Source: an uncultured Faecalibacterium sp. (GTDB taxonomy: Bacteria; Bacillota; Clostridia; Oscillospirales; Ruminococcaceae). Taken from it: a DNA stretch of 64,000 nt. The notes beneath the pieces were generated by a model, which had not been told where the DNA came from, did no database searches, and saw only the letters and a program-made list of their open reading frames with translations. Positions 1-64,000 of this stretch are shown piece by piece (within the stretch, counting starts at the first letter, position 1; each line of letters begins with the position of its first letter). Position numbers and translations under genes: made by a program. Location: assembly GCA_904394215.1 (NCBI GenBank), contig CAJFNF010000003.1, forward strand, positions 1 through 64,000, written 5' to 3'.

Positions 1-752
1 GACAGGGTGGACTCCATGTTGATGGTATAGGGAATGTTCAGAGCCGTCTGGAGGATGATGACCGACACCAGGTAGGGCAGGATGTTCTTGGTCAGAACAC
101 GCCACAGCGGGGTGCCCAGGCACCGGGAAGCCAGGTTGTACTCCCGGTCACGGTACATGAACACCATGTTGCGCACCCGGCGCGCCGTCTGGAACCAGCC
201 GATGAAGATCATCGACACGGCCATAATGGTGAAGCTCTGGCCCACCATCAGGGCGATCAGGGTCATATAGATGATATAGGGCACGCTGTCGAACAGGTTG
301 TAGATTTCGGTGAACAGCCGGTCCAGCGAGCGGACGTAGCCCCAGATCAGGCCAAAGATGACGCCCACGACGCACTCGCCCACAGCGACGATCAGGGCCA
401 GACGGATGGACACCTGGGTGGCGTACCACACCTGGCACCAGTAGTCCTGGCCCAGGTTGTCGGTGCCGAACCAGAACTCCCCGTTGGGGCTCTGGAACGA
501 GGTGGAGGAATAGGGGACCAGTTCTTCATAGCTGTACTTGCCAATGGCAAGAGCCACAAAAGAGAAGATCACCAGTACCAAGAACACGATCATGCAGAAA
601 ACTGCAATCTTGTTCTTCAAAAAGTTCTTGACCACCGAGCCCCAGTAGGAATAGTTGGAGTAACCGATGCGCTCGGCCTCTTCGGGCGAATAATCGACGA
701 GATAAAACAGCTCGTCGTCCTTTTTGCCCGCAAAATCCGATGCTTTGGCCAT
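1..752 (-). CDS. Oligopeptide ABC transporter permease, OppC-like (C-terminus runs off the window edge)
   Basis: Minus-strand frame from ATG at 752 has no stop to the window edge: MAKASDFAGKKDDELFYLVDYSPEEAERIGYSNYSYWGSVVKNFLKNKIAVFCMIVFL...FGTDNLGQDYWCQVWYATQVSIRLALIVAVGECVVGVIFG; typical OppC FGTDxxGxD motif. Missing from the ORF track because it is open-ended. TGATG overlap with the upstream OppB reading frame. Confidence 0.88.
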   Translation of the reverse strand, partial: MAKASDFAGKKDDELFYLVDYSPEEAERIGYSNYSYWGSVVKNFLKNKIAVFCMIVFLVLVIFSFVALAIGKYSYEELVPYSSTSFQSPNGEFWFGTDNLGQDYWCQVWYATQVSIRLALIVAVGECVVGVIFGLIWGYVRSLDRLFTEIYNLFDSVPYIIYMTLIALMVGQSFTIMAVSMIFIGWFQTARRVRNMVFMYRDREYNLASRCLGTPLWRVLTKNILPYLVSVIILQTALNIPYTINMESTL

Positions 753-1639
753 CAGCGGCTACCCCCTTTCTCTGCAATGGTGATGCGCGGGTCGACCAAA
801 GGTCGCCCAGGAAGATGCCCACGATGCTCAGCGCAGCGTAGAACATGACCAGGGTCTGCACGACGCTGGTGTCGTAGCGGCGGACGGCGTCGGTCAGCAG
901 GGGGCCCATGCCGGGCACCGAGAAGAACGACTCCATCAGCAGCGAGCCGCTGATGGTCAGCAGCAGGGACTGGGGGATGAACTGGACCATGGGCACCAGA
1001 GCGTTGCGCAGCACATGGCGGAACATGATCTGGCTGTAGCTCAGGCCCTTGACCTTGGCCAGCTTGATATAATCCCGGGTCAGCTCGTCCACCATATACC
1101 GCCGCATCCACAGCGCATAACCTGCGGTGGAAGACAGGGACAGGCAGATGACCGGCAGCACGCTGGACGGCCCCACATTGCGGGTGGAGTACAAGGTCGG
1201 GAACCCGAACACCGTCGAGCCTATGACCAGCACCAGCGAGTACATGACCAGCGCCGGCACTGCATTGACCACCACGGTATAAGCGGTACCCAGCCAGTCA
1301 GGCAGCTTGCCCTTGAAGGCAGCCTGCACAACGCCGATGATGATGCCGCAGATCCACGAGATGCAGAACGCGATCGCGCCCAGGCGCAAAGAGACACCCA
1401 TCCGGTCGCCGATGACCCGGGTAACAGCCATACCGTTTTGAATTCTCCGCGAGGTACCAAAGTCCAAGTGGAGCAACTGCCCATAAAAACGGACCAGCTG
1501 TTCGCCGATGGGGTCGAGCAAACCGGCGGCTTCCAGAGCTGCTTCTTTCTGCTCCGGGGTAAACTTCATCAGCTGATCTTCAGTGAAGTAGTAGTCCGTG
1601 GGCAGCATCCGCATCCCGCTTGACGGTATACTTCAGCAT
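752..1639 (-). pseudogene. Oligopeptide ABC transporter permease, OppB-like, apparently disrupted
   Basis: Core OppB sequence in ORF 526..1614 (DYIKLAKVKGLSYSQIMFRHVLRNALVPMVQF). The expected C-terminus LVDPRITIAEKGGSR* is in another frame (752..1111), and the N-terminal MLKYTVKR (1639-1616) is out of frame with MRMLPTDYYF. Confidence 0.75.
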
Positions 1640-1644
1640 GCAGC

Positions 1645-3569
1645 TTAGGCCTTGGTGGCTGCCTCGTATGCAGCCTCAAACTCCTGATACTGCTCCGTGG
1701 TATAGGCGTCCTCGGAGGTCTCCCAGTCAACGTACTTGTAGTTGAAGATGCCGTACATGGCGTTGATCTTGGAGTATTCGTTGGCGTGGGTCAGGCACCA
1801 CGACACGTCATAGACGGCGGGCATGGTCAGCGCGTGCTGCAGCATATAGGCCTCGGCGTCGGCAAAGGCGTCGTAGCGGGCGTCGATGTCGTCCACGATG
1901 GCGCTGGCGTCGTTGACCATGGTGGTGAACTCCTCAAACTTGGCGACCACGTCGGACTGCCAGTCGGAGGTAGAGCCTTCCTTGACGATCTTGCCGATGA
2001 AGCCATAGTTCATGGCGTAGTAGGCGTTGTCGTCGTGCAGGATCTCCTGGCCCAGGAAGTTGATGGGATCGTGATGGAGGAGACGTACTCGACAACATCC
2101 AAGACGATAAAGTCGTCGCCCAGGCTGTCGGTGAAGCACTGACGCAGCACGACGGCGCTGTCCTGCTGGGTGGTGTTGCCGGACAGGATGGGATAGTAGC
2201 AGTGGACGGGGAAGGTGACGCCGATGGCGCTCAGCTCGTCCATCGCCTGCTGCTTGAGGGCGGCGATGTCTGCGCCACGGGTACGGACCATGGTCTCGCC
2301 GTCGTACTGGCCGTAGCCCATCCGCTCACGCACCAGCTCGGTGTAGTCCTTGCCGCTGGTGTTGTAGCAGACGCCCTGCATGGTGTAGAAGTCGTTCTCG
2401 CACTTCAGGGGATTGATGGCGTTGGTGCGGGCGTAGTAGGTGGTCAGGTCCAGACCCTCCAGCATGCAGCGGCGGAAAGCCTCGTTGGCCACGGCCTTGT
2501 TCCAGTTGTCGTCGGGGGTGCCGTCGTCATTGAAGCGCTCAAAGTTGAAGTGGAACTGGTAGCTGTACTTCTTGGGGCGCTTTTCGCACAGCTGGTCGGC
2601 GTACTCGTGGTTGGGATCGTTGGTGATGGTGGTGATGGTAGACTCGGTCAGGTCGATCTCGTCCAGCTCGCGGTTCTGGTACAGCTGGTAGCCCACAACC
2701 TGGTCGGTCAGCATGGTGACCACAACGCGCTCAAAGCGGCTGTGGTCGTCGGCGCCGTACCAGTTGGGGTTGGGGATGAAGCTCTTGGTGTTGCGGTTGA
2801 CGTACTCCTCGATCAGGTACGGGCCGCAGTACCACATCTCAAGCTGGGTGGCATAGCGGAAGCCGTCGATGCCCAGCTGGCTGATGAGGTCCTCGGAAGC
2901 GGGGTAGAAGCTGACATAACCTGCAACGGTGTCGAAGTAGGGGCAGGGATTCTTGCAGGTGAACACCAGGGTGTAGTCATCGGGAGCCTCGATGCCCACG
3001 CCGAAGTCGAGCATATCCTGGTAGGTCAGGTCGGCGGCGGCGTCGCCCAGCTCCTGCAGGGGCATGGAGGTGTTGAAAGCCTCGTTCTTGTACTGGTTGA
3101 TGACCCACTCGCAGCCCACCAGGAAGTCCTTGGAGGTAATGTGGCCCGTGACGTTGCCGTTGACGTCGCACCAGTCCACATCGTCGCGCAGGTGGAAGGT
3201 CCAGACCGAAGCGTCCTCGTTGTGCTCCCAGCTCTCGGCGATGGCAGCCACCGGCTTGCCGTAGGGGTCAGAGCTCAGCAGGCCGTCCACCAGGTTGGTC
3301 AGGACGTTGAAGTCGGAGGCATCCTGGCTGTGCAGGACGTTCCACTCCTCCAGCTCACGGACGTTGCTCTCCCAGGTGTAGTACTCGCTCAGAGGGGCGC
3401 CGCCGTTGCTGGCAGCGGGGGCGGAAGCAGCGCCGGAGGTGGAACCGGAAGCGCTGGAAGTGGAGTTGGAGCCGCCGCATGCGGCCAGCAGGCCGGCAGC
3501 GCCGACAGCGCCGGCACCCTTCAAGAAGGTGCGACGGCTGATTGCATGAGGTTCATAGTTTGCGTTCAT
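1645..3569 (-). pseudogene. ABC transporter substrate-binding lipoprotein (oligopeptide/dipeptide, SBP family 5), apparently frameshifted
   Basis: ORF 2010..3569 has signal/lipobox ...SRRTFLKGAGAVGAAGLLAACGG and SBP_bac_5-like body. The C-terminal part (DPINFLGQEILHDDNAYYAMNYGFIGK...) continues in a different frame in ORF 1645..2139. Confidence 0.75.
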
Positions 3570-3742
3570 GTGTTTATATCCTCCCTGTTATTCTTCGTGT
3601 CATGGCAAGAGTCGCAGAATGTCTGTTCCTATTCCTGCAGCGGTTCACAGAGACAGTGTCTTGCCAACGAATACAAAAAGGCCCAAATACAGACCTCAGC
3701 GTCTGTATCTGTGCCCCGCCGCAGAATCCTTAACACACAGGT

Positions 3743-3771
3743 ATTCTACCATCATAAGGGGCGGATGTCAA
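3743..3771 (-). promoter_or_regulatory. Sigma-A type promoter for the opp operon
   Basis: Minus strand TTGACA - 17 nt - TAGAAT upstream of the SBP gene. Confidence 0.7.
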
Positions 3772-4043
3772 GAAAACAGGCGGTGCATCCGGCAACAAAT
3801 TGCCCCTCCAAAGGGAAAAACAGTGAAAAAACAGTGAAAATGGATGAGCTGGATTCATTCTCTGGCTGCGGGAAAGTAGAAACGGACCCCCCTCCCTCGA
3901 TGGGGATGAAACTGTGCGCCTGGGGCGCACAGAATGCGGGCGGCTATCTTTTTGGAGCAAAACGTGTTACAATACATACACTGCCCCGGGCATCACAGCG
4001 GCATGCACCGGATGCAAAAACCAAGGACGAGGTACAATCTGCC

Positions 4044-4463
4044 ATGAAGAAGTTTTTTTCGATTTACAAGCCGGACATGTTCCGGGCGATTTTATATAAA
4101 ACGGTCAAGCGCGCATCTATAGCTTTGTGCGTCTGCCTGTTGTGGCAGCGCTTTCTGAGCGACGGCACCTTCACCATCTGGGAAGTGCCCTGCCTGGCGG
4201 TGGGGGCGGTGTTCCTGGGCTGGGCCTGGACCAGCTATCTGCGGCTGGACGGGATCCGCATCCCCTTCCTGGACCGGGGCAGGCTGTCAACCGAGCGCGG
4301 ACAGCGCCGCCGGGGCACCCACACCATGGCCGACTTCGCCGACGAGAAAATCGTCTCCTTTGACGAGCTGTCCCCCGAGGAAAAGTCCTTCTGCAGCATG
4401 CTGTCCAGCCTGATCCTGGGGGTTCCCATGGTCCTGATCGGCCTGGTGGCCGGCGTTTTGTAA
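4044..4463 (+). CDS. Small putative membrane protein of unknown function
   Basis: ATG at 4044 in the frame of ORF 2202..4463: MKKFFSIYKPDMFRAILYKTVKRASIALCVCLLWQRF...SSLILGVPMVLIGLVAGVL; hydrophobic segments; ends 10 nt before the next CDS. Confidence 0.65.
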   Translation: MKKFFSIYKPDMFRAILYKTVKRASIALCVCLLWQRFLSDGTFTIWEVPCLAVGAVFLGWAWTSYLRLDGIRIPFLDRGRLSTERGQRRRGTHTMADFADEKIVSFDELSPEEKSFCSMLSSLILGVPMVLIGLVAGVL

Positions 4464-4473
4464 GGGGGCAGCC

Positions 4474-7050
4474 ATGGGAGAGACAGCGAAACGCCTGGTG
4501 GTGGGTGTTCTGGCCCACGTGGACTCAGGCAAAACCACCCTTTCAGAAGCCATGCTGTACCGGTCGGGGGCCATCCGCAAGCTGGGCCGGGTGGATCACC
4601 GGGACGCCTTCCTGGACACCGACAGTCTGGAACGGGCCCGGGGCATCACGATTTTTTCCAAACAGGCCCTGTTCACCGCCGGCAGCACCCAGATTGCCTG
4701 GCTGGACACCCCCGGCCATGTGGATTTTTCGGCAGAGGCTGAGCGGACGGTCCAGGTGCTGGACTATGCGGTGCTGGTGATCAGCGGCCCCGACGGGGTC
4801 CAGAGCCACACCGAGACCCTCTGGTCCCTGCTGCGGCGGTGCCGGGTGCCTACCTTTTTGTTTGTGAACAAGATGGACCTGCCCGGCCCCGGCCGGGACG
4901 CCCTGCTGGATCAGCTGCGGCGCCGGCTGGGGGAGGGCTTTGTGGACTTCGGTGCCCCGGAGGAGGAGCGGAACGAAGCCCTGGCCCTCTGCGATGAGCA
5001 CCTGATGGAACAGTATCTGGCAGGGGAGCCCCTGGATGCGGCGGACATCGTCACCGCCATCGCCCGGCGGCATGTGTTCCCCTGCTGGTTTGGCTCGGCC
5101 CTCAAGGTGGACGGTGTGGACGGCCTGCTGGAAGGGCTGGACCGCTGGACCCGTCCGGCTCCGGCGGGGGAGCATTTCGGCGCCAAGGTGTTCAAGGTGT
5201 CCCAGGATGACCAGGGGGCACGGCTCACCTGGCTGCGGGTCACCGGCGGGGTGCTGAAGGTCAAGGATGCCCTCTCCGGCGGCCCCGAAGGGGATGGCTG
5301 GTCCGCCAAGGCCGACCAGCTGCGGCTGTACTCGGGGGCCAAGTACACCCTGGCCAATGAGGTGTACCCCGGCCAGGTCTGCGCCGTCACCGGCCTCACC
5401 GGCGCCAAACCAGGGGAGGGCCTGGGGGCGGAGCGGGACGCCGGGGACCCCCTGCTGGAACCGGTGCTGACCTACCAGGTTATTTTGCCCGAAGGGGCGG
5501 ACGTCCATACCGCTCTGGCCAACCTCCGCAAGATCGAGGAGGAAGTGCCCGAGCTCCATGTGGTCTGGGATGAGACCCTGGGCCAGATCCACGTCCGCCT
5601 GATGGGCGAGATCCAGCTGGAGGTGCTTCAGAGCATGCTGTCCCGGCGGTTCGGGCTGGATGTGACCTTCGGCGAGGGCGGTATATTATATAAGGAAACC
5701 ATCACCGAGCCGGTGGAGGGCGTGGGCCACTATGAGCCCCTGCGCCACTACGCCGAGGTGCATTTGAAGATGGAGCCCCTGCCTCCGGGCAGCGGCATCC
5801 AGTACGACATTGACTGCCGCGAAGAGGTTCTGGCCCGGAACTGGCAGCGGCTGGTGATCGCCAACCTGGAAGAAAAGGAGCACCGGGGGGTACTGACCGG
5901 CGCCCCCCTCACCGACGTGAAAATCACCCTGATTGCTGGCCGGGCCCACCTGAAGCACACCGAAGGGGGCGATTTCCGCCAGGCGGCCTGGCGGGCGGTG
6001 CGCCAGGGCCTGATGATGACCAAAAACGTCCTGCTGGAGCCCTGGTACCACTTCCGGCTGGAATTGCCCGCCCAGAACCTGGGCCGGGCCATGAACGACA
6101 TCCAGCAGATGGAGGGCACCTTCGGCCCCGCCGACCAGGAGGGGGAGACCGCCATCCTGGAAGGTTCGGCACCGGTCAGCGGCCTGCGGGGCTATCCCCG
6201 GGAGCTGGCCGGCTATACCCACGGCCGGGGCCGGATCACCCTGACCCCCGACAGCTACCGTCCCTGCCGCAATGCCGCCGAGATCATTGCTGCCTCGGGC
6301 TATGACCCCCAGCGGGACCTGGACAACACCCCCGACTCGGTGTTCTGCGCCCATGGCGCCGGCTATGTGGTGTCCTGGGACAAGGTGCGGGAGCACATGC
6401 ATGTGGACAGCGGCTGGGGCAAAGCCAAGCCTGACCGGGCCGAGGATCCCCAGCCGGTGCGCCGGGCAGCGGCCTTCCGGGCCTCCCTGGAGGACGACGC
6501 CGAGCTGATGAAGATTTTCGAGCAGACCTACGGCCCCATCAAGCGGGACCCCCTGGCTGCTTTCCGGCCGGCCAGGAGCGACCGGCCCGACTTCCAGGCG
6601 GAGCAGTGGAAGGTGCTGCCCGAATACCTGCTGGTGGACGGGTACAACATCATTTTCGCCTGGGATGACCTGGCCGGGATGGCCAAAGACAGCCTGGCCT
6701 CGGCCCGCCAGAAGCTGATGGACATCCTGTGCAATTATCAGGGATTCAAGCAGTGCGTGCTGATCCTGGTGTTTGACGCCTACCGGGTGCCGGGGAGCCC
6801 CGGCACCATCGAGCAGTACCACAACATCCATGTGGTCTACACCCGGGAGGCTGAGACGGCGGATATGTACATCGAGCGAGTCACCCATGAGATCGGCCGG
6901 GAGCGGCGGGTCCGGGTGGCCACCTCGGACGGGATGGAGCAGATTATTATTTTGGGCCACGGCGCCTACCGGCTGTCCGCCCGCCAGTTCCGGGAGGAAG
7001 TGGATCAGGTGGAGCGGGAGATCCGCCAGCTGGTCCGTCAGGAGGAATAA
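4474..7050 (+). CDS. Translation-factor GTPase of the Tet(M)/EF-G family with C-terminal NYN (YacP/Rae1-like) nuclease domain
   Basis: G motifs AHVDSGKTTL, RGITI, DTPGHVDF, NKMD; EF-G-like domains; C-terminal YLLVDGYNIIFAW...VLILVFDAYRV...VVYTREAETADMYIER...VATSDGMEQIIILGHGAYRLSARQF typical of YacP-like NYN domains. Confidence 0.88.
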   Translation: MGETAKRLVVGVLAHVDSGKTTLSEAMLYRSGAIRKLGRVDHRDAFLDTDSLERARGITIFSKQALFTAGSTQIAWLDTPGHVDFSAEAERTVQVLDYAVLVISGPDGVQSHTETLWSLLRRCRVPTFLFVNKMDLPGPGRDALLDQLRRRLGEGFVDFGAPEEERNEALALCDEHLMEQYLAGEPLDAADIVTAIARRHVFPCWFGSALKVDGVDGLLEGLDRWTRPAPAGEHFGAKVFKVSQDDQGARLTWLRVTGGVLKVKDALSGGPEGDGWSAKADQLRLYSGAKYTLANEVYPGQVCAVTGLTGAKPGEGLGAERDAGDPLLEPVLTYQVILPEGADVHTALANLRKIEEEVPELHVVWDETLGQIHVRLMGEIQLEVLQSMLSRRFGLDVTFGEGGILYKETITEPVEGVGHYEPLRHYAEVHLKMEPLPPGSGIQYDIDCREEVLARNWQRLVIANLEEKEHRGVLTGAPLTDVKITLIAGRAHLKHTEGGDFRQAAWRAVRQGLMMTKNVLLEPWYHFRLELPAQNLGRAMNDIQQMEGTFGPADQEGETAILEGSAPVSGLRGYPRELAGYTHGRGRITLTPDSYRPCRNAAEIIAASGYDPQRDLDNTPDSVFCAHGAGYVVSWDKVREHMHVDSGWGKAKPDRAEDPQPVRRAAAFRASLEDDAELMKIFEQTYGPIKRDPLAAFRPARSDRPDFQAEQWKVLPEYLLVDGYNIIFAWDDLAGMAKDSLASARQKLMDILCNYQGFKQCVLILVFDAYRVPGSPGTIEQYHNIHVVYTREAETADMYIERVTHEIGRERRVRVATSDGMEQIIILGHGAYRLSARQFREEVDQVEREIRQLVRQEE

Positions 7051-7052
7051 CC

Positions 7053-7934
7053 ATGGAACAGCTGTGTGAGGAGTTTGTTTTTTCCCGGATTCCGGCCCGG
7101 GCCCAGGAGAGCCACAAGGGCAGCTATGGCCACCTGCTGGCCGTGGCGGGGAGCCGCCGGTACCGGGGCGCCGCCAGCCTGACGGTGGAAGGGGCCCTGC
7201 GCACCGGGGCCGGCATTGTGACCTTGGCATCGGTGGAGCCGGTGCTGGCCGCCGTCACCGCCCGGCTGCCCGAGTGCTGCCTGCTGCCCTGCGGTGAAAA
7301 TGCAGAGGGGGGCATCAGCGCCGAGGCGGGGGAGGATTTGTCCCGGGCCCTCCAGAAGGCCACCGTCCTGCTGATGGGGCCCGGCATGGGGAACACCCCT
7401 GACACCCGGACCCTGGTCCGGCGCCTGGTGGGAGAAGCCAGGGGTACCGTGATCCTGGACGCCGACGCCCTCAATGCGGCGGCGGTTCTGCTGGCCGCAG
7501 GGGAGACCATGCCCCACCCGGCAGGGAACCTGATCCTGACCCCCCACCCGGGGGAGATGGCCCGGCTCACCGGACTGACCGCGGCGGAGATTGCCGCCGA
7601 CCCGGCGGGGGTGGCGGCCCGCTATGCAGAACAGTGGGACTGCACCCTGGTGCTGAAGGGCCACCGCACCCTGATTGCGGCCCCGGATGGCCGGATGTGG
7701 CAGAACACCACCGGCAATGCGGGCCTGTCCCGGGGCGGCAGCGGGGATGTGCTGGCGGGGATGACCAGCGGGCTGGCAGCCTGCGGCCTGCCCGCCCCCG
7801 AGGCGGCGGCCTGCGCTGTCTGGCTCCACGGGGCGGCGGCTGACTGCACCGCCGACCGCCTGGGCCAGTACGGGATGCTGCCCCACGATTTATTCACAGA
7901 TCTGGGGGACCTCTTTTCCCGCCATTACCGATAA
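7053..7934 (+). CDS. nnrD: ADP/ATP-dependent NAD(P)H-hydrate dehydratase (YjeF C-terminal type)
   Basis: KGSYGHLLAVAGSRRYRGAA, LTPHPGEMARL, NTTGNAGLSRGGSGDVLAGM motifs. Confidence 0.88.
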   Translation: MEQLCEEFVFSRIPARAQESHKGSYGHLLAVAGSRRYRGAASLTVEGALRTGAGIVTLASVEPVLAAVTARLPECCLLPCGENAEGGISAEAGEDLSRALQKATVLLMGPGMGNTPDTRTLVRRLVGEARGTVILDADALNAAAVLLAAGETMPHPAGNLILTPHPGEMARLTGLTAAEIAADPAGVAARYAEQWDCTLVLKGHRTLIAAPDGRMWQNTTGNAGLSRGGSGDVLAGMTSGLAACGLPAPEAAACAVWLHGAAADCTADRLGQYGMLPHDLFTDLGDLFSRHYR

Positions 7935-7939
7935 AAACC

Positions 7940-7976
7940 AACAGCGTGCCGCAAGAGATACGGCACGCTGTTTTTG
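7940..7976. terminator. Bidirectional intrinsic terminator
   Basis: AACAGCGTGCCG-caagagata-CGGCACGCTGTTTTT between convergent genes. Confidence 0.85.
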
Positions 7977-8438
7977 TTACTGGGGTTTTTTCTGTTCCAG
8001 AGCCAGCAGGGCGGCTTTCAGGTCCAGCCCGCCGGCGTAGCCGGTGAGGCTGCCTGAGGCCCCCACCACCCGGTGGCAGGGGACGATGATGGCGATGGGG
8101 TTGCAGTGGCAGGCACCACCCACCGCCCGGGAGGCTTTGGGGCGGCCCACTGCCGCGGCAATCTGTCCGTAGGACCGGGTTTCGCCGTAGGGGATGTCCA
8201 GCAGGGCGCCCCACACCGCCTGCTGGAAGGGGGTGCCGTGGGGCGCCAGGGGCAGGTCAAAGGAGGTGCGGGCCCCGGCAAAGTATTCTTCCAGCTGCCG
8301 CTGGGCTTCCGCCAGCAGGGGGGTGGAGCCGGGGATGCCCTGGGGCACTGCAGGACAAAACTGCAGGCTGACCAGGCTTCCCTCCTCCTGGGTCAGACAG
8401 AGGGGGCCGAGGGGGCTGTTCCAGTACCAGAGATCCAA
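7977..8438 (-). CDS. ogt: Methylated-DNA--[protein]-cysteine S-methyltransferase
   Basis: TPFQQAVWGALLDIPYGETRSYGQIAAAVGRPKASRAVGGACHCNPIAIIVPCHRVVGASGSLTGYAGG; PCHRV active site. Confidence 0.92.
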   Translation of the reverse strand: MDLWYWNSPLGPLCLTQEEGSLVSLQFCPAVPQGIPGSTPLLAEAQRQLEEYFAGARTSFDLPLAPHGTPFQQAVWGALLDIPYGETRSYGQIAAAVGRPKASRAVGGACHCNPIAIIVPCHRVVGASGSLTGYAGGLDLKAALLALEQKKPQ

Positions 8439-8518
8439 AATGACCGCTTCCTTTCTCGGGAAAATATGCTATACTTTTACCATACCATATACGACACAGT
8501 TTGGAAAGGGGCGGTTTT

Positions 8519-9256
8519 ATGCTCAGGGCACTGGAAGCCATCATTGCAGACAGCAAAAACATTGTCTTTTTCGGCGGGGCCGGGGTCAGCACCGAGTCGG
8601 GCATCCCGGATTTCCGCAGCGTGGACGGGCTGTATCATCAGAAATACGACTACCCGCCCGAGACCATCCTCAGCCACACCTTCTGGGAGCAGCACCCGGA
8701 GGAATTTTACCGGTTTTACCGGGACAAGATGATTGTCCGGGGGGCCAGGCCCAATGCAGCCCATCTTCGGCTGGCCAAGCTGGAGCGGGAGGGCAAACTG
8801 AAGGCGGTGGTGACCCAGAACATCGACGGCCTCCACCAGGCAGCCGGTTCCAAAAACGTCTATGAGCTCCACGGCAGCACCCTGCGGAATTACTGCGTGG
8901 ACTGCGGCAAATTCTACGGGGTGGACTTCATCGCCGAGAGCACCGGCGTCCCCCGGTGCCCGGCCTGCGGCGGCATTGTCAAGCCGGATGTGGTGCTCTA
9001 TGAGGAGTGCCTCAACGAGGCCACCATGGCGGGGGCCATCGCTGCCATCCGCAAGGCTGACACCCTGATCATCGGGGGCACCAGCCTGGTGGTGTACCCG
9101 GCGGCGGGGCTGATCCGATATTTCCAGGGCAAACACCTGGTGGTGATCAATATGCAGCCCACCGGGGCTGACCGGTCGGCGGATTTGTGCATTGCCAAGC
9201 CCATTGGCCAGGTACTGAGCGAGGACGTGGATCTGGACGCTGCCGACACCGTCTGA
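8519..9256 (+). CDS. cobB: SIR2-family NAD-dependent protein deacylase (sirtuin)
   Basis: FFGGAGVSTESGIPDFRS, TQNIDGLHQ, Cys4 zinc site (CVDC...CPAC), GGTSLVVYPAAGL. Confidence 0.92.
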   Translation: MLRALEAIIADSKNIVFFGGAGVSTESGIPDFRSVDGLYHQKYDYPPETILSHTFWEQHPEEFYRFYRDKMIVRGARPNAAHLRLAKLEREGKLKAVVTQNIDGLHQAAGSKNVYELHGSTLRNYCVDCGKFYGVDFIAESTGVPRCPACGGIVKPDVVLYEECLNEATMAGAIAAIRKADTLIIGGTSLVVYPAAGLIRYFQGKHLVVINMQPTGADRSADLCIAKPIGQVLSEDVDLDAADTV

Positions 9257-9332
9257 CACAAAAATCCGGTCCCTTCTGGTAGAATGACCGGTGCAGGCCC
9301 TCATGCCTGCAGGAAGGGGATCGGATTTGATT

Positions 9333-9959
9333 ATGTTGCAGCTTTGTGAACCGGCGGTGCAGCGGCGCCGCCTTTCGGCCGAGGAGTTCTGCCTGCTGGC
9401 CCGGCGGGAGGCCTCCAGCTTTTACCGCCCCCGCAGCGAGGTAATGCGGATGCTGACGGTGGGCCAGGCAGTGGGGGTCTGCGGGTCCAGGGGGGAACCC
9501 CTGGCCGCCATGATCGAGCTGCCCCTCACCGCCGACGTGGAAGCGGCGTCGGCCCTGCGGCAGTTCCTGGGCCGCCATGGCCTGGGCCGGGGGGTGCTGA
9601 TGGGCCCGCCGGTGGGGGACCGCAGCCTGCTGCCCCAGCTGCTGGATGCGGCGCTGGTGCCTGCCTGCCGCCATGCGGGGGCGGGGCCGGTGTGGGCGGC
9701 GCTGGAGTCCACCCCCGAAGCAGAGGAACTGCTGCCGGCGTACCTGGAGACGGGGCTGGTGCTGCGGGCCCTGCGGCCCCTGAACGGGCTGGCGCCCTGC
9801 TGGCTGTTCAGCCGGGTGCCGGGGCAGCGTCAGGCCGACCCTGTGTGGGTGCCCCTGGCCGACCGGGCCCGTCTGGCCGCCCTGTTGAGCCGGGGATGGT
9901 CGGCGGTGGGCAGCGAGGCCACCGACAGCGGCACAGCCCTGGCTTTGTGCCCGGTGTAA
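9333..9959 (+). CDS. Hypothetical protein
   Basis: ATG at 9333 downstream of aaggggatc RBS-like sequence; 209 aa, coding-like composition; no family recognised. Confidence 0.55.
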   Translation: MLQLCEPAVQRRRLSAEEFCLLARREASSFYRPRSEVMRMLTVGQAVGVCGSRGEPLAAMIELPLTADVEAASALRQFLGRHGLGRGVLMGPPVGDRSLLPQLLDAALVPACRHAGAGPVWAALESTPEAEELLPAYLETGLVLRALRPLNGLAPCWLFSRVPGQRQADPVWVPLADRARLAALLSRGWSAVGSEATDSGTALALCPV

Positions 9960-10024
9960 CATACAACCGCCCGGGCCCCGGCAGGGACCGAACATAAATA
10001 CGTACAACAGAGGGGAAGTCAAAG

Positions 10025-10987
10025 ATGAAACTGGTTATTTTGGAGAGCTACGTCATGGAGCCGGGGGACCTGGACTGGTCGGGGCTGCGGGCCCTGGTGC
10101 CGGATGTCACCGAGTACATCCGCACCCCCTACGATCAGATTGCCCGGCGGATCGGGGACGCCGAGCTGGTGGTGCTGAACAAGTGCCGGATGGATGAGGA
10201 AATCCTGTCCCAGTGCCCCAACCTGAAGTGGGTGGGGATCCTCGCCACCGGCACCGACAACCTGGATCTGGCGGCCTGCCGGCGGCACGGGGTCAGCGTG
10301 GCCAATGTGCCGGCCTATTCCACCTACAGCGTGGCTCAGATGGCCTTCAGCCTGCTGCTGGCCATCTGCCAGTGCCCTGAGCGGCAGGACCGGGCGGTTC
10401 GGGACGGCTACTGGCAGCTGGAAGTGCCGGCCTCCTACGGCATCCTGCCCCAGGTGGAGCTGTACGGCAAGACCTTCGGCATCTGCGGCTACGGCAACAT
10501 CGGCCGTCAGACCGCCCGGCTGGCCCTGGCCTTTGGGATGAAGGTGCTGGTCTGGACCCGGACGGTGCGCCCGGCCTACGCTGGCGACGGGGTGGCCTTT
10601 GTGGATCTGGACACCCTGCTGGCCCAAAGCGACATCGTCAGCCTCCATTGTCCCGCCACCCCCGCCACCCGGGGGCTGATCGGTGCCGACGCCCTGGCCA
10701 AGATGAAGCCGGGGGCCATCCTGCTGAACACCGCCCGGGGCGCCCTGGTGGATGAGGCCGCCGTGGCTGCCAGCCTGCAAAGCGGCCATCTGGGCTATTA
10801 CGGGGCCGACGCCTTTGGGGTGGAGCCCCTGCCGGCGGACAGCCCCCTGCGGGCGGCGCCCCGCACCCTCTTCACCCCCCATGTGGCCTGGGCCACCGGC
10901 GGGGCCCTCAAGCGGCTGATGGAGATCACTGCCCGGAACCTGGAAACCTTCCTGGCCGGGGCGGGGGAGAACATCGTCAACCCGTAA
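10025..10987 (+). CDS. D-isomer-specific 2-hydroxyacid dehydrogenase
   Basis: GKTFGICGYGNIGRQTARLALAFGMKVLVWTRT, LHCPATPATRGLI, LLNTARGALVDEAAV, TPHVAWAT. Confidence 0.9.
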   Translation: MKLVILESYVMEPGDLDWSGLRALVPDVTEYIRTPYDQIARRIGDAELVVLNKCRMDEEILSQCPNLKWVGILATGTDNLDLAACRRHGVSVANVPAYSTYSVAQMAFSLLLAICQCPERQDRAVRDGYWQLEVPASYGILPQVELYGKTFGICGYGNIGRQTARLALAFGMKVLVWTRTVRPAYAGDGVAFVDLDTLLAQSDIVSLHCPATPATRGLIGADALAKMKPGAILLNTARGALVDEAAVAASLQSGHLGYYGADAFGVEPLPADSPLRAAPRTLFTPHVAWATGGALKRLMEITARNLETFLAGAGENIVNP

Positions 10988-11045
10988 ACGCAAAAAATCC
11001 CCGCCTGCCGGAGAAAAGGGCAGACGGGGCAACAGGGAGCAGTTT

Positions 11046-11074
11046 CAGCGGTCCTTCGGGGCCGCTTTTTTGTT
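11046..11074 (+). terminator. Intrinsic terminator
   Basis: AGCGGTCC-TTCG-GGGCCGCTTTTTT. Confidence 0.8.
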
Positions 11075-12266
11075 ACAGGGTGTAGCTGGCGGCGTTGATG
11101 ATGAGGTTGTCGGGGTCAGAGCTCTCCGCTTCCTCTTCATCGTCCTCCTTGGGCAGCACCTGGAAGGAGCCGCTGGCCACAGCCTCGGCGGCGCTCTGGA
11201 GCTCCGGCTTGCAGAAAATGAGGCCGCAGTCAAACAGGGACAGATGTTCCAGCACGTCGGCGGGGGTCAGATCGTCGGCCAGGTACACTTTGGGGCAGGC
11301 CACCAGGGTCAGCCCATCGGGGAAGGCGTCCAGCAGGTTTTTGTCCACCGTCATCTTCAGCTTGCCAAAGAGGGGCTTGCCCGGCAGGTAGAACACCTCG
11401 CCGTCCAGTACCGTCTCGGTGACGGCGTCCAGGGCGTCGGCCATGTCCTCGGGCAGGTAAATGTCCCCCTCCACCTGCAGGTATTCCAGATCCCCCAGGG
11501 CCTCGGCGCAGTCGGCGGTGAGGTACAAATCTCCCAGGACCAGCAGGCTATCCCCGTACCGGCGGAGGCCGGCGGCGTTGAGGGTCAGGTCATCCTGCAC
11601 CACCGAGGTGCCGTCGGGCAGCACCACCATCCGGGTGTCGGCGTCAAACAGGGGGGCCAGGCTGTCGGCCAGGGATTCGCTGACATAGGCCTCGGGCACC
11701 ATGAAGCGGGCACCCTTGGCGGCCAGCTCTTCCCCGTCCAGTTCCTCGTCCACGGCGATCAGCCGCTTGGCCGCCCAGTACAGCCGGGATTCCGCCCGCA
11801 GGGCAAAGGCCTTGTCCAGCACAGCGTTGTTTTTCAGCAGGACGGCCCCTTCGGGGTAGGTGTACAGCTTGCCGTTGAGGTCGGCCTTGCTGGCCAGCAC
11901 GGTGCCCAGGAAGTCGGGGCAGTAGACGGTGCCGTTGATGCTCATCCCCATATACTGGCGCAGGGCATCCCCGGCGTCGGGGGTGATGGTCAAAGTGCCG
12001 TTGATCAGCAGGTACTGGCGGCCGTTGGGGGTGTTGCGGCCGGTGAAGGTGGTCTTGCCGTTGAGGGTGTTGAGGGTGGTTTCGTCGTCCAGGTCGATGG
12101 ACTTGGAGCAGTTGATGTGGACGTTGTGCCGGGCCATCATGGCACGGGCGGCGGGGCTGGTGATCAGGATGGCGCAGTTGATGAGGATGGCGTCAAACTG
12201 GGCGAGGGTGTCCTCCTGGACTTTGCGGGTATCCACGATGGAAGCGTTGATGTTCATTTGTTTCAT
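11073..12266 (-). CDS. Repetitive solenoid-like protein of unknown function, co-transcribed with ECF sigma factor
   Basis: Recurring units such as YLLINGTLTITPDAGDALRQYMGMSINGTVYCPD and LLVLGDLYLTADCAEALGDLEYLQVEGDIYLPE; starts 4 nt after the upstream sigma factor stop; no signal peptide or TM seen. Confidence 0.75.
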   Translation of the reverse strand: MKQMNINASIVDTRKVQEDTLAQFDAILINCAILITSPAARAMMARHNVHINCSKSIDLDDETTLNTLNGKTTFTGRNTPNGRQYLLINGTLTITPDAGDALRQYMGMSINGTVYCPDFLGTVLASKADLNGKLYTYPEGAVLLKNNAVLDKAFALRAESRLYWAAKRLIAVDEELDGEELAAKGARFMVPEAYVSESLADSLAPLFDADTRMVVLPDGTSVVQDDLTLNAAGLRRYGDSLLVLGDLYLTADCAEALGDLEYLQVEGDIYLPEDMADALDAVTETVLDGEVFYLPGKPLFGKLKMTVDKNLLDAFPDGLTLVACPKVYLADDLTPADVLEHLSLFDCGLIFCKPELQSAAEAVASGSFQVLPKEDDEEEAESSDPDNLIINAASYTL

Positions 12267-12269
12267 GGT

Positions 12270-12755
12270 TTATTCCTCCTCAAGCGTTGTCTGCAGGTTT
12301 TTTCGGATGCGGTGGAGCCGGGTCCGCAGGGTGGCGGCGGGCTGGCCGGTGATCCGGGCCAGCTCGGCGGCGGTGTAGCCGGCGTCGTAGCGCAGGGTAA
12401 ACAGGACGCGGTCGGCCTCGGGCAGGCGTTCCAGCAGGCTGTCCAGTTCCACCTGCCCCATGGCAGAGGCAGCGGTGTCGTCGGCGGGTTCCTGGCCGGG
12501 GGGCGGGGTGAGCTGATCCATCAGGTTCTGTTCCCGGGCTGCCCGGCGGGCGCCGTCGCAGAACAGGTTGTGGGCCGTCTCAAACAGCCAGCTCTTTTGC
12601 TGGGCGGTGCTGAGGGAAGCCAGCAGGTCCTGGCGGGCCAGGGCCCGGAGAAAGGTCTCCTGGGCCAGGTCTTCGGCCCGGTCCTCGTCATGGGTCATCC
12701 GGCAGCAGAACCGCACCAGCCTGTCCCAGAAGTCATCATAGAGTGTTTCCCACAC
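12270..12755 (-). CDS. RNA polymerase ECF-type sigma factor
   Basis: Sigma2-like DEDRAEDLAQETFLRAL and sigma4-like LPEADRVLFTLRYDAGYTAAELARITGQPAATLRTRLHRIRKNL. Confidence 0.9.
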   Translation of the reverse strand: MWETLYDDFWDRLVRFCCRMTHDEDRAEDLAQETFLRALARQDLLASLSTAQQKSWLFETAHNLFCDGARRAAREQNLMDQLTPPPGQEPADDTAASAMGQVELDSLLERLPEADRVLFTLRYDAGYTAAELARITGQPAATLRTRLHRIRKNLQTTLEEE

Positions 12756-12862
12756 GGTTTTGTTTCACCTCCTGCCGCGGCTGCTTGCCTGTTCCTGGCC
12801 GCCTTCTGTCTGTGAGACGAACGGCGGGGGAAAAGTGTTTCACCGGGGAAGAAAAAAGTAAA

Positions 12863-12902
12863 AAAAGCCGGCAAGGAATTTCCTTGCCGGCCGGCGTTTT
12901 TC
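12863..12902. terminator. Bidirectional intrinsic terminator
   Basis: AAAAAAGCCGGCAAGGAA-tttcc-TTGCCGGCcggcgTTTTT. Confidence 0.8.
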
Positions 12903-12910
12903 AGATGAGA

Positions 12911-14074
12911 TCAGCCCAGGATGCCGCTGTCCCGGATGGCCTTGACAGCCTCGGCAATCCGCTGGGCGGGCATGGTCAGGGCAAAGCGGACATAGCCCTC
13001 ACCCAGAGGCCCGAAGCTGGAGCCGGGGGTGCACAGGACGCCGCTCTTTTCCACCAGGTCCATGCAGAAGTCCATGCTGCTGGTGTACCGCTGGGGGATG
13101 GGGGCCCAGACAAACATGCTGCCGTGGCTGTCGGGGACATTCCAGCCGATGGACCGCAGGCCGCCGCAGAGGGCGTCCCGGCGCTCCTGGTAGACGGCGC
13201 ACTGGTCTTTCACCATGTCCAGAGGCCCGGTGAGGGCTGCGATGGCAGCCTGCTGGACCGGCAGGAACATGCCGAAATCAATCTGGCCCCGCAGCCGCCG
13301 GAAGGCAGCCACCACGTCGGGGCGGCCCACCAGGAAGCTGATCCGGGCGCCGGTGACGTCAAAGCTCTTGGACAGGCTGAAGAACTCCACGCCCACATCC
13401 ATGGCGCCGGGGGTGTTGAAGAAGCTGTGGCCCTCGGCCCCGTCAAAAATGATGTCGCTGTAGGCGTTGTCGTGGATGATCAGGATATCGTACTTCTTGG
13501 CGAAGGCCACCAGCTCCTCATATAGGGCGGGGTTGCCCACGCTGCCCACCGGGTTGGCAGGCAGGGAGACGATCATATACTTTGCCTTCCGGGCCACATC
13601 CTCGGGGATGTCTGCCACGTAGGGCAGGAAACCGTGCTCCTTCACCAGAGGGTAGAAGTAAGGTTTTGCCCCCGCCAGCTTGGCGCCGGCGATGAAAACC
13701 GGGTAGCAGGGGTTGGGCAGAAGGACGGTGTCCCCCTCATCGCACAGCACCATGCCGATGTGGCCGCAGCCCTCCTGGCTGCCGTTGCAGCTGGCCACCT
13801 GGTCGGGGGTGATGTCCACCCCGAACCGCCGCTTGTAGTAAGAGCAGACGGCCTGGAGCATCTCGGGCAGATCCCGCAGACTGTATTTCCAGTTTTCGGG
13901 GTCCTTGGCAGCCTCCACCAGGGCCTGCCGGATATGGGGGGCCGGGGCAAAGTCGGGGGTGCCGACACTCAGGTTGTAGATCGTCCGGCCCTGGGCTTCC
14001 AAGGCCACCTTTTTCTCGTTCAGCGCCGCAAAAATCTCATCGCCGAACAGCTTCATCCGCTTTGAAAATTCCAT
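12911..14074 (-). CDS. PLP-dependent aminotransferase class I/II (aspartate/LL-DAP aminotransferase-like)
   Basis: LSVGTPDFAPAPHIRQAL, SLPANPVGSVG, IIHDNAYSDIIFDG, FSLSKSFDVTGARISFLVG. Confidence 0.9.
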   Translation of the reverse strand: MEFSKRMKLFGDEIFAALNEKKVALEAQGRTIYNLSVGTPDFAPAPHIRQALVEAAKDPENWKYSLRDLPEMLQAVCSYYKRRFGVDITPDQVASCNGSQEGCGHIGMVLCDEGDTVLLPNPCYPVFIAGAKLAGAKPYFYPLVKEHGFLPYVADIPEDVARKAKYMIVSLPANPVGSVGNPALYEELVAFAKKYDILIIHDNAYSDIIFDGAEGHSFFNTPGAMDVGVEFFSLSKSFDVTGARISFLVGRPDVVAAFRRLRGQIDFGMFLPVQQAAIAALTGPLDMVKDQCAVYQERRDALCGGLRSIGWNVPDSHGSMFVWAPIPQRYTSSMDFCMDLVEKSGVLCTPGSSFGPLGEGYVRFALTMPAQRIAEAVKAIRDSGILG

Positions 14075-14112
14075 CCTTTTCCCTCGCTTTTTTCAAATCC
14101 GTGTATGTCCTG

Positions 14113-14144
14113 ATCATTTTAGCACGTTTTGCCATCCATTGCAA
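14113..14144 (-). promoter_or_regulatory. Sigma-A type promoter for the aminotransferase
   Basis: Minus strand TTGCAA - 17 nt - TAAAAT. Confidence 0.55.
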
Positions 14145-14148
14145 CGGG

Positions 14149-14841
14149 TCAGTCGATGGTGGAAGCGGTGCGTCCGACCCCCAGCACGGCAGTGGTCATC
14201 TTGGTCCAGGTGTTGTATCCGCAGATGCCGTCTGCCAGCAGCCAGTTGCGCCGCTGGAAGCCCAGAAGGGCATTTTTGGTCATGGTGCCGAAGATGCCGT
14301 CGATGCGGCTGCCGGTGGGGTAACCCAGGGTGGACAGAGCGTCCTGCAGGACCATCACATAGCAGCCCCGGCTGCCCCGTCGCAGAGTGGGATAGCCGGC
14401 GCCGGTGCTGGAGCAGGCCGGCAGGCCGTACCGCCGGTCAAAGTGAACCCAGGTGGGGGTCATGGAGAGGGGTTCCACATAGCCCCAGGCGCCGGTGCGG
14501 AGGGCGGCGTTGAAGATCTCGGTGCGGTTGGCGCTGGTGGTGTTCTGGCCCACGTCAAAGGCCACCCCGGCGTAGTGCTGGCTGCGGGTGCCGTGGCCCC
14601 CCTCCCAGATCCGCCGGAAGGCGTAGCCCACATGGATGCCCCGGCCGTACCGGCGGCGGGTCAGGTTCCAGGCCTCCATGGCCGCGGTGGTGGTCCAGAG
14701 GGTGGGGCTGCCCGATTCCCCCCGGAACTCCCGCACCCGGAGGGTGGTCTCGGTGCTGTAGGGCATGGGGTCGTTCTCATTGATGTTGGGATAGGTGTAA
14801 ATCTGGTTTGCGTATTCGTCGTAAATCAACAGGCGTGCCAT
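14149..14841 (-). CDS. M15-type D,D-peptidase-like domain with C-terminal peptidoglycan-binding (PG_binding_1) domain
   Basis: SQHYAGVAFDVG and TWVHFDRRYG (M15-like H...D / H residues); YPTLRRGSRGCYVMVLQDALSTLGYPTGSRIDGIFGTMTKNALLGFQRRNWLLADGICGYNTW repeat. Likely ATG at 14841. Confidence 0.8.
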   Translation of the reverse strand: MARLLIYDEYANQIYTYPNINENDPMPYSTETTLRVREFRGESGSPTLWTTTAAMEAWNLTRRRYGRGIHVGYAFRRIWEGGHGTRSQHYAGVAFDVGQNTTSANRTEIFNAALRTGAWGYVEPLSMTPTWVHFDRRYGLPACSSTGAGYPTLRRGSRGCYVMVLQDALSTLGYPTGSRIDGIFGTMTKNALLGFQRRNWLLADGICGYNTWTKMTTAVLGVGRTASTID

Positions 14842-14846
14842 AACAA

Positions 14847-17198
14847 TCAATCACCCTCTACAGCGCCGGTTTCCTGCTGGGCGCCGATGCTGATGGCGTT
14901 GGTCAGCAGGGCCAGGCCCAGAGATTCGGCAGCGGTCCAGGTGTCAGCGTCCACCGTGCCGGTCTGGGGCAGGCCCAGCAGGGCCTGCAGGGTGCGGGTG
15001 CCGGCGGCCACGTCTTCGGTGTATTCCTCGGTGACGCCGGGGCTGCTGACATCGTCATAATAGTAGGCAATGCGGGCCAGCAGGGTGGTGTAATACAGCA
15101 CCGCATCGCCGGTGGAGCCAATAACCAGCGGGGAACCGGGATAGTCCATCCGGGTCAGGGAGACCACGGGCCCCGACAGCCGCAGACGGTTGACCTGGGC
15201 ATAGAGGGTATCCCAGGTGGCCCGGCCCACCACGCCGTCGGCAGTGAGGCCGAACAGCCGCTGGAAGGCTTTCACCGCCGACTCGGTGCCGGCGCCGAAG
15301 TTGCCGTCGATGGATACCGAGGGGATGCTGGCGTCGTAGGAGTGCATCAGGTACAGGTAGTACTGCAGCTCCCGGACCGCCCGGCCGGTGGAGCCCCGGC
15401 GGAGGGTTCCGGGGAAGTCCCCGGGCCGCAGGCTGGAGGACAGCAGGTCGTTGGCAATGTCGGTGTAGACCTCCCGCAGCTTGTTCCAGGTGGTGCGGCC
15501 CACCACGCCGTCATCGGTCAGTCCGAAGTACCGCTGGAAAGCCGCCACCGCACGGCGGGTGCTGGGGCCGAAGATGCCGTCCACGCTGGGGCTGTTGAGG
15601 CCGGTGTAGACGGTGCGGGCGATCTTGAGCCAGAACTGGACCAGACGGACATTCTGGCCGGTGTCACCCTCCCGCAGGGGAACGCCGGGGTAGGCGTTGG
15701 GGATGCCGTTGTCCACCTGGATGCTGCGGTACTGGGCGTAGATGGCGTTCCAGGTGAGCTCGCCCACCACGCCGTCCGGATCCAGTCCGTACCGCTGCTG
15801 GAAGGCCCGGACGGCGGCGGCAGTGCCGCTGCCATAGACCCCGTCCACCGTCACCGAAGGGATGCTGGATACATACTGGCTGATGGTGTTGAGCCAGAAC
15901 TGCAGCTGCTCCACTGCGCTGCCCCGGGAACCGACGCGCAGGGTGGTGCCGCCCCAGGTGCCGTCGGACAGGACGCCCGAGACCGTCTCGCCCTCGCTGG
16001 TCAGCTCGGCCAGATCTTTGACCGACACATAGATATAGCTGATCTTGTACCAGGTCTGGCGGCCCACCACCCCGTCAGCGGTGAGGTTGAACTGCTGCTG
16101 GAACCGCTTGACGGTGGCTTCCATCTGGCTGCCGAAGATGCCGTCCACCGTCAGAGTACCCAGGAAGGGGTAGTCCTTGGCGATCCGGTTGAGCTGGCGC
16201 TGGAGGGTAAAAACGCTGGCGCCCCGGTCGCCCCGTCGGAGCGGGGTGCCGGGATAGCTCTCGGGGATCGAGGCGATGTTGTTGGTGCGGGCGATCTCGA
16301 TGTTGCTGCCGTAGTAATATTTCAGGATGCTGAGGGCGTTGCGTCCCTGCTGGGCCAGGGAGACGGTGCCCCACTGCTTGAGGCCGGCGCAGGAGACGCT
16401 CTTGCCGTCGCAGTACTCGGTGTAGTAGGGGTTGACGGTGCCGGTCTTGCGGACGTAGGTGTTGAAGATGTCGTCGGTGAGGTTGACCATCACATCAAAG
16501 ACCGTCCGGCCGTGGACATAATACTGGTCGTAGCTGGTGGAGTTGGTGATGTCAAACTTGTAGCCCCGGCTGGGGTACCACTCGGTGTAGATGCGGTTGA
16601 GGGCCAGGGAAATCTGGCAGTGGATGTTGGCCCGCAGGGCCTGCTCCGGCCAGGTAGGGTAAACCTCGCTGGAAGCCACATTGGCGATGTAGTCCCGGAA
16701 GGACACCGTCACATTTTTGGCCGAAGAGGCGGGGGTGCCCAGATGGACGGTGATGCTCTTGGGGATCACCACCGCCGGCAGCACCCGGGGATCGGCGGCG
16801 GGGGCGGGGCCGCTGCCGCCGCCTCCTGCAAAAAGGGGATGGGGCGGGATCACCACCGGCTCATCCGGCTCCTCCACCCGGGCGTTCTCGGGGATCATTT
16901 CCAGCGGCGCCAGGGTGACCTGGCCCGAAAAGATCTGGATCCCCTCGATTTCAATGGTTCGGTAGCCGGCTTTTTGGGCCACCAGGCTGCACACCGCATA
17001 GGGGCGGACGGTGGTGTTGTTTTCGTCCAGAGAATAGCTGCAGTCGGGGGCCTCGATCTGGATGTCGGCAGTGCTGCCGGCCTCGTCTGTGACCCGGCTG
17101 TCGGTGAAATCACCGCTGGTGACGGTGACGCTGACGCCGGGCATGGGGGCGGATTCCCGGGCTGCAAAGCTCTGGATGCGCAAAATTCCTGTTGCCAT
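14847..17198 (-). CDS. Multi-repeat peptidoglycan-binding protein with SpoIID/LytB-like domain
   Basis: FRDYIANVASSEVYPTWPEQALRANIHCQISLALNRIYTEWYPSRGYKFDITNSTSYDQYY (SpoIID-like) followed by four clear and one degenerate PG_binding_1 units (TVDGIFGSQMEATVKRFQQQFNLTADGVVGRQTW, etc.). Confidence 0.82.
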   Translation of the reverse strand: MATGILRIQSFAARESAPMPGVSVTVTSGDFTDSRVTDEAGSTADIQIEAPDCSYSLDENNTTVRPYAVCSLVAQKAGYRTIEIEGIQIFSGQVTLAPLEMIPENARVEEPDEPVVIPPHPLFAGGGGSGPAPAADPRVLPAVVIPKSITVHLGTPASSAKNVTVSFRDYIANVASSEVYPTWPEQALRANIHCQISLALNRIYTEWYPSRGYKFDITNSTSYDQYYVHGRTVFDVMVNLTDDIFNTYVRKTGTVNPYYTEYCDGKSVSCAGLKQWGTVSLAQQGRNALSILKYYYGSNIEIARTNNIASIPESYPGTPLRRGDRGASVFTLQRQLNRIAKDYPFLGTLTVDGIFGSQMEATVKRFQQQFNLTADGVVGRQTWYKISYIYVSVKDLAELTSEGETVSGVLSDGTWGGTTLRVGSRGSAVEQLQFWLNTISQYVSSIPSVTVDGVYGSGTAAAVRAFQQRYGLDPDGVVGELTWNAIYAQYRSIQVDNGIPNAYPGVPLREGDTGQNVRLVQFWLKIARTVYTGLNSPSVDGIFGPSTRRAVAAFQRYFGLTDDGVVGRTTWNKLREVYTDIANDLLSSSLRPGDFPGTLRRGSTGRAVRELQYYLYLMHSYDASIPSVSIDGNFGAGTESAVKAFQRLFGLTADGVVGRATWDTLYAQVNRLRLSGPVVSLTRMDYPGSPLVIGSTGDAVLYYTTLLARIAYYYDDVSSPGVTEEYTEDVAAGTRTLQALLGLPQTGTVDADTWTAAESLGLALLTNAISIGAQQETGAVEGD

Positions 17199-17305
17199 AG
17201 GCTGACACTCCTTTACATAGGGTATGAGTTGCCCCAGTGTATGCCCACAGCCCCGGAAGGGTGCAGCAAAAAGCCCCCGCCGTCAGGCAGGGGCAGAAGA
17301 GCGGC

Positions 17306-18415
17306 TCAGTGTTCCAGCATGCCGGCGCACTGGTCCAGCAGCCGGGTCACCGGCAGGTGCTGGGGGCAGGCTTCCTCGCACTGCTTGCAGCCGATGCAGT
17401 CGGAGGCCCGGCTGCCGGCAGCGGTGGCCTGGGCATAGGCGGCCTCGGCCTCTGCCTGCTGGCCGCTGACCAGCTGCTGGTTGGCGGCTGCAAAAATCTC
17501 GGGGATGGGGATGTTCTTAGGGCAGCCCTTGGTGCAGTAGTGGCAGGCGGTGCAGGGGATGGCCGCCGAATGGCCCAGGATCTCCTGGGCTTTCCGGATG
17601 ACCTCCTGTTCCTCACTGTCCAGGGGGCGGAAGTTGGTCATGGTGGCCAGGTTATCCTCCAGCTGGGCCAGGTTGGACATGCCGGACAGCACCGCCAGCA
17701 CCCCGTCCAGGGAGGCGGCAAACCGCAGGGCCCAGGAGGCGTAGGAGACGCCGGGGGCGGCCTGGTCAAAGAGCTTGCGGACGGCCGGCGGCGGGGAAGC
17801 CAGGGCCCCGCCCTTCACCGGCTCCATGATCACGATCTGTTTGCCATGGCGGCGGGCCACCTCGTAGTTGGCCCGGGCCTGGACGCTGGGGTTTTCCCAG
17901 TCGGCATAGTTGATCTGCAGCTGGACGAAGTCCACGTCGGGGTGCTCGGTGAGCAGCTGTTCCAGCAGCTGGGGCCCGCCGTGGAAGGAAAAGCCGTAGT
18001 GCCGGATGATGCCGCGGGCCTGCTGCTCCTTCACAAAGTCCCAGATGCCGAAGCGGTTGTAGCGGCCCGCGTTGTTCTCCATGATGGAGTGGAGCAGGTA
18101 ATAGTCAAAGTACCCGGCCCCCGAGCGGGCCAGGCTGGTTTCCAGTTGGCGTTTCGCAGAAGCCTCGCTGCGGGCCAGGCCGGCGTGGAGCTTGGTGGCC
18201 AGGGTGAAGCTGTCCCGGGGGTGCCGTTCCACCAGGGCTTTCCGGGCGGCCTCCTCCGAACCGAAGTAAATCCGTGCGGTATCAAAATAGGTGAAGCCGG
18301 CTGCAAGAAACCGGTCCACCATGGCGCTGGTCTGGGCGATGTCGATGCCGAGGCCCTTCCGGGGCAGGCGCATCAGGCCAAACCCCAGGGGCCCTCTGGC
18401 CGGAGATGTAGACAT
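17306..18415 (-). CDS. Aldo/keto reductase with C-terminal 4Fe-4S dicluster domain
   Basis: MSTSPARGPLGFGLMRLPRKG; AKR fold motifs; C-terminal CTACHYCTKGCPKNI and CIGCKQCEEACPQHL. Confidence 0.9.
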   Translation of the reverse strand: MSTSPARGPLGFGLMRLPRKGLGIDIAQTSAMVDRFLAAGFTYFDTARIYFGSEEAARKALVERHPRDSFTLATKLHAGLARSEASAKRQLETSLARSGAGYFDYYLLHSIMENNAGRYNRFGIWDFVKEQQARGIIRHYGFSFHGGPQLLEQLLTEHPDVDFVQLQINYADWENPSVQARANYEVARRHGKQIVIMEPVKGGALASPPPAVRKLFDQAAPGVSYASWALRFAASLDGVLAVLSGMSNLAQLEDNLATMTNFRPLDSEEQEVIRKAQEILGHSAAIPCTACHYCTKGCPKNIPIPEIFAAANQQLVSGQQAEAEAAYAQATAAGSRASDCIGCKQCEEACPQHLPVTRLLDQCAGMLEH

Positions 18416-18549
18416 GGCATTGTTCCTCCTTTGCAGTGGGGCCGGGCGGCAGCCCGGCGGGATCATTGTCCCCATTATACACCCGGCCGGCGCCGGCCTT
18501 CAACCGGGAAGGGGCACAAAAGTGGAATGCCGCCCCGGCGGATGGGGCT

Positions 18550-18577
18550 TTGCTTTTGGGGCGGTCTGGTGTATACT
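18550..18577 (+). promoter_or_regulatory. Sigma-A type promoter for aldose epimerase gene
   Basis: TTGCTT - 16 nt - TATACT. Confidence 0.5.
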
Positions 18578-18628
18578 TAGCATACATCCAAGCGCGATTT
18601 TCCCGAAATGATAAAGGAGGTTTATCCC

Positions 18629-19516
18629 ATGCAGGCAACCATCCATAATGAATCCCTGACCCTGACGGTGGATACCCACGGCGCAGAGGCGGTCAGCGTT
18701 CGGAACGCCGACGGCCAGGAGATGCTGTGGCAAGCCGATAAATCGGTGTGGGGACGTCACGCCCCCATCCTGTTCCCCTGGACCGGCAAGCTGGCGGGGG
18801 GCATTCTGACCCACAGCGGCAAGAGCTACAAGGGGGGCCAGCACGGCTTTGCCCGGGATGTGGAGCACACCCTGGTGCAGGCCGGGGAGGACGTGATCCA
18901 GCTGGAGCTGCGGTCGGACGAGGAGACCAAAGCCGCCCGGTTCCCCTATGACTTTGTGCTGACCAGCACCTTCCGGCTGGAGGGCAAGACGGTCTGCCAC
19001 ACCCTGACGGTGAAAAACCCGGAAGACGCCAAAGAACCGCTGCCCTTTGGCGTCGGCTATCACCCGGCCTTTGTGGTGCCCTTTGACGATGCCCACACCA
19101 CCGAGGACTATGAGTTCCGGTTTGACCGGCCCGAGAGCCCAGTGATCCTGGACGCCCGGCCCAACGGCCTGCTGTCGGGCAAGTGCTATTACCAGTGGAA
19201 GAACGCTTCCAGCATCCAGCTCACCGACCACCTGTTTGACAACGACAGCTTCTGCATGGCGGGCCTGCGCAGTGAGACTTTGGGCATCTACGAAAAGGAC
19301 ACCGGCCGCAACGTCACCTGCCGGATTGCGGGCTATCCCTACACCCTGATCTGGAGCGCCCGCACCGAAAAGGTCCGGTTTGTCTGCATCGAGCCCTGGC
19401 ACAGCCTGCCCGCCGCCGAGGCGGACGGTCCTTCCTGGTCCAAGCGGGCAGCGGCCGCCATCCTGGCCCCGGGCGAAACCTGGGAAACCACCCTCCGCAC
19501 CACCTTCAACCGTTGA
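18629..19516 (+). CDS. Aldose 1-epimerase family protein
   Basis: RBS aaggagg, ATG 18629; HGAEAVSVRNADGQEMLWQAD, GGQHGFARDVEH, FGVGYHPAF. Confidence 0.88.
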   Translation: MQATIHNESLTLTVDTHGAEAVSVRNADGQEMLWQADKSVWGRHAPILFPWTGKLAGGILTHSGKSYKGGQHGFARDVEHTLVQAGEDVIQLELRSDEETKAARFPYDFVLTSTFRLEGKTVCHTLTVKNPEDAKEPLPFGVGYHPAFVVPFDDAHTTEDYEFRFDRPESPVILDARPNGLLSGKCYYQWKNASSIQLTDHLFDNDSFCMAGLRSETLGIYEKDTGRNVTCRIAGYPYTLIWSARTEKVRFVCIEPWHSLPAAEADGPSWSKRAAAAILAPGETWETTLRTTFNR

Positions 19517-20616
19517 GCCTGAAGAGGTTTGGGTCAGCCCACCAGGGAGCCCTCTGGGCCCTGGGAGCCGGGGCGGCAGCGCTGGCACTGTTTTGGGCCG
19601 CCCGCTCCAACCGGACTCTGATGAATTTCTGGGTGGACCGGGTGTCCATGCCGGTCAAGCGGGCCCTGGGAGCGGTGACCAACCCGCTGCCCTTCAGCGT
19701 CTGCGAGGCAGGGGCCACCCTGCTGATCCTGGGGGCCCTGGCCCTGCTGGGGCGGTCTTTGTGGCAGGCTTTCCATGGCTGCCCCGCCGCCCTGGGGGCC
19801 TGGGCCCTGCATCTGACGGTGTGCATCCTTTGGGGCTATGTGGGGGTGTGCGCCCTCTGGGGCACCCAGTATTATGCCGACAGCTTTGCAGACAAGGCCG
19901 GCATCCGGACCGCCGGCTCCAGCGCGGAGCAGCTGGCGGCGGTGACCCGCTACTTTGCCCGGAAGGCGGCAGACTGTGCCGGGGATGTGCCCCGGGATGA
20001 AGGAGGCTGCTTCGGGGTGACCCGGGCAGAAATCTTTGCCCGGACCGAGGGCCTCTATGACGGCATCACCGGCCGGTGGCCTTTTCTGGAGGGCCCCGAG
20101 CGGCGGGCCAAGCCGGCTTTCTACTCCAAGCTGATGAGTGCCTGGGGCTTTACCGGCTACCTGTGCCCCCTGACGGGGGAGAGCACCCTCAATGTGGACT
20201 GCCCCGAAGTGTTTCTGCCGGTGACCATTGCCCATGAGTTTGCCCACCAGCGGGGGGTGGCGGCGGAACAGGAAGCCAACTTTGTGGGCATCATGGCCTG
20301 CATCAACAGCGGACAAGCGGATTACGTCTATTCCGGCTGGCTGTTCGGCTACCTGCATCTGTACAATGCCCTGTACCGGGTGGACCCGGCAGCGGCGTCT
20401 GCCAGCATGGCGGCCATGCCGGCAGAGGTACGGGCCGACTTTGCCTGGAACAATGCCTATTGGGCCAGCTGGGAAGGGCCGGTCCAGGAGGTGGGGGAGA
20501 CGGTATACAACGCCTTCCTGGAGAGTTACGGCCAGGAGCTGGGCATCCAGAGCTACGGCGCCTGTGTGGACCTGCTGGTGGAAGTGTTCCTGCCCCTTGC
20601 CGGCGAAAAAACCTGA
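19513..20616 (+). CDS. DUF3810-like membrane metallopeptidase-like protein
   Basis: N-terminal TM helices; TIAHEFAHQRGVAAEQEANFVGIMACINS (HExxH) motif. Confidence 0.8.
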   Translation: MSLKRFGSAHQGALWALGAGAAALALFWAARSNRTLMNFWVDRVSMPVKRALGAVTNPLPFSVCEAGATLLILGALALLGRSLWQAFHGCPAALGAWALHLTVCILWGYVGVCALWGTQYYADSFADKAGIRTAGSSAEQLAAVTRYFARKAADCAGDVPRDEGGCFGVTRAEIFARTEGLYDGITGRWPFLEGPERRAKPAFYSKLMSAWGFTGYLCPLTGESTLNVDCPEVFLPVTIAHEFAHQRGVAAEQEANFVGIMACINSGQADYVYSGWLFGYLHLYNALYRVDPAAASASMAAMPAEVRADFAWNNAYWASWEGPVQEVGETVYNAFLESYGQELGIQSYGACVDLLVEVFLPLAGEKT

Positions 20617-20622
20617 AAACGA

Positions 20623-20657
20623 AAAAACTCCGGACCCGAAAGGTCTGGAGTTTTTGT
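20623..20657. terminator. Bidirectional intrinsic terminator
   Basis: AAAAAACTCCGGACC-cgaaa-GGTCTGGAGTTTTT between convergent genes. Confidence 0.85.
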
Positions 20658-20677
20658 TTGCGGTTTGGATCAGCCCA

Positions 20678-22090
20678 TCAGTAGGCGATGCCCCAGTAGA
20701 CCATGGTCTTGGCGGGCTTGCCGCAGCAGGGGCAGACATCGCTCAGGTGCTCCTGCTCGAAGGGCATGCAGCGGCTGGAGAGGCCGGCTTCTTCTTTCAT
20801 CTTGAGCTCGCAGGCCAGATCGCCGCACCACATGGTCTTGATGTAGCCGGTGTTCTCGGATGCCAGCTTCTTGACCTCCTCCATGGTGGTGGCAGCCCAG
20901 GTCCGCTTCTCGCGGTTTTCCAGGGCGCGCTGGTACAGGTCGCGGGTCAGGGACTGCAGCAGGGCAGGGATGGCGGTCTCCAGCTCGTCCAGGCTGACAA
21001 ACATCTTTTCCCGGGTGTCGCGGCGGACCAGGACGCACTGGTTCTTCTCCAGGTCCTTGGGGCCCAGCTCCAGGCGCAGGGGCACGCCCTTCATCTCCCA
21101 CTGGCTGAACTTCCAGCCGGGGGCGTTGTCGCTGTCGTCCAGCTTGGCCACCTCGGCAGCCTTCTCGGCTACGCCGGGCTTGTGGGGCGCGATGGGCACC
21201 ACCACAACCTGCCAGGGTGCAATGGCGGGAGGCAGGATCAGGCCGTCATCATCGCCGTGGGTCATGATGATGGCGCCCACCAGACGGGTGGACACGCCCC
21301 AACTGGTCTGGAACGGATAGTGCAGCTGGTTGTCCCGGCCGGTGAAGGTGACATCATAGGCGCGGCTGAACTTGTCGCCGAAGTAGTGGCTGGTGCCGCT
21401 CTGGAGGGCCTTGCCGTCCTTCATCATGGCCTCGATGGTGTAGGTGGCCTCGGCGCCGGCAAACTTTTCCTTGTCGGTCTTGCGGCCCTTGACCACGGGA
21501 ATGGCCAGGTCGTCCTCGCAGAAGCTGGCGTAGCAGTTCAGCTGCCCCATGGTCTCTGCCTGGGCTTCCTCGGCGGTCTCGTGGATGGTATGGCCTTCCT
21601 GCCACCAGAACTCACGGCTGCGCAGGAAGGGACGGGTGGTCTTTTCCCACCGAACCACGCTGCACCACTGGTTGTACTTCATGGGCAGCTCGCGGTAGCT
21701 GTGCAGGACCCGGGACCAGTGATCGCAGAACATGGTCTCGCTGGTGGGCCGGACGGCCAGCCGCTCTTCCAGCTTGTCGCTGCCGCCCATGGTGACCCAT
21801 GCCACCTCAGGGGCAAAGCCGTTGACCAGGTCGCCTTCCTTCTGCAGCAGGCTCTCGGGGATCAGCACCGGCATGGCCACATTCTCATGGCCGGTGGCCT
21901 TGAACCGGGCGTCCAGGTTTTTCTGGATGTTCTCCCAGATGGCCTGGCCGTAGGGCCGCAGGATGATGAAGCCCTTCACGCTGGAATACTCCACCAGCTC
22001 TGCCTTGAGGCAGATGTCGGTGTACCACTGCGCGAAGTTCTCCTCCTGGCTGGTGATTGCCTGTACGAGCTTTTTCGTCTCTTTTGCCAT
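20678..22090 (-). CDS. proS: Proline--tRNA ligase
   Basis: [80 protein letters not shown]. Confidence 0.95.
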
Positions 22091-22157
22091 TGTTGTTTTA
22101 TCCTCCTCATGAGCCGTGCGCCAAACGCCTAACGTTCCGCACGAGCCCGTCCATATA

Positions 22158-22187
22158 AAAAGTCCCCGCCCGGCGGGGTGTCACATC
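22158..22187 (-). terminator. Intrinsic terminator downstream of acpP
   Basis: Minus strand CACCCCGCCGGGCGGGGACTTTTT. Confidence 0.65.
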
Positions 22188-22215
22188 CCCCGAAGCGGGA
22201 ACCAAACAGCCTTGA

Positions 22216-22452
22216 TTATGCCAGCCGGCTGTCCACGTACCGGACCACGTCCCCGACGGTGTGCAGGTTCTCGATGGCGTCATCGGGCACTTCGATGCCG
22301 AACTCGTCCTCCAGAGTCATGACCATGTCCACGATGTCCAGGCTGTCCGCCTCGAAATCGTTCAGCAGGTCGCTGTCCATGGTGATCTTCTCGGGGTCGA
22401 CACCCAGCTGCTCAGCCAGGAAGCCGCGGATCTTTTCAAATGTGCTCTCCAT
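22216..22452 (-). CDS. acpP: Acyl carrier protein
   Basis: MESTFEKIRGFLAEQLGVDPEKITMDSDLLNDFEADSLDIVDMVMTLEDEFGIEVPDD; DSLD phosphopantetheine site. Confidence 0.93.
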   Translation of the reverse strand: MESTFEKIRGFLAEQLGVDPEKITMDSDLLNDFEADSLDIVDMVMTLEDEFGIEVPDDAIENLHTVGDVVRYVDSRLA

Positions 22453-22616
22453 AATGCTTCTGTTTCTCCTTTGATTGATCTGTGGTTTTGGCGGCTTTCC
22501 GCCGATGCACAAAAGTTCCTCTTTACTTTATAGCGTAAGGCCTTGCGCTTGTCAAGCCCTGATTTAAGATTCCCTCCAGGGCCGGGATGAAAATAGGGAA
22601 AAACACGTCTTGGTGC

Positions 22617-22645
22617 TTGTCATCGGGCGCCGGGTTCATTATAAT
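22617..22645 (+). promoter_or_regulatory. Sigma-A type promoter for dapF
   Basis: TTGTCA - 17 nt - TATAAT. Confidence 0.75.
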
Positions 22646-22678
22646 GATAAAAGATGCAAACCCAATGGGAGGGATATT

Positions 22679-23527
22679 ATGAAGCTGGCTTTTACCAAGA
22701 TGCAGGGCTGTGCCAACGACTACATTTACCTGGACTGCCGCAAAACGGGGCTTCCCGAAAACATTGCGGACCTGTCCCGGAAACTGTCGGCCCGCCGGTT
22801 TTCCATCGGCGGGGACGGTATCATCTGCATCTGCGGGCCCGAGTCCCCGGACGCTGATGCCACCATGCGGATTTTCAACGCCGATGGCAGCGAAGGGATG
22901 ATGTGCGGCAACGGCATCCGCTGCGTGGCCCAGTGGCTGTACACCCACGAGCCGGCCTGTGCCGGCAAGGACCAGCTGCGGATCGACACCCGCAGCGGCC
23001 AGAAGCTGATCCGCCGCCAGGGCGAAGGCCTGTGGCAGGTGGAAATGGGCCGCTACAGCGCCATGGCTGCCGACCTGCCTGCGGTGAACATGGGGGAGGG
23101 CCCCCTGGTGAACTGCACCCTGTCCGCCGCCGGCCGGGACTGGCAGGTCACCTGCATCAGCGTGGGCAACCCCCACTGTGTGACGGTGGTGGAGGATGTG
23201 GACGCGCTGAACCTGGAGGCCATCGGCCCGTCCTTTGAAAAGCACGCAAACTTCCCCCAGCAGGTCAACACCGAGTTCATCCAGAAGCTGGATGACCACC
23301 ACCTGAAAATGCGGGTATGGGAGCGGGGCAGCGGGGAGACCTGGGCCTGCGGCACCGGCGCCTGCGCCTCGGTGGCGGCCCTGACCGAGCTGGGCATGGT
23401 CCCGGCGGGGGAGGATATCCACGTCCTGCTGCGGGGCGGCGAACTGATCATCCGGGTGCTGGAAGGCCGGCAGCTGCGGATGACGGGGCCTGCCGTCACC
23501 GTCTGCGAGGGTACAACCGAAGTATAA
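22679..23527 (+). CDS. dapF: Diaminopimelate epimerase
   Basis: FTKMQGCANDYIYLD, MCGNGIRCVAQWLY, GNPHCVTVVE, ERGSGETWACGTGACASVAA. Confidence 0.95.
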   Translation: MKLAFTKMQGCANDYIYLDCRKTGLPENIADLSRKLSARRFSIGGDGIICICGPESPDADATMRIFNADGSEGMMCGNGIRCVAQWLYTHEPACAGKDQLRIDTRSGQKLIRRQGEGLWQVEMGRYSAMAADLPAVNMGEGPLVNCTLSAAGRDWQVTCISVGNPHCVTVVEDVDALNLEAIGPSFEKHANFPQQVNTEFIQKLDDHHLKMRVWERGSGETWACGTGACASVAALTELGMVPAGEDIHVLLRGGELIIRVLEGRQLRMTGPAVTVCEGTTEV

Positions 23528-23551
23528 TCATAGAGAGGGAGAAAACCAACC

Positions 23552-24745
23552 ATGAAGATGAATCAGCACTATAACGAGCTGAAGGCCAGCTACCTGTTTG
23601 TGGACATCAACCACCGGGTGACCGCCTTCCAGCAGGCCCATCCTGACCGGGAGGTCATCCGCCTGGGCATCGGCGACGTGACCCGCCCCCTGGCCAAGAG
23701 CGTGGTCAAGGCCATGGAGGACGCTGTCCAGGAGATGGGCACCGCCGAGGGATTCCACGGCTACGGCCCCGAGCAGGGCTATGACTTCCTGCGGAATGCC
23801 GTCCAGGGCTATTATGGCCAGCGGGGCGTCCAGCTGGAGGCCGACGAAATTTTCATCAGCGACGGCGCCAAGAGCGACCTGGCCAATGTGCTGGGCCTGT
23901 TTGACACCGACAACACCGTCCTGGTCCCCGACCCCGTCTATCCCACCTACGTGGATGACAACGTCACCGACGGCCGCAAGATCATCTACGCCCCCACCAG
24001 CCAGGAGAACGGCTTCCTGGCCATGCCGGATCCTTCGGTGAAGGCCGACATCATCTATATCTGCAGCCCCAACAACCCCACCGGCGCCGCCTACAACCGG
24101 GATCAGCTGAAGCAGTGGGTGGACTATGCCAAGTCCATCGGCGCCGTGATCCTCTACGACGCCGCCTATGAGTGCTTCATCTCGGACGACAGCCTGGCCC
24201 GCAGCATCTTTGAGGTGGAGGGTGCCAAGGAGTGCGCCATCGAGATCTGCTCCTTCTCCAAGATTGCCGGCTTCACCGGCACCCGCTGCGGCTACACCGT
24301 GGTGCCCCACCAGCTGGAGCGTGAGGGGATGAACCTGAACAAGCTGTGGCTCCGCCGCCAGACCACCAAGTTCAACGGCGTGCCCTATATCGTCCAGCGG
24401 GGCGCTGCCGCCGTCTTTACCGAGGAGGGCATGGCCGAGATCCAGGCCAACCTGGACTACTACCGCAAGAACGCCAAGGTGATTGCCGACATGCTGACCG
24501 AGTGCGGCGTCTGGTACTGCGGCGGCCACAACAGCCCCTATATCTGGCTGCGCTGCCCCGGCAACATGGACAGCTGGACCTTCTTTGACTGGCTGCTGGA
24601 ACATGCCGGCGTGGTGGGCACCCCCGGCGTGGGCTTCGGCAATTGCGGCGAGGGTTACTTCCGCCTGACCGCTTTCGGCGATGCAGAAAAGACCCGCATC
24701 GCTGCCCAGCGGATCAAGGAGGCCATCCTCTCCCTGAACAAGTAA
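23552..24745 (+). CDS. dapL: LL-diaminopimelate aminotransferase
   Basis: RLGIGDVTRPLAKSVVKAM, EQGYDFLRNAV, ICSPNNPTGAAY, CSFSKIAGFTGTRCGYTVVP. Confidence 0.93.
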   Translation: MKMNQHYNELKASYLFVDINHRVTAFQQAHPDREVIRLGIGDVTRPLAKSVVKAMEDAVQEMGTAEGFHGYGPEQGYDFLRNAVQGYYGQRGVQLEADEIFISDGAKSDLANVLGLFDTDNTVLVPDPVYPTYVDDNVTDGRKIIYAPTSQENGFLAMPDPSVKADIIYICSPNNPTGAAYNRDQLKQWVDYAKSIGAVILYDAAYECFISDDSLARSIFEVEGAKECAIEICSFSKIAGFTGTRCGYTVVPHQLEREGMNLNKLWLRRQTTKFNGVPYIVQRGAAAVFTEEGMAEIQANLDYYRKNAKVIADMLTECGVWYCGGHNSPYIWLRCPGNMDSWTFFDWLLEHAGVVGTPGVGFGNCGEGYFRLTAFGDAEKTRIAAQRIKEAILSLNK

Positions 24746-24762
24746 GACAGGACCTTTTTCAG

Positions 24763-24797
24763 GCAGGGCTGCTCACCGGGGCGGCCCTGCTTTTTGT
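24763..24797 (+). terminator. Intrinsic terminator
   Basis: GCAGGGC...GCCCTGCTTTTT. Confidence 0.75.
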
Positions 24798-24821
24798 TTC
24801 CAAAGCCGAAGGGGTTTGACG

Positions 24822-24850
24822 TTGAAACGAGTCGTTTTTTATGCTATACT
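24822..24850 (+). promoter_or_regulatory. Sigma-A type promoter
   Basis: TTGAAA - 17 nt - TATACT upstream of the YhcH-family gene. Confidence 0.7.
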
Positions 24851-24901
24851 GGCCCATAGGACGCACCAGACCGGCGCGCCCGCCAAGGAACGGAGGATAC
24901 C

Positions 24902-25375
24902 ATGATTTTTGATACCCTGAACAACCTGCCCAACTACCTGGGCATGAGCAGTTATCTGGATGCCGCCATCGAGTACATCATGGCCCGGGACATCACCACC
25001 CTGCCCGAGGGCCGCACCCGCGTCAGCGGGGATGCGGTGACGGTGGATGTCCGCACCATGACCCCCCAGCCGGGGGAAAAGGTGGACTTCGCCTGCCGGG
25101 AAAACTGCCTGACCCTGGTCACCGACCTGTCGGGCAGCGAGATGTTTGAAGTCTCTCTGGGGGAGTTTGCCCTGAAGAAGCCGGCAGAGGGCCAGGGCCC
25201 TGCCTGGGGCAGTGCTCCCACCAGCGCTGCCGGCATGCTGTCGGAAGGGCGGTTTGCCCTGTTCCTGGCCGGCGAGCCCTATAAGGTGGGCATCAAGGCT
25301 CAGGGCTGCGGCAAAATCAAACAGGCTGTCTTCCTGATCGCCCTGGAAGAAGAGGAAGACGGCGCCGGCAAATGA
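24902..25375 (+). CDS. YhcH/YjgK/YiaL family (DUF386) protein
   Basis: MIFDTLNNLPNYLG...; family-typical length and cupin-like C-terminus AGEPYKVGIKAQGCGKIKQAVFLIAL. Confidence 0.8.
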   Translation: MIFDTLNNLPNYLGMSSYLDAAIEYIMARDITTLPEGRTRVSGDAVTVDVRTMTPQPGEKVDFACRENCLTLVTDLSGSEMFEVSLGEFALKKPAEGQGPAWGSAPTSAAGMLSEGRFALFLAGEPYKVGIKAQGCGKIKQAVFLIALEEEEDGAGK

Positions 25376-25458
25376 ATTTCGTCTGCCAGAAGGTCCCGGC
25401 GCAGGGGCGAAAAGGCCGCCATGCCGGGCACTGACTTGAAAAGGGAGGGGATGTTGGT

Positions 25459-25980
25459 ATGAAGATTGAAAACATCGAGACCCCGCGCCTGTGTCTGCGC
25501 GGCTTTGCGCCCGAGGACGCACCCTTTGCCATGGGCCTGTGGAACGATGCTTCCACCGGCCGGTGGCTGTCGGACCCCCGGATTGAGGATATTCCGGATC
25601 AGGAGGCCTATCTGAAGACCATCGAAGGCCTGGGGGATGCCCTGGACTGCTGCTACCTGGTGGCGGTGGACAAGGACACCGGGGAGCGGATCGGCACCTG
25701 CAGCTTCATGCCGGAAAACAACGGCCGCACCTACGACCTGGCCTATGCCGTGGACCCCAGCCGTCAGCGCCATGGGTACGGCACCGAGATGGTGGAGGCC
25801 CTGATCGACTACGCCCGGGCCCGCCGGGCCGGCGCAGTCACCGTCAAGATTGCCAAGGAAAACAAGGCTTCCAATGCCCTGGCCCGGAAGGTGGGGGCCC
25901 AGATCATTGCCACCGGCTCTTTCACCAAGGGCGGCACCGGCGAGGTCATCCCCAACTATCTCTACGAGCTGAAACTGTAA
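25459..25980 (+). CDS. GNAT family N-acetyltransferase (RimJ/RimL type)
   Basis: TPRLCLRGFAPEDAPFAMGLWND; AYAVDPSRQRHGYGTEMVEALIDYA acetyl-CoA motif. Confidence 0.88.
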   Translation: MKIENIETPRLCLRGFAPEDAPFAMGLWNDASTGRWLSDPRIEDIPDQEAYLKTIEGLGDALDCCYLVAVDKDTGERIGTCSFMPENNGRTYDLAYAVDPSRQRHGYGTEMVEALIDYARARRAGAVTVKIAKENKASNALARKVGAQIIATGSFTKGGTGEVIPNYLYELKL

Positions 25981-25992
25981 CGCAACCAGAAA

Positions 25993-26032
25993 AGCCCCGC
26001 GCATTCCAACCGGAAGCGCGGGGCTTTTTGTA
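25993..26032. terminator. Bidirectional intrinsic terminator
   Basis: AAAAGCCCCGCGC...GCGCGGGGCTTTTT. Confidence 0.85.
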
Positions 26033-26039
26033 TCTGTGC

Positions 26040-26951
26040 TTACTTGGCAGAGGCGGCGGGATCAGTCAGCAGCTCCTTGATGGAGGGGACCACGGCCCCA
26101 AGGTTCTGCAGCTCGGAGGGGATGATGATCTTGGTGGCCTTGCCGTTGGCAACCTTGGCCAGGGCCTCCAGGCTCCGCAGGGCCAGCACCTTGTCCTCCG
26201 GCTTGGCCTCGTTCAGCAGCCGGATGGCGTCGGCCTCGGCCTGCTGGATGGCCAGGATGGCCTGGGCCTGGCCTTCGGCTTCCAGGATCCGCTGCTGCTT
26301 GACAGCGTCGGCCCGCAGGATGGCAGCCTCTTTTTCGCCCTCGGCGGCAGTGATGGCGGCCTGTTTTTCGCCTTCTGCCTTCAGGATGACGGCGCGCTTT
26401 TCCCGCTCGGCCTTCATCTGTTTCTCCATGGCGTCCTGGATCTCAGCCGGCGGGGTAATGTTCTTGACCTCCACACGGTTGACCTTGATGCCCCACTTGT
26501 CGGTGGCTTCGTCCAGGATGGCGGTGATCTTGGAGTTGATGACGTCGCGGCTGGACAGGGTGTGGTCCAGCTCCATCTCGCCGATGATGTTCCGCAGGGT
26601 GGTGGCGGACAGGCTTTCCAGGGCGGCGATGGGCTGGTTGACGCCGTAAGTATACAGCTTGGCGTCCATCACCTGGAAAAAGACCACTGTGTCAATCTGG
26701 ATGGTGACGTTGTCCCGGGTGATGACAGGCTGGGGCGGGAAGTCCCCCACCTGCTCCTTCAGGCTGACCTTTTTGGAGACCCGCTCCACAAAGGGGATTT
26801 TGACATGGAGGCCGGCCTCCCAGGTGGCGGAGTAGACGCCCAGACGCTCGATCACGTAGACGGTGGACTGGGGCACGATCACAATGTTGGTGATGACAAT
26901 GACGAGGACTACGAGGATCAGCGCCAGGATCAGGAAAGTCATGATGGGCAT
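26040..26951 (-). CDS. SPFH/band 7 (stomatin/prohibitin-like) membrane protein
   Basis: N-terminal TM, IVPQSTVYVIERLGVYSATWEAGLHVKIPFVERV; coiled-coil EKQAAITAAEGEKEAAILRADA. Confidence 0.92.
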   Translation of the reverse strand: MPIMTFLILALILVVLVIVITNIVIVPQSTVYVIERLGVYSATWEAGLHVKIPFVERVSKKVSLKEQVGDFPPQPVITRDNVTIQIDTVVFFQVMDAKLYTYGVNQPIAALESLSATTLRNIIGEMELDHTLSSRDVINSKITAILDEATDKWGIKVNRVEVKNITPPAEIQDAMEKQMKAEREKRAVILKAEGEKQAAITAAEGEKEAAILRADAVKQQRILEAEGQAQAILAIQQAEADAIRLLNEAKPEDKVLALRSLEALAKVANGKATKIIIPSELQNLGAVVPSIKELLTDPAASAK

Positions 26952-26969
26952 GGGGTACGCTCCTTTCTG

Positions 26970-27413
26970 TCAGTGGATGGGTGTCTCAACGGGGACAGGC
27001 TCGACCATCAGCAGGGTGCTGTGGATTTCTGCCACACGGCAGCGTTCTCCGGGCTGGAAGGCGGTGCCGGGCAGGGCCCGGGCGTTCCAGTCCACGCCGT
27101 CCAGACGGACCCGGCCGGGCAACTCGTCGGTGACGGGTGTGAGGACGGTGGCAATCCGGCCGATGTTCAGGTCGGCGTTGGTGGGAACAGGAGGCTTCTT
27201 CAGCCTGGCAGCCAGGGGCCGCAGGGCCAGCAGGCAGATCACGCTTACAGCCACAAAGATCACCGACTGGGCCAGCAGGCTGTCGGTGAACAGGCAGCTG
27301 ATGAGGGCAGCGGCGCTGCCCACAGCAAACCAGACCGACACCAGGTTGAAGGTGGAAGCCTCGACGAACAGGAGGATGATGGTGGCGATCAGCCACCCGA
27401 CGGGCTGAATCAT
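26970..27413 (-). CDS. NfeD family membrane protein
   Basis: TM helices followed by OB-fold GRIATVLTPVTDELPGRVRLDGVDWNAR; adjacent to its usual SPFH partner. Confidence 0.88.
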   Translation of the reverse strand: MIQPVGWLIATIILLFVEASTFNLVSVWFAVGSAAALISCLFTDSLLAQSVIFVAVSVICLLALRPLAARLKKPPVPTNADLNIGRIATVLTPVTDELPGRVRLDGVDWNARALPGTAFQPGERCRVAEIHSTLLMVEPVPVETPIH

Positions 27414-27551
27414 AAAATCTCCTTCGCTCTCTTGGGGTGAACCGGCGCGGCAGATGCTGCGCCTTGCTTTTATCCTATTCGATTGTATGAACCAAGTCAA
27501 GCGTTTTCCTCTGGAAGGAGGATTCGGTCACCGAAGTTTGGCGGTTGCAAC

Positions 27552-27585
27552 AAAAAAGCCCGGCACTTTTTGGCAGGCCGGGCAG
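27552..27585 (-). terminator. Intrinsic terminator for the GH13 gene (minus strand)
   Basis: Minus strand GCCCGGCC...GCCGGGCTTTTTT. Confidence 0.75.
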
Positions 27586-27654
27586 AAATTGCGTGCAATT
27601 TTTTGAACAGTGCTGAAAATCAGGAAGGACTTTCCTGAACTTTCAGGCAGTTGG

Positions 27655-29511
27655 TCACTGGTAATCGTAATAGCTGTGGTTGGGGTTGTGGCCGATTTCC
27701 TCCACCGTGATGGTGAAGCCCATGGGGTTCACCTCGGTGAATTTGCCGCTGGACAGCTGCTCCACAATCAGGTGGTCGGTGCGGTTGGCGATGATTTCCG
27801 CCACCTCGTATTCACCGATCCGCTGGTAGTGGAGGATGCCGCCCTCGGCCCGCAGGAACCGGATGCCGCCCTCTTTGAAGGCGTCGCAGGTCCGCCGCAG
27901 CTCGGACAGCTGGGCGATGACAGGGCGCAGCCGCTCCTCGTGGGTGTCCCAGTGGTAGAAGGCCCGGTTGAAGGGGTCGCGGTAGCCCTGCATTCCGATC
28001 TCGTCCCCGTAGTAGACGCAGGGGACGCCGGGCAGGGTGAAGATGATGGCATAGGCCATCTTCAGCAGCACCAGGCCTTCCTCGTAGGCCTCCCCGGTGA
28101 CGCTGCGGCCGCTCTGCCATTCCCGGCCCCGGCCGTTGGCGGGCTCGTCGGCGATGACGGTAAGGGCCCGCTCGGTATCGTGGGTGGACAGGAAATTCAG
28201 GGCGGTGTGGAGGGCGGGGGCAGGGTAGTGCTCGCAGATGGACAGGATCTCGTCGGCCACCTGGTCGGCGGCTTTGCCCCGGACAAAGTCCAGCACCGAG
28301 CACTTGAAGGGGTAGTTCATGACGCTGTCCAGCCCCTTGCCCAGCAGGTAGGTCCGCCGCTGGCCAAAGCCGTATTTGGTGGTGGCGTCCTCCCACACCT
28401 CGCCGATCAACAGCTTGTCAGGGCTGACCCGCTTGACAGCGGTGCGGATTTTCTCGATGAAGGAGTCAGGCAGCTCGTCGGCCACGTCCAGCCGGAAGCC
28501 TGCGGCGCCCCGGCGGAGCCAGGTGTCAATGACGCCCCCCTCACCGGTGATAAATTCCGTGTAGGAGGGGTCCTCCTCGTTGACTTCCGGCAGGGTGCCG
28601 AACCCCCACCAGCTGCGGTAGCCGTTGGTGTACTTGGGGTCGAAGTCATACCAGGAGCGATAGGGGGACTGGGGGTCCCGCCAGGCACCGCCGTTGCCGT
28701 AGCGGCCCTCCTTGTTGAAGTAGAGGCTGTCCGAACCGGTGTGGCTGAACACCCCGTCCAGGATGATCCGGATGCCGAATTTGGCTGCCGCCTGGCACAG
28801 CTCCTCAAAATCCTTGTTGGAACCCAGCAGGGGGTCCACATTCATATAGTTGGCGGTGTTGTACCGGTGGTTGGAGTGGGCCTCAAAGATGGGGTTCAAA
28901 TAAATATAGGTGACCCCCAGATGGTGCAGGTAGGGCAGCTTGCTCTGGATGCCCTTCAGGTCGCCGCCGAAATAGTCCTGGTTCAGGTGGCCGCCGGTCT
29001 CGTTGGGCTGCCAGAAGGGCTCGGCATGCTTATCGGCCCGGTAGATCCGGTCCGAGAAGGGCATGTGCTTGTTTTCCACCGCCTCACAGAAGCGGTCGGG
29101 GAAAATCTGGTAGAACACCCCGCCCTTGACGCAGTCGGGGGTCTCGAAGTCGGGGTCATAGACGGTGAGCTGCCAGCAGTCGCCGTCCTCCCAGGCCAGG
29201 ACCCCCTGGCCCATGCTGCCACGGAAAATTTTGCGGAAGTCGGTGTACAGGTCAAAGTAGTAGAAGTACAGCCCCACGTCCTCCACCCTGACGTCCACCG
29301 AGAAGTGGTTGATGCCGGGGGTCTGGCCGTCAAACTGCATCCGGTAGTAGACGGGGTCCTCTGCGGGGCCGTCCTTCCGGAGGACGAGGTGGGGGTCCAC
29401 ATAGCCCATGTTTTCAGGGATGGTCAGGGCCATATGGACGGTCTGCCCGGCGGGCAGGGCGCCGAAGGGGCGCTTGTAATAGGTATCGCAGCTGTTGAAC
29501 AGGCAATCCAA
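27655..29511 (-). CDS. GH13 alpha-glycosidase (cyclomaltodextrinase/neopullulanase-like)
   Basis: GVTYIYLNPIFEAHSNHRYNTANYMNVDPLLG, GIRIILDGVFSHTG, GFRLDVADELP, LIGEVWED, FLSTHDTERALT. Confidence 0.93.
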   Translation of the reverse strand: MDCLFNSCDTYYKRPFGALPAGQTVHMALTIPENMGYVDPHLVLRKDGPAEDPVYYRMQFDGQTPGINHFSVDVRVEDVGLYFYYFDLYTDFRKIFRGSMGQGVLAWEDGDCWQLTVYDPDFETPDCVKGGVFYQIFPDRFCEAVENKHMPFSDRIYRADKHAEPFWQPNETGGHLNQDYFGGDLKGIQSKLPYLHHLGVTYIYLNPIFEAHSNHRYNTANYMNVDPLLGSNKDFEELCQAAAKFGIRIILDGVFSHTGSDSLYFNKEGRYGNGGAWRDPQSPYRSWYDFDPKYTNGYRSWWGFGTLPEVNEEDPSYTEFITGEGGVIDTWLRRGAAGFRLDVADELPDSFIEKIRTAVKRVSPDKLLIGEVWEDATTKYGFGQRRTYLLGKGLDSVMNYPFKCSVLDFVRGKAADQVADEILSICEHYPAPALHTALNFLSTHDTERALTVIADEPANGRGREWQSGRSVTGEAYEEGLVLLKMAYAIIFTLPGVPCVYYGDEIGMQGYRDPFNRAFYHWDTHEERLRPVIAQLSELRRTCDAFKEGGIRFLRAEGGILHYQRIGEYEVAEIIANRTDHLIVEQLSSGKFTEVNPMGFTITVEEIGHNPNHSYYDYQ

Positions 29512-29637
29512 AGTCGGTCGTTCCTTTCCAAATCAACCTCCGGGCCCCTGGTTCCAGATAGACCCAGAAAAGGGGAAGCAGACCCCAGCGCCCCAGGCGC
29601 AGGGTCCCTTCCCCCTTCAAAAGGTTGCAAAATCAGA

Positions 29638-32034
29638 TTATTTGACGGTAGGTGCGTGCCAGATATCCCGCGCGTACTCCAGGACAGCCCGGTCGGCGCT
29701 GAAGATGCCGCTGTTGGCGATGTTCTTCAGGCTCATCTTGGCCCAGTGCTCGCGGTTGGCGTAGAGGCGCTGGACGTCGTGCTGGGCACGGCGGTAATCC
29801 TTGAAGTCGGCCATGACCATATAGGGATCGTTGGAGAACAGGTTGGAGGTGACCTCGTGGAAGTTCTCGCCATTCCAGCCGCGCTCCAGGAAGTTCAGCA
29901 CTTCGTTGGCCACATCGTCGCCGGTGATGAAGGAGCTGGGATGGTAGCCCACCCGCTTCAGGCTCTCCACTTCCTCGGTCAGCATGCCGAAGATGATCTC
30001 GTTGTCACGGCCTGCGGCCTTGGCAATCTCGACGTTGGCGCCGTCCAGGGTGCCCAGGGTGATGGCGCCGTTCAGCATGAACTTCATGTTGCCGGTGCCG
30101 GAAGCCTCGGTGCCGGCCAGGGAGATCTGCTCCGAAACCTCGGAGGCGGGCATCAGGTGCTCGCTCAGGGAGACGCAGTACTCTTCCAGGTAGACAATCC
30201 GCAGCTTCTGGTTGACGGTGGGATCGTTGTTGATCAGGTCGCCCAGCTTGCAGATCATCCGGATCATCTGCTTGGCCATGTAGTAGCCGGGGGCAGCCTT
30301 GGCGCCGAAGATATAGGTCTTGGGAACGAAGTCGGCGTTGGGGTTGGCCTTCAGGTACAGGTACTGGGCAGCGATGTTCAGGGCGTTCAGGTGCTGGCGC
30401 TTGTACTCGTGCATCCGCTTGACCTGGCAGTCAAAGATGGAGTTGGGGTCGATGACCTGGCCGGTGCTCTTGGACAGGTAGTTGGCGAACTCGGTCTTGT
30501 TGGCCAGCTTGATCTTGTTCAGCTCGTTCAGGACAGTCTTGTCGCCCTCGTAGGCGTTCAGCTTGCTCAGAGCGGAAGCATCGTGCTTGTACTCGGTGCC
30601 GATGGTCTCGTCCAGCAGCTTGCACAGGCCAGGGTTTGCGCCCAGCAGCCAGCGGCGGTAAGCAATGCCGTTGGTGACGTTCTTGAAGGCGGCGGGCTTA
30701 TACAGGTAATAGTCGTGGAAGACGCTCTGCTTGATGATCTCGCTGTGCAGCTTGGACACGCCGTTGATGCTGTTGGCGGTGTAGGCGCAGATGTTGGCCA
30801 TCCGGATCTGGTTGTCGCCGATCAGGGCCATATAGTTGATCTTGCCCTCGTCGCCGGGGAAGGCCTTGTTCAGGTCGATGCGGCAGCGGCGGTCCATCTC
30901 GGCCACGATCTGGTAGATGCGGGGCAGGGTCATCTTGAAGATGTCCACGTTCCACTTCTCCAGTGCCTCGGCCATAACGGTGTGGTTGGTGTAGGAGAAG
31001 ACCTTCTGGCAGATGGAGAAGCTCTTGTCCCAGCCAAAGCCGCACTCATCCAGCAGGATGCGCATCATCTCGGGGATGGCCAGGGTGGGATGGGTGTCGT
31101 TCAGCTGGATGGCTACCATGTCGGGCAGGTTCTCCAGGGTGCCGTAGGTGGACAGGTGGTTCTGGACGATGTCGCCCACCGATGCGGCAGACAGGAAGTA
31201 CTGCTGGCGCAGGCGGAGGATCTTGCCTTCCACATGGTTGTCGTTGGGGTACAGGACCTTGGAGATCAGCTCAGCGGAAGCGCTCTTGCTCATGGCGGTG
31301 TTGTACTCGCCCAGAGAGAAGCTGGACATATCGAAATCAGGGGCCTTGGCCTGCCACAGGCGCAGCTTGGCGACGCCGGTGCCGTCATAGCCCTGGACGT
31401 ACATGTCGGAAGGCACAGCCATGACGCTGTTGTAGTTCAGATGCTGGACGTAGTGGAAGCCGTGGTTCCAGTTCTCGCGGATCTGGCCGTCAAAACGGAC
31501 CTCGATGGCCTGCTCGGGATGGCTCTTGAGCCAGACCTGGCCGCCGGGCAGCCAGTTGTCGGCCCGCTCCTGCTGCCAGCCGTCCACGATTTTCTGCTTG
31601 AAGATGCCGTACTCGTACAGGATGGAGTAGCCGGTGCCGCCGATGCCGGTGGTGGCCATGCCGTCCAGATAGCAGGCGGCCAGGCGGCCCAGACCGCCGT
31701 TGCCCAGACCTGCATCGGGCTCTTCCTCATAGATGGTGTCGACGTTGATGTCTGCAGAGGCCAGTGCATCCTTGCAGACTTTGTCCAGGCCCAGGTTCAT
31801 CAGGCTGACTTTCAGGCTGCGGCCCATCAGGAACTCCATGCACAGATAGTAAACCTGCTTGGAGCCTGTGCCAATCACTTTCGACTGGAACTTTTTGTAG
31901 TTGTCGCTCATCATCTGACGGCAGATCAAAGCCAGAGCGCGGTAGATCTGCTGGTTGGAGGCGACAGACAGATCCACGCCGTACTCACTGGTCAGCTTGT
32001 TCTGCAGAAGGGTAGAGAATTCCTTAGTTGTCAT
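29638..32034 (-). CDS. glgP: Glycogen/starch/alpha-glucan phosphorylase
   Basis: YYLCMEFLMGRSL, DAGLGNGGLGRLAACYLDGMAT, QLNDTHPTLAIPEMMRILLDE, VKRMHEYKRQHLNALNI, EASGTGNMKFMLNGAITLGTLDGANVE. Confidence 0.96.
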   Translation of the reverse strand: MTTKEFSTLLQNKLTSEYGVDLSVASNQQIYRALALICRQMMSDNYKKFQSKVIGTGSKQVYYLCMEFLMGRSLKVSLMNLGLDKVCKDALASADINVDTIYEEEPDAGLGNGGLGRLAACYLDGMATTGIGGTGYSILYEYGIFKQKIVDGWQQERADNWLPGGQVWLKSHPEQAIEVRFDGQIRENWNHGFHYVQHLNYNSVMAVPSDMYVQGYDGTGVAKLRLWQAKAPDFDMSSFSLGEYNTAMSKSASAELISKVLYPNDNHVEGKILRLRQQYFLSAASVGDIVQNHLSTYGTLENLPDMVAIQLNDTHPTLAIPEMMRILLDECGFGWDKSFSICQKVFSYTNHTVMAEALEKWNVDIFKMTLPRIYQIVAEMDRRCRIDLNKAFPGDEGKINYMALIGDNQIRMANICAYTANSINGVSKLHSEIIKQSVFHDYYLYKPAAFKNVTNGIAYRRWLLGANPGLCKLLDETIGTEYKHDASALSKLNAYEGDKTVLNELNKIKLANKTEFANYLSKSTGQVIDPNSIFDCQVKRMHEYKRQHLNALNIAAQYLYLKANPNADFVPKTYIFGAKAAPGYYMAKQMIRMICKLGDLINNDPTVNQKLRIVYLEEYCVSLSEHLMPASEVSEQISLAGTEASGTGNMKFMLNGAITLGTLDGANVEIAKAAGRDNEIIFGMLTEEVESLKRVGYHPSSFITGDDVANEVLNFLERGWNGENFHEVTSNLFSNDPYMVMADFKDYRRAQHDVQRLYANREHWAKMSLKNIANSGIFSADRAVLEYARDIWHAPTVK

Positions 32035-32261
32035 ACGTGTAATCTCCTGTCCATATCGGTTGGCATGGACGGCGCAGCTGATTTGGGAGACGCCGCCCGG
32101 CGGCTGCCTGCAGCGCCGGGTGTCAGATGCACGCCCATGGTGCGGCCAAACAATTCCGGGTCTTGCGGCACCGTGACTTTTTGGCTGCACTGTAGTAAAA
32201 AACGACGGAACTGCTGCGGTAACTCTCCGCGCTGTTTCTGCGTTCATAACACAACAATGTT

Positions 32262-32290
32262 ATTATAATCACTTCCCGGAGGGAATGCAA
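32262..32290 (-). promoter_or_regulatory. Sigma-A type promoter for glgP
   Basis: Minus strand TTGCAT - 17 nt - TATAAT. Confidence 0.75.
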
Positions 32291-32629
32291 GGAAAAGCGC
32301 TATTTTTTCTGTATCCGCCATATTTTCAAGGCAATCTTTGTGCTGAAAGTGCAAGAATTTTAAATTGGCTCTTTCTCTCGCAGGCAGATTATATTATAAT
32401 AATAGGGAGCAAACAGGATGCAGCCGGTCCCGGGAACCGCTTTAAGAGAGGAAACTCGGGGAGAAATGGCAGGGGAAACTCCCGAAAAGTTCGGTTGTCT
32501 GAACAAAAAAATGGAGTTTGGTGCCCGGGATGAGCCTTTTCTGACCGAAAAAGACCGGCAATGCGCTAAAAATACCGGGAAAACCGGCTGAATATCTGAC
32601 AAATGCGATCAACGGAAAGTGAGGCTGTT

Positions 32630-33022
32630 ATGGTCAACAAGGTGCGTGTCAACATTGCGGGGGCGCAGTATGCCTTCGCCACCACAGATTCCGAAAAATA
32701 TATCACATCCCTGGCCGAAAAGCTGGACCGTGACATCGGCAAGCTGATGGAATCCAACCCCAGCCTGCCGGTAACCAAGGCAGCGGTGTTCTGCGCCATG
32801 GACTACCTGGACGAATACCAGAAGAGCACCGGCAGTGCAGAGAACATGCGCAGCCAGATCCAGGAGTACATCGGGGACGCGGCCCGGGCCCGGTCGGCAG
32901 AGGACAAGCTGCGGGCCGAAAATGAGGCCCTTCGCCGGGAGGCGGCGGCCCTGCGGGAACAGCTGGACAAGCTGCGCCGCCATGACAAGGACAAGGAAAA
33001 AGACAAGGACCAGCAGCCGTAA
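32630..33022 (+). CDS. zapA: Cell division protein ZapA
   Basis: MVNKVRVNIAGAQYAFATTDSEKYITSLAEKLDRDIGKLMESNPSLPVTKAAVFCAMDYLDEY plus coiled coil. Confidence 0.88.
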   Translation: MVNKVRVNIAGAQYAFATTDSEKYITSLAEKLDRDIGKLMESNPSLPVTKAAVFCAMDYLDEYQKSTGSAENMRSQIQEYIGDAARARSAEDKLRAENEALRREAAALREQLDKLRRHDKDKEKDKDQQP

Positions 33023-33070
33023 CAAGGATGGGCAGACTGGCCGGAGAAGATGCACAGACGAAGGAGAACT

Positions 33071-35146
33071 ATGGCACGAATTGAGATCCTGGCCCCTGTG
33101 GGCAGTGAAGAGATGCTCCGCGCAGCCGTCTATAGCGGCGCCGACGCGGTTTATTTGGGTTTTGCGGGCTTCAATGCCCGGACCGGCGCAGGCAATTTTG
33201 ACGCCGCCAGCCTCTGTGAGGCGGTGCGGTTCTGCCATGCCCGGGGGGTACGGGTCCATGTGGCCATGAACACCACCGTTTACGCCGACGAACTGGAAAA
33301 CCTGGCGGCAGCGGTGCGGGCGGTGGCGGCCAGCGGTGCCGATGCGGTGATCTGCCAGGATATGGCGGTGGCCGACCTGATCCGGCGGATTGCCCCCGAT
33401 CTGCCCCGCCACGCATCCACCCAGATGAGCGTCCACACCCTGGAGGGCGCCCTGAAGATGGCAGAGCTGGGGTTCAGCCGGGTGATCCTGGCCCGGGAGC
33501 TGAGCCTGAAGGAGATCGAGACCATCGCCAAAGGCTGCGGCATCGAGACCGAGTGCTTTGTCCACGGGGCACTGTGCATGAGCATGAGCGGCCAGTGCTA
33601 TATGTCGGCCTTCCTGGGAGGCCGCAGCGGCAACCGGGGCTCCTGTGCCGGGCCCTGCCGCCTGCCCTTTGACGCCAACCCCTTGCCCGAAGGCCGCCCC
33701 GGCAAAGCCCATCACCTGTCCCTGAAGGACAACTCGGTGATCGACCAGCTGGACAAGCTGGAGGCCATCGGTGTGGCCTCGGCCAAGATCGAGGGCAGGC
33801 TCCGGACCCCGGAATATGTGGCGGCGGCGGTGAACGCCTGCCTGGCGGGCCGGGACGGCCTGGCCTATGACCGGGACGTGCTGCAGAATGCCTTCAGCCG
33901 GTCGGGCTTTACCTCGGGCTACCTGGACGGCAAAATCAACGGCACCATGTTTGGCACCCGCAGCGAGGCGGACGCCGAGCAGACCCGCAAGACCCTGCCG
34001 GCCCTGCGGGAACTGTATCGCCGGGAGCGGTCCCGTGTGCCGGTGGAGATGAAGCTGGAGGTGAGCCCCGACGGGGAAAAACTCACCGTCACCGATCTGG
34101 ACGGCAACCGTGGCATCGCCTACGGCGAAACCGAGCCCCAGCCCGCCCGGAACGACCCCGCCGAGGCGCTGCGCCGCAGCCTGTCCAAGACCGGCGGCAC
34201 CCCCTTTGCAGCGGGGGAGATCCAGGTTGAGATGGATGGCGGGCCCTGGTATCTGCCGGGCAGCGCCGTCAATGAGCTGCGCCGGGAGGCCCTGGACAGT
34301 CTGCTGAAAAAGCGGGAAGTGCTGCACCCCTGGAAGGTGGAACCGGTAACCCTGCCGGCCCTGACCCGGCGCACCTGGCCCCCAAAACCCCAGCTGTGGG
34401 CCCGGTTTGAGACCTGGGACCAGGTGCCCCGGGAGGCTCTGGGCCCCCAGGGCCCGGCCCGGCTGATGCTGCCCATTGCAGAGGCGGCCAAAGTCCCCGA
34501 GGACCTGCGCAGCAAGGTGATTCTGGAACTGCCCCGGGCCATGTTCGGCGCTATGGAAGAGGATACCATCCGCCGGGTGGGCCAGGTGAGGGAGCAGGGC
34601 TTTGCAGGCTTTGAGGCCAACAACATCGCCCACCTGCGGATCTGCCAGGGCCTGCCCGTCACCGGCGGCATCGGACTCAACATCACCAACCCCCTGGCCG
34701 CCCAGGTGTATGCGGACTGGGGCCTGTCGGCCCTGCTGGTGCTGCCCGAGGTGAAGGACAGCGAGATGATGTTCATCGCCCCGGCGCACAATGGCCGGCC
34801 GGTGCCCACCGGGGCCATGATCTATGGCCACATGCCCCTGATGCTGACCCGGGCCTGCCCCCTGCAGAACGTCCATGACTGCGCCCACTGCCAGCGGGAA
34901 GGCGTCCTCACCGACCGCAAAGCCAAAAAGTTCCCGGTGCGGTGCAAGGGCGGCGTCCGGACCATCTACAATCCGGTGCCCCTCTATATGGGGGACAAGC
35001 CGGGGGCGCTGCCGGTGGACTATGGCGTGGCCTATTTCACCACCGAGAGCCGGGAGGAGGCCGGCCGGGTGCTGGACCAGATTGTCCGTGCCCAGCCCTT
35101 TGAGGACGAGTTCACCCGGGGCCTGTACTTCAAGGGCACCAACTGA
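33071..35146 (+). CDS. U32 family peptidase (long form)
   Basis: IEILAPVGSEEMLRAAVYSGADAVYLG, ETECFVHGALCMSMSGQCYMSAFLGGRSGNRGSCAGPCRLPF signature. Confidence 0.93.
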   Translation: MARIEILAPVGSEEMLRAAVYSGADAVYLGFAGFNARTGAGNFDAASLCEAVRFCHARGVRVHVAMNTTVYADELENLAAAVRAVAASGADAVICQDMAVADLIRRIAPDLPRHASTQMSVHTLEGALKMAELGFSRVILARELSLKEIETIAKGCGIETECFVHGALCMSMSGQCYMSAFLGGRSGNRGSCAGPCRLPFDANPLPEGRPGKAHHLSLKDNSVIDQLDKLEAIGVASAKIEGRLRTPEYVAAAVNACLAGRDGLAYDRDVLQNAFSRSGFTSGYLDGKINGTMFGTRSEADAEQTRKTLPALRELYRRERSRVPVEMKLEVSPDGEKLTVTDLDGNRGIAYGETEPQPARNDPAEALRRSLSKTGGTPFAAGEIQVEMDGGPWYLPGSAVNELRREALDSLLKKREVLHPWKVEPVTLPALTRRTWPPKPQLWARFETWDQVPREALGPQGPARLMLPIAEAAKVPEDLRSKVILELPRAMFGAMEEDTIRRVGQVREQGFAGFEANNIAHLRICQGLPVTGGIGLNITNPLAAQVYADWGLSALLVLPEVKDSEMMFIAPAHNGRPVPTGAMIYGHMPLMLTRACPLQNVHDCAHCQREGVLTDRKAKKFPVRCKGGVRTIYNPVPLYMGDKPGALPVDYGVAYFTTESREEAGRVLDQIVRAQPFEDEFTRGLYFKGTN

Positions 35147-35227
35147 AAATCGGACGGCCCCGGGGTAAAACGCGGGGCCGACTCGTCTTACATTATACAA
35201 TAGCAATAGGAAAAGGAAAAAACTGTC

Positions 35228-35674
35228 ATGCAGCAAGTCACTGTGAAATATAAAGTTCTGGACCCCCGGGCCCATGTGCCCGCCTATGCCACCGCCGGTG
35301 CGGCGGCAGCCGACCTGTGCGCGGTGCTGGACGCACCCCTGACCCTGGCCCCCATGGAGCGGGCCCTGGTGCCCACCGGCCTGGCCATCGAGCTGCCCGG
35401 CCCCGAGACGGTGGCCCTGGTCTACGCCCGCAGCGGCCTGTCCATCAAGCACGGCCTGTGCATGGCCAACGGCGTGGGTGTGGTGGACAGCGACTACCGC
35501 GGGGAGCTGCGTGTCCCCATGATCAACCTGGGCGCCGAGGCCTACACCATCCAGCCGGGGGAGCGGGTGGCCCAGCTCTGCATTGCGCCGGTGTACACCG
35601 CCGCCTTTGTCCCTGCCGAGACCCTGGGGGATACCGCCCGGGGCGAGGGGGGCTTTGGCTCCACCGGCAAGTGA
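35228..35674 (+). CDS. dut: dUTP diphosphatase
   Basis: YARSGLSIKHGLCMANGVGVVDSDYRGELRVPMINLG, ERVAQLCIAPV, ARGEGGFGSTGK. Confidence 0.95.
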   Translation: MQQVTVKYKVLDPRAHVPAYATAGAAAADLCAVLDAPLTLAPMERALVPTGLAIELPGPETVALVYARSGLSIKHGLCMANGVGVVDSDYRGELRVPMINLGAEAYTIQPGERVAQLCIAPVYTAAFVPAETLGDTARGEGGFGSTGK

Positions 35675-35687
35675 GGGGGCAGGAAGG

Positions 35688-36266
35688 ATGAAACTGATTC
35701 TTGCCTCGGGCAGTCCCCGGCGCCGGGAACTGCTGAGCCTGTACACCACAGACTTTGAAGTATGCGTCAGCGCCTTTGATGAAAGGGCAGTCCATGCCGA
35801 AAACCCGGCGGCCCTGGCCCAGGCTTTGGCCCGGGGCAAGTGCCTGACGGTGTCGGAGCAGCACCCCGGCTGCCTGGTGGTGGGCAGCGACACGGTGGTG
35901 GAGCTGGAGGGGGAAGTCTTTGGCAAACCCAAAGATGCCTCCGATGCCCGCCGGATGCTGCGGGCCCTGTCGGGCCGGACTCACCAGGTCCACACCGGGG
36001 TCTGCATCACGGACGGCGCCCGCACCGAGAGCTTTGTGGATACCTGCCGGGTCACCTTTTTCCCCATCCCGGAGGAAGAGCTGGAACAGTGCATCGCCAG
36101 CGGCGAGCCCTTTGACAAGGCGGGGGCCTACGCCATCCAGGGCCAGGCGGCCCTCTGGCTGGACCGGCTGGAAGGAGACTACTACACCATCATGGGACTG
36201 CCGGTCAGCCGTACCGTCCGGCTTTTGAAATCCTTCCGGGAAGAAAAAGTGGACGTGGAAAGATGA
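35688..36266 (+). CDS. maf: Maf family nucleotide pyrophosphatase
   Basis: MKLILASGSPRRRELL, VVGSDTVVELEGEVFGKPKDASDARRMLRALSGRTHQVHTGV, GDYYTIMGLPVS. Confidence 0.94.
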   Translation: MKLILASGSPRRRELLSLYTTDFEVCVSAFDERAVHAENPAALAQALARGKCLTVSEQHPGCLVVGSDTVVELEGEVFGKPKDASDARRMLRALSGRTHQVHTGVCITDGARTESFVDTCRVTFFPIPEEELEQCIASGEPFDKAGAYAIQGQAALWLDRLEGDYYTIMGLPVSRTVRLLKSFREEKVDVER

Positions 36267-36293
36267 AAAAACCGGGAAAAATCGTCAAAGCAC

Positions 36294-36322
36294 TTGTGAA
36301 AACGGGGCTTTGTGACTATAAT
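36294..36322 (+). promoter_or_regulatory. Sigma-A type promoter for mreB
   Basis: TTGTGA - 17 nt - TATAAT, about 150 nt before mreB start. Confidence 0.75.
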
Positions 36323-36473
36323 AATGAGAGGGCTGGCCTGCCCTGGGACAGTTGTGCCCAAAACAGGCTGTGAAAGAGAGAAATCTGGGACTTCCGGTTT
36401 CCTGCTGGACCGGGAGAAACTTTACCGAAATAGAGTTTGAGGCAACTGGAGTTTAGAAGGAGTTAGCTGCGCT

Positions 36474-37496
36474 ATGAGTTTTCTGTCAAAAGATGTCGGG
36501 ATTGACCTGGGTACTGCCAATACCCTGGTTTACATGAAGGGCAAGGGCATCATCATGCGGGAGCCCTCGGTTGTGGCCGTGGATACCCGCAACGATGAGG
36601 TGCGCTGCGTGGGCGCCGAGGCAAAGGCTGTCATCGGCCGTACCCCCGGCAGCATTGTGGCGGTCCGTCCCCTGAAGGACGGCGTCATCGCCGACTTTGA
36701 TATCACCGCCAACATGCTGGAAAATTTCCTGAAGAAGGCCTGCGGCAACAGCCTGTTTGCCCGTCCCCGTGTGGTGATCTGCATCCCCTCGGGCGTCACC
36801 GAGGTGGAGCGCCGGGCCGTCCGTGAGGCGACCCTGAAGGCAGGCGCCCGCCAGGTGTCGGTGATCGAGGAGCCCATGGCAGCCGCCATCGGCGCCGGCC
36901 TGCCCATCAGCGAGCCCACCGGCAGCATGATCGTGGACATCGGCGGCGGCACTGCCGAGATCGCTGTGATTTCCCTGGGCGGCATTGTGGCTTCCCGCAG
37001 CGTCCGGATGGCCGGCGATATGTTCGACCAGGCCATCATCGCCTTCATCAAGCGCAAGTATAACCTGCTGATCGGTGAGCGCACCGCTGAGCAGATCAAG
37101 ATCGACATCGGCTCCGCCTACAAGCTGGAGGAGGAGATGACCATGGAGATCAAGGGCCGCAACCTGGTGGACGGCCTGCCCAAGAATATTGTGGTCCACT
37201 CCGAGGATGTCCGGGAGGCCCTGCTGGAGTGCCTGGTCAAGATCACCGACGCCATCAAGGAAACCCTGGAGCGGACCCCGCCCGAGCTGAGCGCCGATAT
37301 CATCGACCGCGGCATCACCCTGACCGGCGGCGGCGCCCTGCTGCGGGGCCTGGATAAGCTGATCCAGAGCGAGACCGGCATCGACGTCCATGTGGCCGAG
37401 AACCCCCTGGACTGCGTGGCCACCGGCGCCGGCGCTGTGCTGGACCATGTGGATCTGCTGCACGACGTGCTGGATACCGACGGGGATCACATGTAA
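36474..37496 (+). CDS. mreB: Rod shape-determining protein MreB
   Basis: DVGIDLGTANTLVYMKGKGIIMREPSVVAVD, MIVDIGGGTAEIAVISLGGIV, LTGGGALLRGLDKLI. Confidence 0.96.
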   Translation: MSFLSKDVGIDLGTANTLVYMKGKGIIMREPSVVAVDTRNDEVRCVGAEAKAVIGRTPGSIVAVRPLKDGVIADFDITANMLENFLKKACGNSLFARPRVVICIPSGVTEVERRAVREATLKAGARQVSVIEEPMAAAIGAGLPISEPTGSMIVDIGGGTAEIAVISLGGIVASRSVRMAGDMFDQAIIAFIKRKYNLLIGERTAEQIKIDIGSAYKLEEEMTMEIKGRNLVDGLPKNIVVHSEDVREALLECLVKITDAIKETLERTPPELSADIIDRGITLTGGGALLRGLDKLIQSETGIDVHVAENPLDCVATGAGAVLDHVDLLHDVLDTDGDHM

Positions 37497-37567
37497 ACCC
37501 TCTGGCCGGGCTGCGGGGCGGGATGGATATTCCGGCCCCCGGGACGGCATAACGATACCAAGGAAAA

Positions 37568-37603
37568 GAGAAGCGCGGATGGCACCGGCTGTCCGCGCTT
37601 TTT
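37568..37603 (+). terminator. Intrinsic terminator-like hairpin between mreB and mreC
   Basis: AAGCGCGGA-tggcaccggctg-TCCGCGCTTTTT. Confidence 0.75.
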
Positions 37604-37627
37604 CACCCAGTGAAGGGGAGGAAGGCC

Positions 37628-38458
37628 GTGAAAGATTTTTTTGAGACCTGGAAATTCAGGATTCTGATCGCGGTGGCGGTCTTTCTGGCGGGGCTGATGG
37701 CCTATGCTGCGGCCAACGGCCGGCTGACTGCCGCCCCCCAGGAACTGCTGAGCGTGGCGGCAGCACCCTTCCAGAAGGTGGCCTCCCTGGTGGGCGGGGG
37801 GATCTCGTCGGTGTGGGACAAATACACCAGCATCGACGAGACCATGGCGGAAAACGAATCCCTGCGGGAGGAAAACGCCGAGCTGCGCCGCCAGCTGGTG
37901 GACTACGACCAGATGAAGGCGGAGAACGAGGCCTTCAAGAACCTGGCCGGCATCCAGGAGGATAACCCCGAGATGAGCTTTGTCCCCGCCTTTGTGATTG
38001 GCCGGGACGGCCTGGACGCCTTCGGCGGCTTTACCCTGGACAAGGGCACCGCCCAGGGGGTGGAGCGGGGCGACACCGTCATCGATGATGAGGGCCAGCT
38101 GCTGGGCACCGTCATTGAGGCGGACCTGACCAGCTGCCGGGTGCTGACCATCCTGCACCCCAGCTTCAACGCGGCGGGTGTGGTGTCCCGTACCCGGGAC
38201 AACGGCATCCTCACCGGCGACGCCTCCTATGCAGCCCAGGGCCAGTGCATCTTCACCGACCTGTCCCGTGAATCCATGGCGTCGGTGGGGGACGAGGTCA
38301 TCACCACCGGTCTGGGCGGGGTGTATCCGCCGGACCTGCTGGTGGGACGGATCGTCAGCATTGAGCCTGAGGCCAGCGGCACTTCGGTCGTCGCGGTGAT
38401 CCAGCCCGACGCCGACGTGCTGGGGGTCAAACAGGCCTTCATCATCACCGATTACTGA
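37628..38458 (+). CDS. mreC: Rod shape-determining protein MreC
   Basis: GTG start after aaggggagg; TM, coiled coil, DKGTAQGVERGDTVIDDEGQLLGTVIE, VGDEVITTGLGGVYPPDLLVGRI. Confidence 0.93.
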   Translation: MKDFFETWKFRILIAVAVFLAGLMAYAAANGRLTAAPQELLSVAAAPFQKVASLVGGGISSVWDKYTSIDETMAENESLREENAELRRQLVDYDQMKAENEAFKNLAGIQEDNPEMSFVPAFVIGRDGLDAFGGFTLDKGTAQGVERGDTVIDDEGQLLGTVIEADLTSCRVLTILHPSFNAAGVVSRTRDNGILTGDASYAAQGQCIFTDLSRESMASVGDEVITTGLGGVYPPDLLVGRIVSIEPEASGTSVVAVIQPDADVLGVKQAFIITDY

Positions 38459-38492
38459 GATTTGGGATCACCCAGAGAAAGGCGGGACTGAA

Positions 38493-39026
38493 ATGGAATC
38501 GCGCCGCAAGCGCAGGCGTTCCCAGCTGTACAAATGGGGCCTGTATGTTCTGCTGCTTCTGGCCTGCACGGTGCTGCAGACCATCCCGGGGTTTTTGCAG
38601 TTTGGCCAGGCCAAGCCGGTCTTTCTGCTGCCGCTGGCTCTGGCGGTGGCGGTCTGCGAGGATGAATTTTCGGGGGCCCTGTTCGGCGCCGTCTGCGGCC
38701 TGATGTGGGACTATACCGCCGGCCGCACCGCCGGCCTGCTGGCCCTGGCCCTGATGGGGCTGAGCTTTGGCCTTTCGGTGGCCAGCCAGCTGTACCTGAA
38801 ACTCACCTCCACCAATTTCGCCCTGCTGACGGCGGGGGCCCTGTGGCTGGTGCTGTCCAGTGACTTTTTGTTTTACTACGCCATGCCGGGCTACAGCAAT
38901 ATGCTGGAGCGGTATATCGGCTATGTGCCGCTGACCATTGGGATGAGCGCTCTGCTGTCGGTCCTGCTCTACCGGGCGGTGAGCTGGGCCAGCGAAACCT
39001 TTAAAATTGACAACGGCGTCATCTGA
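38493..39026 (+). CDS. mreD: Rod shape-determining protein MreD
   Basis: Multi-TM protein, GALFGAVCGLMWDYTAGRTAGLLAL; position between mreC and PBP2. Confidence 0.88.
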   Translation: MESRRKRRRSQLYKWGLYVLLLLACTVLQTIPGFLQFGQAKPVFLLPLALAVAVCEDEFSGALFGAVCGLMWDYTAGRTAGLLALALMGLSFGLSVASQLYLKLTSTNFALLTAGALWLVLSSDFLFYYAMPGYSNMLERYIGYVPLTIGMSALLSVLLYRAVSWASETFKIDNGVI

Positions 39027-39069
39027 CGCCCTGTTTTCAAAAACCAACGCAAAAGGGGGGACCCTCTCC

Positions 39070-41139
39070 TTGGATGAACATAAAATGGTAGTGCGCCGCC
39101 TGGCGCTGCTGGTTGCGGCGGCCCTGGTGGTGTTTGCACTCTATGCCCTGCGCCTAATTTTCCTGCAGCTGGTCCACGGGGAGGAGTTTGCCGACCAGGC
39201 CACCAACACCACCGAATACCGCTTCAATGTCACGGCAGCCCGTGGGGATATCGTGGACAGCGCCGGGCGCCGGATCGCCACCAGCACCACCTCCTACAAC
39301 GTGGAGCTGAGCAAGCTGCTGATCGGGGATAACGACCTCAACGAGACCATCCGCAGTGCGGTGGAGATTCTCCAGGCCAACGGGGAAAGCTGGAACGACG
39401 GCCTGCTGATCGGTTACGCCGATGAGAGCGGAAACTACGCCTTCACCGGGGATCCCGCCAGCGAGACCGACCAGAAAGCCATCGCAGCGGTAAAGGAGGC
39501 CTTGGGCCTCCAGCAGTATGCCACCGCAGATGACGTTATGGCCCGGCTGATTGAGGAATACCAGCTGGAAGACTACGCCCCCGCCTGGCAGCGGATTCTG
39601 GGCGGCATCCATTACCAGATGGAGCAGGAGGCCTTCTCCAACGTCAACAATTTCACCCTGGCCGAGAATGTGTCGGACAAGACGGTGGCTACCGTCAAGG
39701 AGCACAGCCTGACCCTGCCCGGGGTGGAGATTGCCCAGACCAGTGTCCGCAGCTACACCGACGGCACCATCCTGCCCCATGTGCTGGGCCGGGTGGGGAA
39801 GATTACCGCGGAGATGTGGCGGGTCACCGATGAAAACGGCCAGGTCACCTATCCGCTGCGGGACAAGGGCTACGCCATGAATGACGTGATCGGCATTTCG
39901 GGCCTGGAGTCTGCCTACGAGGATGAGCTCCGGGGCCAGGACGGCGTGGAGACCATCACCCGGGACAGCGACGGCGTCATCATTGACACCAGCGTCACCA
40001 CCGAGCCCCAGCCGGGCAAGACGGTGATGCTGACCATCAACAGCGAGTTCCAGAAGGCGGTGGACGAGGCCCTGGCCCGGAACGTCCAGCAGATCGCCGC
40101 CACCTACAATGTGGACGCCAGCGCCGGCGCCGTGGTGGTCATTGACGTCAAGACCGGCGCCATCCTGGCCTGCTCCAATTATCCCAGCTACGACCAGAAC
40201 CTCTACAGCACCCAATATGCCGAGTACAGCGCCAACCCCGGCCTGCCCCTGTACAACCGGGCGCTGCAGGGCCTGTATACCCCTGGTTCCACCTATAAGC
40301 CTTCGGTGGCCATTGCGGCGCTGCTGAGCGGCGTCATTGACCGCAGCAGCACCGTCAACTGCACCGGCGTCTACAACTATTACAAGGACTACCACCCCCG
40401 CTGCACCCAGCATGGCCACAGCGGCAACGTCGATGTGGTGACCGCCCTGAAGTGGAGCTGCAATATCTTCTTCTATGATGTGGGCCGCCGCACCACCAGT
40501 GATGTGTATGACTCCTATGCCTACCGTCTGGGCCTGGGTGTTCCCACCGGCGTGGAAGTCAGCGAGTCCACCGGACGGCTGACCACCAAAGAGGATTCCA
40601 ACTACACTGACTCTCTGGAAATCCAGGCGGCCATCGGCCAGGGCAACACGGTGGTGACCCCGGTCCAGCTGGCCACCTATGCGGCCACCATCGCCAACAA
40701 GGGCGTCCGTTACCGGACCCATTTTGTGAAAGCCCTGCTGGACACCAACACCGGCGAGGTGCTGGAGGAGACCCAGCCCGAGATTGTGGATGTCATCGAG
40801 GATGACAAGGGCGCCTTCGACACGGTGGAGGAAGGCATGGTGGGCGTGTCCCAGACCATCGCTGAGCTGGCCAATTACCCCTATACCATCGCCTGCAAGA
40901 CCGGCACCCCCCAGCGCAGCGATGGGTATAAGGTAGGCAATACCACCAAATACTACACCAACTCCACCATGATCGCCTATGGCCCGGTGGAGGATCCCCA
41001 GATTGCGGTGGGCATTGTGGTGGAATACGGCGGCGGCGGTTCCCGTACCGGCGAGCTGGTGACGGATATCTTCAACGCCTATTTCTTTGAGCGTTCCAAC
41101 AGCATGACCCCCGTCCAGGAGGGCCAGCTGCTGGAGTGA
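39070..41139 (+). CDS. mrdA: Penicillin-binding protein 2 (class B transpeptidase)
   Basis: ARGDIVDSAGRRIATS, TPGSTYKPSVAIAAL (STYK = SxxK), SCN-like SCN (KWSCNIFFYDVG), KTGTPQ (KTG). Likely TTG start at 39070 after aaggggggacc. Confidence 0.93.
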   Translation: MDEHKMVVRRLALLVAAALVVFALYALRLIFLQLVHGEEFADQATNTTEYRFNVTAARGDIVDSAGRRIATSTTSYNVELSKLLIGDNDLNETIRSAVEILQANGESWNDGLLIGYADESGNYAFTGDPASETDQKAIAAVKEALGLQQYATADDVMARLIEEYQLEDYAPAWQRILGGIHYQMEQEAFSNVNNFTLAENVSDKTVATVKEHSLTLPGVEIAQTSVRSYTDGTILPHVLGRVGKITAEMWRVTDENGQVTYPLRDKGYAMNDVIGISGLESAYEDELRGQDGVETITRDSDGVIIDTSVTTEPQPGKTVMLTINSEFQKAVDEALARNVQQIAATYNVDASAGAVVVIDVKTGAILACSNYPSYDQNLYSTQYAEYSANPGLPLYNRALQGLYTPGSTYKPSVAIAALLSGVIDRSSTVNCTGVYNYYKDYHPRCTQHGHSGNVDVVTALKWSCNIFFYDVGRRTTSDVYDSYAYRLGLGVPTGVEVSESTGRLTTKEDSNYTDSLEIQAAIGQGNTVVTPVQLATYAATIANKGVRYRTHFVKALLDTNTGEVLEETQPEIVDVIEDDKGAFDTVEEGMVGVSQTIAELANYPYTIACKTGTPQRSDGYKVGNTTKYYTNSTMIAYGPVEDPQIAVGIVVEYGGGGSRTGELVTDIFNAYFFERSNSMTPVQEGQLLE

Positions 41140-41327
41140 GAATGGGTACGAAACAGTGAAAAAATTTTCGTATCTGTATGGAAAAATCACCCGGGATTTA
41201 AAAAATTTGAAGGATCTGTATAAAAACAGTTGCTATTCTGAGGAAAATGTGGTACCATTATAATTGGAATGGCAGCATAATAGATCGGTAGTGATTTTGT
41301 GTGTCTTGGCAAAGGAGATGGATACGG

Positions 41328-41735
41328 ATGACGATTGCGCTGATCGCACATGAATCGAAAAAAGAATTGATGGTACAGTTCTGTACGGCTTACTGCCGTA
41401 TCCTAAGCCAGAACCAACTAGTCGCAACCGGGACCACCGGCAAATTGATTGCCGAGTCAACTGGCCTTCCTGTGAAACGGTTTCTGTCGGGAAAACAGGG
41501 CGGTGATCAGCAGATCGCTGCCCGCATCGCCTGCAATGAGATTGACTTGCTCATCTTCTTCCGAGACCCGATCAATGCCAAGCCCAGTGAACCCAATGAA
41601 ATGACACTGCTGCGTCTGTGTGACGTACATAATATTCCGATGGCCACCAACATCGCCACCGCTGAGGTCCTGATTCACGGCCTGGAGCGCGGCGATTTGG
41701 ATTGGCGGAGCATTGTAAACCCTCCCCAGGCCTGA
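41328..41735 (+). CDS. mgsA: Methylglyoxal synthase
   Basis: [78 protein letters not shown]. Confidence 0.95.
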
Positions 41736-41749
41736 TCGAAATCATGTGA

Positions 41750-41796
41750 AAAAACCCCGCTGCCCGGGATGGCCCGGAAGCAGCGGGGTTTTGTTT
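41750..41796. terminator. Bidirectional intrinsic terminator
   Basis: AAAAAACCCCGCTGC...GCAGCGGGGTTTTG. Confidence 0.8.
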
Positions 41797-41810
41797 GTCT
41801 GTGGGTGGGT

Positions 41811-42878
41811 TTACTCGGCCCGGCGGATAAAGCCGCTGCCCACCACGGCGCCGTCCCGGTAGAAGGCTGCGGTCTGGCCAGGGGCGGGGGCCCGCACCGG
41901 CTCTTCAAAGACCAGGGTGTTTTCCCCGTTGAAGTAAGCGGGCTGGGCCTTGGCGGCGCTGCGGACCTTGATCAGATAGGTGCCGGCAGGCAGAGGGGCG
42001 CCGTCGGAGGTCACCAGGTCTTCCAGGGTGACGGTGGTGAAGTACTCCTGGCCGGCCCGGGCCAGCTGGATGTCGCCGTTGTCCAGGATTGACCGGATGA
42101 AGACCGGCTCGCCCAGGGCGATGCCCAGGCCCTTGCGCTGGCCCACGGTGTAGTGGAGGACCCCCTTGTGAGGGCCCAGGTCGGCGCCGTCAGGGGAGAT
42201 GAACCGGCCGGCCTTGCCGGACAGGCCCCGCTCCTCGATGTAGGAAGCGTAATTCCCGCCGGGGATAAAGCAGATTTCCATGCTGTCGGGGGTGTCGGCA
42301 CAGTCCAGGCCGAAGTCCCGGGCCATTTCCCGGACGTCGTCCTTTTCAAATTCCCCCATGGGAAGGACCAGCCGGCTGAGGACTGCCTGGTCCAGCCGGC
42401 TCAGCATATAGGTCTGATCCCGGGCCGCGCTCTGGGGCTGGTGAATCCGGTTGACGCCGTCCCCGTCTGTCTCCACACGGGCGTAGTGCCCGGTGGCGAT
42501 ATACTGAATCCCCAGCCGGTCGGCTGCCGCCAGCAGGGCGGTGAACTTCACCGCCGGGTTGCAGCGGACACAGGGGTTGGGGGTGCGGCCGGCGCAGTAG
42601 TCGGCGCAGAAGGGGGTAATGACCTCCCGCTCAAACAGCTCCTGGGCGTCCAGCACAATGCACTCGATCCCCAGTTGCTGGGCGGCCCGCTGGGCAGCCT
42701 TCACCGCGCCGTCGTGGGCCTCGGAAAAGCGGATCACCGCGCCGGTGACCGCAAAGCCCTGCTGCTGCAGGACCCGGACGGTGACGCTGGAATCCACGCC
42801 GCCGCTCATCCCTACCAGGACCTTGTCCTGCTCCTCATAGGTGTCAAACCCGCTGCCGGGCAAGATGGTATCGTTCAT
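41811..42878 (-). CDS. mnmA: tRNA-specific 2-thiouridylase
   Basis: VLVGMSGGVDSSVTVRVLQQQG, PNPCVRCNPAVKF, TGHYARV, AARDQTYMLSRL, HYTVGQRKGLGIA. Confidence 0.94.
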   Translation of the reverse strand: MNDTILPGSGFDTYEEQDKVLVGMSGGVDSSVTVRVLQQQGFAVTGAVIRFSEAHDGAVKAAQRAAQQLGIECIVLDAQELFEREVITPFCADYCAGRTPNPCVRCNPAVKFTALLAAADRLGIQYIATGHYARVETDGDGVNRIHQPQSAARDQTYMLSRLDQAVLSRLVLPMGEFEKDDVREMARDFGLDCADTPDSMEICFIPGGNYASYIEERGLSGKAGRFISPDGADLGPHKGVLHYTVGQRKGLGIALGEPVFIRSILDNGDIQLARAGQEYFTTVTLEDLVTSDGAPLPAGTYLIKVRSAAKAQPAYFNGENTLVFEEPVRAPAPGQTAAFYRDGAVVGSGFIRRAE

Positions 42879-42879
42879 T

Positions 42880-43341
42880 TCAGTTTTGCCTCCCGCCATG
42901 TGCTTTGCTCTGGGCCACCGCCAGCCGGTCGCACCGCTCGTTTTCGGGGTGCCCCGCGTGGCCCTTGACCCAGACATAGGTAATGGTGTGTTTTTCAGAA
43001 AGTTCCAGCGCCTTTTCCCACAGGTCGGGGTTCAGCGCGGGGGATTTGTCGGCTTTTTTCCAGCCCCGGGCCCGCCAGGATTTGGCCCAGCCCTTTTCCA
43101 GCCCGTTGATGACGTATTGGCTGTCGGAGCAGTACCGCACCTCGCAGGGCTCTTTCAGGAGCCCCAGGGCTTCGATGAAGGCGGTGAGCTCCATCCGGTT
43201 GTTGGTGGTGGAGGCGTCTCCGCCGCTGAGTTCTTTCTCGTAGACTTTTTCACCGCTGCGGTACCGCAGCACGGCGCCCCAGCCTCCGGGGCCGGGGTTC
43301 CCGCTGCAAGCGCCGTCGGTGTAGATTTCGACTTTTTTCAT
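42880..43341 (-). CDS. rnhA: Ribonuclease HI
   Basis: [67 protein letters not shown]. Confidence 0.96.
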
Positions 43342-43560
43342 GCTGTTCTCCTCCAAAGTGGAAGGGCTTTCTGCCCTCTATATTAGAGTCTGGGGCCCTG
43401 TTCTGTCAAGAGCAAATCAAAGGAGAAAAAACGGAAGCCGGTGCCAAAGCTCCGGGAGCAGCCTCCGGAATCCGTCGATTCTGCGCGAAATCGGTTTCAT
43501 ATCCGGCCGGCAAAGCCCGGCGGCCTGGTATAATGCGGGGCCCTGCAGGCCAAGCTTGAA

Positions 43561-43589
43561 TTGACAAAAGCAGATGCAGATACTATAAT
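43561..43589 (+). promoter_or_regulatory. Strong sigma-A promoter for the RNase J gene
   Basis: Consensus TTGACA - 17 nt - TATAAT. Confidence 0.88.
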
Positions 43590-43722
43590 TGTTCCAAATA
43601 GGCAGCGTGAACGGGCGTGTAAAAAGTGCGCGCCCGGTGTCCCCGGGAGCCAGCCGCGGTCGCATTGTGCAGATGGACCGTGCAGGCAGAAAAAGACTGT
43701 CCGGGGGTGCATTTCGGATCAT

Positions 43723-43745
43723 AAAGCCGGAGGCCGGCTTTTTAT
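43723..43745 (+). terminator. Intrinsic terminator inside the RNase J 5' leader (candidate attenuator)
   Basis: AAAGCCGG-agg-CCGGCTTTTTA, about 130 nt after the promoter and 90 nt before the start codon. Confidence 0.7.
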
Positions 43746-43833
43746 AGATATAGTTTACCGGAGGCCGGGCAGGATGCTGCGGTCTCCCCGTCGGCATGGG
43801 CGCAGCCCGGCCGCATTTGTTTTGGAGGTACAA

Positions 43834-45639
43834 ATGGCACAGTCAAAAGAGAATACAGGCAGTCCGTCCCCCAGTGCAAGACGGAATAACCCCGGCAGTG
43901 AAGGGCGGGTCCAGCGGACCCGCCGCCCCATGCATCCCCGGCGCCCCCGGCGTCCCCAGAATGCCGGCAAGGGCGGCAGCAATGTGCCCATCCACATCTA
44001 TCCCCTGGGCGGCCTGGGGGAAGTGGGCAAGAACATGACCGTCTATGAGTGCTGCGGCGATATGATCATCGTGGACTGCGGCCTGGTGTTCCCTGACAGC
44101 GAGATGTACGGCGTGGACATGGTGATCCCCGATTTCACCTTTGTGATTCAGAACAAGGACAAGATCAAGGGCCTGCTGATCACCCATGGCCACGAGGACC
44201 ACATCGGCAGCATCCCTTACCTGCTGCAGAAGATCGACCTGCCGGTCTACGGCACCAAGCTGACCCTGGGCCTGATCCGGAACAAGCTGGAAGAGTTCAA
44301 CCTGGCGGGCCGCACCCACTTTGTGGAGATCACCCCCAAGCAGAAGCTGCACCTGGGCTGCTTTACGGTGGAGCCCATCCACGTGAACCACTCCATCCCC
44401 GATGCAGTGGGCTTTGCCATTGATACCCCGGCGGGTGTCATCATCCAGACCGGCGACTTCAAGATCGACTATACCCCCCTGGCCTGCGGCCCCACCGACC
44501 TGACCACCCTGGCCGAGTATGGCCGCCGGGGTGTGCTGGCCCTGCTGAGCGATTCTACCAACGCCGAGCGCCCCGGCTTCACTGCCACCGAGCAGAAGGT
44601 GGCCGCCGGCGTCCACAACCTGTTTACCCAGGCAAGGAACAAGCGGATCATCATTGCAACCTTCGCTTCCAACATTTACCGGATCCAGCAGATCATCGAG
44701 CTGGCGGTGCAGGAAGGCCGGAAGGTTGCCTTCAGCGGCCGCAGCATGGTGAACAATACCGCCATGGCCCAGGAGCTGGGCTATATGCACATCCCTGAGG
44801 GGACCCTCATCAACATTGAGGACTTGAACCGCTATGCCCCCGAGGAAGTGGTGCTGATCACCACCGGCAGCCAGGGCGAGCCCCTGAGCGCCCTGTCCCG
44901 GATGGCATCCTGCAGCCACCGCCAGGTGCGGGTGGGCCCGGGAGATTTCATCATCATCTCGGCCAACCCCATCCCCGGCAATGAAAAGAGCGTCACCAAG
45001 ATTGTCAACGGCCTGCTGCTGCTGGGGGCTGAGGTCATCTACGAGAGCATGTACGATGTCCATGTGTCGGGCCATGCCTGCCAGGAAGAGCAGAAGCTGA
45101 TGCTGACCCTGACCAGGCCCAAGTACTTCCTGCCGGTCCACGGCGAGTACAAGCAGCTGAAAAAGCACGCCCTGACGGCGGCCAGCCTGGGCATTCCCCA
45201 CAACCACATCCTGATCGCCGAAAACGGCTCCAACGTCATCCTGACCCAGGATGAGATCAAGCTGGGCGAACCGGTGACCGCCGGCGCCGTCATGGTGGAC
45301 GGCCTGGGCGTGGGCGACGTGGGCAACGTGGTCCTGCGGGACCGCAAGCACCTGTCCGAGGATGGCCTGGTGATCATTGTGGCCACCGTGGACAGCAAGA
45401 CCGGCAAAGTGCTGGCCGGCCCCGACCTGGTGAGCCGTGGCTTTGTGTATGTGCGTGAAAACGAGAGCCTGATGGACGGCGCCCAGAGCACCGTGGAGAT
45501 GGCGCTGAACCGCTGCGTGGAAGAGCATGTCCGGGACTGGAACAGCGTCAAGACCCGGATGCGGGAGGCTCTCAGCAGCTATATTTACCGGCGCACCAAG
45601 CGCAGCCCCATGATCCTGCCGGTGCTGATGGAAGTCTGA
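43834..45639 (+). CDS. rnj: Ribonuclease J with basic N-terminal extension
   Basis: RBS ttggaggt; PIHIYPLGGLGEVGKNMTVYECCGDMIIVDCGL, LLITHGHEDHIGSIPYLL, SDSTNAERPGFT, PVHGEYKQLKKHA. Confidence 0.95.
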   Translation: MAQSKENTGSPSPSARRNNPGSEGRVQRTRRPMHPRRPRRPQNAGKGGSNVPIHIYPLGGLGEVGKNMTVYECCGDMIIVDCGLVFPDSEMYGVDMVIPDFTFVIQNKDKIKGLLITHGHEDHIGSIPYLLQKIDLPVYGTKLTLGLIRNKLEEFNLAGRTHFVEITPKQKLHLGCFTVEPIHVNHSIPDAVGFAIDTPAGVIIQTGDFKIDYTPLACGPTDLTTLAEYGRRGVLALLSDSTNAERPGFTATEQKVAAGVHNLFTQARNKRIIIATFASNIYRIQQIIELAVQEGRKVAFSGRSMVNNTAMAQELGYMHIPEGTLINIEDLNRYAPEEVVLITTGSQGEPLSALSRMASCSHRQVRVGPGDFIIISANPIPGNEKSVTKIVNGLLLLGAEVIYESMYDVHVSGHACQEEQKLMLTLTRPKYFLPVHGEYKQLKKHALTAASLGIPHNHILIAENGSNVILTQDEIKLGEPVTAGAVMVDGLGVGDVGNVVLRDRKHLSEDGLVIIVATVDSKTGKVLAGPDLVSRGFVYVRENESLMDGAQSTVEMALNRCVEEHVRDWNSVKTRMREALSSYIYRRTKRSPMILPVLMEV

Positions 45640-45700
45640 TCGCCGGGGCTTTGGGTATGGTTATTCCTCTTTTTGGGGAAAGGGAAGCGAGGCATCTGCC

Positions 45701-47680
45701 ATGAAGCAAAAACCCAGATGGACACTGGAAATGTTTACAGTGGGCTTTGCACTGCTGGCAGCGGTCCTGATGTTGCTGCTGCTGTTGGTGCAGCCGGCTG
45801 TCTGGCCGGCGCTGGTGATGATTGTCATCCTGTGCGCCGTTCTGATTGTGCTGGCCCGGCACCGGGTGCGCCGCTGGGCAGCCCGCTGGGTCAGCGGCAC
45901 CAGCTTTGAAAATTCCAAGACCCAGTACAGCCTGGCAGCTCTGTCCCAGCCGGTGGCCCTGCTCAGCGGGGACACGGTGGTGTGGTATAATATCCCTTTC
46001 CGGGACCGGGTTCTCAGCGGCGCCGACCAGCTGGCGGGCCGGGTGAATAAAGTCCTGCCCGGCCTGGAGCTTCCCCAGTGCATCACCCCGGATGGCCAGG
46101 TTTTGGCCTGTGCCAGTGGCGTGTGGCGGATCCACGCCTCCACCGTGGAAGGGGAAGGGGAGGAAAAGACCAGCATTCTGGTCCTCAACGATGAGACGGC
46201 CCTGCGCAAAATTGAAACCGAATACAAGGCGAGCCGCCCCGGCTACATGATTTTCTCGGTGGACGGCTACGACGACGTCTTCAGCGATATGCTGGACAGC
46301 GAGAGCGCCCGGCTGCTGGAGCGGATCAACCGCACCATTGAAGGGATGATTGCCCGGGGCACCGGCTTTTTGCGCCGGGTGGCCAACGGCCGCTATATTG
46401 CGGTGGTGGAAGAGCGGCAGCTGGAGCAGTTTGCCCAGCAGGGCTACGACGTGCTGGATAAAATCCGGGCGCTGGAGCCCAGCATCAACCTGTCCATCTC
46501 CATCGGCATCGGCCGGCGGGCCCCTACCCTCCATGCGGCCCAGGAGATGGCGGTCCAGGCCCTGGATATGGCCCAGGGCCGCGGCGGTGACCAGGCCGCT
46601 GAGATGACCCCCGACGGCTTTACCTTCTACGGCGGCGTCAGCCACGGTGTGGAAAAGCGGAGCAAAGTCCGCAGCCGCATTGTGGCCGAGGCCCTGGTGG
46701 GCCTGATCAAGGCCGCCGACCATGTGGTGATCATGGGCCACCGGATGAGCGACCTGGACGCCATCGGCGCCGCCGAGGGCGTGCTGCGGATCTGCAAGAT
46801 CTGCGACGTGCCGGCGGTGATTGCAGTCCGGCGGGATGCCACCCTGGCCACCAGCCTGATCCACGCCATTGAGGACGCGGGCCAGGAGAGTGACTTCATC
46901 GACCCCCACGGTGCCCTTGCCATCATCAACAAGGAAACCCTGTGCATCGTGGTGGATACATACCAGGTGGGCCAGGTGGAGAGCAAGGAAATTCTGGAAA
47001 AGTGCGGCAAGATTGCGGTCATCGACCACCACCGCAAAGGTGTGGGCTACATCGAGAACGCAGTCCTGGTCTGCCACGAACCCTACGCCTCCTCCACCAG
47101 TGAACTGGTCACCGAGCTGCTCCAGTATGTGGGCAGCCGGGATGACAAACCCACCCGGGTGGAAGCCGAGGGCCTGCTGTCCGGCATCATGCTGGACACC
47201 CGCAATTTCAGCCTCCACACCGGCGTCCGCACCTTTGAGGCGGCGGCGGCCCTGCGCCGCTACGGCGCCGAGACCGAGCGGGCCTGGGCTCTGTTTGATG
47301 TGAGTCTGCCCGAGTACAACGCCAAGGCTGGGCTGGTGTCCAAGGCCCAGATGTACAAGGGCTGCGCCGTGGTGCTCAGCGGGGAACTGCCTTCGGAGGC
47401 CCAGGTGGCCATTCCCCAGGCGGCCAACGACCTGCTGGGCATTGAAGGGGTGCAGGCCAGCTTTGTGGTGGTTCAGACCGGCAGCTCCATCAAGATTTCG
47501 GCCCGCAGCATGGGCCAGGTCAATGTCCAGGTGATCATGGAGAGCCTGGGCGGCGGCGGCCACCAGACGATGGCGGCCACCGTCATGAAGCACACCAGCC
47601 TAGATCAGGCGAAAGAGCTGCTTCATACTGCCATTGACAACTATCGCGCATCCCAGAAGAAAGGGAGCGTCAAGGACTGA
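45701..47680 (+). CDS. gdpP: Cyclic-di-AMP phosphodiesterase GdpP-like (TM + PAS/degenerate GGDEF + DHH/DHHA1)
   Basis: Two N-terminal TMs; VIMGHRMSDLDAIGAAEGVLRI, VIDHHRKG, GLLSGIMLDTRNFSLHTGVRTFEAAA, SLGGGGHQTMAAT. Confidence 0.93.
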   Translation: MKQKPRWTLEMFTVGFALLAAVLMLLLLLVQPAVWPALVMIVILCAVLIVLARHRVRRWAARWVSGTSFENSKTQYSLAALSQPVALLSGDTVVWYNIPFRDRVLSGADQLAGRVNKVLPGLELPQCITPDGQVLACASGVWRIHASTVEGEGEEKTSILVLNDETALRKIETEYKASRPGYMIFSVDGYDDVFSDMLDSESARLLERINRTIEGMIARGTGFLRRVANGRYIAVVEERQLEQFAQQGYDVLDKIRALEPSINLSISIGIGRRAPTLHAAQEMAVQALDMAQGRGGDQAAEMTPDGFTFYGGVSHGVEKRSKVRSRIVAEALVGLIKAADHVVIMGHRMSDLDAIGAAEGVLRICKICDVPAVIAVRRDATLATSLIHAIEDAGQESDFIDPHGALAIINKETLCIVVDTYQVGQVESKEILEKCGKIAVIDHHRKGVGYIENAVLVCHEPYASSTSELVTELLQYVGSRDDKPTRVEAEGLLSGIMLDTRNFSLHTGVRTFEAAAALRRYGAETERAWALFDVSLPEYNAKAGLVSKAQMYKGCAVVLSGELPSEAQVAIPQAANDLLGIEGVQASFVVVQTGSSIKISARSMGQVNVQVIMESLGGGGHQTMAATVMKHTSLDQAKELLHTAIDNYRASQKKGSVKD

Positions 47681-47698
47681 CGCTCTGAGATCAGCAGA

Positions 47699-47733
47699 AC
47701 AAGGCGCGGCTGCCGGACAGGCGCGCCTTTTCC
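47699..47733 (+). terminator. Intrinsic terminator
   Basis: AAGGCGCG...CGCGCCTTTT. Confidence 0.65.
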
Positions 47734-47785
47734 GCATCAGAGGCGGGCCGATGCCTGCCTTCACCGCCAGAAAAGGAGAAGCGGA

Positions 47786-48889
47786 ATGAAACAGTACGAT
47801 TATCTCATTGTGGGCGCCGGCCTGTTCGGCGCGGTATTTGCCCATGAGGCCCGCCAGGCCGGCAAGCGCTGCCTGGTGATTGACCGGCGGGATCACATTG
47901 CCGGCAACATTTATACCGAGCAGGTGGAGGGGATCAACGTCCACCGGTACGGCGCCCATATTTTCCACACCAATTCCAAGGAAGTGTGGGCTTATGTGAA
48001 CCGCTTCGCCGAGTTCAACCGCTATACCAACAGCCCCATCGCCAACTACCACGGCGAGATTTACAATATGCCCTTCAACATGAACACCTTCAACCGAATG
48101 TGGGGTGTGGTGACCCCTGCCGAGGCCAGGGCAGAGATCGAGCGCCAGCGGGCTGCCGCCGGCATCACCGAGCCCAAAAACCTGGAGGAGCAGGCCATCA
48201 GCCTGGTGGGCACCGATATCTACGAGAAACTGGTGAAGGGCTACACCAGCAAGCAGTGGGGCCGCCCCTGTGACCAGCTGCCTGCCTTCATCATCAAGCG
48301 GCTGCCGGTGCGGTTCACCTACGACAACAACTATTTCAACGCCCTGTACCAGGGCATCCCCAACGGCGGCTATACCGCCATGGTGGAGCGGATGCTGGAA
48401 GGCACCGAGGTCCGCCTGGGGGTGGATTACCTCCAGGAAAAGGAGTCCCTGGACGCCCTGGCTGACCGGGTGGTGTACACCGGCGCCATCGACGCCTATT
48501 TCGGCTACCAGCTGGGGGCCCTGGAATACCGCAGCGTCCGGTTTGAGACCGAGGTGCTGGACACCGACAACTACCAGGGCAACGCGGTGGTGAACTACAC
48601 CGACGCCGAGACCCCCTACACCCGGATCATCGAGCACAAGCACTTCGAGTTCGGCACCCAGCCCAAGACGGTGATCAGCCGGGAGTACAGTGCCGAGTGG
48701 AAGGTGGGGGATGAGCCCTACTATCCGGTGAACGACGAGAAGAACGGCGCCCTGTATGCCAAGTATCGCGCTCTGGCTGAGGGCGAGAAGCATGTGCTGT
48801 TCGGCGGCCGCCTGGGCGAGTACAAGTACTACGACATGGACAAGGTCATCGAGAGCGCCCTGGCTGCTGTGCAGAAGGAACTGGGCTGA
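47786..48889 (+). CDS. glf: UDP-galactopyranose mutase
   Basis: DYLIVGAGLFGAVFAHEA, RRDHIAGNIYTE, HRYGAHIFHTNSKEVWAYVNRF, KGYTSKQWG, PYYPVNDEKN. Confidence 0.96.
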   Translation: MKQYDYLIVGAGLFGAVFAHEARQAGKRCLVIDRRDHIAGNIYTEQVEGINVHRYGAHIFHTNSKEVWAYVNRFAEFNRYTNSPIANYHGEIYNMPFNMNTFNRMWGVVTPAEARAEIERQRAAAGITEPKNLEEQAISLVGTDIYEKLVKGYTSKQWGRPCDQLPAFIIKRLPVRFTYDNNYFNALYQGIPNGGYTAMVERMLEGTEVRLGVDYLQEKESLDALADRVVYTGAIDAYFGYQLGALEYRSVRFETEVLDTDNYQGNAVVNYTDAETPYTRIIEHKHFEFGTQPKTVISREYSAEWKVGDEPYYPVNDEKNGALYAKYRALAEGEKHVLFGGRLGEYKYYDMDKVIESALAAVQKELG

Positions 48890-49025
48890 GTCTGGCCTGG
48901 ACCTGTAAAAGGAATGTGATTGAGGCACCGCCGCCCTTGCCGAAAGGCCCGGGATGCGGTATACTAAAGGAAGAAAATGGGCCTGGTGTGCACCCCGCCG
49001 CCGGCCCGGAAATGAGGGATCAGCC

Positions 49026-49481
49026 ATGAAGGTTATTTTGAAGCAGGATATCAAAGGGATCGGCAAGAAGGATGAGATCCACGAGGTTTCGGACGGCTAC
49101 GCCCGCAACTACCTGTTCCCCCGCAAGCTGGCCGCTGTGGCCGACGCCAGCGCTGTGAACATTGCCCGCAGCAAGGAGGCCGCTGCCGACTTCCACGAGG
49201 CAGAGAATGTGGCCGCAGCCCAGGCTCTGGCCGCCAAGATCAACAGCCGCATCGTCACCGTCAAGGCCAAGGGCGGCGCTTCGGGCCGCCTGTTCGGCAA
49301 GGTCACCAGCAAGGAGATTGCTGCAGCCCTGACCGAGGCCACCGGCGAGACGGTGGACAAGAAGAAGATCGAGCTGGAAATCAAGGACATCCGGGATGCC
49401 GGTGTCTTCAACGGTAAGGTCCGGCTGTACCCGGGCGTTGTGGCCAGCTTCAAGGTGAATGTGGAGGTCGAGCAGGCATAA
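49026..49481 (+). CDS. rplI: 50S ribosomal protein L9
   Basis: [36 protein letters not shown]. Confidence 0.96.
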
Positions 49482-49499
49482 GCTGCAACGGCTGCCGCT

Positions 49500-49532
49500 G
49501 CGCCCCCTCCAACATAGGGGGCGCTTTTTTGG
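49500..49532 (+). terminator. Intrinsic terminator
   Basis: GCGCCCCCT-ccaacat-AGGGGGCGCTTTTTT. Confidence 0.85.
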
Positions 49533-49569
49533 GTGAGAGGCCCGATTTTTTGAGAGAGGAGAAAGACGC

Positions 49570-50979
49570 ATGCCGGAAGAACGCCGCCGCTCCCGCTATG
49601 GCAGCGAGCTGAATCTGGAGAGCATGGGCATCCAGCCGCCCTACAGTATGCAGGCCGAGCAGAGCGTGCTGGGCGCCGTCCTGCTCAAACCCGAGGTCCT
49701 CACCGACCTGGTGGAGATTGTCCGCCCCGAGATGTTCTATGCATCCCAGAATGGCAAGATTTATGCGGAAATGATCCGCCTGTTCACCGGGGACCAGACC
49801 ATTGACTTTGTGACCCTGCTGGATGCAGTGGTGTCAGACAACATCTTTGCCAGCCCCGACGAGGCCAAGGTCTACCTGACCGGCCTGGCCGAGACGGTGC
49901 CCAGCATTTCCAACGTCAAGGCCTATGCCCAGATCGTCCAGGAGAAATACCTGGTCCGCCAGCTGATGGGGGTGGCAACCGACATTCTGCAGGACGCCGG
50001 CGATGAGCCGGACGCCTCCCTGCTGCTGGAAAACGCCGAGCAGCGCCTGTATGAGATCCGCTCGGGCCGGGATTCCAGCGCCCTGACCCCCCTGTCTTCC
50101 AGCATGGTGGAGACCCTGACCAACCTGCAGAAGATCAGCGGCCCCGACGCCGACAAATACAAGGGCATCCCCACCGGGTTCCGGCTGCTGGATACGGTTC
50201 TGACCGGCCTGGGCCGGGGTGACTTGATCATCCTGGCGGCCCGCCCCGGCATGGGCAAGTCCAGCTTTGCGCTGAACATTGCCACCCGGGTGGCAATGAA
50301 GCAGCGGATTCCGGTGGCCATCTTCAGCCTGGAAATGACCAAGGAGCAGCTGACCAACCGTATCCTGTCGGCAGAGGCGGGCATCGACAGCCAGGCCTTC
50401 CGCACCGGCGCCCTGACGGCGTCGGACTGGGAGTATCTGGCTCTGGCCACCGAAAAGCTCCATGATGCCCCCATCTATATGGATGACACTTCCTCCATCA
50501 CCATCACCGAGATGAAGGCCAAGATCCGCCGGATCAACCAGGACCCCAGCCGGCCCAACATCGGCCTGATCGTCATCGACTACCTGCAGCTGATGACTTC
50601 CGGCCTGCGGACCGAGAACCGGGTCCAGGAGATCAGCACCATCACCCGGAACCTCAAGATCATGGCCAAAGAGATGAACGTGCCCATCATCGCCCTGAGC
50701 CAGCTGTCCCGTGCAGTGGAAAAACAGGGCAACAATTCCAGCCACCGCCCCCAGCTGTCCGACCTGCGCGATTCGGGTTCCATCGAGCAGGACGCCGACT
50801 GCGTCCTGTTCCTGTACCGGGATTCCTACTATGCCAGCCAGCAGCCGGACGGCGCAGAGGTGGACGCCGACACCGCCGAGTGCATTGTGGCCAAAAACCG
50901 CCACGGCGAGACCAGCGTGGTCCCGCTGGGCTGGGACGGCGCCCACACCCGGTTTATGGATGTGGATTTCCAGCACTGA
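49570..50979 (+). CDS. dnaB: Replicative DNA helicase DnaB
   Basis: QPPYSMQAEQSVLGAVLL, LIILAARPGMGKSSFALNIA, FSLEMTKEQL, LIVIDYLQLM, LSQLSRAVEKQ. Confidence 0.96.
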   Translation: MPEERRRSRYGSELNLESMGIQPPYSMQAEQSVLGAVLLKPEVLTDLVEIVRPEMFYASQNGKIYAEMIRLFTGDQTIDFVTLLDAVVSDNIFASPDEAKVYLTGLAETVPSISNVKAYAQIVQEKYLVRQLMGVATDILQDAGDEPDASLLLENAEQRLYEIRSGRDSSALTPLSSSMVETLTNLQKISGPDADKYKGIPTGFRLLDTVLTGLGRGDLIILAARPGMGKSSFALNIATRVAMKQRIPVAIFSLEMTKEQLTNRILSAEAGIDSQAFRTGALTASDWEYLALATEKLHDAPIYMDDTSSITITEMKAKIRRINQDPSRPNIGLIVIDYLQLMTSGLRTENRVQEISTITRNLKIMAKEMNVPIIALSQLSRAVEKQGNNSSHRPQLSDLRDSGSIEQDADCVLFLYRDSYYASQQPDGAEVDADTAECIVAKNRHGETSVVPLGWDGAHTRFMDVDFQH

Positions 50980-50980
50980 T

Positions 50981-52453
50981 ATGAACCAAAACAACGATAA
51001 TTTTGAGAACATGCAAGCCCGCGTGCTGGCCTATTGCAGGCAGGCCGGGCTTTTTGTGCATGGACAGCAGGTAGCGGCGGCCGTCTCGGGCGGGGCAGAC
51101 AGTATGGCTCTGCTGCGGCTGCTGCTGGTTTTGGCCCAGTCCCTGGGCATCCAGGTGTCCGCCTGCCATGTGAACCACCGGCTGCGGGGGGCGGCCGCTG
51201 ATGGAGATGAGGCCTTTGTCCGGGCCCAGTGCGCCGAACTGGGGGTGCCTTTGCGGGTGTTCCGGGCAGGGGAAGAGGGACTGCCCGACGCCTCAGGCGG
51301 CGAAGCGGGGGCCCGGGCCCTCCGGTATGCCTGTTTTGAGCGGCTCCACCGGGAAGGGATAGACCGCATCGCCCTGGCCCATACTGTTACAGATCAAGCA
51401 GAGACCCTGCTGTTCCGGCTGGCCCGGGGGACCGGGCTCCACGGGGCGGGGGGCATCCGCCCGGTGCGGGATTTCTATGTCCGGCCCCTGCTGTGCCTGA
51501 CCCGTGAAGAAGTGGAGGCCTGGTGCACCGCCTGCGGCCAGCAGTGGGTCACCGATGAAACCAACCTCTCGGACGACTACGCCCGCAACCGCCTGCGCCA
51601 CGACGCCCTGCCGGCCCTCCGGCAGGCCAACGCCGGGGCCGAGCGGAACCTGGCCCGCTTCTGTGAAAAGGCGGCCCAGGCCGACGCCTATTTTGCCCGG
51701 GCAGCTGCCCAAATGCTGGAGCAGGCCGCCTGCCTGCGCCCCGAAGACTGCCCGCCGCCGGCCCGCCGGGCCCTGGCGGCAGGGGAGAAGGTGTACCGGC
51801 TGGAAGTACTCCAGCAGGCCGACCCCCTGATCCTGGAGGCGGCAGCCCATGCCCTGGTGGCCTCCCACCGGGACCCGGAGGAGCGGTATATCCGCCTGCT
51901 GTGCCAGCTGGTGCAGGAGGGCTCCGGCGCGGTGCAGCTGCGGCCCGGGGTGCGGATGCGGGCCGGCCAGGGCTGCTTCTGGCAGGAAGAAATCCCGCCC
52001 GCCCCGGCGGGAGGCCCGTTGGAACCGGTTCCCTTCCGACCCGAAAATGGGACTGAATATCCCCTGGGCGGGGGATTGCGGCTCTGTGTCAGGGTGGAGA
52101 AACCCTTTTTTCAAGAAAAAACACAGGCCGTTCACAAAAAGGACTTAAAAAATGTAGCGGATTATGCTAGAATAACCATGTTGCATCCTGCCCTTACCCT
52201 GCGCAGCCGTCTGCCGGGAGATGAATACCGGCCCGCCGGCCGGAACCTCACCAAGCCGCTGCGCAAATGGATGAATGAGCAGGCCATTCCGCCCGGACTG
52301 CGGGACAGTCTGCCCCTGCTGGCAGACGGCAGCCAGGTGGTGTGGGTCTGCGGCGCAGGTTTTGCGGAAGGTCTTGCCCCCCGGCCGGGGGAGCAGGGCA
52401 TCATCCTGCACCTGGAGATAGAAACCCGAGAGGGAGAACAGAGAGGACGTTGA
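50981..52453 (+). CDS. tilS: tRNA(Ile)-lysidine synthase
   Basis: VAAAVSGGADSMALLRLLL (SGGxDS), ALAHTVTDQAETLLFRLARGTGLHGAGGI. Confidence 0.93.
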   Translation: MNQNNDNFENMQARVLAYCRQAGLFVHGQQVAAAVSGGADSMALLRLLLVLAQSLGIQVSACHVNHRLRGAAADGDEAFVRAQCAELGVPLRVFRAGEEGLPDASGGEAGARALRYACFERLHREGIDRIALAHTVTDQAETLLFRLARGTGLHGAGGIRPVRDFYVRPLLCLTREEVEAWCTACGQQWVTDETNLSDDYARNRLRHDALPALRQANAGAERNLARFCEKAAQADAYFARAAAQMLEQAACLRPEDCPPPARRALAAGEKVYRLEVLQQADPLILEAAAHALVASHRDPEERYIRLLCQLVQEGSGAVQLRPGVRMRAGQGCFWQEEIPPAPAGGPLEPVPFRPENGTEYPLGGGLRLCVRVEKPFFQEKTQAVHKKDLKNVADYARITMLHPALTLRSRLPGDEYRPAGRNLTKPLRKWMNEQAIPPGLRDSLPLLADGSQVVWVCGAGFAEGLAPRPGEQGIILHLEIETREGEQRGR

Positions 52454-52456
52454 GTC

Positions 52457-53008
52457 ATGGATATGCGTGATGACATTCAGACCGTTTTGGTCAGCGAGGA
52501 ACAGCTGAAGGCCAAGGTGGCCGAGCTGGGAGCCCAGATCAGCCGGGACTACGCAGGCAAGGACCTGCTGCTGGTCTCGATCCTGAAAGGGGCCGTGGTC
52601 TTTATGGCCGACCTGATGCGGGCTGTCACCATTCCCTGCAGCATTGATTTTATGGTGGTGTCCAGCTACGGCGGCACCAATACCCAGACCACCGGTCTGG
52701 TCAAGATTGTAAAGGACCTGGACGCTGACCTGAGCGGCCGTGAGGTCCTGATTGTGGAGGACGTGCTGGATACCGGTGTGACCCTGTCCCACCTGGTGCC
52801 CATGCTCAAGATGCGCAATCCCAACTCGGTGCGGATCTGCGCCATCCTGGATAAGCCCGCCCGCCGCAAGACCAGCATCACGGCTGATTATCAGGGCTTT
52901 GAAGTACCTGACGCCTTCGTGGTGGGCTACGGCCTGGACTACGACGAAAAGTACCGCAACCTGCCCTTTGTGGGCGTTCTGAAGCCGGAGATCTACGGGG
53001 GCGAATAA
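52457..53008 (+). CDS. hpt: Hypoxanthine phosphoribosyltransferase
   Basis: LLLVSILKGAVVFMADLMR, VLIVEDVLDTGVTL (PRPP motif). Confidence 0.95.
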   Translation: MDMRDDIQTVLVSEEQLKAKVAELGAQISRDYAGKDLLLVSILKGAVVFMADLMRAVTIPCSIDFMVVSSYGGTNTQTTGLVKIVKDLDADLSGREVLIVEDVLDTGVTLSHLVPMLKMRNPNSVRICAILDKPARRKTSITADYQGFEVPDAFVVGYGLDYDEKYRNLPFVGVLKPEIYGGE

Positions 53009-53057
53009 CCCCAGGGCGGCCGGCGAATCTCACCCGATATTACAGAATGGGAGTTGA

Positions 53058-55265
53058 TTGTTTTTGCAGCAGAAAAGACCGCACCTGAACCCGCTGATCC
53101 TGGCGCTGGCGCTGGCCGCTGTGCTGATGATCTGGTCGGTGTTCACCACCTCCAACAGCACGACCGGCTCCACCATGAGCTACTCAACGGTGGTGCATTA
53201 CTTTGAACATTTGCAGGTGACCTCCTTCACGCTGGACCGGAACACCAGCGTCATCACCATGAACATCAAGGAGGGCGACCTGCCCCTGCCCGGCACCACC
53301 GATGCTTCGAATGGCGCCACCGGCGGCCTGGTGACAGACCTGTTCGGCTCGGGCAGCTCCTCCAGCGATTCGGTGGAGAAGAATTCCGACGGTACCGTCA
53401 CTGTCCGGTACCAGCTGCCCTATGCAGCCCTCTTTATCAATGAAGTCCAGAAGTATATCGACGCCTACGACGCGGCCAACCCCGACGCCCCCATGCAGTA
53501 TGATTATACTGCCCTGCGGGAGTCGGTGCCCTGGATGGAGATCTTCTTCTATCTGGCCATGCTGGGCTGCACCGGGTTCATCCTGTTCTCGATGCTCCGG
53601 GGCGGCGCCGGCGGCGGCAACGTGATGAACGTGGGCCGCGCCCGGGTCAAGGACGAGTCCACCAACCAGAAGACCGCCACCTTTGCCGATGTCGCCGGTG
53701 AGGACGAGGAAAAGGAAGAGCTGAAGGAAGTGGTGGAGTTCCTCAAGAGCCCCGACAAGTTCAATTCTCTGGGCGCCCGGATTCCCCACGGCGTCCTGCT
53801 GGTAGGCCCTCCGGGCACCGGCAAGACCCTGCTGGCCCGCGCCTGTGCCGGCGAGGCAGGGGTGCCCTTCTACTCCATCTCCGGCTCTGACTTTGTGGAA
53901 ATGTACGTCGGCGTGGGCGCATCCCGTGTCCGCGACCTGTTTGACAAGGCCAAAAAGACCATGCCCTGTATCATCTTCATCGACGAGATCGATGCGGTGG
54001 GCCGCCAGCGCGGCGCCGGTCTGGGCGGCGGCCACGACGAGCGCGAGCAGACCCTGAACCAACTGCTGGTGGAGATGGACGGCTTTGAGGCCAACGACGG
54101 CATCATTGTGATGGCCGCCACCAACCGGGCCGACATCCTGGACAAGGCGTTGCTGCGTCCCGGCCGTTTTGACCGCCAGGTCTATGTGGGCCTGCCCGAT
54201 GTCAAGGGCCGCGAGGAGATCCTCAAGGTCCACACCCGCAAGAAGCCGCTGGCCCCCGATGTGTCCCTGCGGGTGATTGCCCAGCGGACCGCCGGTTTTG
54301 CCGGCGCCGACCTGGAAAACCTGGTCAACGAGGCAGCCCTGCTGGCTGCCCGCCGCAACCGCAAGGCCATCACCATGGAGGACATCGAGGAAGCATCCAT
54401 GAAGGTGATGGCCGGCCCCGAGAAGAAGAGCCGTGTGGTCACCCCCGAAGAAAAGAAGCTGACTGCCTACCATGAGGCAGGCCACGCAGTGGCGGGCTTC
54501 TACTGCAAGCACCATCCTCGGGTCCATGAGATTACCATCATTCCCCGGGGCCAGGCAGGGGGCTACACCATGTACCTGCCTGAGAAGGATCGCTCTTATG
54601 TGACCCGCCGGGAAATGTTTGAGGACATCGTCTCCAGCCTGGGCGGCCGTGTGGCCGAGCAGCTGATCCTGGAGGATATCTCCACCGGTGCCTCCAATGA
54701 CCTGCAGCAGGCCACCAACATTGCCCGCCAGATGATCACCCGCTATGGCTTCTCGGAGCGGCTGGGCCCTGTGGTCTACGGCACCTCCCAGGAGGAGACC
54801 TTCCTGGGCCGCGACTTCGGCCAGGGCAAGGGCTACAGTGAGACCACCGCTGCCGAGATCGACAGCGAGATCCGGGATATCATCGACGAGGCCTATGAGA
54901 CCTGCCGCCGGACCCTGACCGAGCATATGGATCAGCTCCATGCCCTGGCCCAGGCCCTGATCGAGCGCGAGAAGCTGAACGAGTCCGAGTTCAACGCCAT
55001 CATGCGGGGTGAAAAGCTGCCTCCCCGGAAGGATGAGGACGGCAACCCCGTGGCCCAGCAGCCTGCAGCCCCGGCTGCACCGCAGGCTCCTGCAGAGCAG
55101 GCACCGGCAGCGCCCGTGCAAGAGCCCGCCGTGGAAATGCCTGCGGCAGAGGATGAGGCTCCCGCCGGCGGGGTGGATGTGCCCGCCCAGGACCAGCCGG
55201 CAGCACCTGCCCCTGAGAAGGGTTCTGCGCCGGAAGACCGGAAGCCCGACCAGCCCCAGGCATAA
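53058..55265 (+). CDS. ftsH: ATP-dependent zinc metalloprotease FtsH
   Basis: [57 protein letters not shown] (HExxH). Non-ATG start (TTG) likely. Confidence 0.96.
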
Positions 55266-55291
55266 CAGTAAACAGCGAAGGAGTGAGTGTT

Positions 55292-56359
55292 GTGGAGGAA
55301 AGTTTTGACCCGATTGCCCAAACCCGAGCCAACTATTATACCCCGGGCAGCCCGGTTCAGTTTGTCCGCGTTGAGCTGCTGAAAGGCAGCGTCAGCGGGG
55401 ACCGGGCGGTCTGCCTGACCTTCAAAAATATTTCCCGGGTAAATCTGACCGCCCTGGAAATTCGCTTCAAGTGCAAAACCACCGGCGGCGAGATCCTCTG
55501 CGAGGATGAATTTGCCTACCGCGACCTGGACATCAAGCCCGGGGAGCTGTTCGGCATGGATGACGCCGTGTTCATCACCCAGAAACCCATTGTCAGCGTG
55601 GATGTGGTGCTGGAAAACGTCTACAACGGCAAGAAGGTTGTCCGGCTGGACAACATCAAGCGGGTCCGACTGCCGGCCCCCCGGGCCCTGCCTGAGAATC
55701 TGGCAGCCGCTCTGGAGGAGCGGATGGGCCGCAAGGGAATGCGCTATGCACCCCAGGTGCTGGACTGCGGCTGGTACTGCGCCTGCGGCGCCTTCCATCC
55801 CAAGGAAGAGGACACCGTCTACTGCAGCGAGTGCGGTTCGGACCGGATCCTGCTGCAGAACGCCCTGAATACCCTGATGCAGCCCGAGCAGGACGCCGAG
55901 CCGGAAGAAGCGCCCGGTCAGGGGACCGTGATTGCCCCTGCCTCTGCCCCGTCGGAGGACAGCGAGCCCACCCGGATTGCCGGCGCCCCGGTTGAGAGCA
56001 GCGGCGGCACCCGTGCCTTTGAGCCGGTGCAGCCGGCCCGGCAGGAGCCTGCCACCCGGGTCAGCCAGGAGACGCGGCTGTTTACCCAGCCCAGCCAGCC
56101 GCCGGTGTCCTCCCGCAGCCGCGGGACCGACCCGGAGGAGGAAGAAGAGGCAACCCGCCAGGTCCGGCCTTCCGACCGGTGGAAGGAACAGCCCATCCGC
56201 CACGCCGGCGTGTCCCGAGCAGAGGATGAGGAAGAGGAGGAAGAAGACGATCGGGACCCTGTGGCGGAGAACATCATCCGCTGGGTGCCGCCCGTCACGG
56301 CTCTGATCTGCGCAGGCATTGCGCTGTACGGATTCCTGTATTATCAGTTCTTTTTGTAA
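55292..56359 (+). CDS. Putative tail-anchored protein with Cys-rich (zinc-ribbon-like) module and acidic linker, unknown function
   Basis: N-terminal beta-rich region; CGWYCACGAFHPKEEDTVYCSECGSDR; low-complexity acidic RAEDEEEEEEDDRDP; C-terminal TM VTALICAGIALYGFLYYQFFL. GTG start after gaaggag. Confidence 0.72.
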   Translation: MEESFDPIAQTRANYYTPGSPVQFVRVELLKGSVSGDRAVCLTFKNISRVNLTALEIRFKCKTTGGEILCEDEFAYRDLDIKPGELFGMDDAVFITQKPIVSVDVVLENVYNGKKVVRLDNIKRVRLPAPRALPENLAAALEERMGRKGMRYAPQVLDCGWYCACGAFHPKEEDTVYCSECGSDRILLQNALNTLMQPEQDAEPEEAPGQGTVIAPASAPSEDSEPTRIAGAPVESSGGTRAFEPVQPARQEPATRVSQETRLFTQPSQPPVSSRSRGTDPEEEEEATRQVRPSDRWKEQPIRHAGVSRAEDEEEEEEDDRDPVAENIIRWVPPVTALICAGIALYGFLYYQFFL

Positions 56360-56365
56360 GAAAAC

Positions 56366-56405
56366 CCGCAGGGGGGAGCGCGTTTTGGCCGCTCCCCCTG
56401 TTTTG
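56366..56405 (+). terminator. Terminator-like hairpin
   Basis: CAGGGGGGAGCG...CCGCTCCCCCTGTTTT. Confidence 0.65.
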
Positions 56406-56435
56406 GGTTGAGGACAAGGGAGGGGAGGAAAAAGC

Positions 56436-57278
56436 ATGCCCGAAGAATATTTGCAGGCCGCCTTTGAAATCAAGGCTTCCTGTGACGAGATCAGCCGGCG
56501 GATTCTCCGCTGGCACTGGGAAAACAAGCCCGGATCGCACAGCTTTGAATCCCTGCTGGAACATCTGGAGCGCCGCCAGGAGGAAAGCCCTGCTTACTAT
56601 GGCCACATGCCGGATATCGGCCGGAAAACCAGCTGGCAGCAGCTGGACACCACCCTGTGCATGCGGGTGCTTCTGGACCCGGAAAACGATGCCTCCCAGC
56701 CCCTGGACCTGCTGGGCAGCACCGCCCATCCCGGGGCGGCCCGCCGGGCCTGCAATGCGGTGCGGATGGCCCGCAATGAGGGCGCTCACGCCGCCGACCG
56801 CGCCAGCGGCAGCCAGGCTGCGGTGCTGTTTGATGAGGCCATCGAGTGCCTGGAAGAGGCCTACGCCGGGACAGCCTTCAGCGAAAAGGAGCTGTCCAAA
56901 TATTACCAGCTGGCCGACAGCTATCTCCGCCGGTGCGGCGTGGGGAGCAGGGAATCGGCCTCCTGGCCCAAAGAGGCCCCAGGACGGCGGGAAAGCCAGC
57001 CCGAGGTACATGTCTATCCCACCGGCGCAGCCCGTCAGAAGGCGGCTGCAGCCCGGGAAAAAGAAGATTCCGGCCGCGCAGGCCGGAGCGCCGGCAAAAA
57101 TCGCAGTTCCGACCGCCGGAGCCAGCCCAAACAGTCCCGGAGCAATGGGGGAAAACGGGGGCGCCCCTCCCAAAAGAAACAGAATCCCGGCAGCAGGGCA
57201 GCCCTGATTCTGGCGGCGGCAGCACTGCTCATCGGTCTTCTGATGCGGGCTGCGGGCATGGGGCTGTGGATTTTCTGA
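56436..57278 (+). CDS. Putative tail-anchored protein with HEPN/DUF4145-like N-terminal domain and basic linker, unknown function
   Basis: Alpha-helical N-terminus with AVRMARNEGAHAADRAS (R-x4-H); basic linker GRSAGKNRSSDRRSQPKQSRSNGGKRGRPSQKKQ; C-terminal TM AALILAAAALLIGLLMRAAGMGLWIF. Confidence 0.65.
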   Translation: MPEEYLQAAFEIKASCDEISRRILRWHWENKPGSHSFESLLEHLERRQEESPAYYGHMPDIGRKTSWQQLDTTLCMRVLLDPENDASQPLDLLGSTAHPGAARRACNAVRMARNEGAHAADRASGSQAAVLFDEAIECLEEAYAGTAFSEKELSKYYQLADSYLRRCGVGSRESASWPKEAPGRRESQPEVHVYPTGAARQKAAAAREKEDSGRAGRSAGKNRSSDRRSQPKQSRSNGGKRGRPSQKKQNPGSRAALILAAAALLIGLLMRAAGMGLWIF

Positions 57279-57298
57279 GAGAAGTTGAGGAGGAAGGT

Positions 57299-58144
57299 AT
57301 GGAGAAACATCTGATTTTTCTGGATATCGACGGCACCTTGATTGAGCCTGGGAAAATGGAACCACCGGCCAGCGCTGTGGATGCGGTGCACAAGGCCCGG
57401 GCCAACGGCCATAAGGTATTCCTGTGCACCGGCCGGAACTACAAAATGACGGCGCCGGTGCTCCACTATGGTTTCGATGGCTATGTGTCCAGCGCCGGCG
57501 GCTATGTGGTCTGCGGCGATCAGGTGATTTTTGACTGCCCCATGGAACAGGCCCAGAGCGACGGCCTGCGGAAAATCCTGGAATCCAATGATGTGGAGTG
57601 CACCCTGGAAGTCCGGGACGCCACCTTCGGCGGGGAGAGAATGATGGAACGCCTGGCTGCCTACCAGGCCCAGCGACCCGGCGCGGTCAACAGCGAGGTG
57701 GAGCGGTGGCGCAAAGCCTTTGCAGACGGCATGCTGATCCGGCCCTTGTCGGAATACCAGGGCCAGCCGGTGTACAAAATCTGCTACATTGCCCAGAAGC
57801 AGGAGGACCTGGCCCCGGCCAAGGCGGCCTATGGCGATCAGTTTGTCTTCTGCGAGCAGACCACCTTCAAGGATGGGGGCGGTGTGGTCAGCGGTGAGCT
57901 GATCAACCGCAAGTTCAACAAGGGAGAGGGAATCCGCCGGATCTGCAGCCATTTGGGAATGCCGCTGTCTTCGGTGATCGCCTTTGGGGACAGCCCCAAC
58001 GACCTGGAAATGACCGATGTGGCCGGCATCAGCTACTGCATGGCCAATGGTTCTGATGACCTGAAAGCCCGCTGTGACCGGATCTGTCCGGCGGTGACCG
58101 AGGACGGCATCGCCATTGCTTTCCGGGATCTGGGCCTGATCTGA
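57299..58144 (+). CDS. Cof-type HAD-IIB family hydrolase
   Basis: LIFLDIDGTLIEPG, FLCTGRNYK, VIAFGDSPNDLEMTDVAGISYCMANG. Confidence 0.93.
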   Translation: MEKHLIFLDIDGTLIEPGKMEPPASAVDAVHKARANGHKVFLCTGRNYKMTAPVLHYGFDGYVSSAGGYVVCGDQVIFDCPMEQAQSDGLRKILESNDVECTLEVRDATFGGERMMERLAAYQAQRPGAVNSEVERWRKAFADGMLIRPLSEYQGQPVYKICYIAQKQEDLAPAKAAYGDQFVFCEQTTFKDGGGVVSGELINRKFNKGEGIRRICSHLGMPLSSVIAFGDSPNDLEMTDVAGISYCMANGSDDLKARCDRICPAVTEDGIAIAFRDLGLI

Positions 58145-58154
58145 TTTGTGAGAA

Positions 58155-58188
58155 ACAAAAAGCGCAGCCAAACGGCTGCGCTTTTTTG
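58155..58188. terminator. Bidirectional intrinsic terminator
   Basis: AAAAAGCGCAGCC-aaac-GGCTGCGCTTTTTT. Confidence 0.85.
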
Positions 58189-58207
58189 ATGCTGTGATGG
58201 CTGCAGG

Positions 58208-59038
58208 TCAGTCCCGGGCCCGGAGCTGCCAAAAGGCCACGGCACTGGCCGCGGCCACGTTCAGGGAGTCCACTCCGTTGGACATGGGGATTTTGACGGT
58301 GTAGTCGCACTGGGCGATGGTGACAGGGGAAAGGCCGTCTCCCTCGGTGCCCAGAATCAGGGCCAGCCGGTCCTCAGCCATCAGCTGGGGGGCGTCGATA
58401 GAGACCGAGCGGTCGCTGAGGGCCAGGGCGGCGGTTTTGAACCCCATTCCCTTCAGCCGGGCCAGGCCTGCCTCAGGCCAGTCGGCGGGCAGGGTGCCGA
58501 TCTGGGTCCAGGGCACCTGGAACACCGTCCCCATGCTGACCCGCACCGCCCGGCGGCACAGGGGGTCACAGCAGGAAGGGGTTACCAGGACAGCGTCGAT
58601 ATGGAGGGCCGCCGCCGACCGGAAGATGGCCCCCACATTGGTGGAGTCCACGATGTTTTCCAGCACCGCCACCCGGCGGGCATTCCGGCAGAGGTCTTCC
58701 ACTGCCGGCAGAGCGGGCCGGTGAAAGGCTGCCAGAACCCCGCGGGTCAGCTGGTAGCCGGTGAGGGCAGTGAGCACATCCCGGTCGGCGGTGTAGACCG
58801 GGGCGTCGCCGCTGCGGGCCAGCACCTCCTGGGCAGGGCCGTCGATCTTCCGCCGCTCCATCAGGAAGGACAGGGGCTTGTATCCGGCGTCCAGAGCCCG
58901 GTCAATGACCTTGGGGCTCTCGGCAATGAAGATGCCCTTCTCGGGTTCCAGACGGCTGCGGAGCTGGTTTTCGGTCAGCCGGGCAAAGACGTCCAGGGCC
59001 GGGTCCTGTAAATCGGTGATTTCAATGATATGAGCCAT
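58208..59038 (-). CDS. TrmH family RNA methyltransferase (SpoU)
   Basis: VLENIVDSTNVGAIFRSAAALHIDAVLVT, LALILGTEGDGLSP, VKIPMSNGVDSLNVAAASAVAFW. Confidence 0.94.
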   Translation of the reverse strand: MAHIIEITDLQDPALDVFARLTENQLRSRLEPEKGIFIAESPKVIDRALDAGYKPLSFLMERRKIDGPAQEVLARSGDAPVYTADRDVLTALTGYQLTRGVLAAFHRPALPAVEDLCRNARRVAVLENIVDSTNVGAIFRSAAALHIDAVLVTPSCCDPLCRRAVRVSMGTVFQVPWTQIGTLPADWPEAGLARLKGMGFKTAALALSDRSVSIDAPQLMAEDRLALILGTEGDGLSPVTIAQCDYTVKIPMSNGVDSLNVAAASAVAFWQLRARD

Positions 59039-59049
59039 GGTTTCTCCTT

Positions 59050-60228
59050 TTATGGGTCTTGGGACTGGATCGAGAAGTCGCTCTCTCCCGACAGGCCGTC
59101 CAGATTCAGCATTCCTTCCAGGGCGGCGATGTCCGCCGACACGTCCAGCGCGTCGGACTGGAACAGCTTGTCCAGCTGGTTTTCAAAGGCTGTGACCAGC
59201 AGGTCCAGGGACCTCTGGATGCTTTGTTTGGTTTTGGTGATGTTTTCCCCGTCCACGCCCTGGCTGTCCAGCTGGATGTAGGTGTGGAGCAGTTTCAGGG
59301 AGGTGGGCAAATAATAGCCCACGAATTTCCGCAGCTGCTCCTGCTTGGAGGGGTCTTTCTCGGCCAGGGCAAAAATCCGCGCGGCCACTTGTTCCAGCCG
59401 TCCCACCTTGTCCTGCGTGGCAGGATCGGCCAGGGACTGCCCGGCCTGATGGAGCTGCCGCAGCAGCTTCTGGTACTGGGTTTCGTCGGCGGGGTCAGGT
59501 TCCGGTTCGGGCTGGGCGGGCTGGGCCGGGATGGGGGCAGGGCCCCGTACAATCAAAAAGCCTGTAAGGTTGTCAATGTAGGCATCGGCGCCGAAATAGC
59601 CGTGGTCGATGGCGTGCTCCAGCACCCGGCGGCCTTCCTCAGCCGGAAGGCCCGCGGTGGCAAACAGTTCGTTCAGCGGGATGTTGTCCCGGCCGCCCAC
59701 CACCTTGTCCAGCTGCCGTTCCAGGCGGCTGATCCGTTTCAGATTCAGGCTGAACAGCAGTGCCCCGCCGCCTCCTGCGATCTGGGCCACAGCGGTAAAG
59801 AGGTCAGACCAGTTGCTCAGAGACAGCCGCTCATGGATGGGGTGCATAAAGAGCATCTGGGAGACAGCGTCGGGGAGGCTGACCACCCCGATGAACAGCA
59901 GAATGGCCCCGGCGATGGTGCAAAGGCTGGTCAGGCGCTGCTGGTGAAGCTTGGATTTCTGCTGTTCGGCGGTGGGGAGATCATGGCCGGCATAGTGGGC
60001 GCTGTAGTCATAAGCGCCCTGGGGCGCAGCCCGGCGGGTGTCCTGGGGACGAAAGTCGGCGGCGTAATCCTGGCGGTCCCGGGCGGCCTGAAGCTCTTTC
60101 TTTTCGCTGTCCCGGTCGATGGCCCGGATGATGAACAGGATCACCGACAGCCAGGGGGCCAGGCCCAGCAGGATCAGCAGGGCAATGATGGGAATGTGTG
60201 CGAAATAGTGTCTTCGTTGTGGCTGCAT
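59050..60228 (-). CDS. XpaC-like (5-bromo-4-chloroindolyl phosphate hydrolysis) family membrane protein
   Basis: TM segments near N-terminus and middle; C-terminal helical QKLLRQLHQAGQSLADPATQDKVGRLEQVAARIFALAEKDPSKQEQLRKFVGYYLPTSLKLLHTY. Confidence 0.72.
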   Translation of the reverse strand: MQPQRRHYFAHIPIIALLILLGLAPWLSVILFIIRAIDRDSEKKELQAARDRQDYAADFRPQDTRRAAPQGAYDYSAHYAGHDLPTAEQQKSKLHQQRLTSLCTIAGAILLFIGVVSLPDAVSQMLFMHPIHERLSLSNWSDLFTAVAQIAGGGGALLFSLNLKRISRLERQLDKVVGGRDNIPLNELFATAGLPAEEGRRVLEHAIDHGYFGADAYIDNLTGFLIVRGPAPIPAQPAQPEPEPDPADETQYQKLLRQLHQAGQSLADPATQDKVGRLEQVAARIFALAEKDPSKQEQLRKFVGYYLPTSLKLLHTYIQLDSQGVDGENITKTKQSIQRSLDLLVTAFENQLDKLFQSDALDVSADIAALEGMLNLDGLSGESDFSIQSQDP

Positions 60229-60336
60229 AGACCATGACCTCCCAGGCAGAAACGACAAAATAAGCCGTGCTCCTTTTATTATACTGGAACACGGCTCGTT
60301 TGTTAAGGTTGAATTTTGAGGCGCTGGGCGCAGGTC

Positions 60337-62265
60337 TTACTTCATCAGAGCGCAGACGGCGTCAGCGTAGGCCACAGGATCGTCCACCGGCAGGCCCTCG
60401 ATCAGCTGTGCCTGGGCGTAGAGGATCTGGCTGTACTGGTTCACCTTGTCGGTGTCGCCGGCCTCCTGGGCGGCCTTCAGCACGGCAAAGACGGGGTGGG
60501 AAGCATTGATCTCCAGCACCTTTTCGCTCTTGACGTTCTCGCTGCCCGGCTGATGGGACAGGACCTTCTCCATCTCAATGGACAGGGGGCCGTCGGAGGA
60601 CAGGCAGACCGGGTGATCCTTCAGACGGGTGGAAACCCGCACTTCCTTGATCTTGCCATCCAGAGCGGTCTTCATGGCCTCAAACAGGGACTTGTTCTCG
60701 GCAGTTGCCTCTTCGGCAGCCTTCTTCTCCTCGTCGGATTCCAGGCCCAGGTCGTTGCTGTTGATGTTCTTGAACTCGACGGTGCCGTCCTTGCCCTCGG
60801 CGTCCTTCCGGGGGAAGGAGTGCATGACCTGGAAGCAGAACTCATCCACGTCCTCGGTCAGCAGCAGCAGGTCATAGCCCTTGTCCAGCACCAGGGCTGC
60901 GGTGGGCAGTTTGGCCAGACGGTCGGCGGAGTCGCCGGCGGCGAAGTAGATGTACTTCTGGTCGGCGGGCATCTTCTCCACGTACTCTTCCAGGGTCACC
61001 ATCTTCTTCTCCTTGGCGGAGTAGAACAGCAGCAGGCCCCGCAGCAGATCCACGTGCATGCCGTAATCCGAGTAGGCGCCGAACTTGATCTGGCGGCCAA
61101 ACTCCTTCCAGAAGGCCTCATACTTCTCGCGGTCATTGACCAGCATGGCGTTCAGCTCGTTCTTGATCTTCTTCTCCAGGGCGTTGTGGATCAGCTTGAG
61201 CTGGCTGTCCTTCTGGAGGGTCTCACGGCTGATGTTCAGGCTCAGGTCCTGGCTGTCCACGATGCCCTTCACAAAGCTGAAGTAGTCGGGCAGCAGGTCG
61301 GGGCACTTGTCCATGATCAGCACGCCGGAAGCATAGAGGGCCAGGCCCTTCTCGTACTCCTTGGTGTAGTAGTCATAGGGACGGTGAGAGGGGATGAACA
61401 GCAGGGCGTTGTAGTTGGCAGTGCCCTCGGTCCGGCTGACAATCACCCGGGCGGGGTCTGCATAGTCGCCGAAGTGGTTCTTGTAGAAGGTGTTGTACTC
61501 CTCGTCGGTGACTTCGCTCTTCTGCTTCTTCCAGATGGGGACCATGCTGTTCAGGGTCTCCAGCTCGGTGTACTCTTCCCATTCGGGGGTGTAGTTCTCG
61601 GGCTTGGGATCGGGTTCCGGTTTCTGGCGGCTCTTGGTCCGCTCCATCTGGATGGGGTAGCGGATGTAATCGCTGTACTTCTTGACGATGGCGGCCACGC
61701 CGTACTCCGAGACGTAGTTGTCGTAGTTTTCGGTGTCGGTGTTGTCCTTGATGTGAAGGATGATGTCGGTGCCGGCGGTGTCCTTCTCGGCGGGGGTGAT
61801 CTCATAGCCCTCCACGCCGCTGGACTCCCACTTCCAGGCCTGGTCGCTGCCGAAGGCTTTGGAAATGACGGTGACATGGTCGGCCACCATGAAGGCGGAG
61901 TAGAAGCCCACGCCGAACTGGCCGATGATGTCGATGTTCTCATCGGTGTTCTGGGCCTTGAAATCCTGGCTGCCGGAATGGGCGATGGTGCCCAGGTTCT
62001 GTTCCAGTTCCTCACGGGTCATGCCGATGCCGTTATCCGAGACAGTCAGCATCCGGTTGTCCTTGTCCAGGGTCAGCAGAATCCGGAAGTCCTCCCGGTT
62101 CATCCCCACCGAGGTGTCGGTCAGGCTCTTGAAATAGAGCTTGTCAATGGCATCGGAGGCGTTGGAGATCAGCTCACGCAGGAAAATCTCCTTATTGGTA
62201 TAGATCGAATTGATCATCAGGTCCATCAGCTTTTTGCTTTCGGCCTGGAACGGCTGCATTGCCAT
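60337..62265 (-). CDS. htpG: Molecular chaperone HtpG (Hsp90)
   Basis: MINSIYTNKEIFLRELISNASDAIDKL, DNGIGMTREELEQNLGTIAHSGS, IIGQFGVGFYSAFMVAD. Confidence 0.97.
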   Translation of the reverse strand: MAMQPFQAESKKLMDLMINSIYTNKEIFLRELISNASDAIDKLYFKSLTDTSVGMNREDFRILLTLDKDNRMLTVSDNGIGMTREELEQNLGTIAHSGSQDFKAQNTDENIDIIGQFGVGFYSAFMVADHVTVISKAFGSDQAWKWESSGVEGYEITPAEKDTAGTDIILHIKDNTDTENYDNYVSEYGVAAIVKKYSDYIRYPIQMERTKSRQKPEPDPKPENYTPEWEEYTELETLNSMVPIWKKQKSEVTDEEYNTFYKNHFGDYADPARVIVSRTEGTANYNALLFIPSHRPYDYYTKEYEKGLALYASGVLIMDKCPDLLPDYFSFVKGIVDSQDLSLNISRETLQKDSQLKLIHNALEKKIKNELNAMLVNDREKYEAFWKEFGRQIKFGAYSDYGMHVDLLRGLLLFYSAKEKKMVTLEEYVEKMPADQKYIYFAAGDSADRLAKLPTAALVLDKGYDLLLLTEDVDEFCFQVMHSFPRKDAEGKDGTVEFKNINSNDLGLESDEEKKAAEEATAENKSLFEAMKTALDGKIKEVRVSTRLKDHPVCLSSDGPLSIEMEKVLSHQPGSENVKSEKVLEINASHPVFAVLKAAQEAGDTDKVNQYSQILYAQAQLIEGLPVDDPVAYADAVCALMK

Positions 62266-62307
62266 AGCAAAAACCTCTTTTCTTTCCAAAGAGCAGCTAA
62301 GACTTGC

Positions 62308-62334
62308 TTAGCACTCATATATTTCGAGTGCTAA
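62308..62334. promoter_or_regulatory. CIRCE element (HrcA operator) upstream of htpG
   Basis: TTAGCACTC-N9(atatatttc)-GAGTGCTAA, exact match to the CIRCE consensus. Confidence 0.95.
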
Positions 62335-62478
62335 TATACACCGATTCGGACCGAAAATCAAGCCCCTGCACCCTTCCTTCATAAAAAGTTTAAAATTCCT
62401 CTTTCCAGCGGGGAAGCTCTGCGGTACAATAGGATGCAGGCGGCGCAGAAGAGACGGCCGCCCGGGGAGGAAACAGCC

Positions 62479-63255
62479 ATGAAAGTTGAAACCTTACAGG
62501 CGGGCGGCGCCCAGCTGACCGTCTATCTGCGTGAGCCCTCGGCCTCCATGCCCGAGACCCAGGCCCGGCCGCTGGTGCTGGTGGTACCCGGCGGCGGATA
62601 TGAACATGTGAGCCAGCGGGAAGCAGACCCTGTGGCGGTCCAGTTTCTGGCAGCGGGATACCATGCAGCGGTGCTGTGGTATAGCGTGGGGGAGCAGGCC
62701 CGGGACTACCGGCCTCTGGCCCAGCTGAATGAAGCCATGGCCCTGCTGCGGGCCCATGCCGGGGCCTGGGGCATCCGGCCCCGCCAGATTGCCCTCTGCG
62801 GCTTTTCGGCAGGGGCCCACCTGGCCCTGTCGGGGGCTGTGCTGGACCTGCCCGGCTGCGCCGGAGCCCAGCAGCGGCCCGACGCCCTGATCCTCAGCTA
62901 TCCGGTGGTGACAGCCGGGCCCTTTGCCCACCGGGGCAGCTTTGTCCAGCTGTCCGGATCTCAGGACCCCGCCGACCACCTGGCCTTTGGCCTGGAGGAC
63001 AAGATCACCCCGGCGGTGCCGCCGGTCTTTGTGTGGCATACCATGGAGGACGCCACCGTCCCGGTGGAAAACACCCTGATGCTGGTGTCGGCCCTCCACA
63101 AAGCCGGGGTGCCTTGCGAGGCCCATCTGTTCCCCCACGGCAAGCACGGCCTCAGCGTCTGCACCGCCGAGGTGGGCAACGAGATGCCCCACCCGGGCCG
63201 ATGGCTGGAACTGGCAAAAGAGTGGCTGGGAGAGGTCTTTGACTTTCATCCTTGA
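62479..63255 (+). CDS. Alpha/beta hydrolase (acetyl esterase-like)
   Basis: LVLVVPGGGYEHVSQREADPVAVQFLAAGYHAAVLWYSV, IALCGFSAGAHLAL, VWHTMEDATVPVENTL. Confidence 0.9.
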   Translation: MKVETLQAGGAQLTVYLREPSASMPETQARPLVLVVPGGGYEHVSQREADPVAVQFLAAGYHAAVLWYSVGEQARDYRPLAQLNEAMALLRAHAGAWGIRPRQIALCGFSAGAHLALSGAVLDLPGCAGAQQRPDALILSYPVVTAGPFAHRGSFVQLSGSQDPADHLAFGLEDKITPAVPPVFVWHTMEDATVPVENTLMLVSALHKAGVPCEAHLFPHGKHGLSVCTAEVGNEMPHPGRWLELAKEWLGEVFDFHP

Positions 63256-63298
63256 AGGCAACTTTGCGATTATACGAAGAAAACTTTGTGAAAAGCGG

Positions 63299-63327
63299 TT
63301 GACATAGACTAACCGATTTTGTATACT
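63299..63327 (+). promoter_or_regulatory. Sigma-A type promoter
   Basis: TTGACA - 17 nt - TATACT. Confidence 0.8.
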
Positions 63328-63363
63328 ATGGGGCGGAGATCATCCGCTCAAAAAAGGAGAGCA

Positions 63364-63810
63364 ATGATTATGCCATTCCATGACAATCAACCCAGAATTT
63401 CAGTGCAGGGCCTGCTGCTGCAGGCGTTCCTGACCGGGTGGGAACATTCCGACAAGAAGATTTCCCAGGATGAATACGTGGACAGTTCCATCCGCGTCAT
63501 CGAAAAGATGCAGGTGGAGCCCGAGAGCATCTACGCAGAAGAGGGCCTGGGCCTTTTGGACGGAGACCATGTGGACCATCTGGAGGACCTGCTGCGGGCC
63601 GACGGCGTCTGGATCTACTACGGGGTGGAGGCCGAAAACTTCTTCCTGCTCCAGTGGTACCCGGACGAGGCTGCCGCCAAAGCCAAGCTGGCAGACCTGG
63701 AAGCCCTGGGGGACGGGGTCCAGTACATGGTGGACCTGACCCTCAAGCGGTCCAAGACATCGGACGCCGAATATTTTGGAGATTCTTCCCCGGTGCAGCT
63801 GCATTCCTGA
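63364..63810 (+). CDS. Hypothetical protein
   Basis: ATG after aaaaggagag RBS; MIMPFHDNQPRISVQGLLLQAFLTGWEHSDKKISQDEYVDSSIRVIEKMQ...; no family recognised. Confidence 0.65.
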   Translation: MIMPFHDNQPRISVQGLLLQAFLTGWEHSDKKISQDEYVDSSIRVIEKMQVEPESIYAEEGLGLLDGDHVDHLEDLLRADGVWIYYGVEAENFFLLQWYPDEAAAKAKLADLEALGDGVQYMVDLTLKRSKTSDAEYFGDSSPVQLHS

Positions 63811-63865
63811 GCCAAAGGGGCAGCGGCGCCGCCAGCCACAAAGAGAGCCATCAGGAGGAACGCTT

Positions 63866-64000
63866 ATGGGTTTGTCTGAAACAGAACGCGCACACCTGGC
63901 AGCCATCCTGCAGAAGTACGAGGACGATCCCCGGGTGCAGGAGATGAACAATTTCATTCAGCACGGCTGCGTCACTACATACCAGCACTGCCGGAATGTG
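63866..64000 (+). CDS. Putative HD-type phosphohydrolase, N-terminal fragment (runs off window)
   Basis: ATG 63866 after caggagg; MGLSETERAHLAAILQKYEDDPRVQEMNNFIQHGCVTTYQHCRNV, resembling the start of HD-domain proteins; open to the edge. Confidence 0.6.
   Translation, partial: MGLSETERAHLAAILQKYEDDPRVQEMNNFIQHGCVTTYQHCRNV

Follow-up and report, generated by a model that had tools for sequence, protein, structure and literature searches.

A translational GTPase joined to a YacP/Rae1-type NYN nuclease, a candidate replacement for free Rae1 in Clostridia

The gene considered here lies in a 64,000 nucleotide stretch of contig CAJFNF010000003.1 from an uncultured Faecalibacterium sp., referred to below as the window, and its features are collected in Table 1. 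The 858 amino acid product is made up, from the N to the C terminus, of an EF-G/Tet-type GTPase (residues 8-600), an extension (601-650), a linker and a YacP/Rae1-type NYN domain. A single frame combining a ribosomal GTPase with a YacP-like NYN domain had been proposed in the original prediction, made from the letters alone; the frame proved exact, and Pfam and structure matches agree with the assignment. The domain search suggested at that stage recovered both halves, with GTP_EFTU at residues 8-226 (E 2.6e-45), EF-G_D2 at 237-310, EFG_III at 329-400, EFG_IV at 404-515, EFG_C at 519-600 and NYN_YacP at 719-857 (E 3.9e-49). Solved structures matching the fusion include EF-G (234 bits), TetM (3j9y, 226 bits) and B. 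subtilis YacP (5mq8/5mq9, 85-90 bits), with TetO also among the nearest. The GTPase domains and the NYN domain are well modelled by AlphaFold (mean pLDDT 84.6 and pTM 0.62 for the whole chain), and a Foldseek search with this model matched EF-G and TetM across the GTPase part.

Table 1. Features of the fusion gene and its product, in window coordinates
Feature	Residues	Position	Strand	Basis or remarks
Whole gene, GTPase-NYN fusion		4474..7050	+	Single ORF, 858 aa, stop codon included
G domain	8-226	4495..5151	+	Pfam GTP_EFTU and alignment
EF-G-type domains II, III, IV, V	237-600	5182..6273	+	Pfam EF-G_D2, EFG_III, EFG_IV, EFG_C; AlphaFold model
Domain IV tip loop GRAHLKHTEGGDFR	489-502	5938..5979	+	Alignment
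C-terminal GTPase extension	~598-650	6265..6423	+	C598...SVFCAHGAGY.V.W..V..HMH; without Pfam entry
Flexible linker	651-717	6424..6624	+	pLDDT mostly <50
Linker motif DDAELMKIFEQTYGPIKRD	672-690	6487..6543	+	Pattern; E677 and T685 invariant in 21-sequence alignment
YacP/Rae1-type NYN domain	718-858	6625..7047	+	Pfam; alignment with B. subtilis YacP

The ATG of the fusion is preceded by GGGGG, which resembles a ribosome-binding site, and by an upstream stop ∼10 bases 5' of it; the neighboring upstream ORF (4044-4463) has no Pfam match. Downstream, a gene for NAD(P)H-hydrate dehydratase (7053-7934) starts 2 bases past the fusion stop and is separated by a 14-pair terminator-like hairpin (7940-7972) from a convergent ORF that resembles a methylated-DNA methyltransferase (PCHR motif). 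Elsewhere in the window a repeat-like ORF of 397 aa on the reverse strand (11073-12266) is without a Pfam match, and no RNA leader or attenuator family of Rfam was matched within the window.

All of the elements by which a translational GTPase of the EF-G/Tet branch is recognized, that is G1, the G3 motif DTPGH, the G4 motif NKxD and domains II-V, are present in the fusion. The G-domain motifs read AHVDSGKTT (residues 14-22), DTPGH with His82, NKMD (132-135) and SAL (208-210), and in an alignment of 21 fusions they are, DTPGH included, invariant or nearly so. The earlier description of the module as Tet(M)/EF-G-like is therefore sound as regards motifs and domains but too close as regards kinship, for the GTPase is only ∼30% identical to Tet(M) and belongs to a sister family. 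In quick maximum-likelihood trees, calculated without bootstraps, the fusion family is the sister of Tet(M/O/W/S/Q) and does not fall inside the Tet clade (99% for the family clade, 100% for the Tet clade), with EF-G separate from it (support 98-100). Scored with the NCBIfam profile tet_protect (NF012153) the fusion reaches 386.7 bits, half the cut-off of 775, and unfused relatives 355-425 bits, as against 879.8 for Tet(M) itself.

The tip of domain IV reads GRAHLKHTEGGDFR in the fusion, compared with GLYYSPVSTPADFR in Tet(M) and GSYHEVDSSEMAFK in EF-G. Absent from the fusion is the Tet(M) tip loop SPVSTPADF with Pro509, a residue of importance in that protein. The core of the tip, KHT.GGDFR, is near-invariant in the GTPase family (LKHTEGGDF in the window protein), and because the loop is identical in kind (HT.GGDFR) in fused and unfused members the GTPase presumably had a ribosomal function of its own that predates the fusion. 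A Tet-like GTPase of Paenibacillus jilunlii (L180:3998-5956; 34% identity) was also encountered that lies in the Tet clade yet is without the SPVSTPADF tip and represents a further uncharacterised branch.

The extension that follows domain V (residues 601-650) is small, is folded in the AlphaFold model, and is present in the unfused GTPases too. The linker beyond it is disordered in the model and variable across fusions except for one motif with the consensus (D/E)E(L/I)xxIF(E/N)xTYG (EL..IFE.TYG), usually separated from the NYN domain by 24-32 residues, which a loose pattern finds in 63 of 77 fusions and which occurs as variants in several others. No counterpart of the motif was seen by eye in unfused GTPases, most of which stop near residue 650, and a PDB search with the extension plus linker returned chance matches only. 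One genome with an intact standalone rae1 (G206) has a leftover of 44 aa that corresponds to the C-terminal GTPase extension of the fusion (L257), perhaps from a lost fusion gene.

The C-terminal domain scores 167.3 bits against Pfam NYN_YacP (cut-off 24.6). The name Rae1 for YacP reportedly dates from 2017, and from what is known of Rae1 and of NYN/PIN folds we take residues D722, D768, D797 and D819 of the fusion, which align with D7, D53, D81 and D104 of B. subtilis YacP, to be catalytic. These four residues, together with N725 and Q823, are invariant in 77 of 77 fused and 42 of 42 standalone NYN domains, so that a loss of the acidic residues across homologues, which had been named as an outcome that would count against the prediction, was not seen. 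The proposed Rae1/YacP type holds for the fold and the four Asp residues but not for the C-terminus, since the fused domain stops ∼25 residues short of the end of Rae1.

What is missing there is a basic motif, (L/F)EK(I/W/L)RR, with which standalone Rae1 proteins end and which we describe here as a feature found in the present analysis, not as a published criterion of the Rae1 family. The pattern [WILMVF]R[RK] matches 36 of 41 standalone tails and none of 77 fusions, counts that come from a standalone set enriched for best-scoring sequences and that are not independent among relatives; 34 fusions end before the position of the motif and in the remainder the tail is eroded. Over the last 12 residues the net charge averages -0.25 in fusions and +2.3 in standalone proteins. 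In the one genome with both intact forms (G283) the standalone copy has the tail and the fused copy does not. Genomes that encode the GTPase and Rae1 as two separate proteins retain the tail, and the constraint on it thus seems to be relieved by physical linkage. Mapped on the tree, tails must have switched between short and long 14 times or more, and the losses appear confined to essentially one clade, as would follow from one founding event with later truncations. In B. subtilis the tail reads FEKWRRG, R166 being the second Arg, and loss-of-function suppressors in rae1 include R166P and a deletion at nucleotides 469-473 (PMC6613710).

To establish how the fused and free forms are distributed we searched 392 genomes from the class of the window's own genome, taken to be Clostridia from their named relatives, for NYN_YacP; it is present in 249, and frame lengths were obtained for 230. 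Among these, 123 are fused (at least 600 aa), 101 are standalone and 6 are of intermediate length, probably because of contig edges. The standalone frames span 160-216 aa, with one longer frame sitting at the standalone locus. Because the same long frame recurs in 123 of the 230 classified genomes and in named assemblies, the fusion is not an artefact of assembly; the genome of the window itself has one NYN_YacP, the fused copy. Intact copies of both forms occur in G283 only, among the 230 classified genomes, where independence would give ∼32 of 392 genomes with both (123 x 102 / 392), a rough expectation given shared descent. Second NYN matches in three other genomes (G120, G174 and G208) are sub-threshold and belong to another protein.

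The standalone gene is found in the order cysS-mrnC-rlmB-rae1-sigH, followed in several genomes by nusG-L11-L1, the names being those that we presume from homology and general knowledge. Fused genes do not occupy the rlmB-rae1-sigH position, and among 21 fused loci neither common neighbors or an operon partner nor mobile neighbors were found. One genome with the fusion (G369, L149:6104-6833) retains a truncated and decayed rae1 between rlmB and sigH, apparently a replacement caught in the act; in genome G191 no rae1 remnant was found in the 594-base rlmB-sigH gap. Judged from these gene contents, fused and standalone YacP appear to exclude each other, the fused gene standing in for rae1, and the fusion appears to have displaced free Rae1 in about one half of the sampled Clostridia that have a YacP, Lachnospiraceae and Oscillospiraceae included.

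Near-complete fusions (73% and 48% identity) are also encoded on two scaffolds from faeces deposited under the name 'Bacteriophage sp.' (L136, L137; MT835563 and MT835514), which are probably bacterial DNA. Both are unverified records without annotation, and the possibility of a phage gene was set aside for that reason.

A tree built from 119 NYN domains places all 77 fused domains in one group, which includes a single standalone row, the lone NYN domain of genome G209. The fused or standalone state requires 2 changes on this tree versus a shuffled mean of 34.7, with support of 91 (quick method) for the key branch, and since the fused domains form one clade bar this one row, a single joining in evolution is indicated. 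Unfused GTPases of Neobacillus, Intestinibacter, G566, G589, G319, G209, G178 and G287 make up a clade of their own next to the fused GTPases and probably represent the ancestral state. A separate YacP is also encoded by the first six of these, and none was found in G178, G287 or the two Bifidobacterium genomes that carry an unfused GTPase; most standalone-Rae1 genomes examined are without the GTPase. Each half can thus live alone, some pairs occurring apart within one genome, while elsewhere the two are one chain. The unfused GTPases of Ligilactobacillus, Bifidobacterium and Collinsella are placed inside the fused clade, and therefore the NYN domain has most likely been lost there. One of them, on a Ligilactobacillus salivarius megaplasmid (L117:5992-7926, NZ_CP123972.1), is annotated as TetM/TetW/TetO/TetS resistance, scores 381 against the cut-off of 775 and adjoins rpsN (S14) and an IS3 transposase.

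The lone NYN domain of G209 (L145:4790-5308; L255) is of the fused type and lies away from rlmB-sigH, in a genome whose GTPase is encoded separately and groups with the unfused ones. It would reflect either a pre-fusion state or a re-split of the fusion; secondary fission was not retained as a settled reading, as the GTPase belongs to the unfused clade and the arrangement may be a pre-fusion state.

As far as the sequences allow one to judge, both the GTPase and the NYN active site are complete, and the two were apparently joined one time, through a flexible linker with a conserved helix motif. Free Rae1 is an A-site mRNA endonuclease, as cited in PMC6613710 and PMC12320835. On balance we favor the view that the fusion replaces Rae1 in Clostridia, as an endonuclease that depends on the ribosome and is brought to it by the translational GTPase on the same chain. 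The GTP form of the GTPase module would bind stalled or slow ribosomes with an empty or blocked A site, as Tet and EF-G factors do, and GTP hydrolysis with withdrawal of domain IV would clear the A site; the tethered NYN domain would then enter it and cut the mRNA there, as Rae1 does, after which exonucleases would take over the mRNA and the ribosome would be rescued. Docking to the ribosome, which in free Rae1 would be done in part by the basic C-terminal tail, would have passed to the GTPase, and the tail would for that reason be lost or eroded in all fusions seen. That the tail docks free Rae1 to the ribosome, and that the GTPase replaced this docking, is our main new prediction, although the tail could instead bind a non-ribosomal partner; in B. 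subtilis, rlmB (yacO) and rae1 belong to the same pathway (PMC6613710).

The original prediction proposed GTP-dependent entry into the A site together with mRNA cleavage by a single chain. Since domain IV of EF-G and Tet proteins and Rae1 all have their place in the A site, the two modules are unlikely to occupy it at one time and more likely act in turn. The same competition between domain IV and the NYN domain for the A site would count against our best explanation, as does the confinement of tail loss to essentially one clade. The narrower claim that hydrolysis of GTP by the Tet/EF-G-type module licenses the tethered nuclease to cut A-site mRNA on stalled ribosomes is advanced tentatively, with somewhat more doubt than belief. 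The chief rival is a plain tether not gated by GTP, in which one chain performs two independent jobs, the GTPase merely holding Rae1 on the ribosome and its cycle having no control over cleavage. Each half occurs without the other, which also counts against our best explanation: the GTPase must have work of its own to do and perhaps does none for the nuclease; consistent with two jobs are the GTPases that exist without any YacP (two Bifidobacterium, G178, G287), a domain IV tip unchanged by fusion and the probable second loss of the NYN domain in the Actinobacteria/Ligilactobacillus branch. Loss of the Rae1 tail after fusion and a linker motif at near-fixed spacing from the NYN domain suggest, on the other hand, modules that cooperate, and we consider the two-job arrangement unlikely, if by no means far-fetched.

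Tetracycline resistance, or resistance to another A-site antibiotic with the RNase adding to the mechanism (Atkinson 2015), has in its favor the strongly supported sister relationship to Tet(M/O/W/S/Q), the published guess in PMC4342817 and the Ligilactobacillus relative on a megaplasmid beside an IS3 element. Set against these are a tet_protect score of 386 bits where true Tet(M) has 880, replacement of the SPVSTPADF loop, one copy per genome in mutual exclusion with a housekeeping rae1, and neither conserved or mobile neighbors in 21 loci nor, within the window, any leader or attenuator of a known family. On the grounds of score, tip loop and distribution we dropped tetracycline resistance as the main reading, and the original prediction, which had spoken of a rescue or quality-control enzyme rather than a resistance protein, gains support from the same evidence; the fusion is unlikely to be a typical tetracycline-resistance protein and we judge resistance of any such kind improbable. 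A role in processing rRNA or tRNA on ribosomal particles goes back to an older prediction for YacP-type NYN domains by Anantharaman and Aravind, as cited in PMC4342817, and would fit with standalone rae1 adjoining rlmB, an rRNA methyltransferase gene; with Rae1 since described as cutting mRNA in the A site, in work that PMC6613710 and PMC12320835 cite, we regard it as highly improbable. Even less credence is given to a role in phage defense or abortive infection through the cutting of mRNA on ribosomes, for which the fused GTPase-nuclease layout and the two gut contigs filed as phage might speak, but the contigs are unverified and unannotated, no PADLOC model is matched, no neighborhood is conserved, and across whole families most members carry the gene once.

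Rae1 being a known A-site mRNA endonuclease of Firmicutes, the fusion makes it possible to test directly how stalled ribosomes recruit a nuclease, and for B. subtilis it predicts that the WRR tail is the ribosome anchor of Rae1. If GTP licensing is true, the fusion would be a translational GTPase with a built-in nuclease and would make a main co-translational quality-control cut of mRNA in a large share of Clostridia. It is in any case a widespread putative translation-linked RNA cutter and probably no drug-resistance gene, and similarity alone is insufficient to call the fusions or their unfused relatives, such as that on the Ligilactobacillus megaplasmid, tetracycline-resistance genes. The statement in the original prediction that similar clostridial proteins are annotated only as 'translation factor GTPase family' turned out to be right for Monoglobus.

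Compared with known systems, the fusion shares with Tet(M) and Tet(O), its nearest sister clade, five EF-G-type domains, the G motifs and the length of the tip loop; it differs from them in the tip (KHTEGGDFR in place of SPVSTPADFR), in the C-terminal extension and in falling under the resistance-family cut-off. With EF-G it has in common the domain layout and a His (H492) that aligns with the conserved tip His, whereas its GTPase belongs to another clade, is shorter overall and has a shorter first loop in domain IV. The unfused sister GTPases have the same GTPase, HT.GGDFR tip and C-terminal extension included, but neither linker nor NYN domain. B. subtilis Rae1/YacP (5mq8, 5mq9) has the same NYN fold, the four active-site Asp residues and the 'TADxxIE' and 'ATSD' motifs; the fusion adds an N-terminal GTPase and a linker, is without the FEKWRRG tail (R166) and lies away from the rlmB-sigH locus. 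Atkinson 2015 noted that 'Tet' proteins of ten Clostridiales species had gained a YacP-like NYN RNase domain and guessed at an RNase-aided resistance mechanism (PMC4342817). These proteins, of the same architecture and from the same kind of bacteria, are almost certainly of the same family, although they are treated there in two sentences, without a phylogeny of the fusion or a link to Rae1, and our literature search found no paper on the fusion after Atkinson 2015. The GTPase-NYN architecture was thus already known, and what is new is the pattern of replacement, the single origin, the placement of the GTPase as a sister of Tet(M/O/W/S/Q) with a different tip, the loss of the tail and the linker motif.
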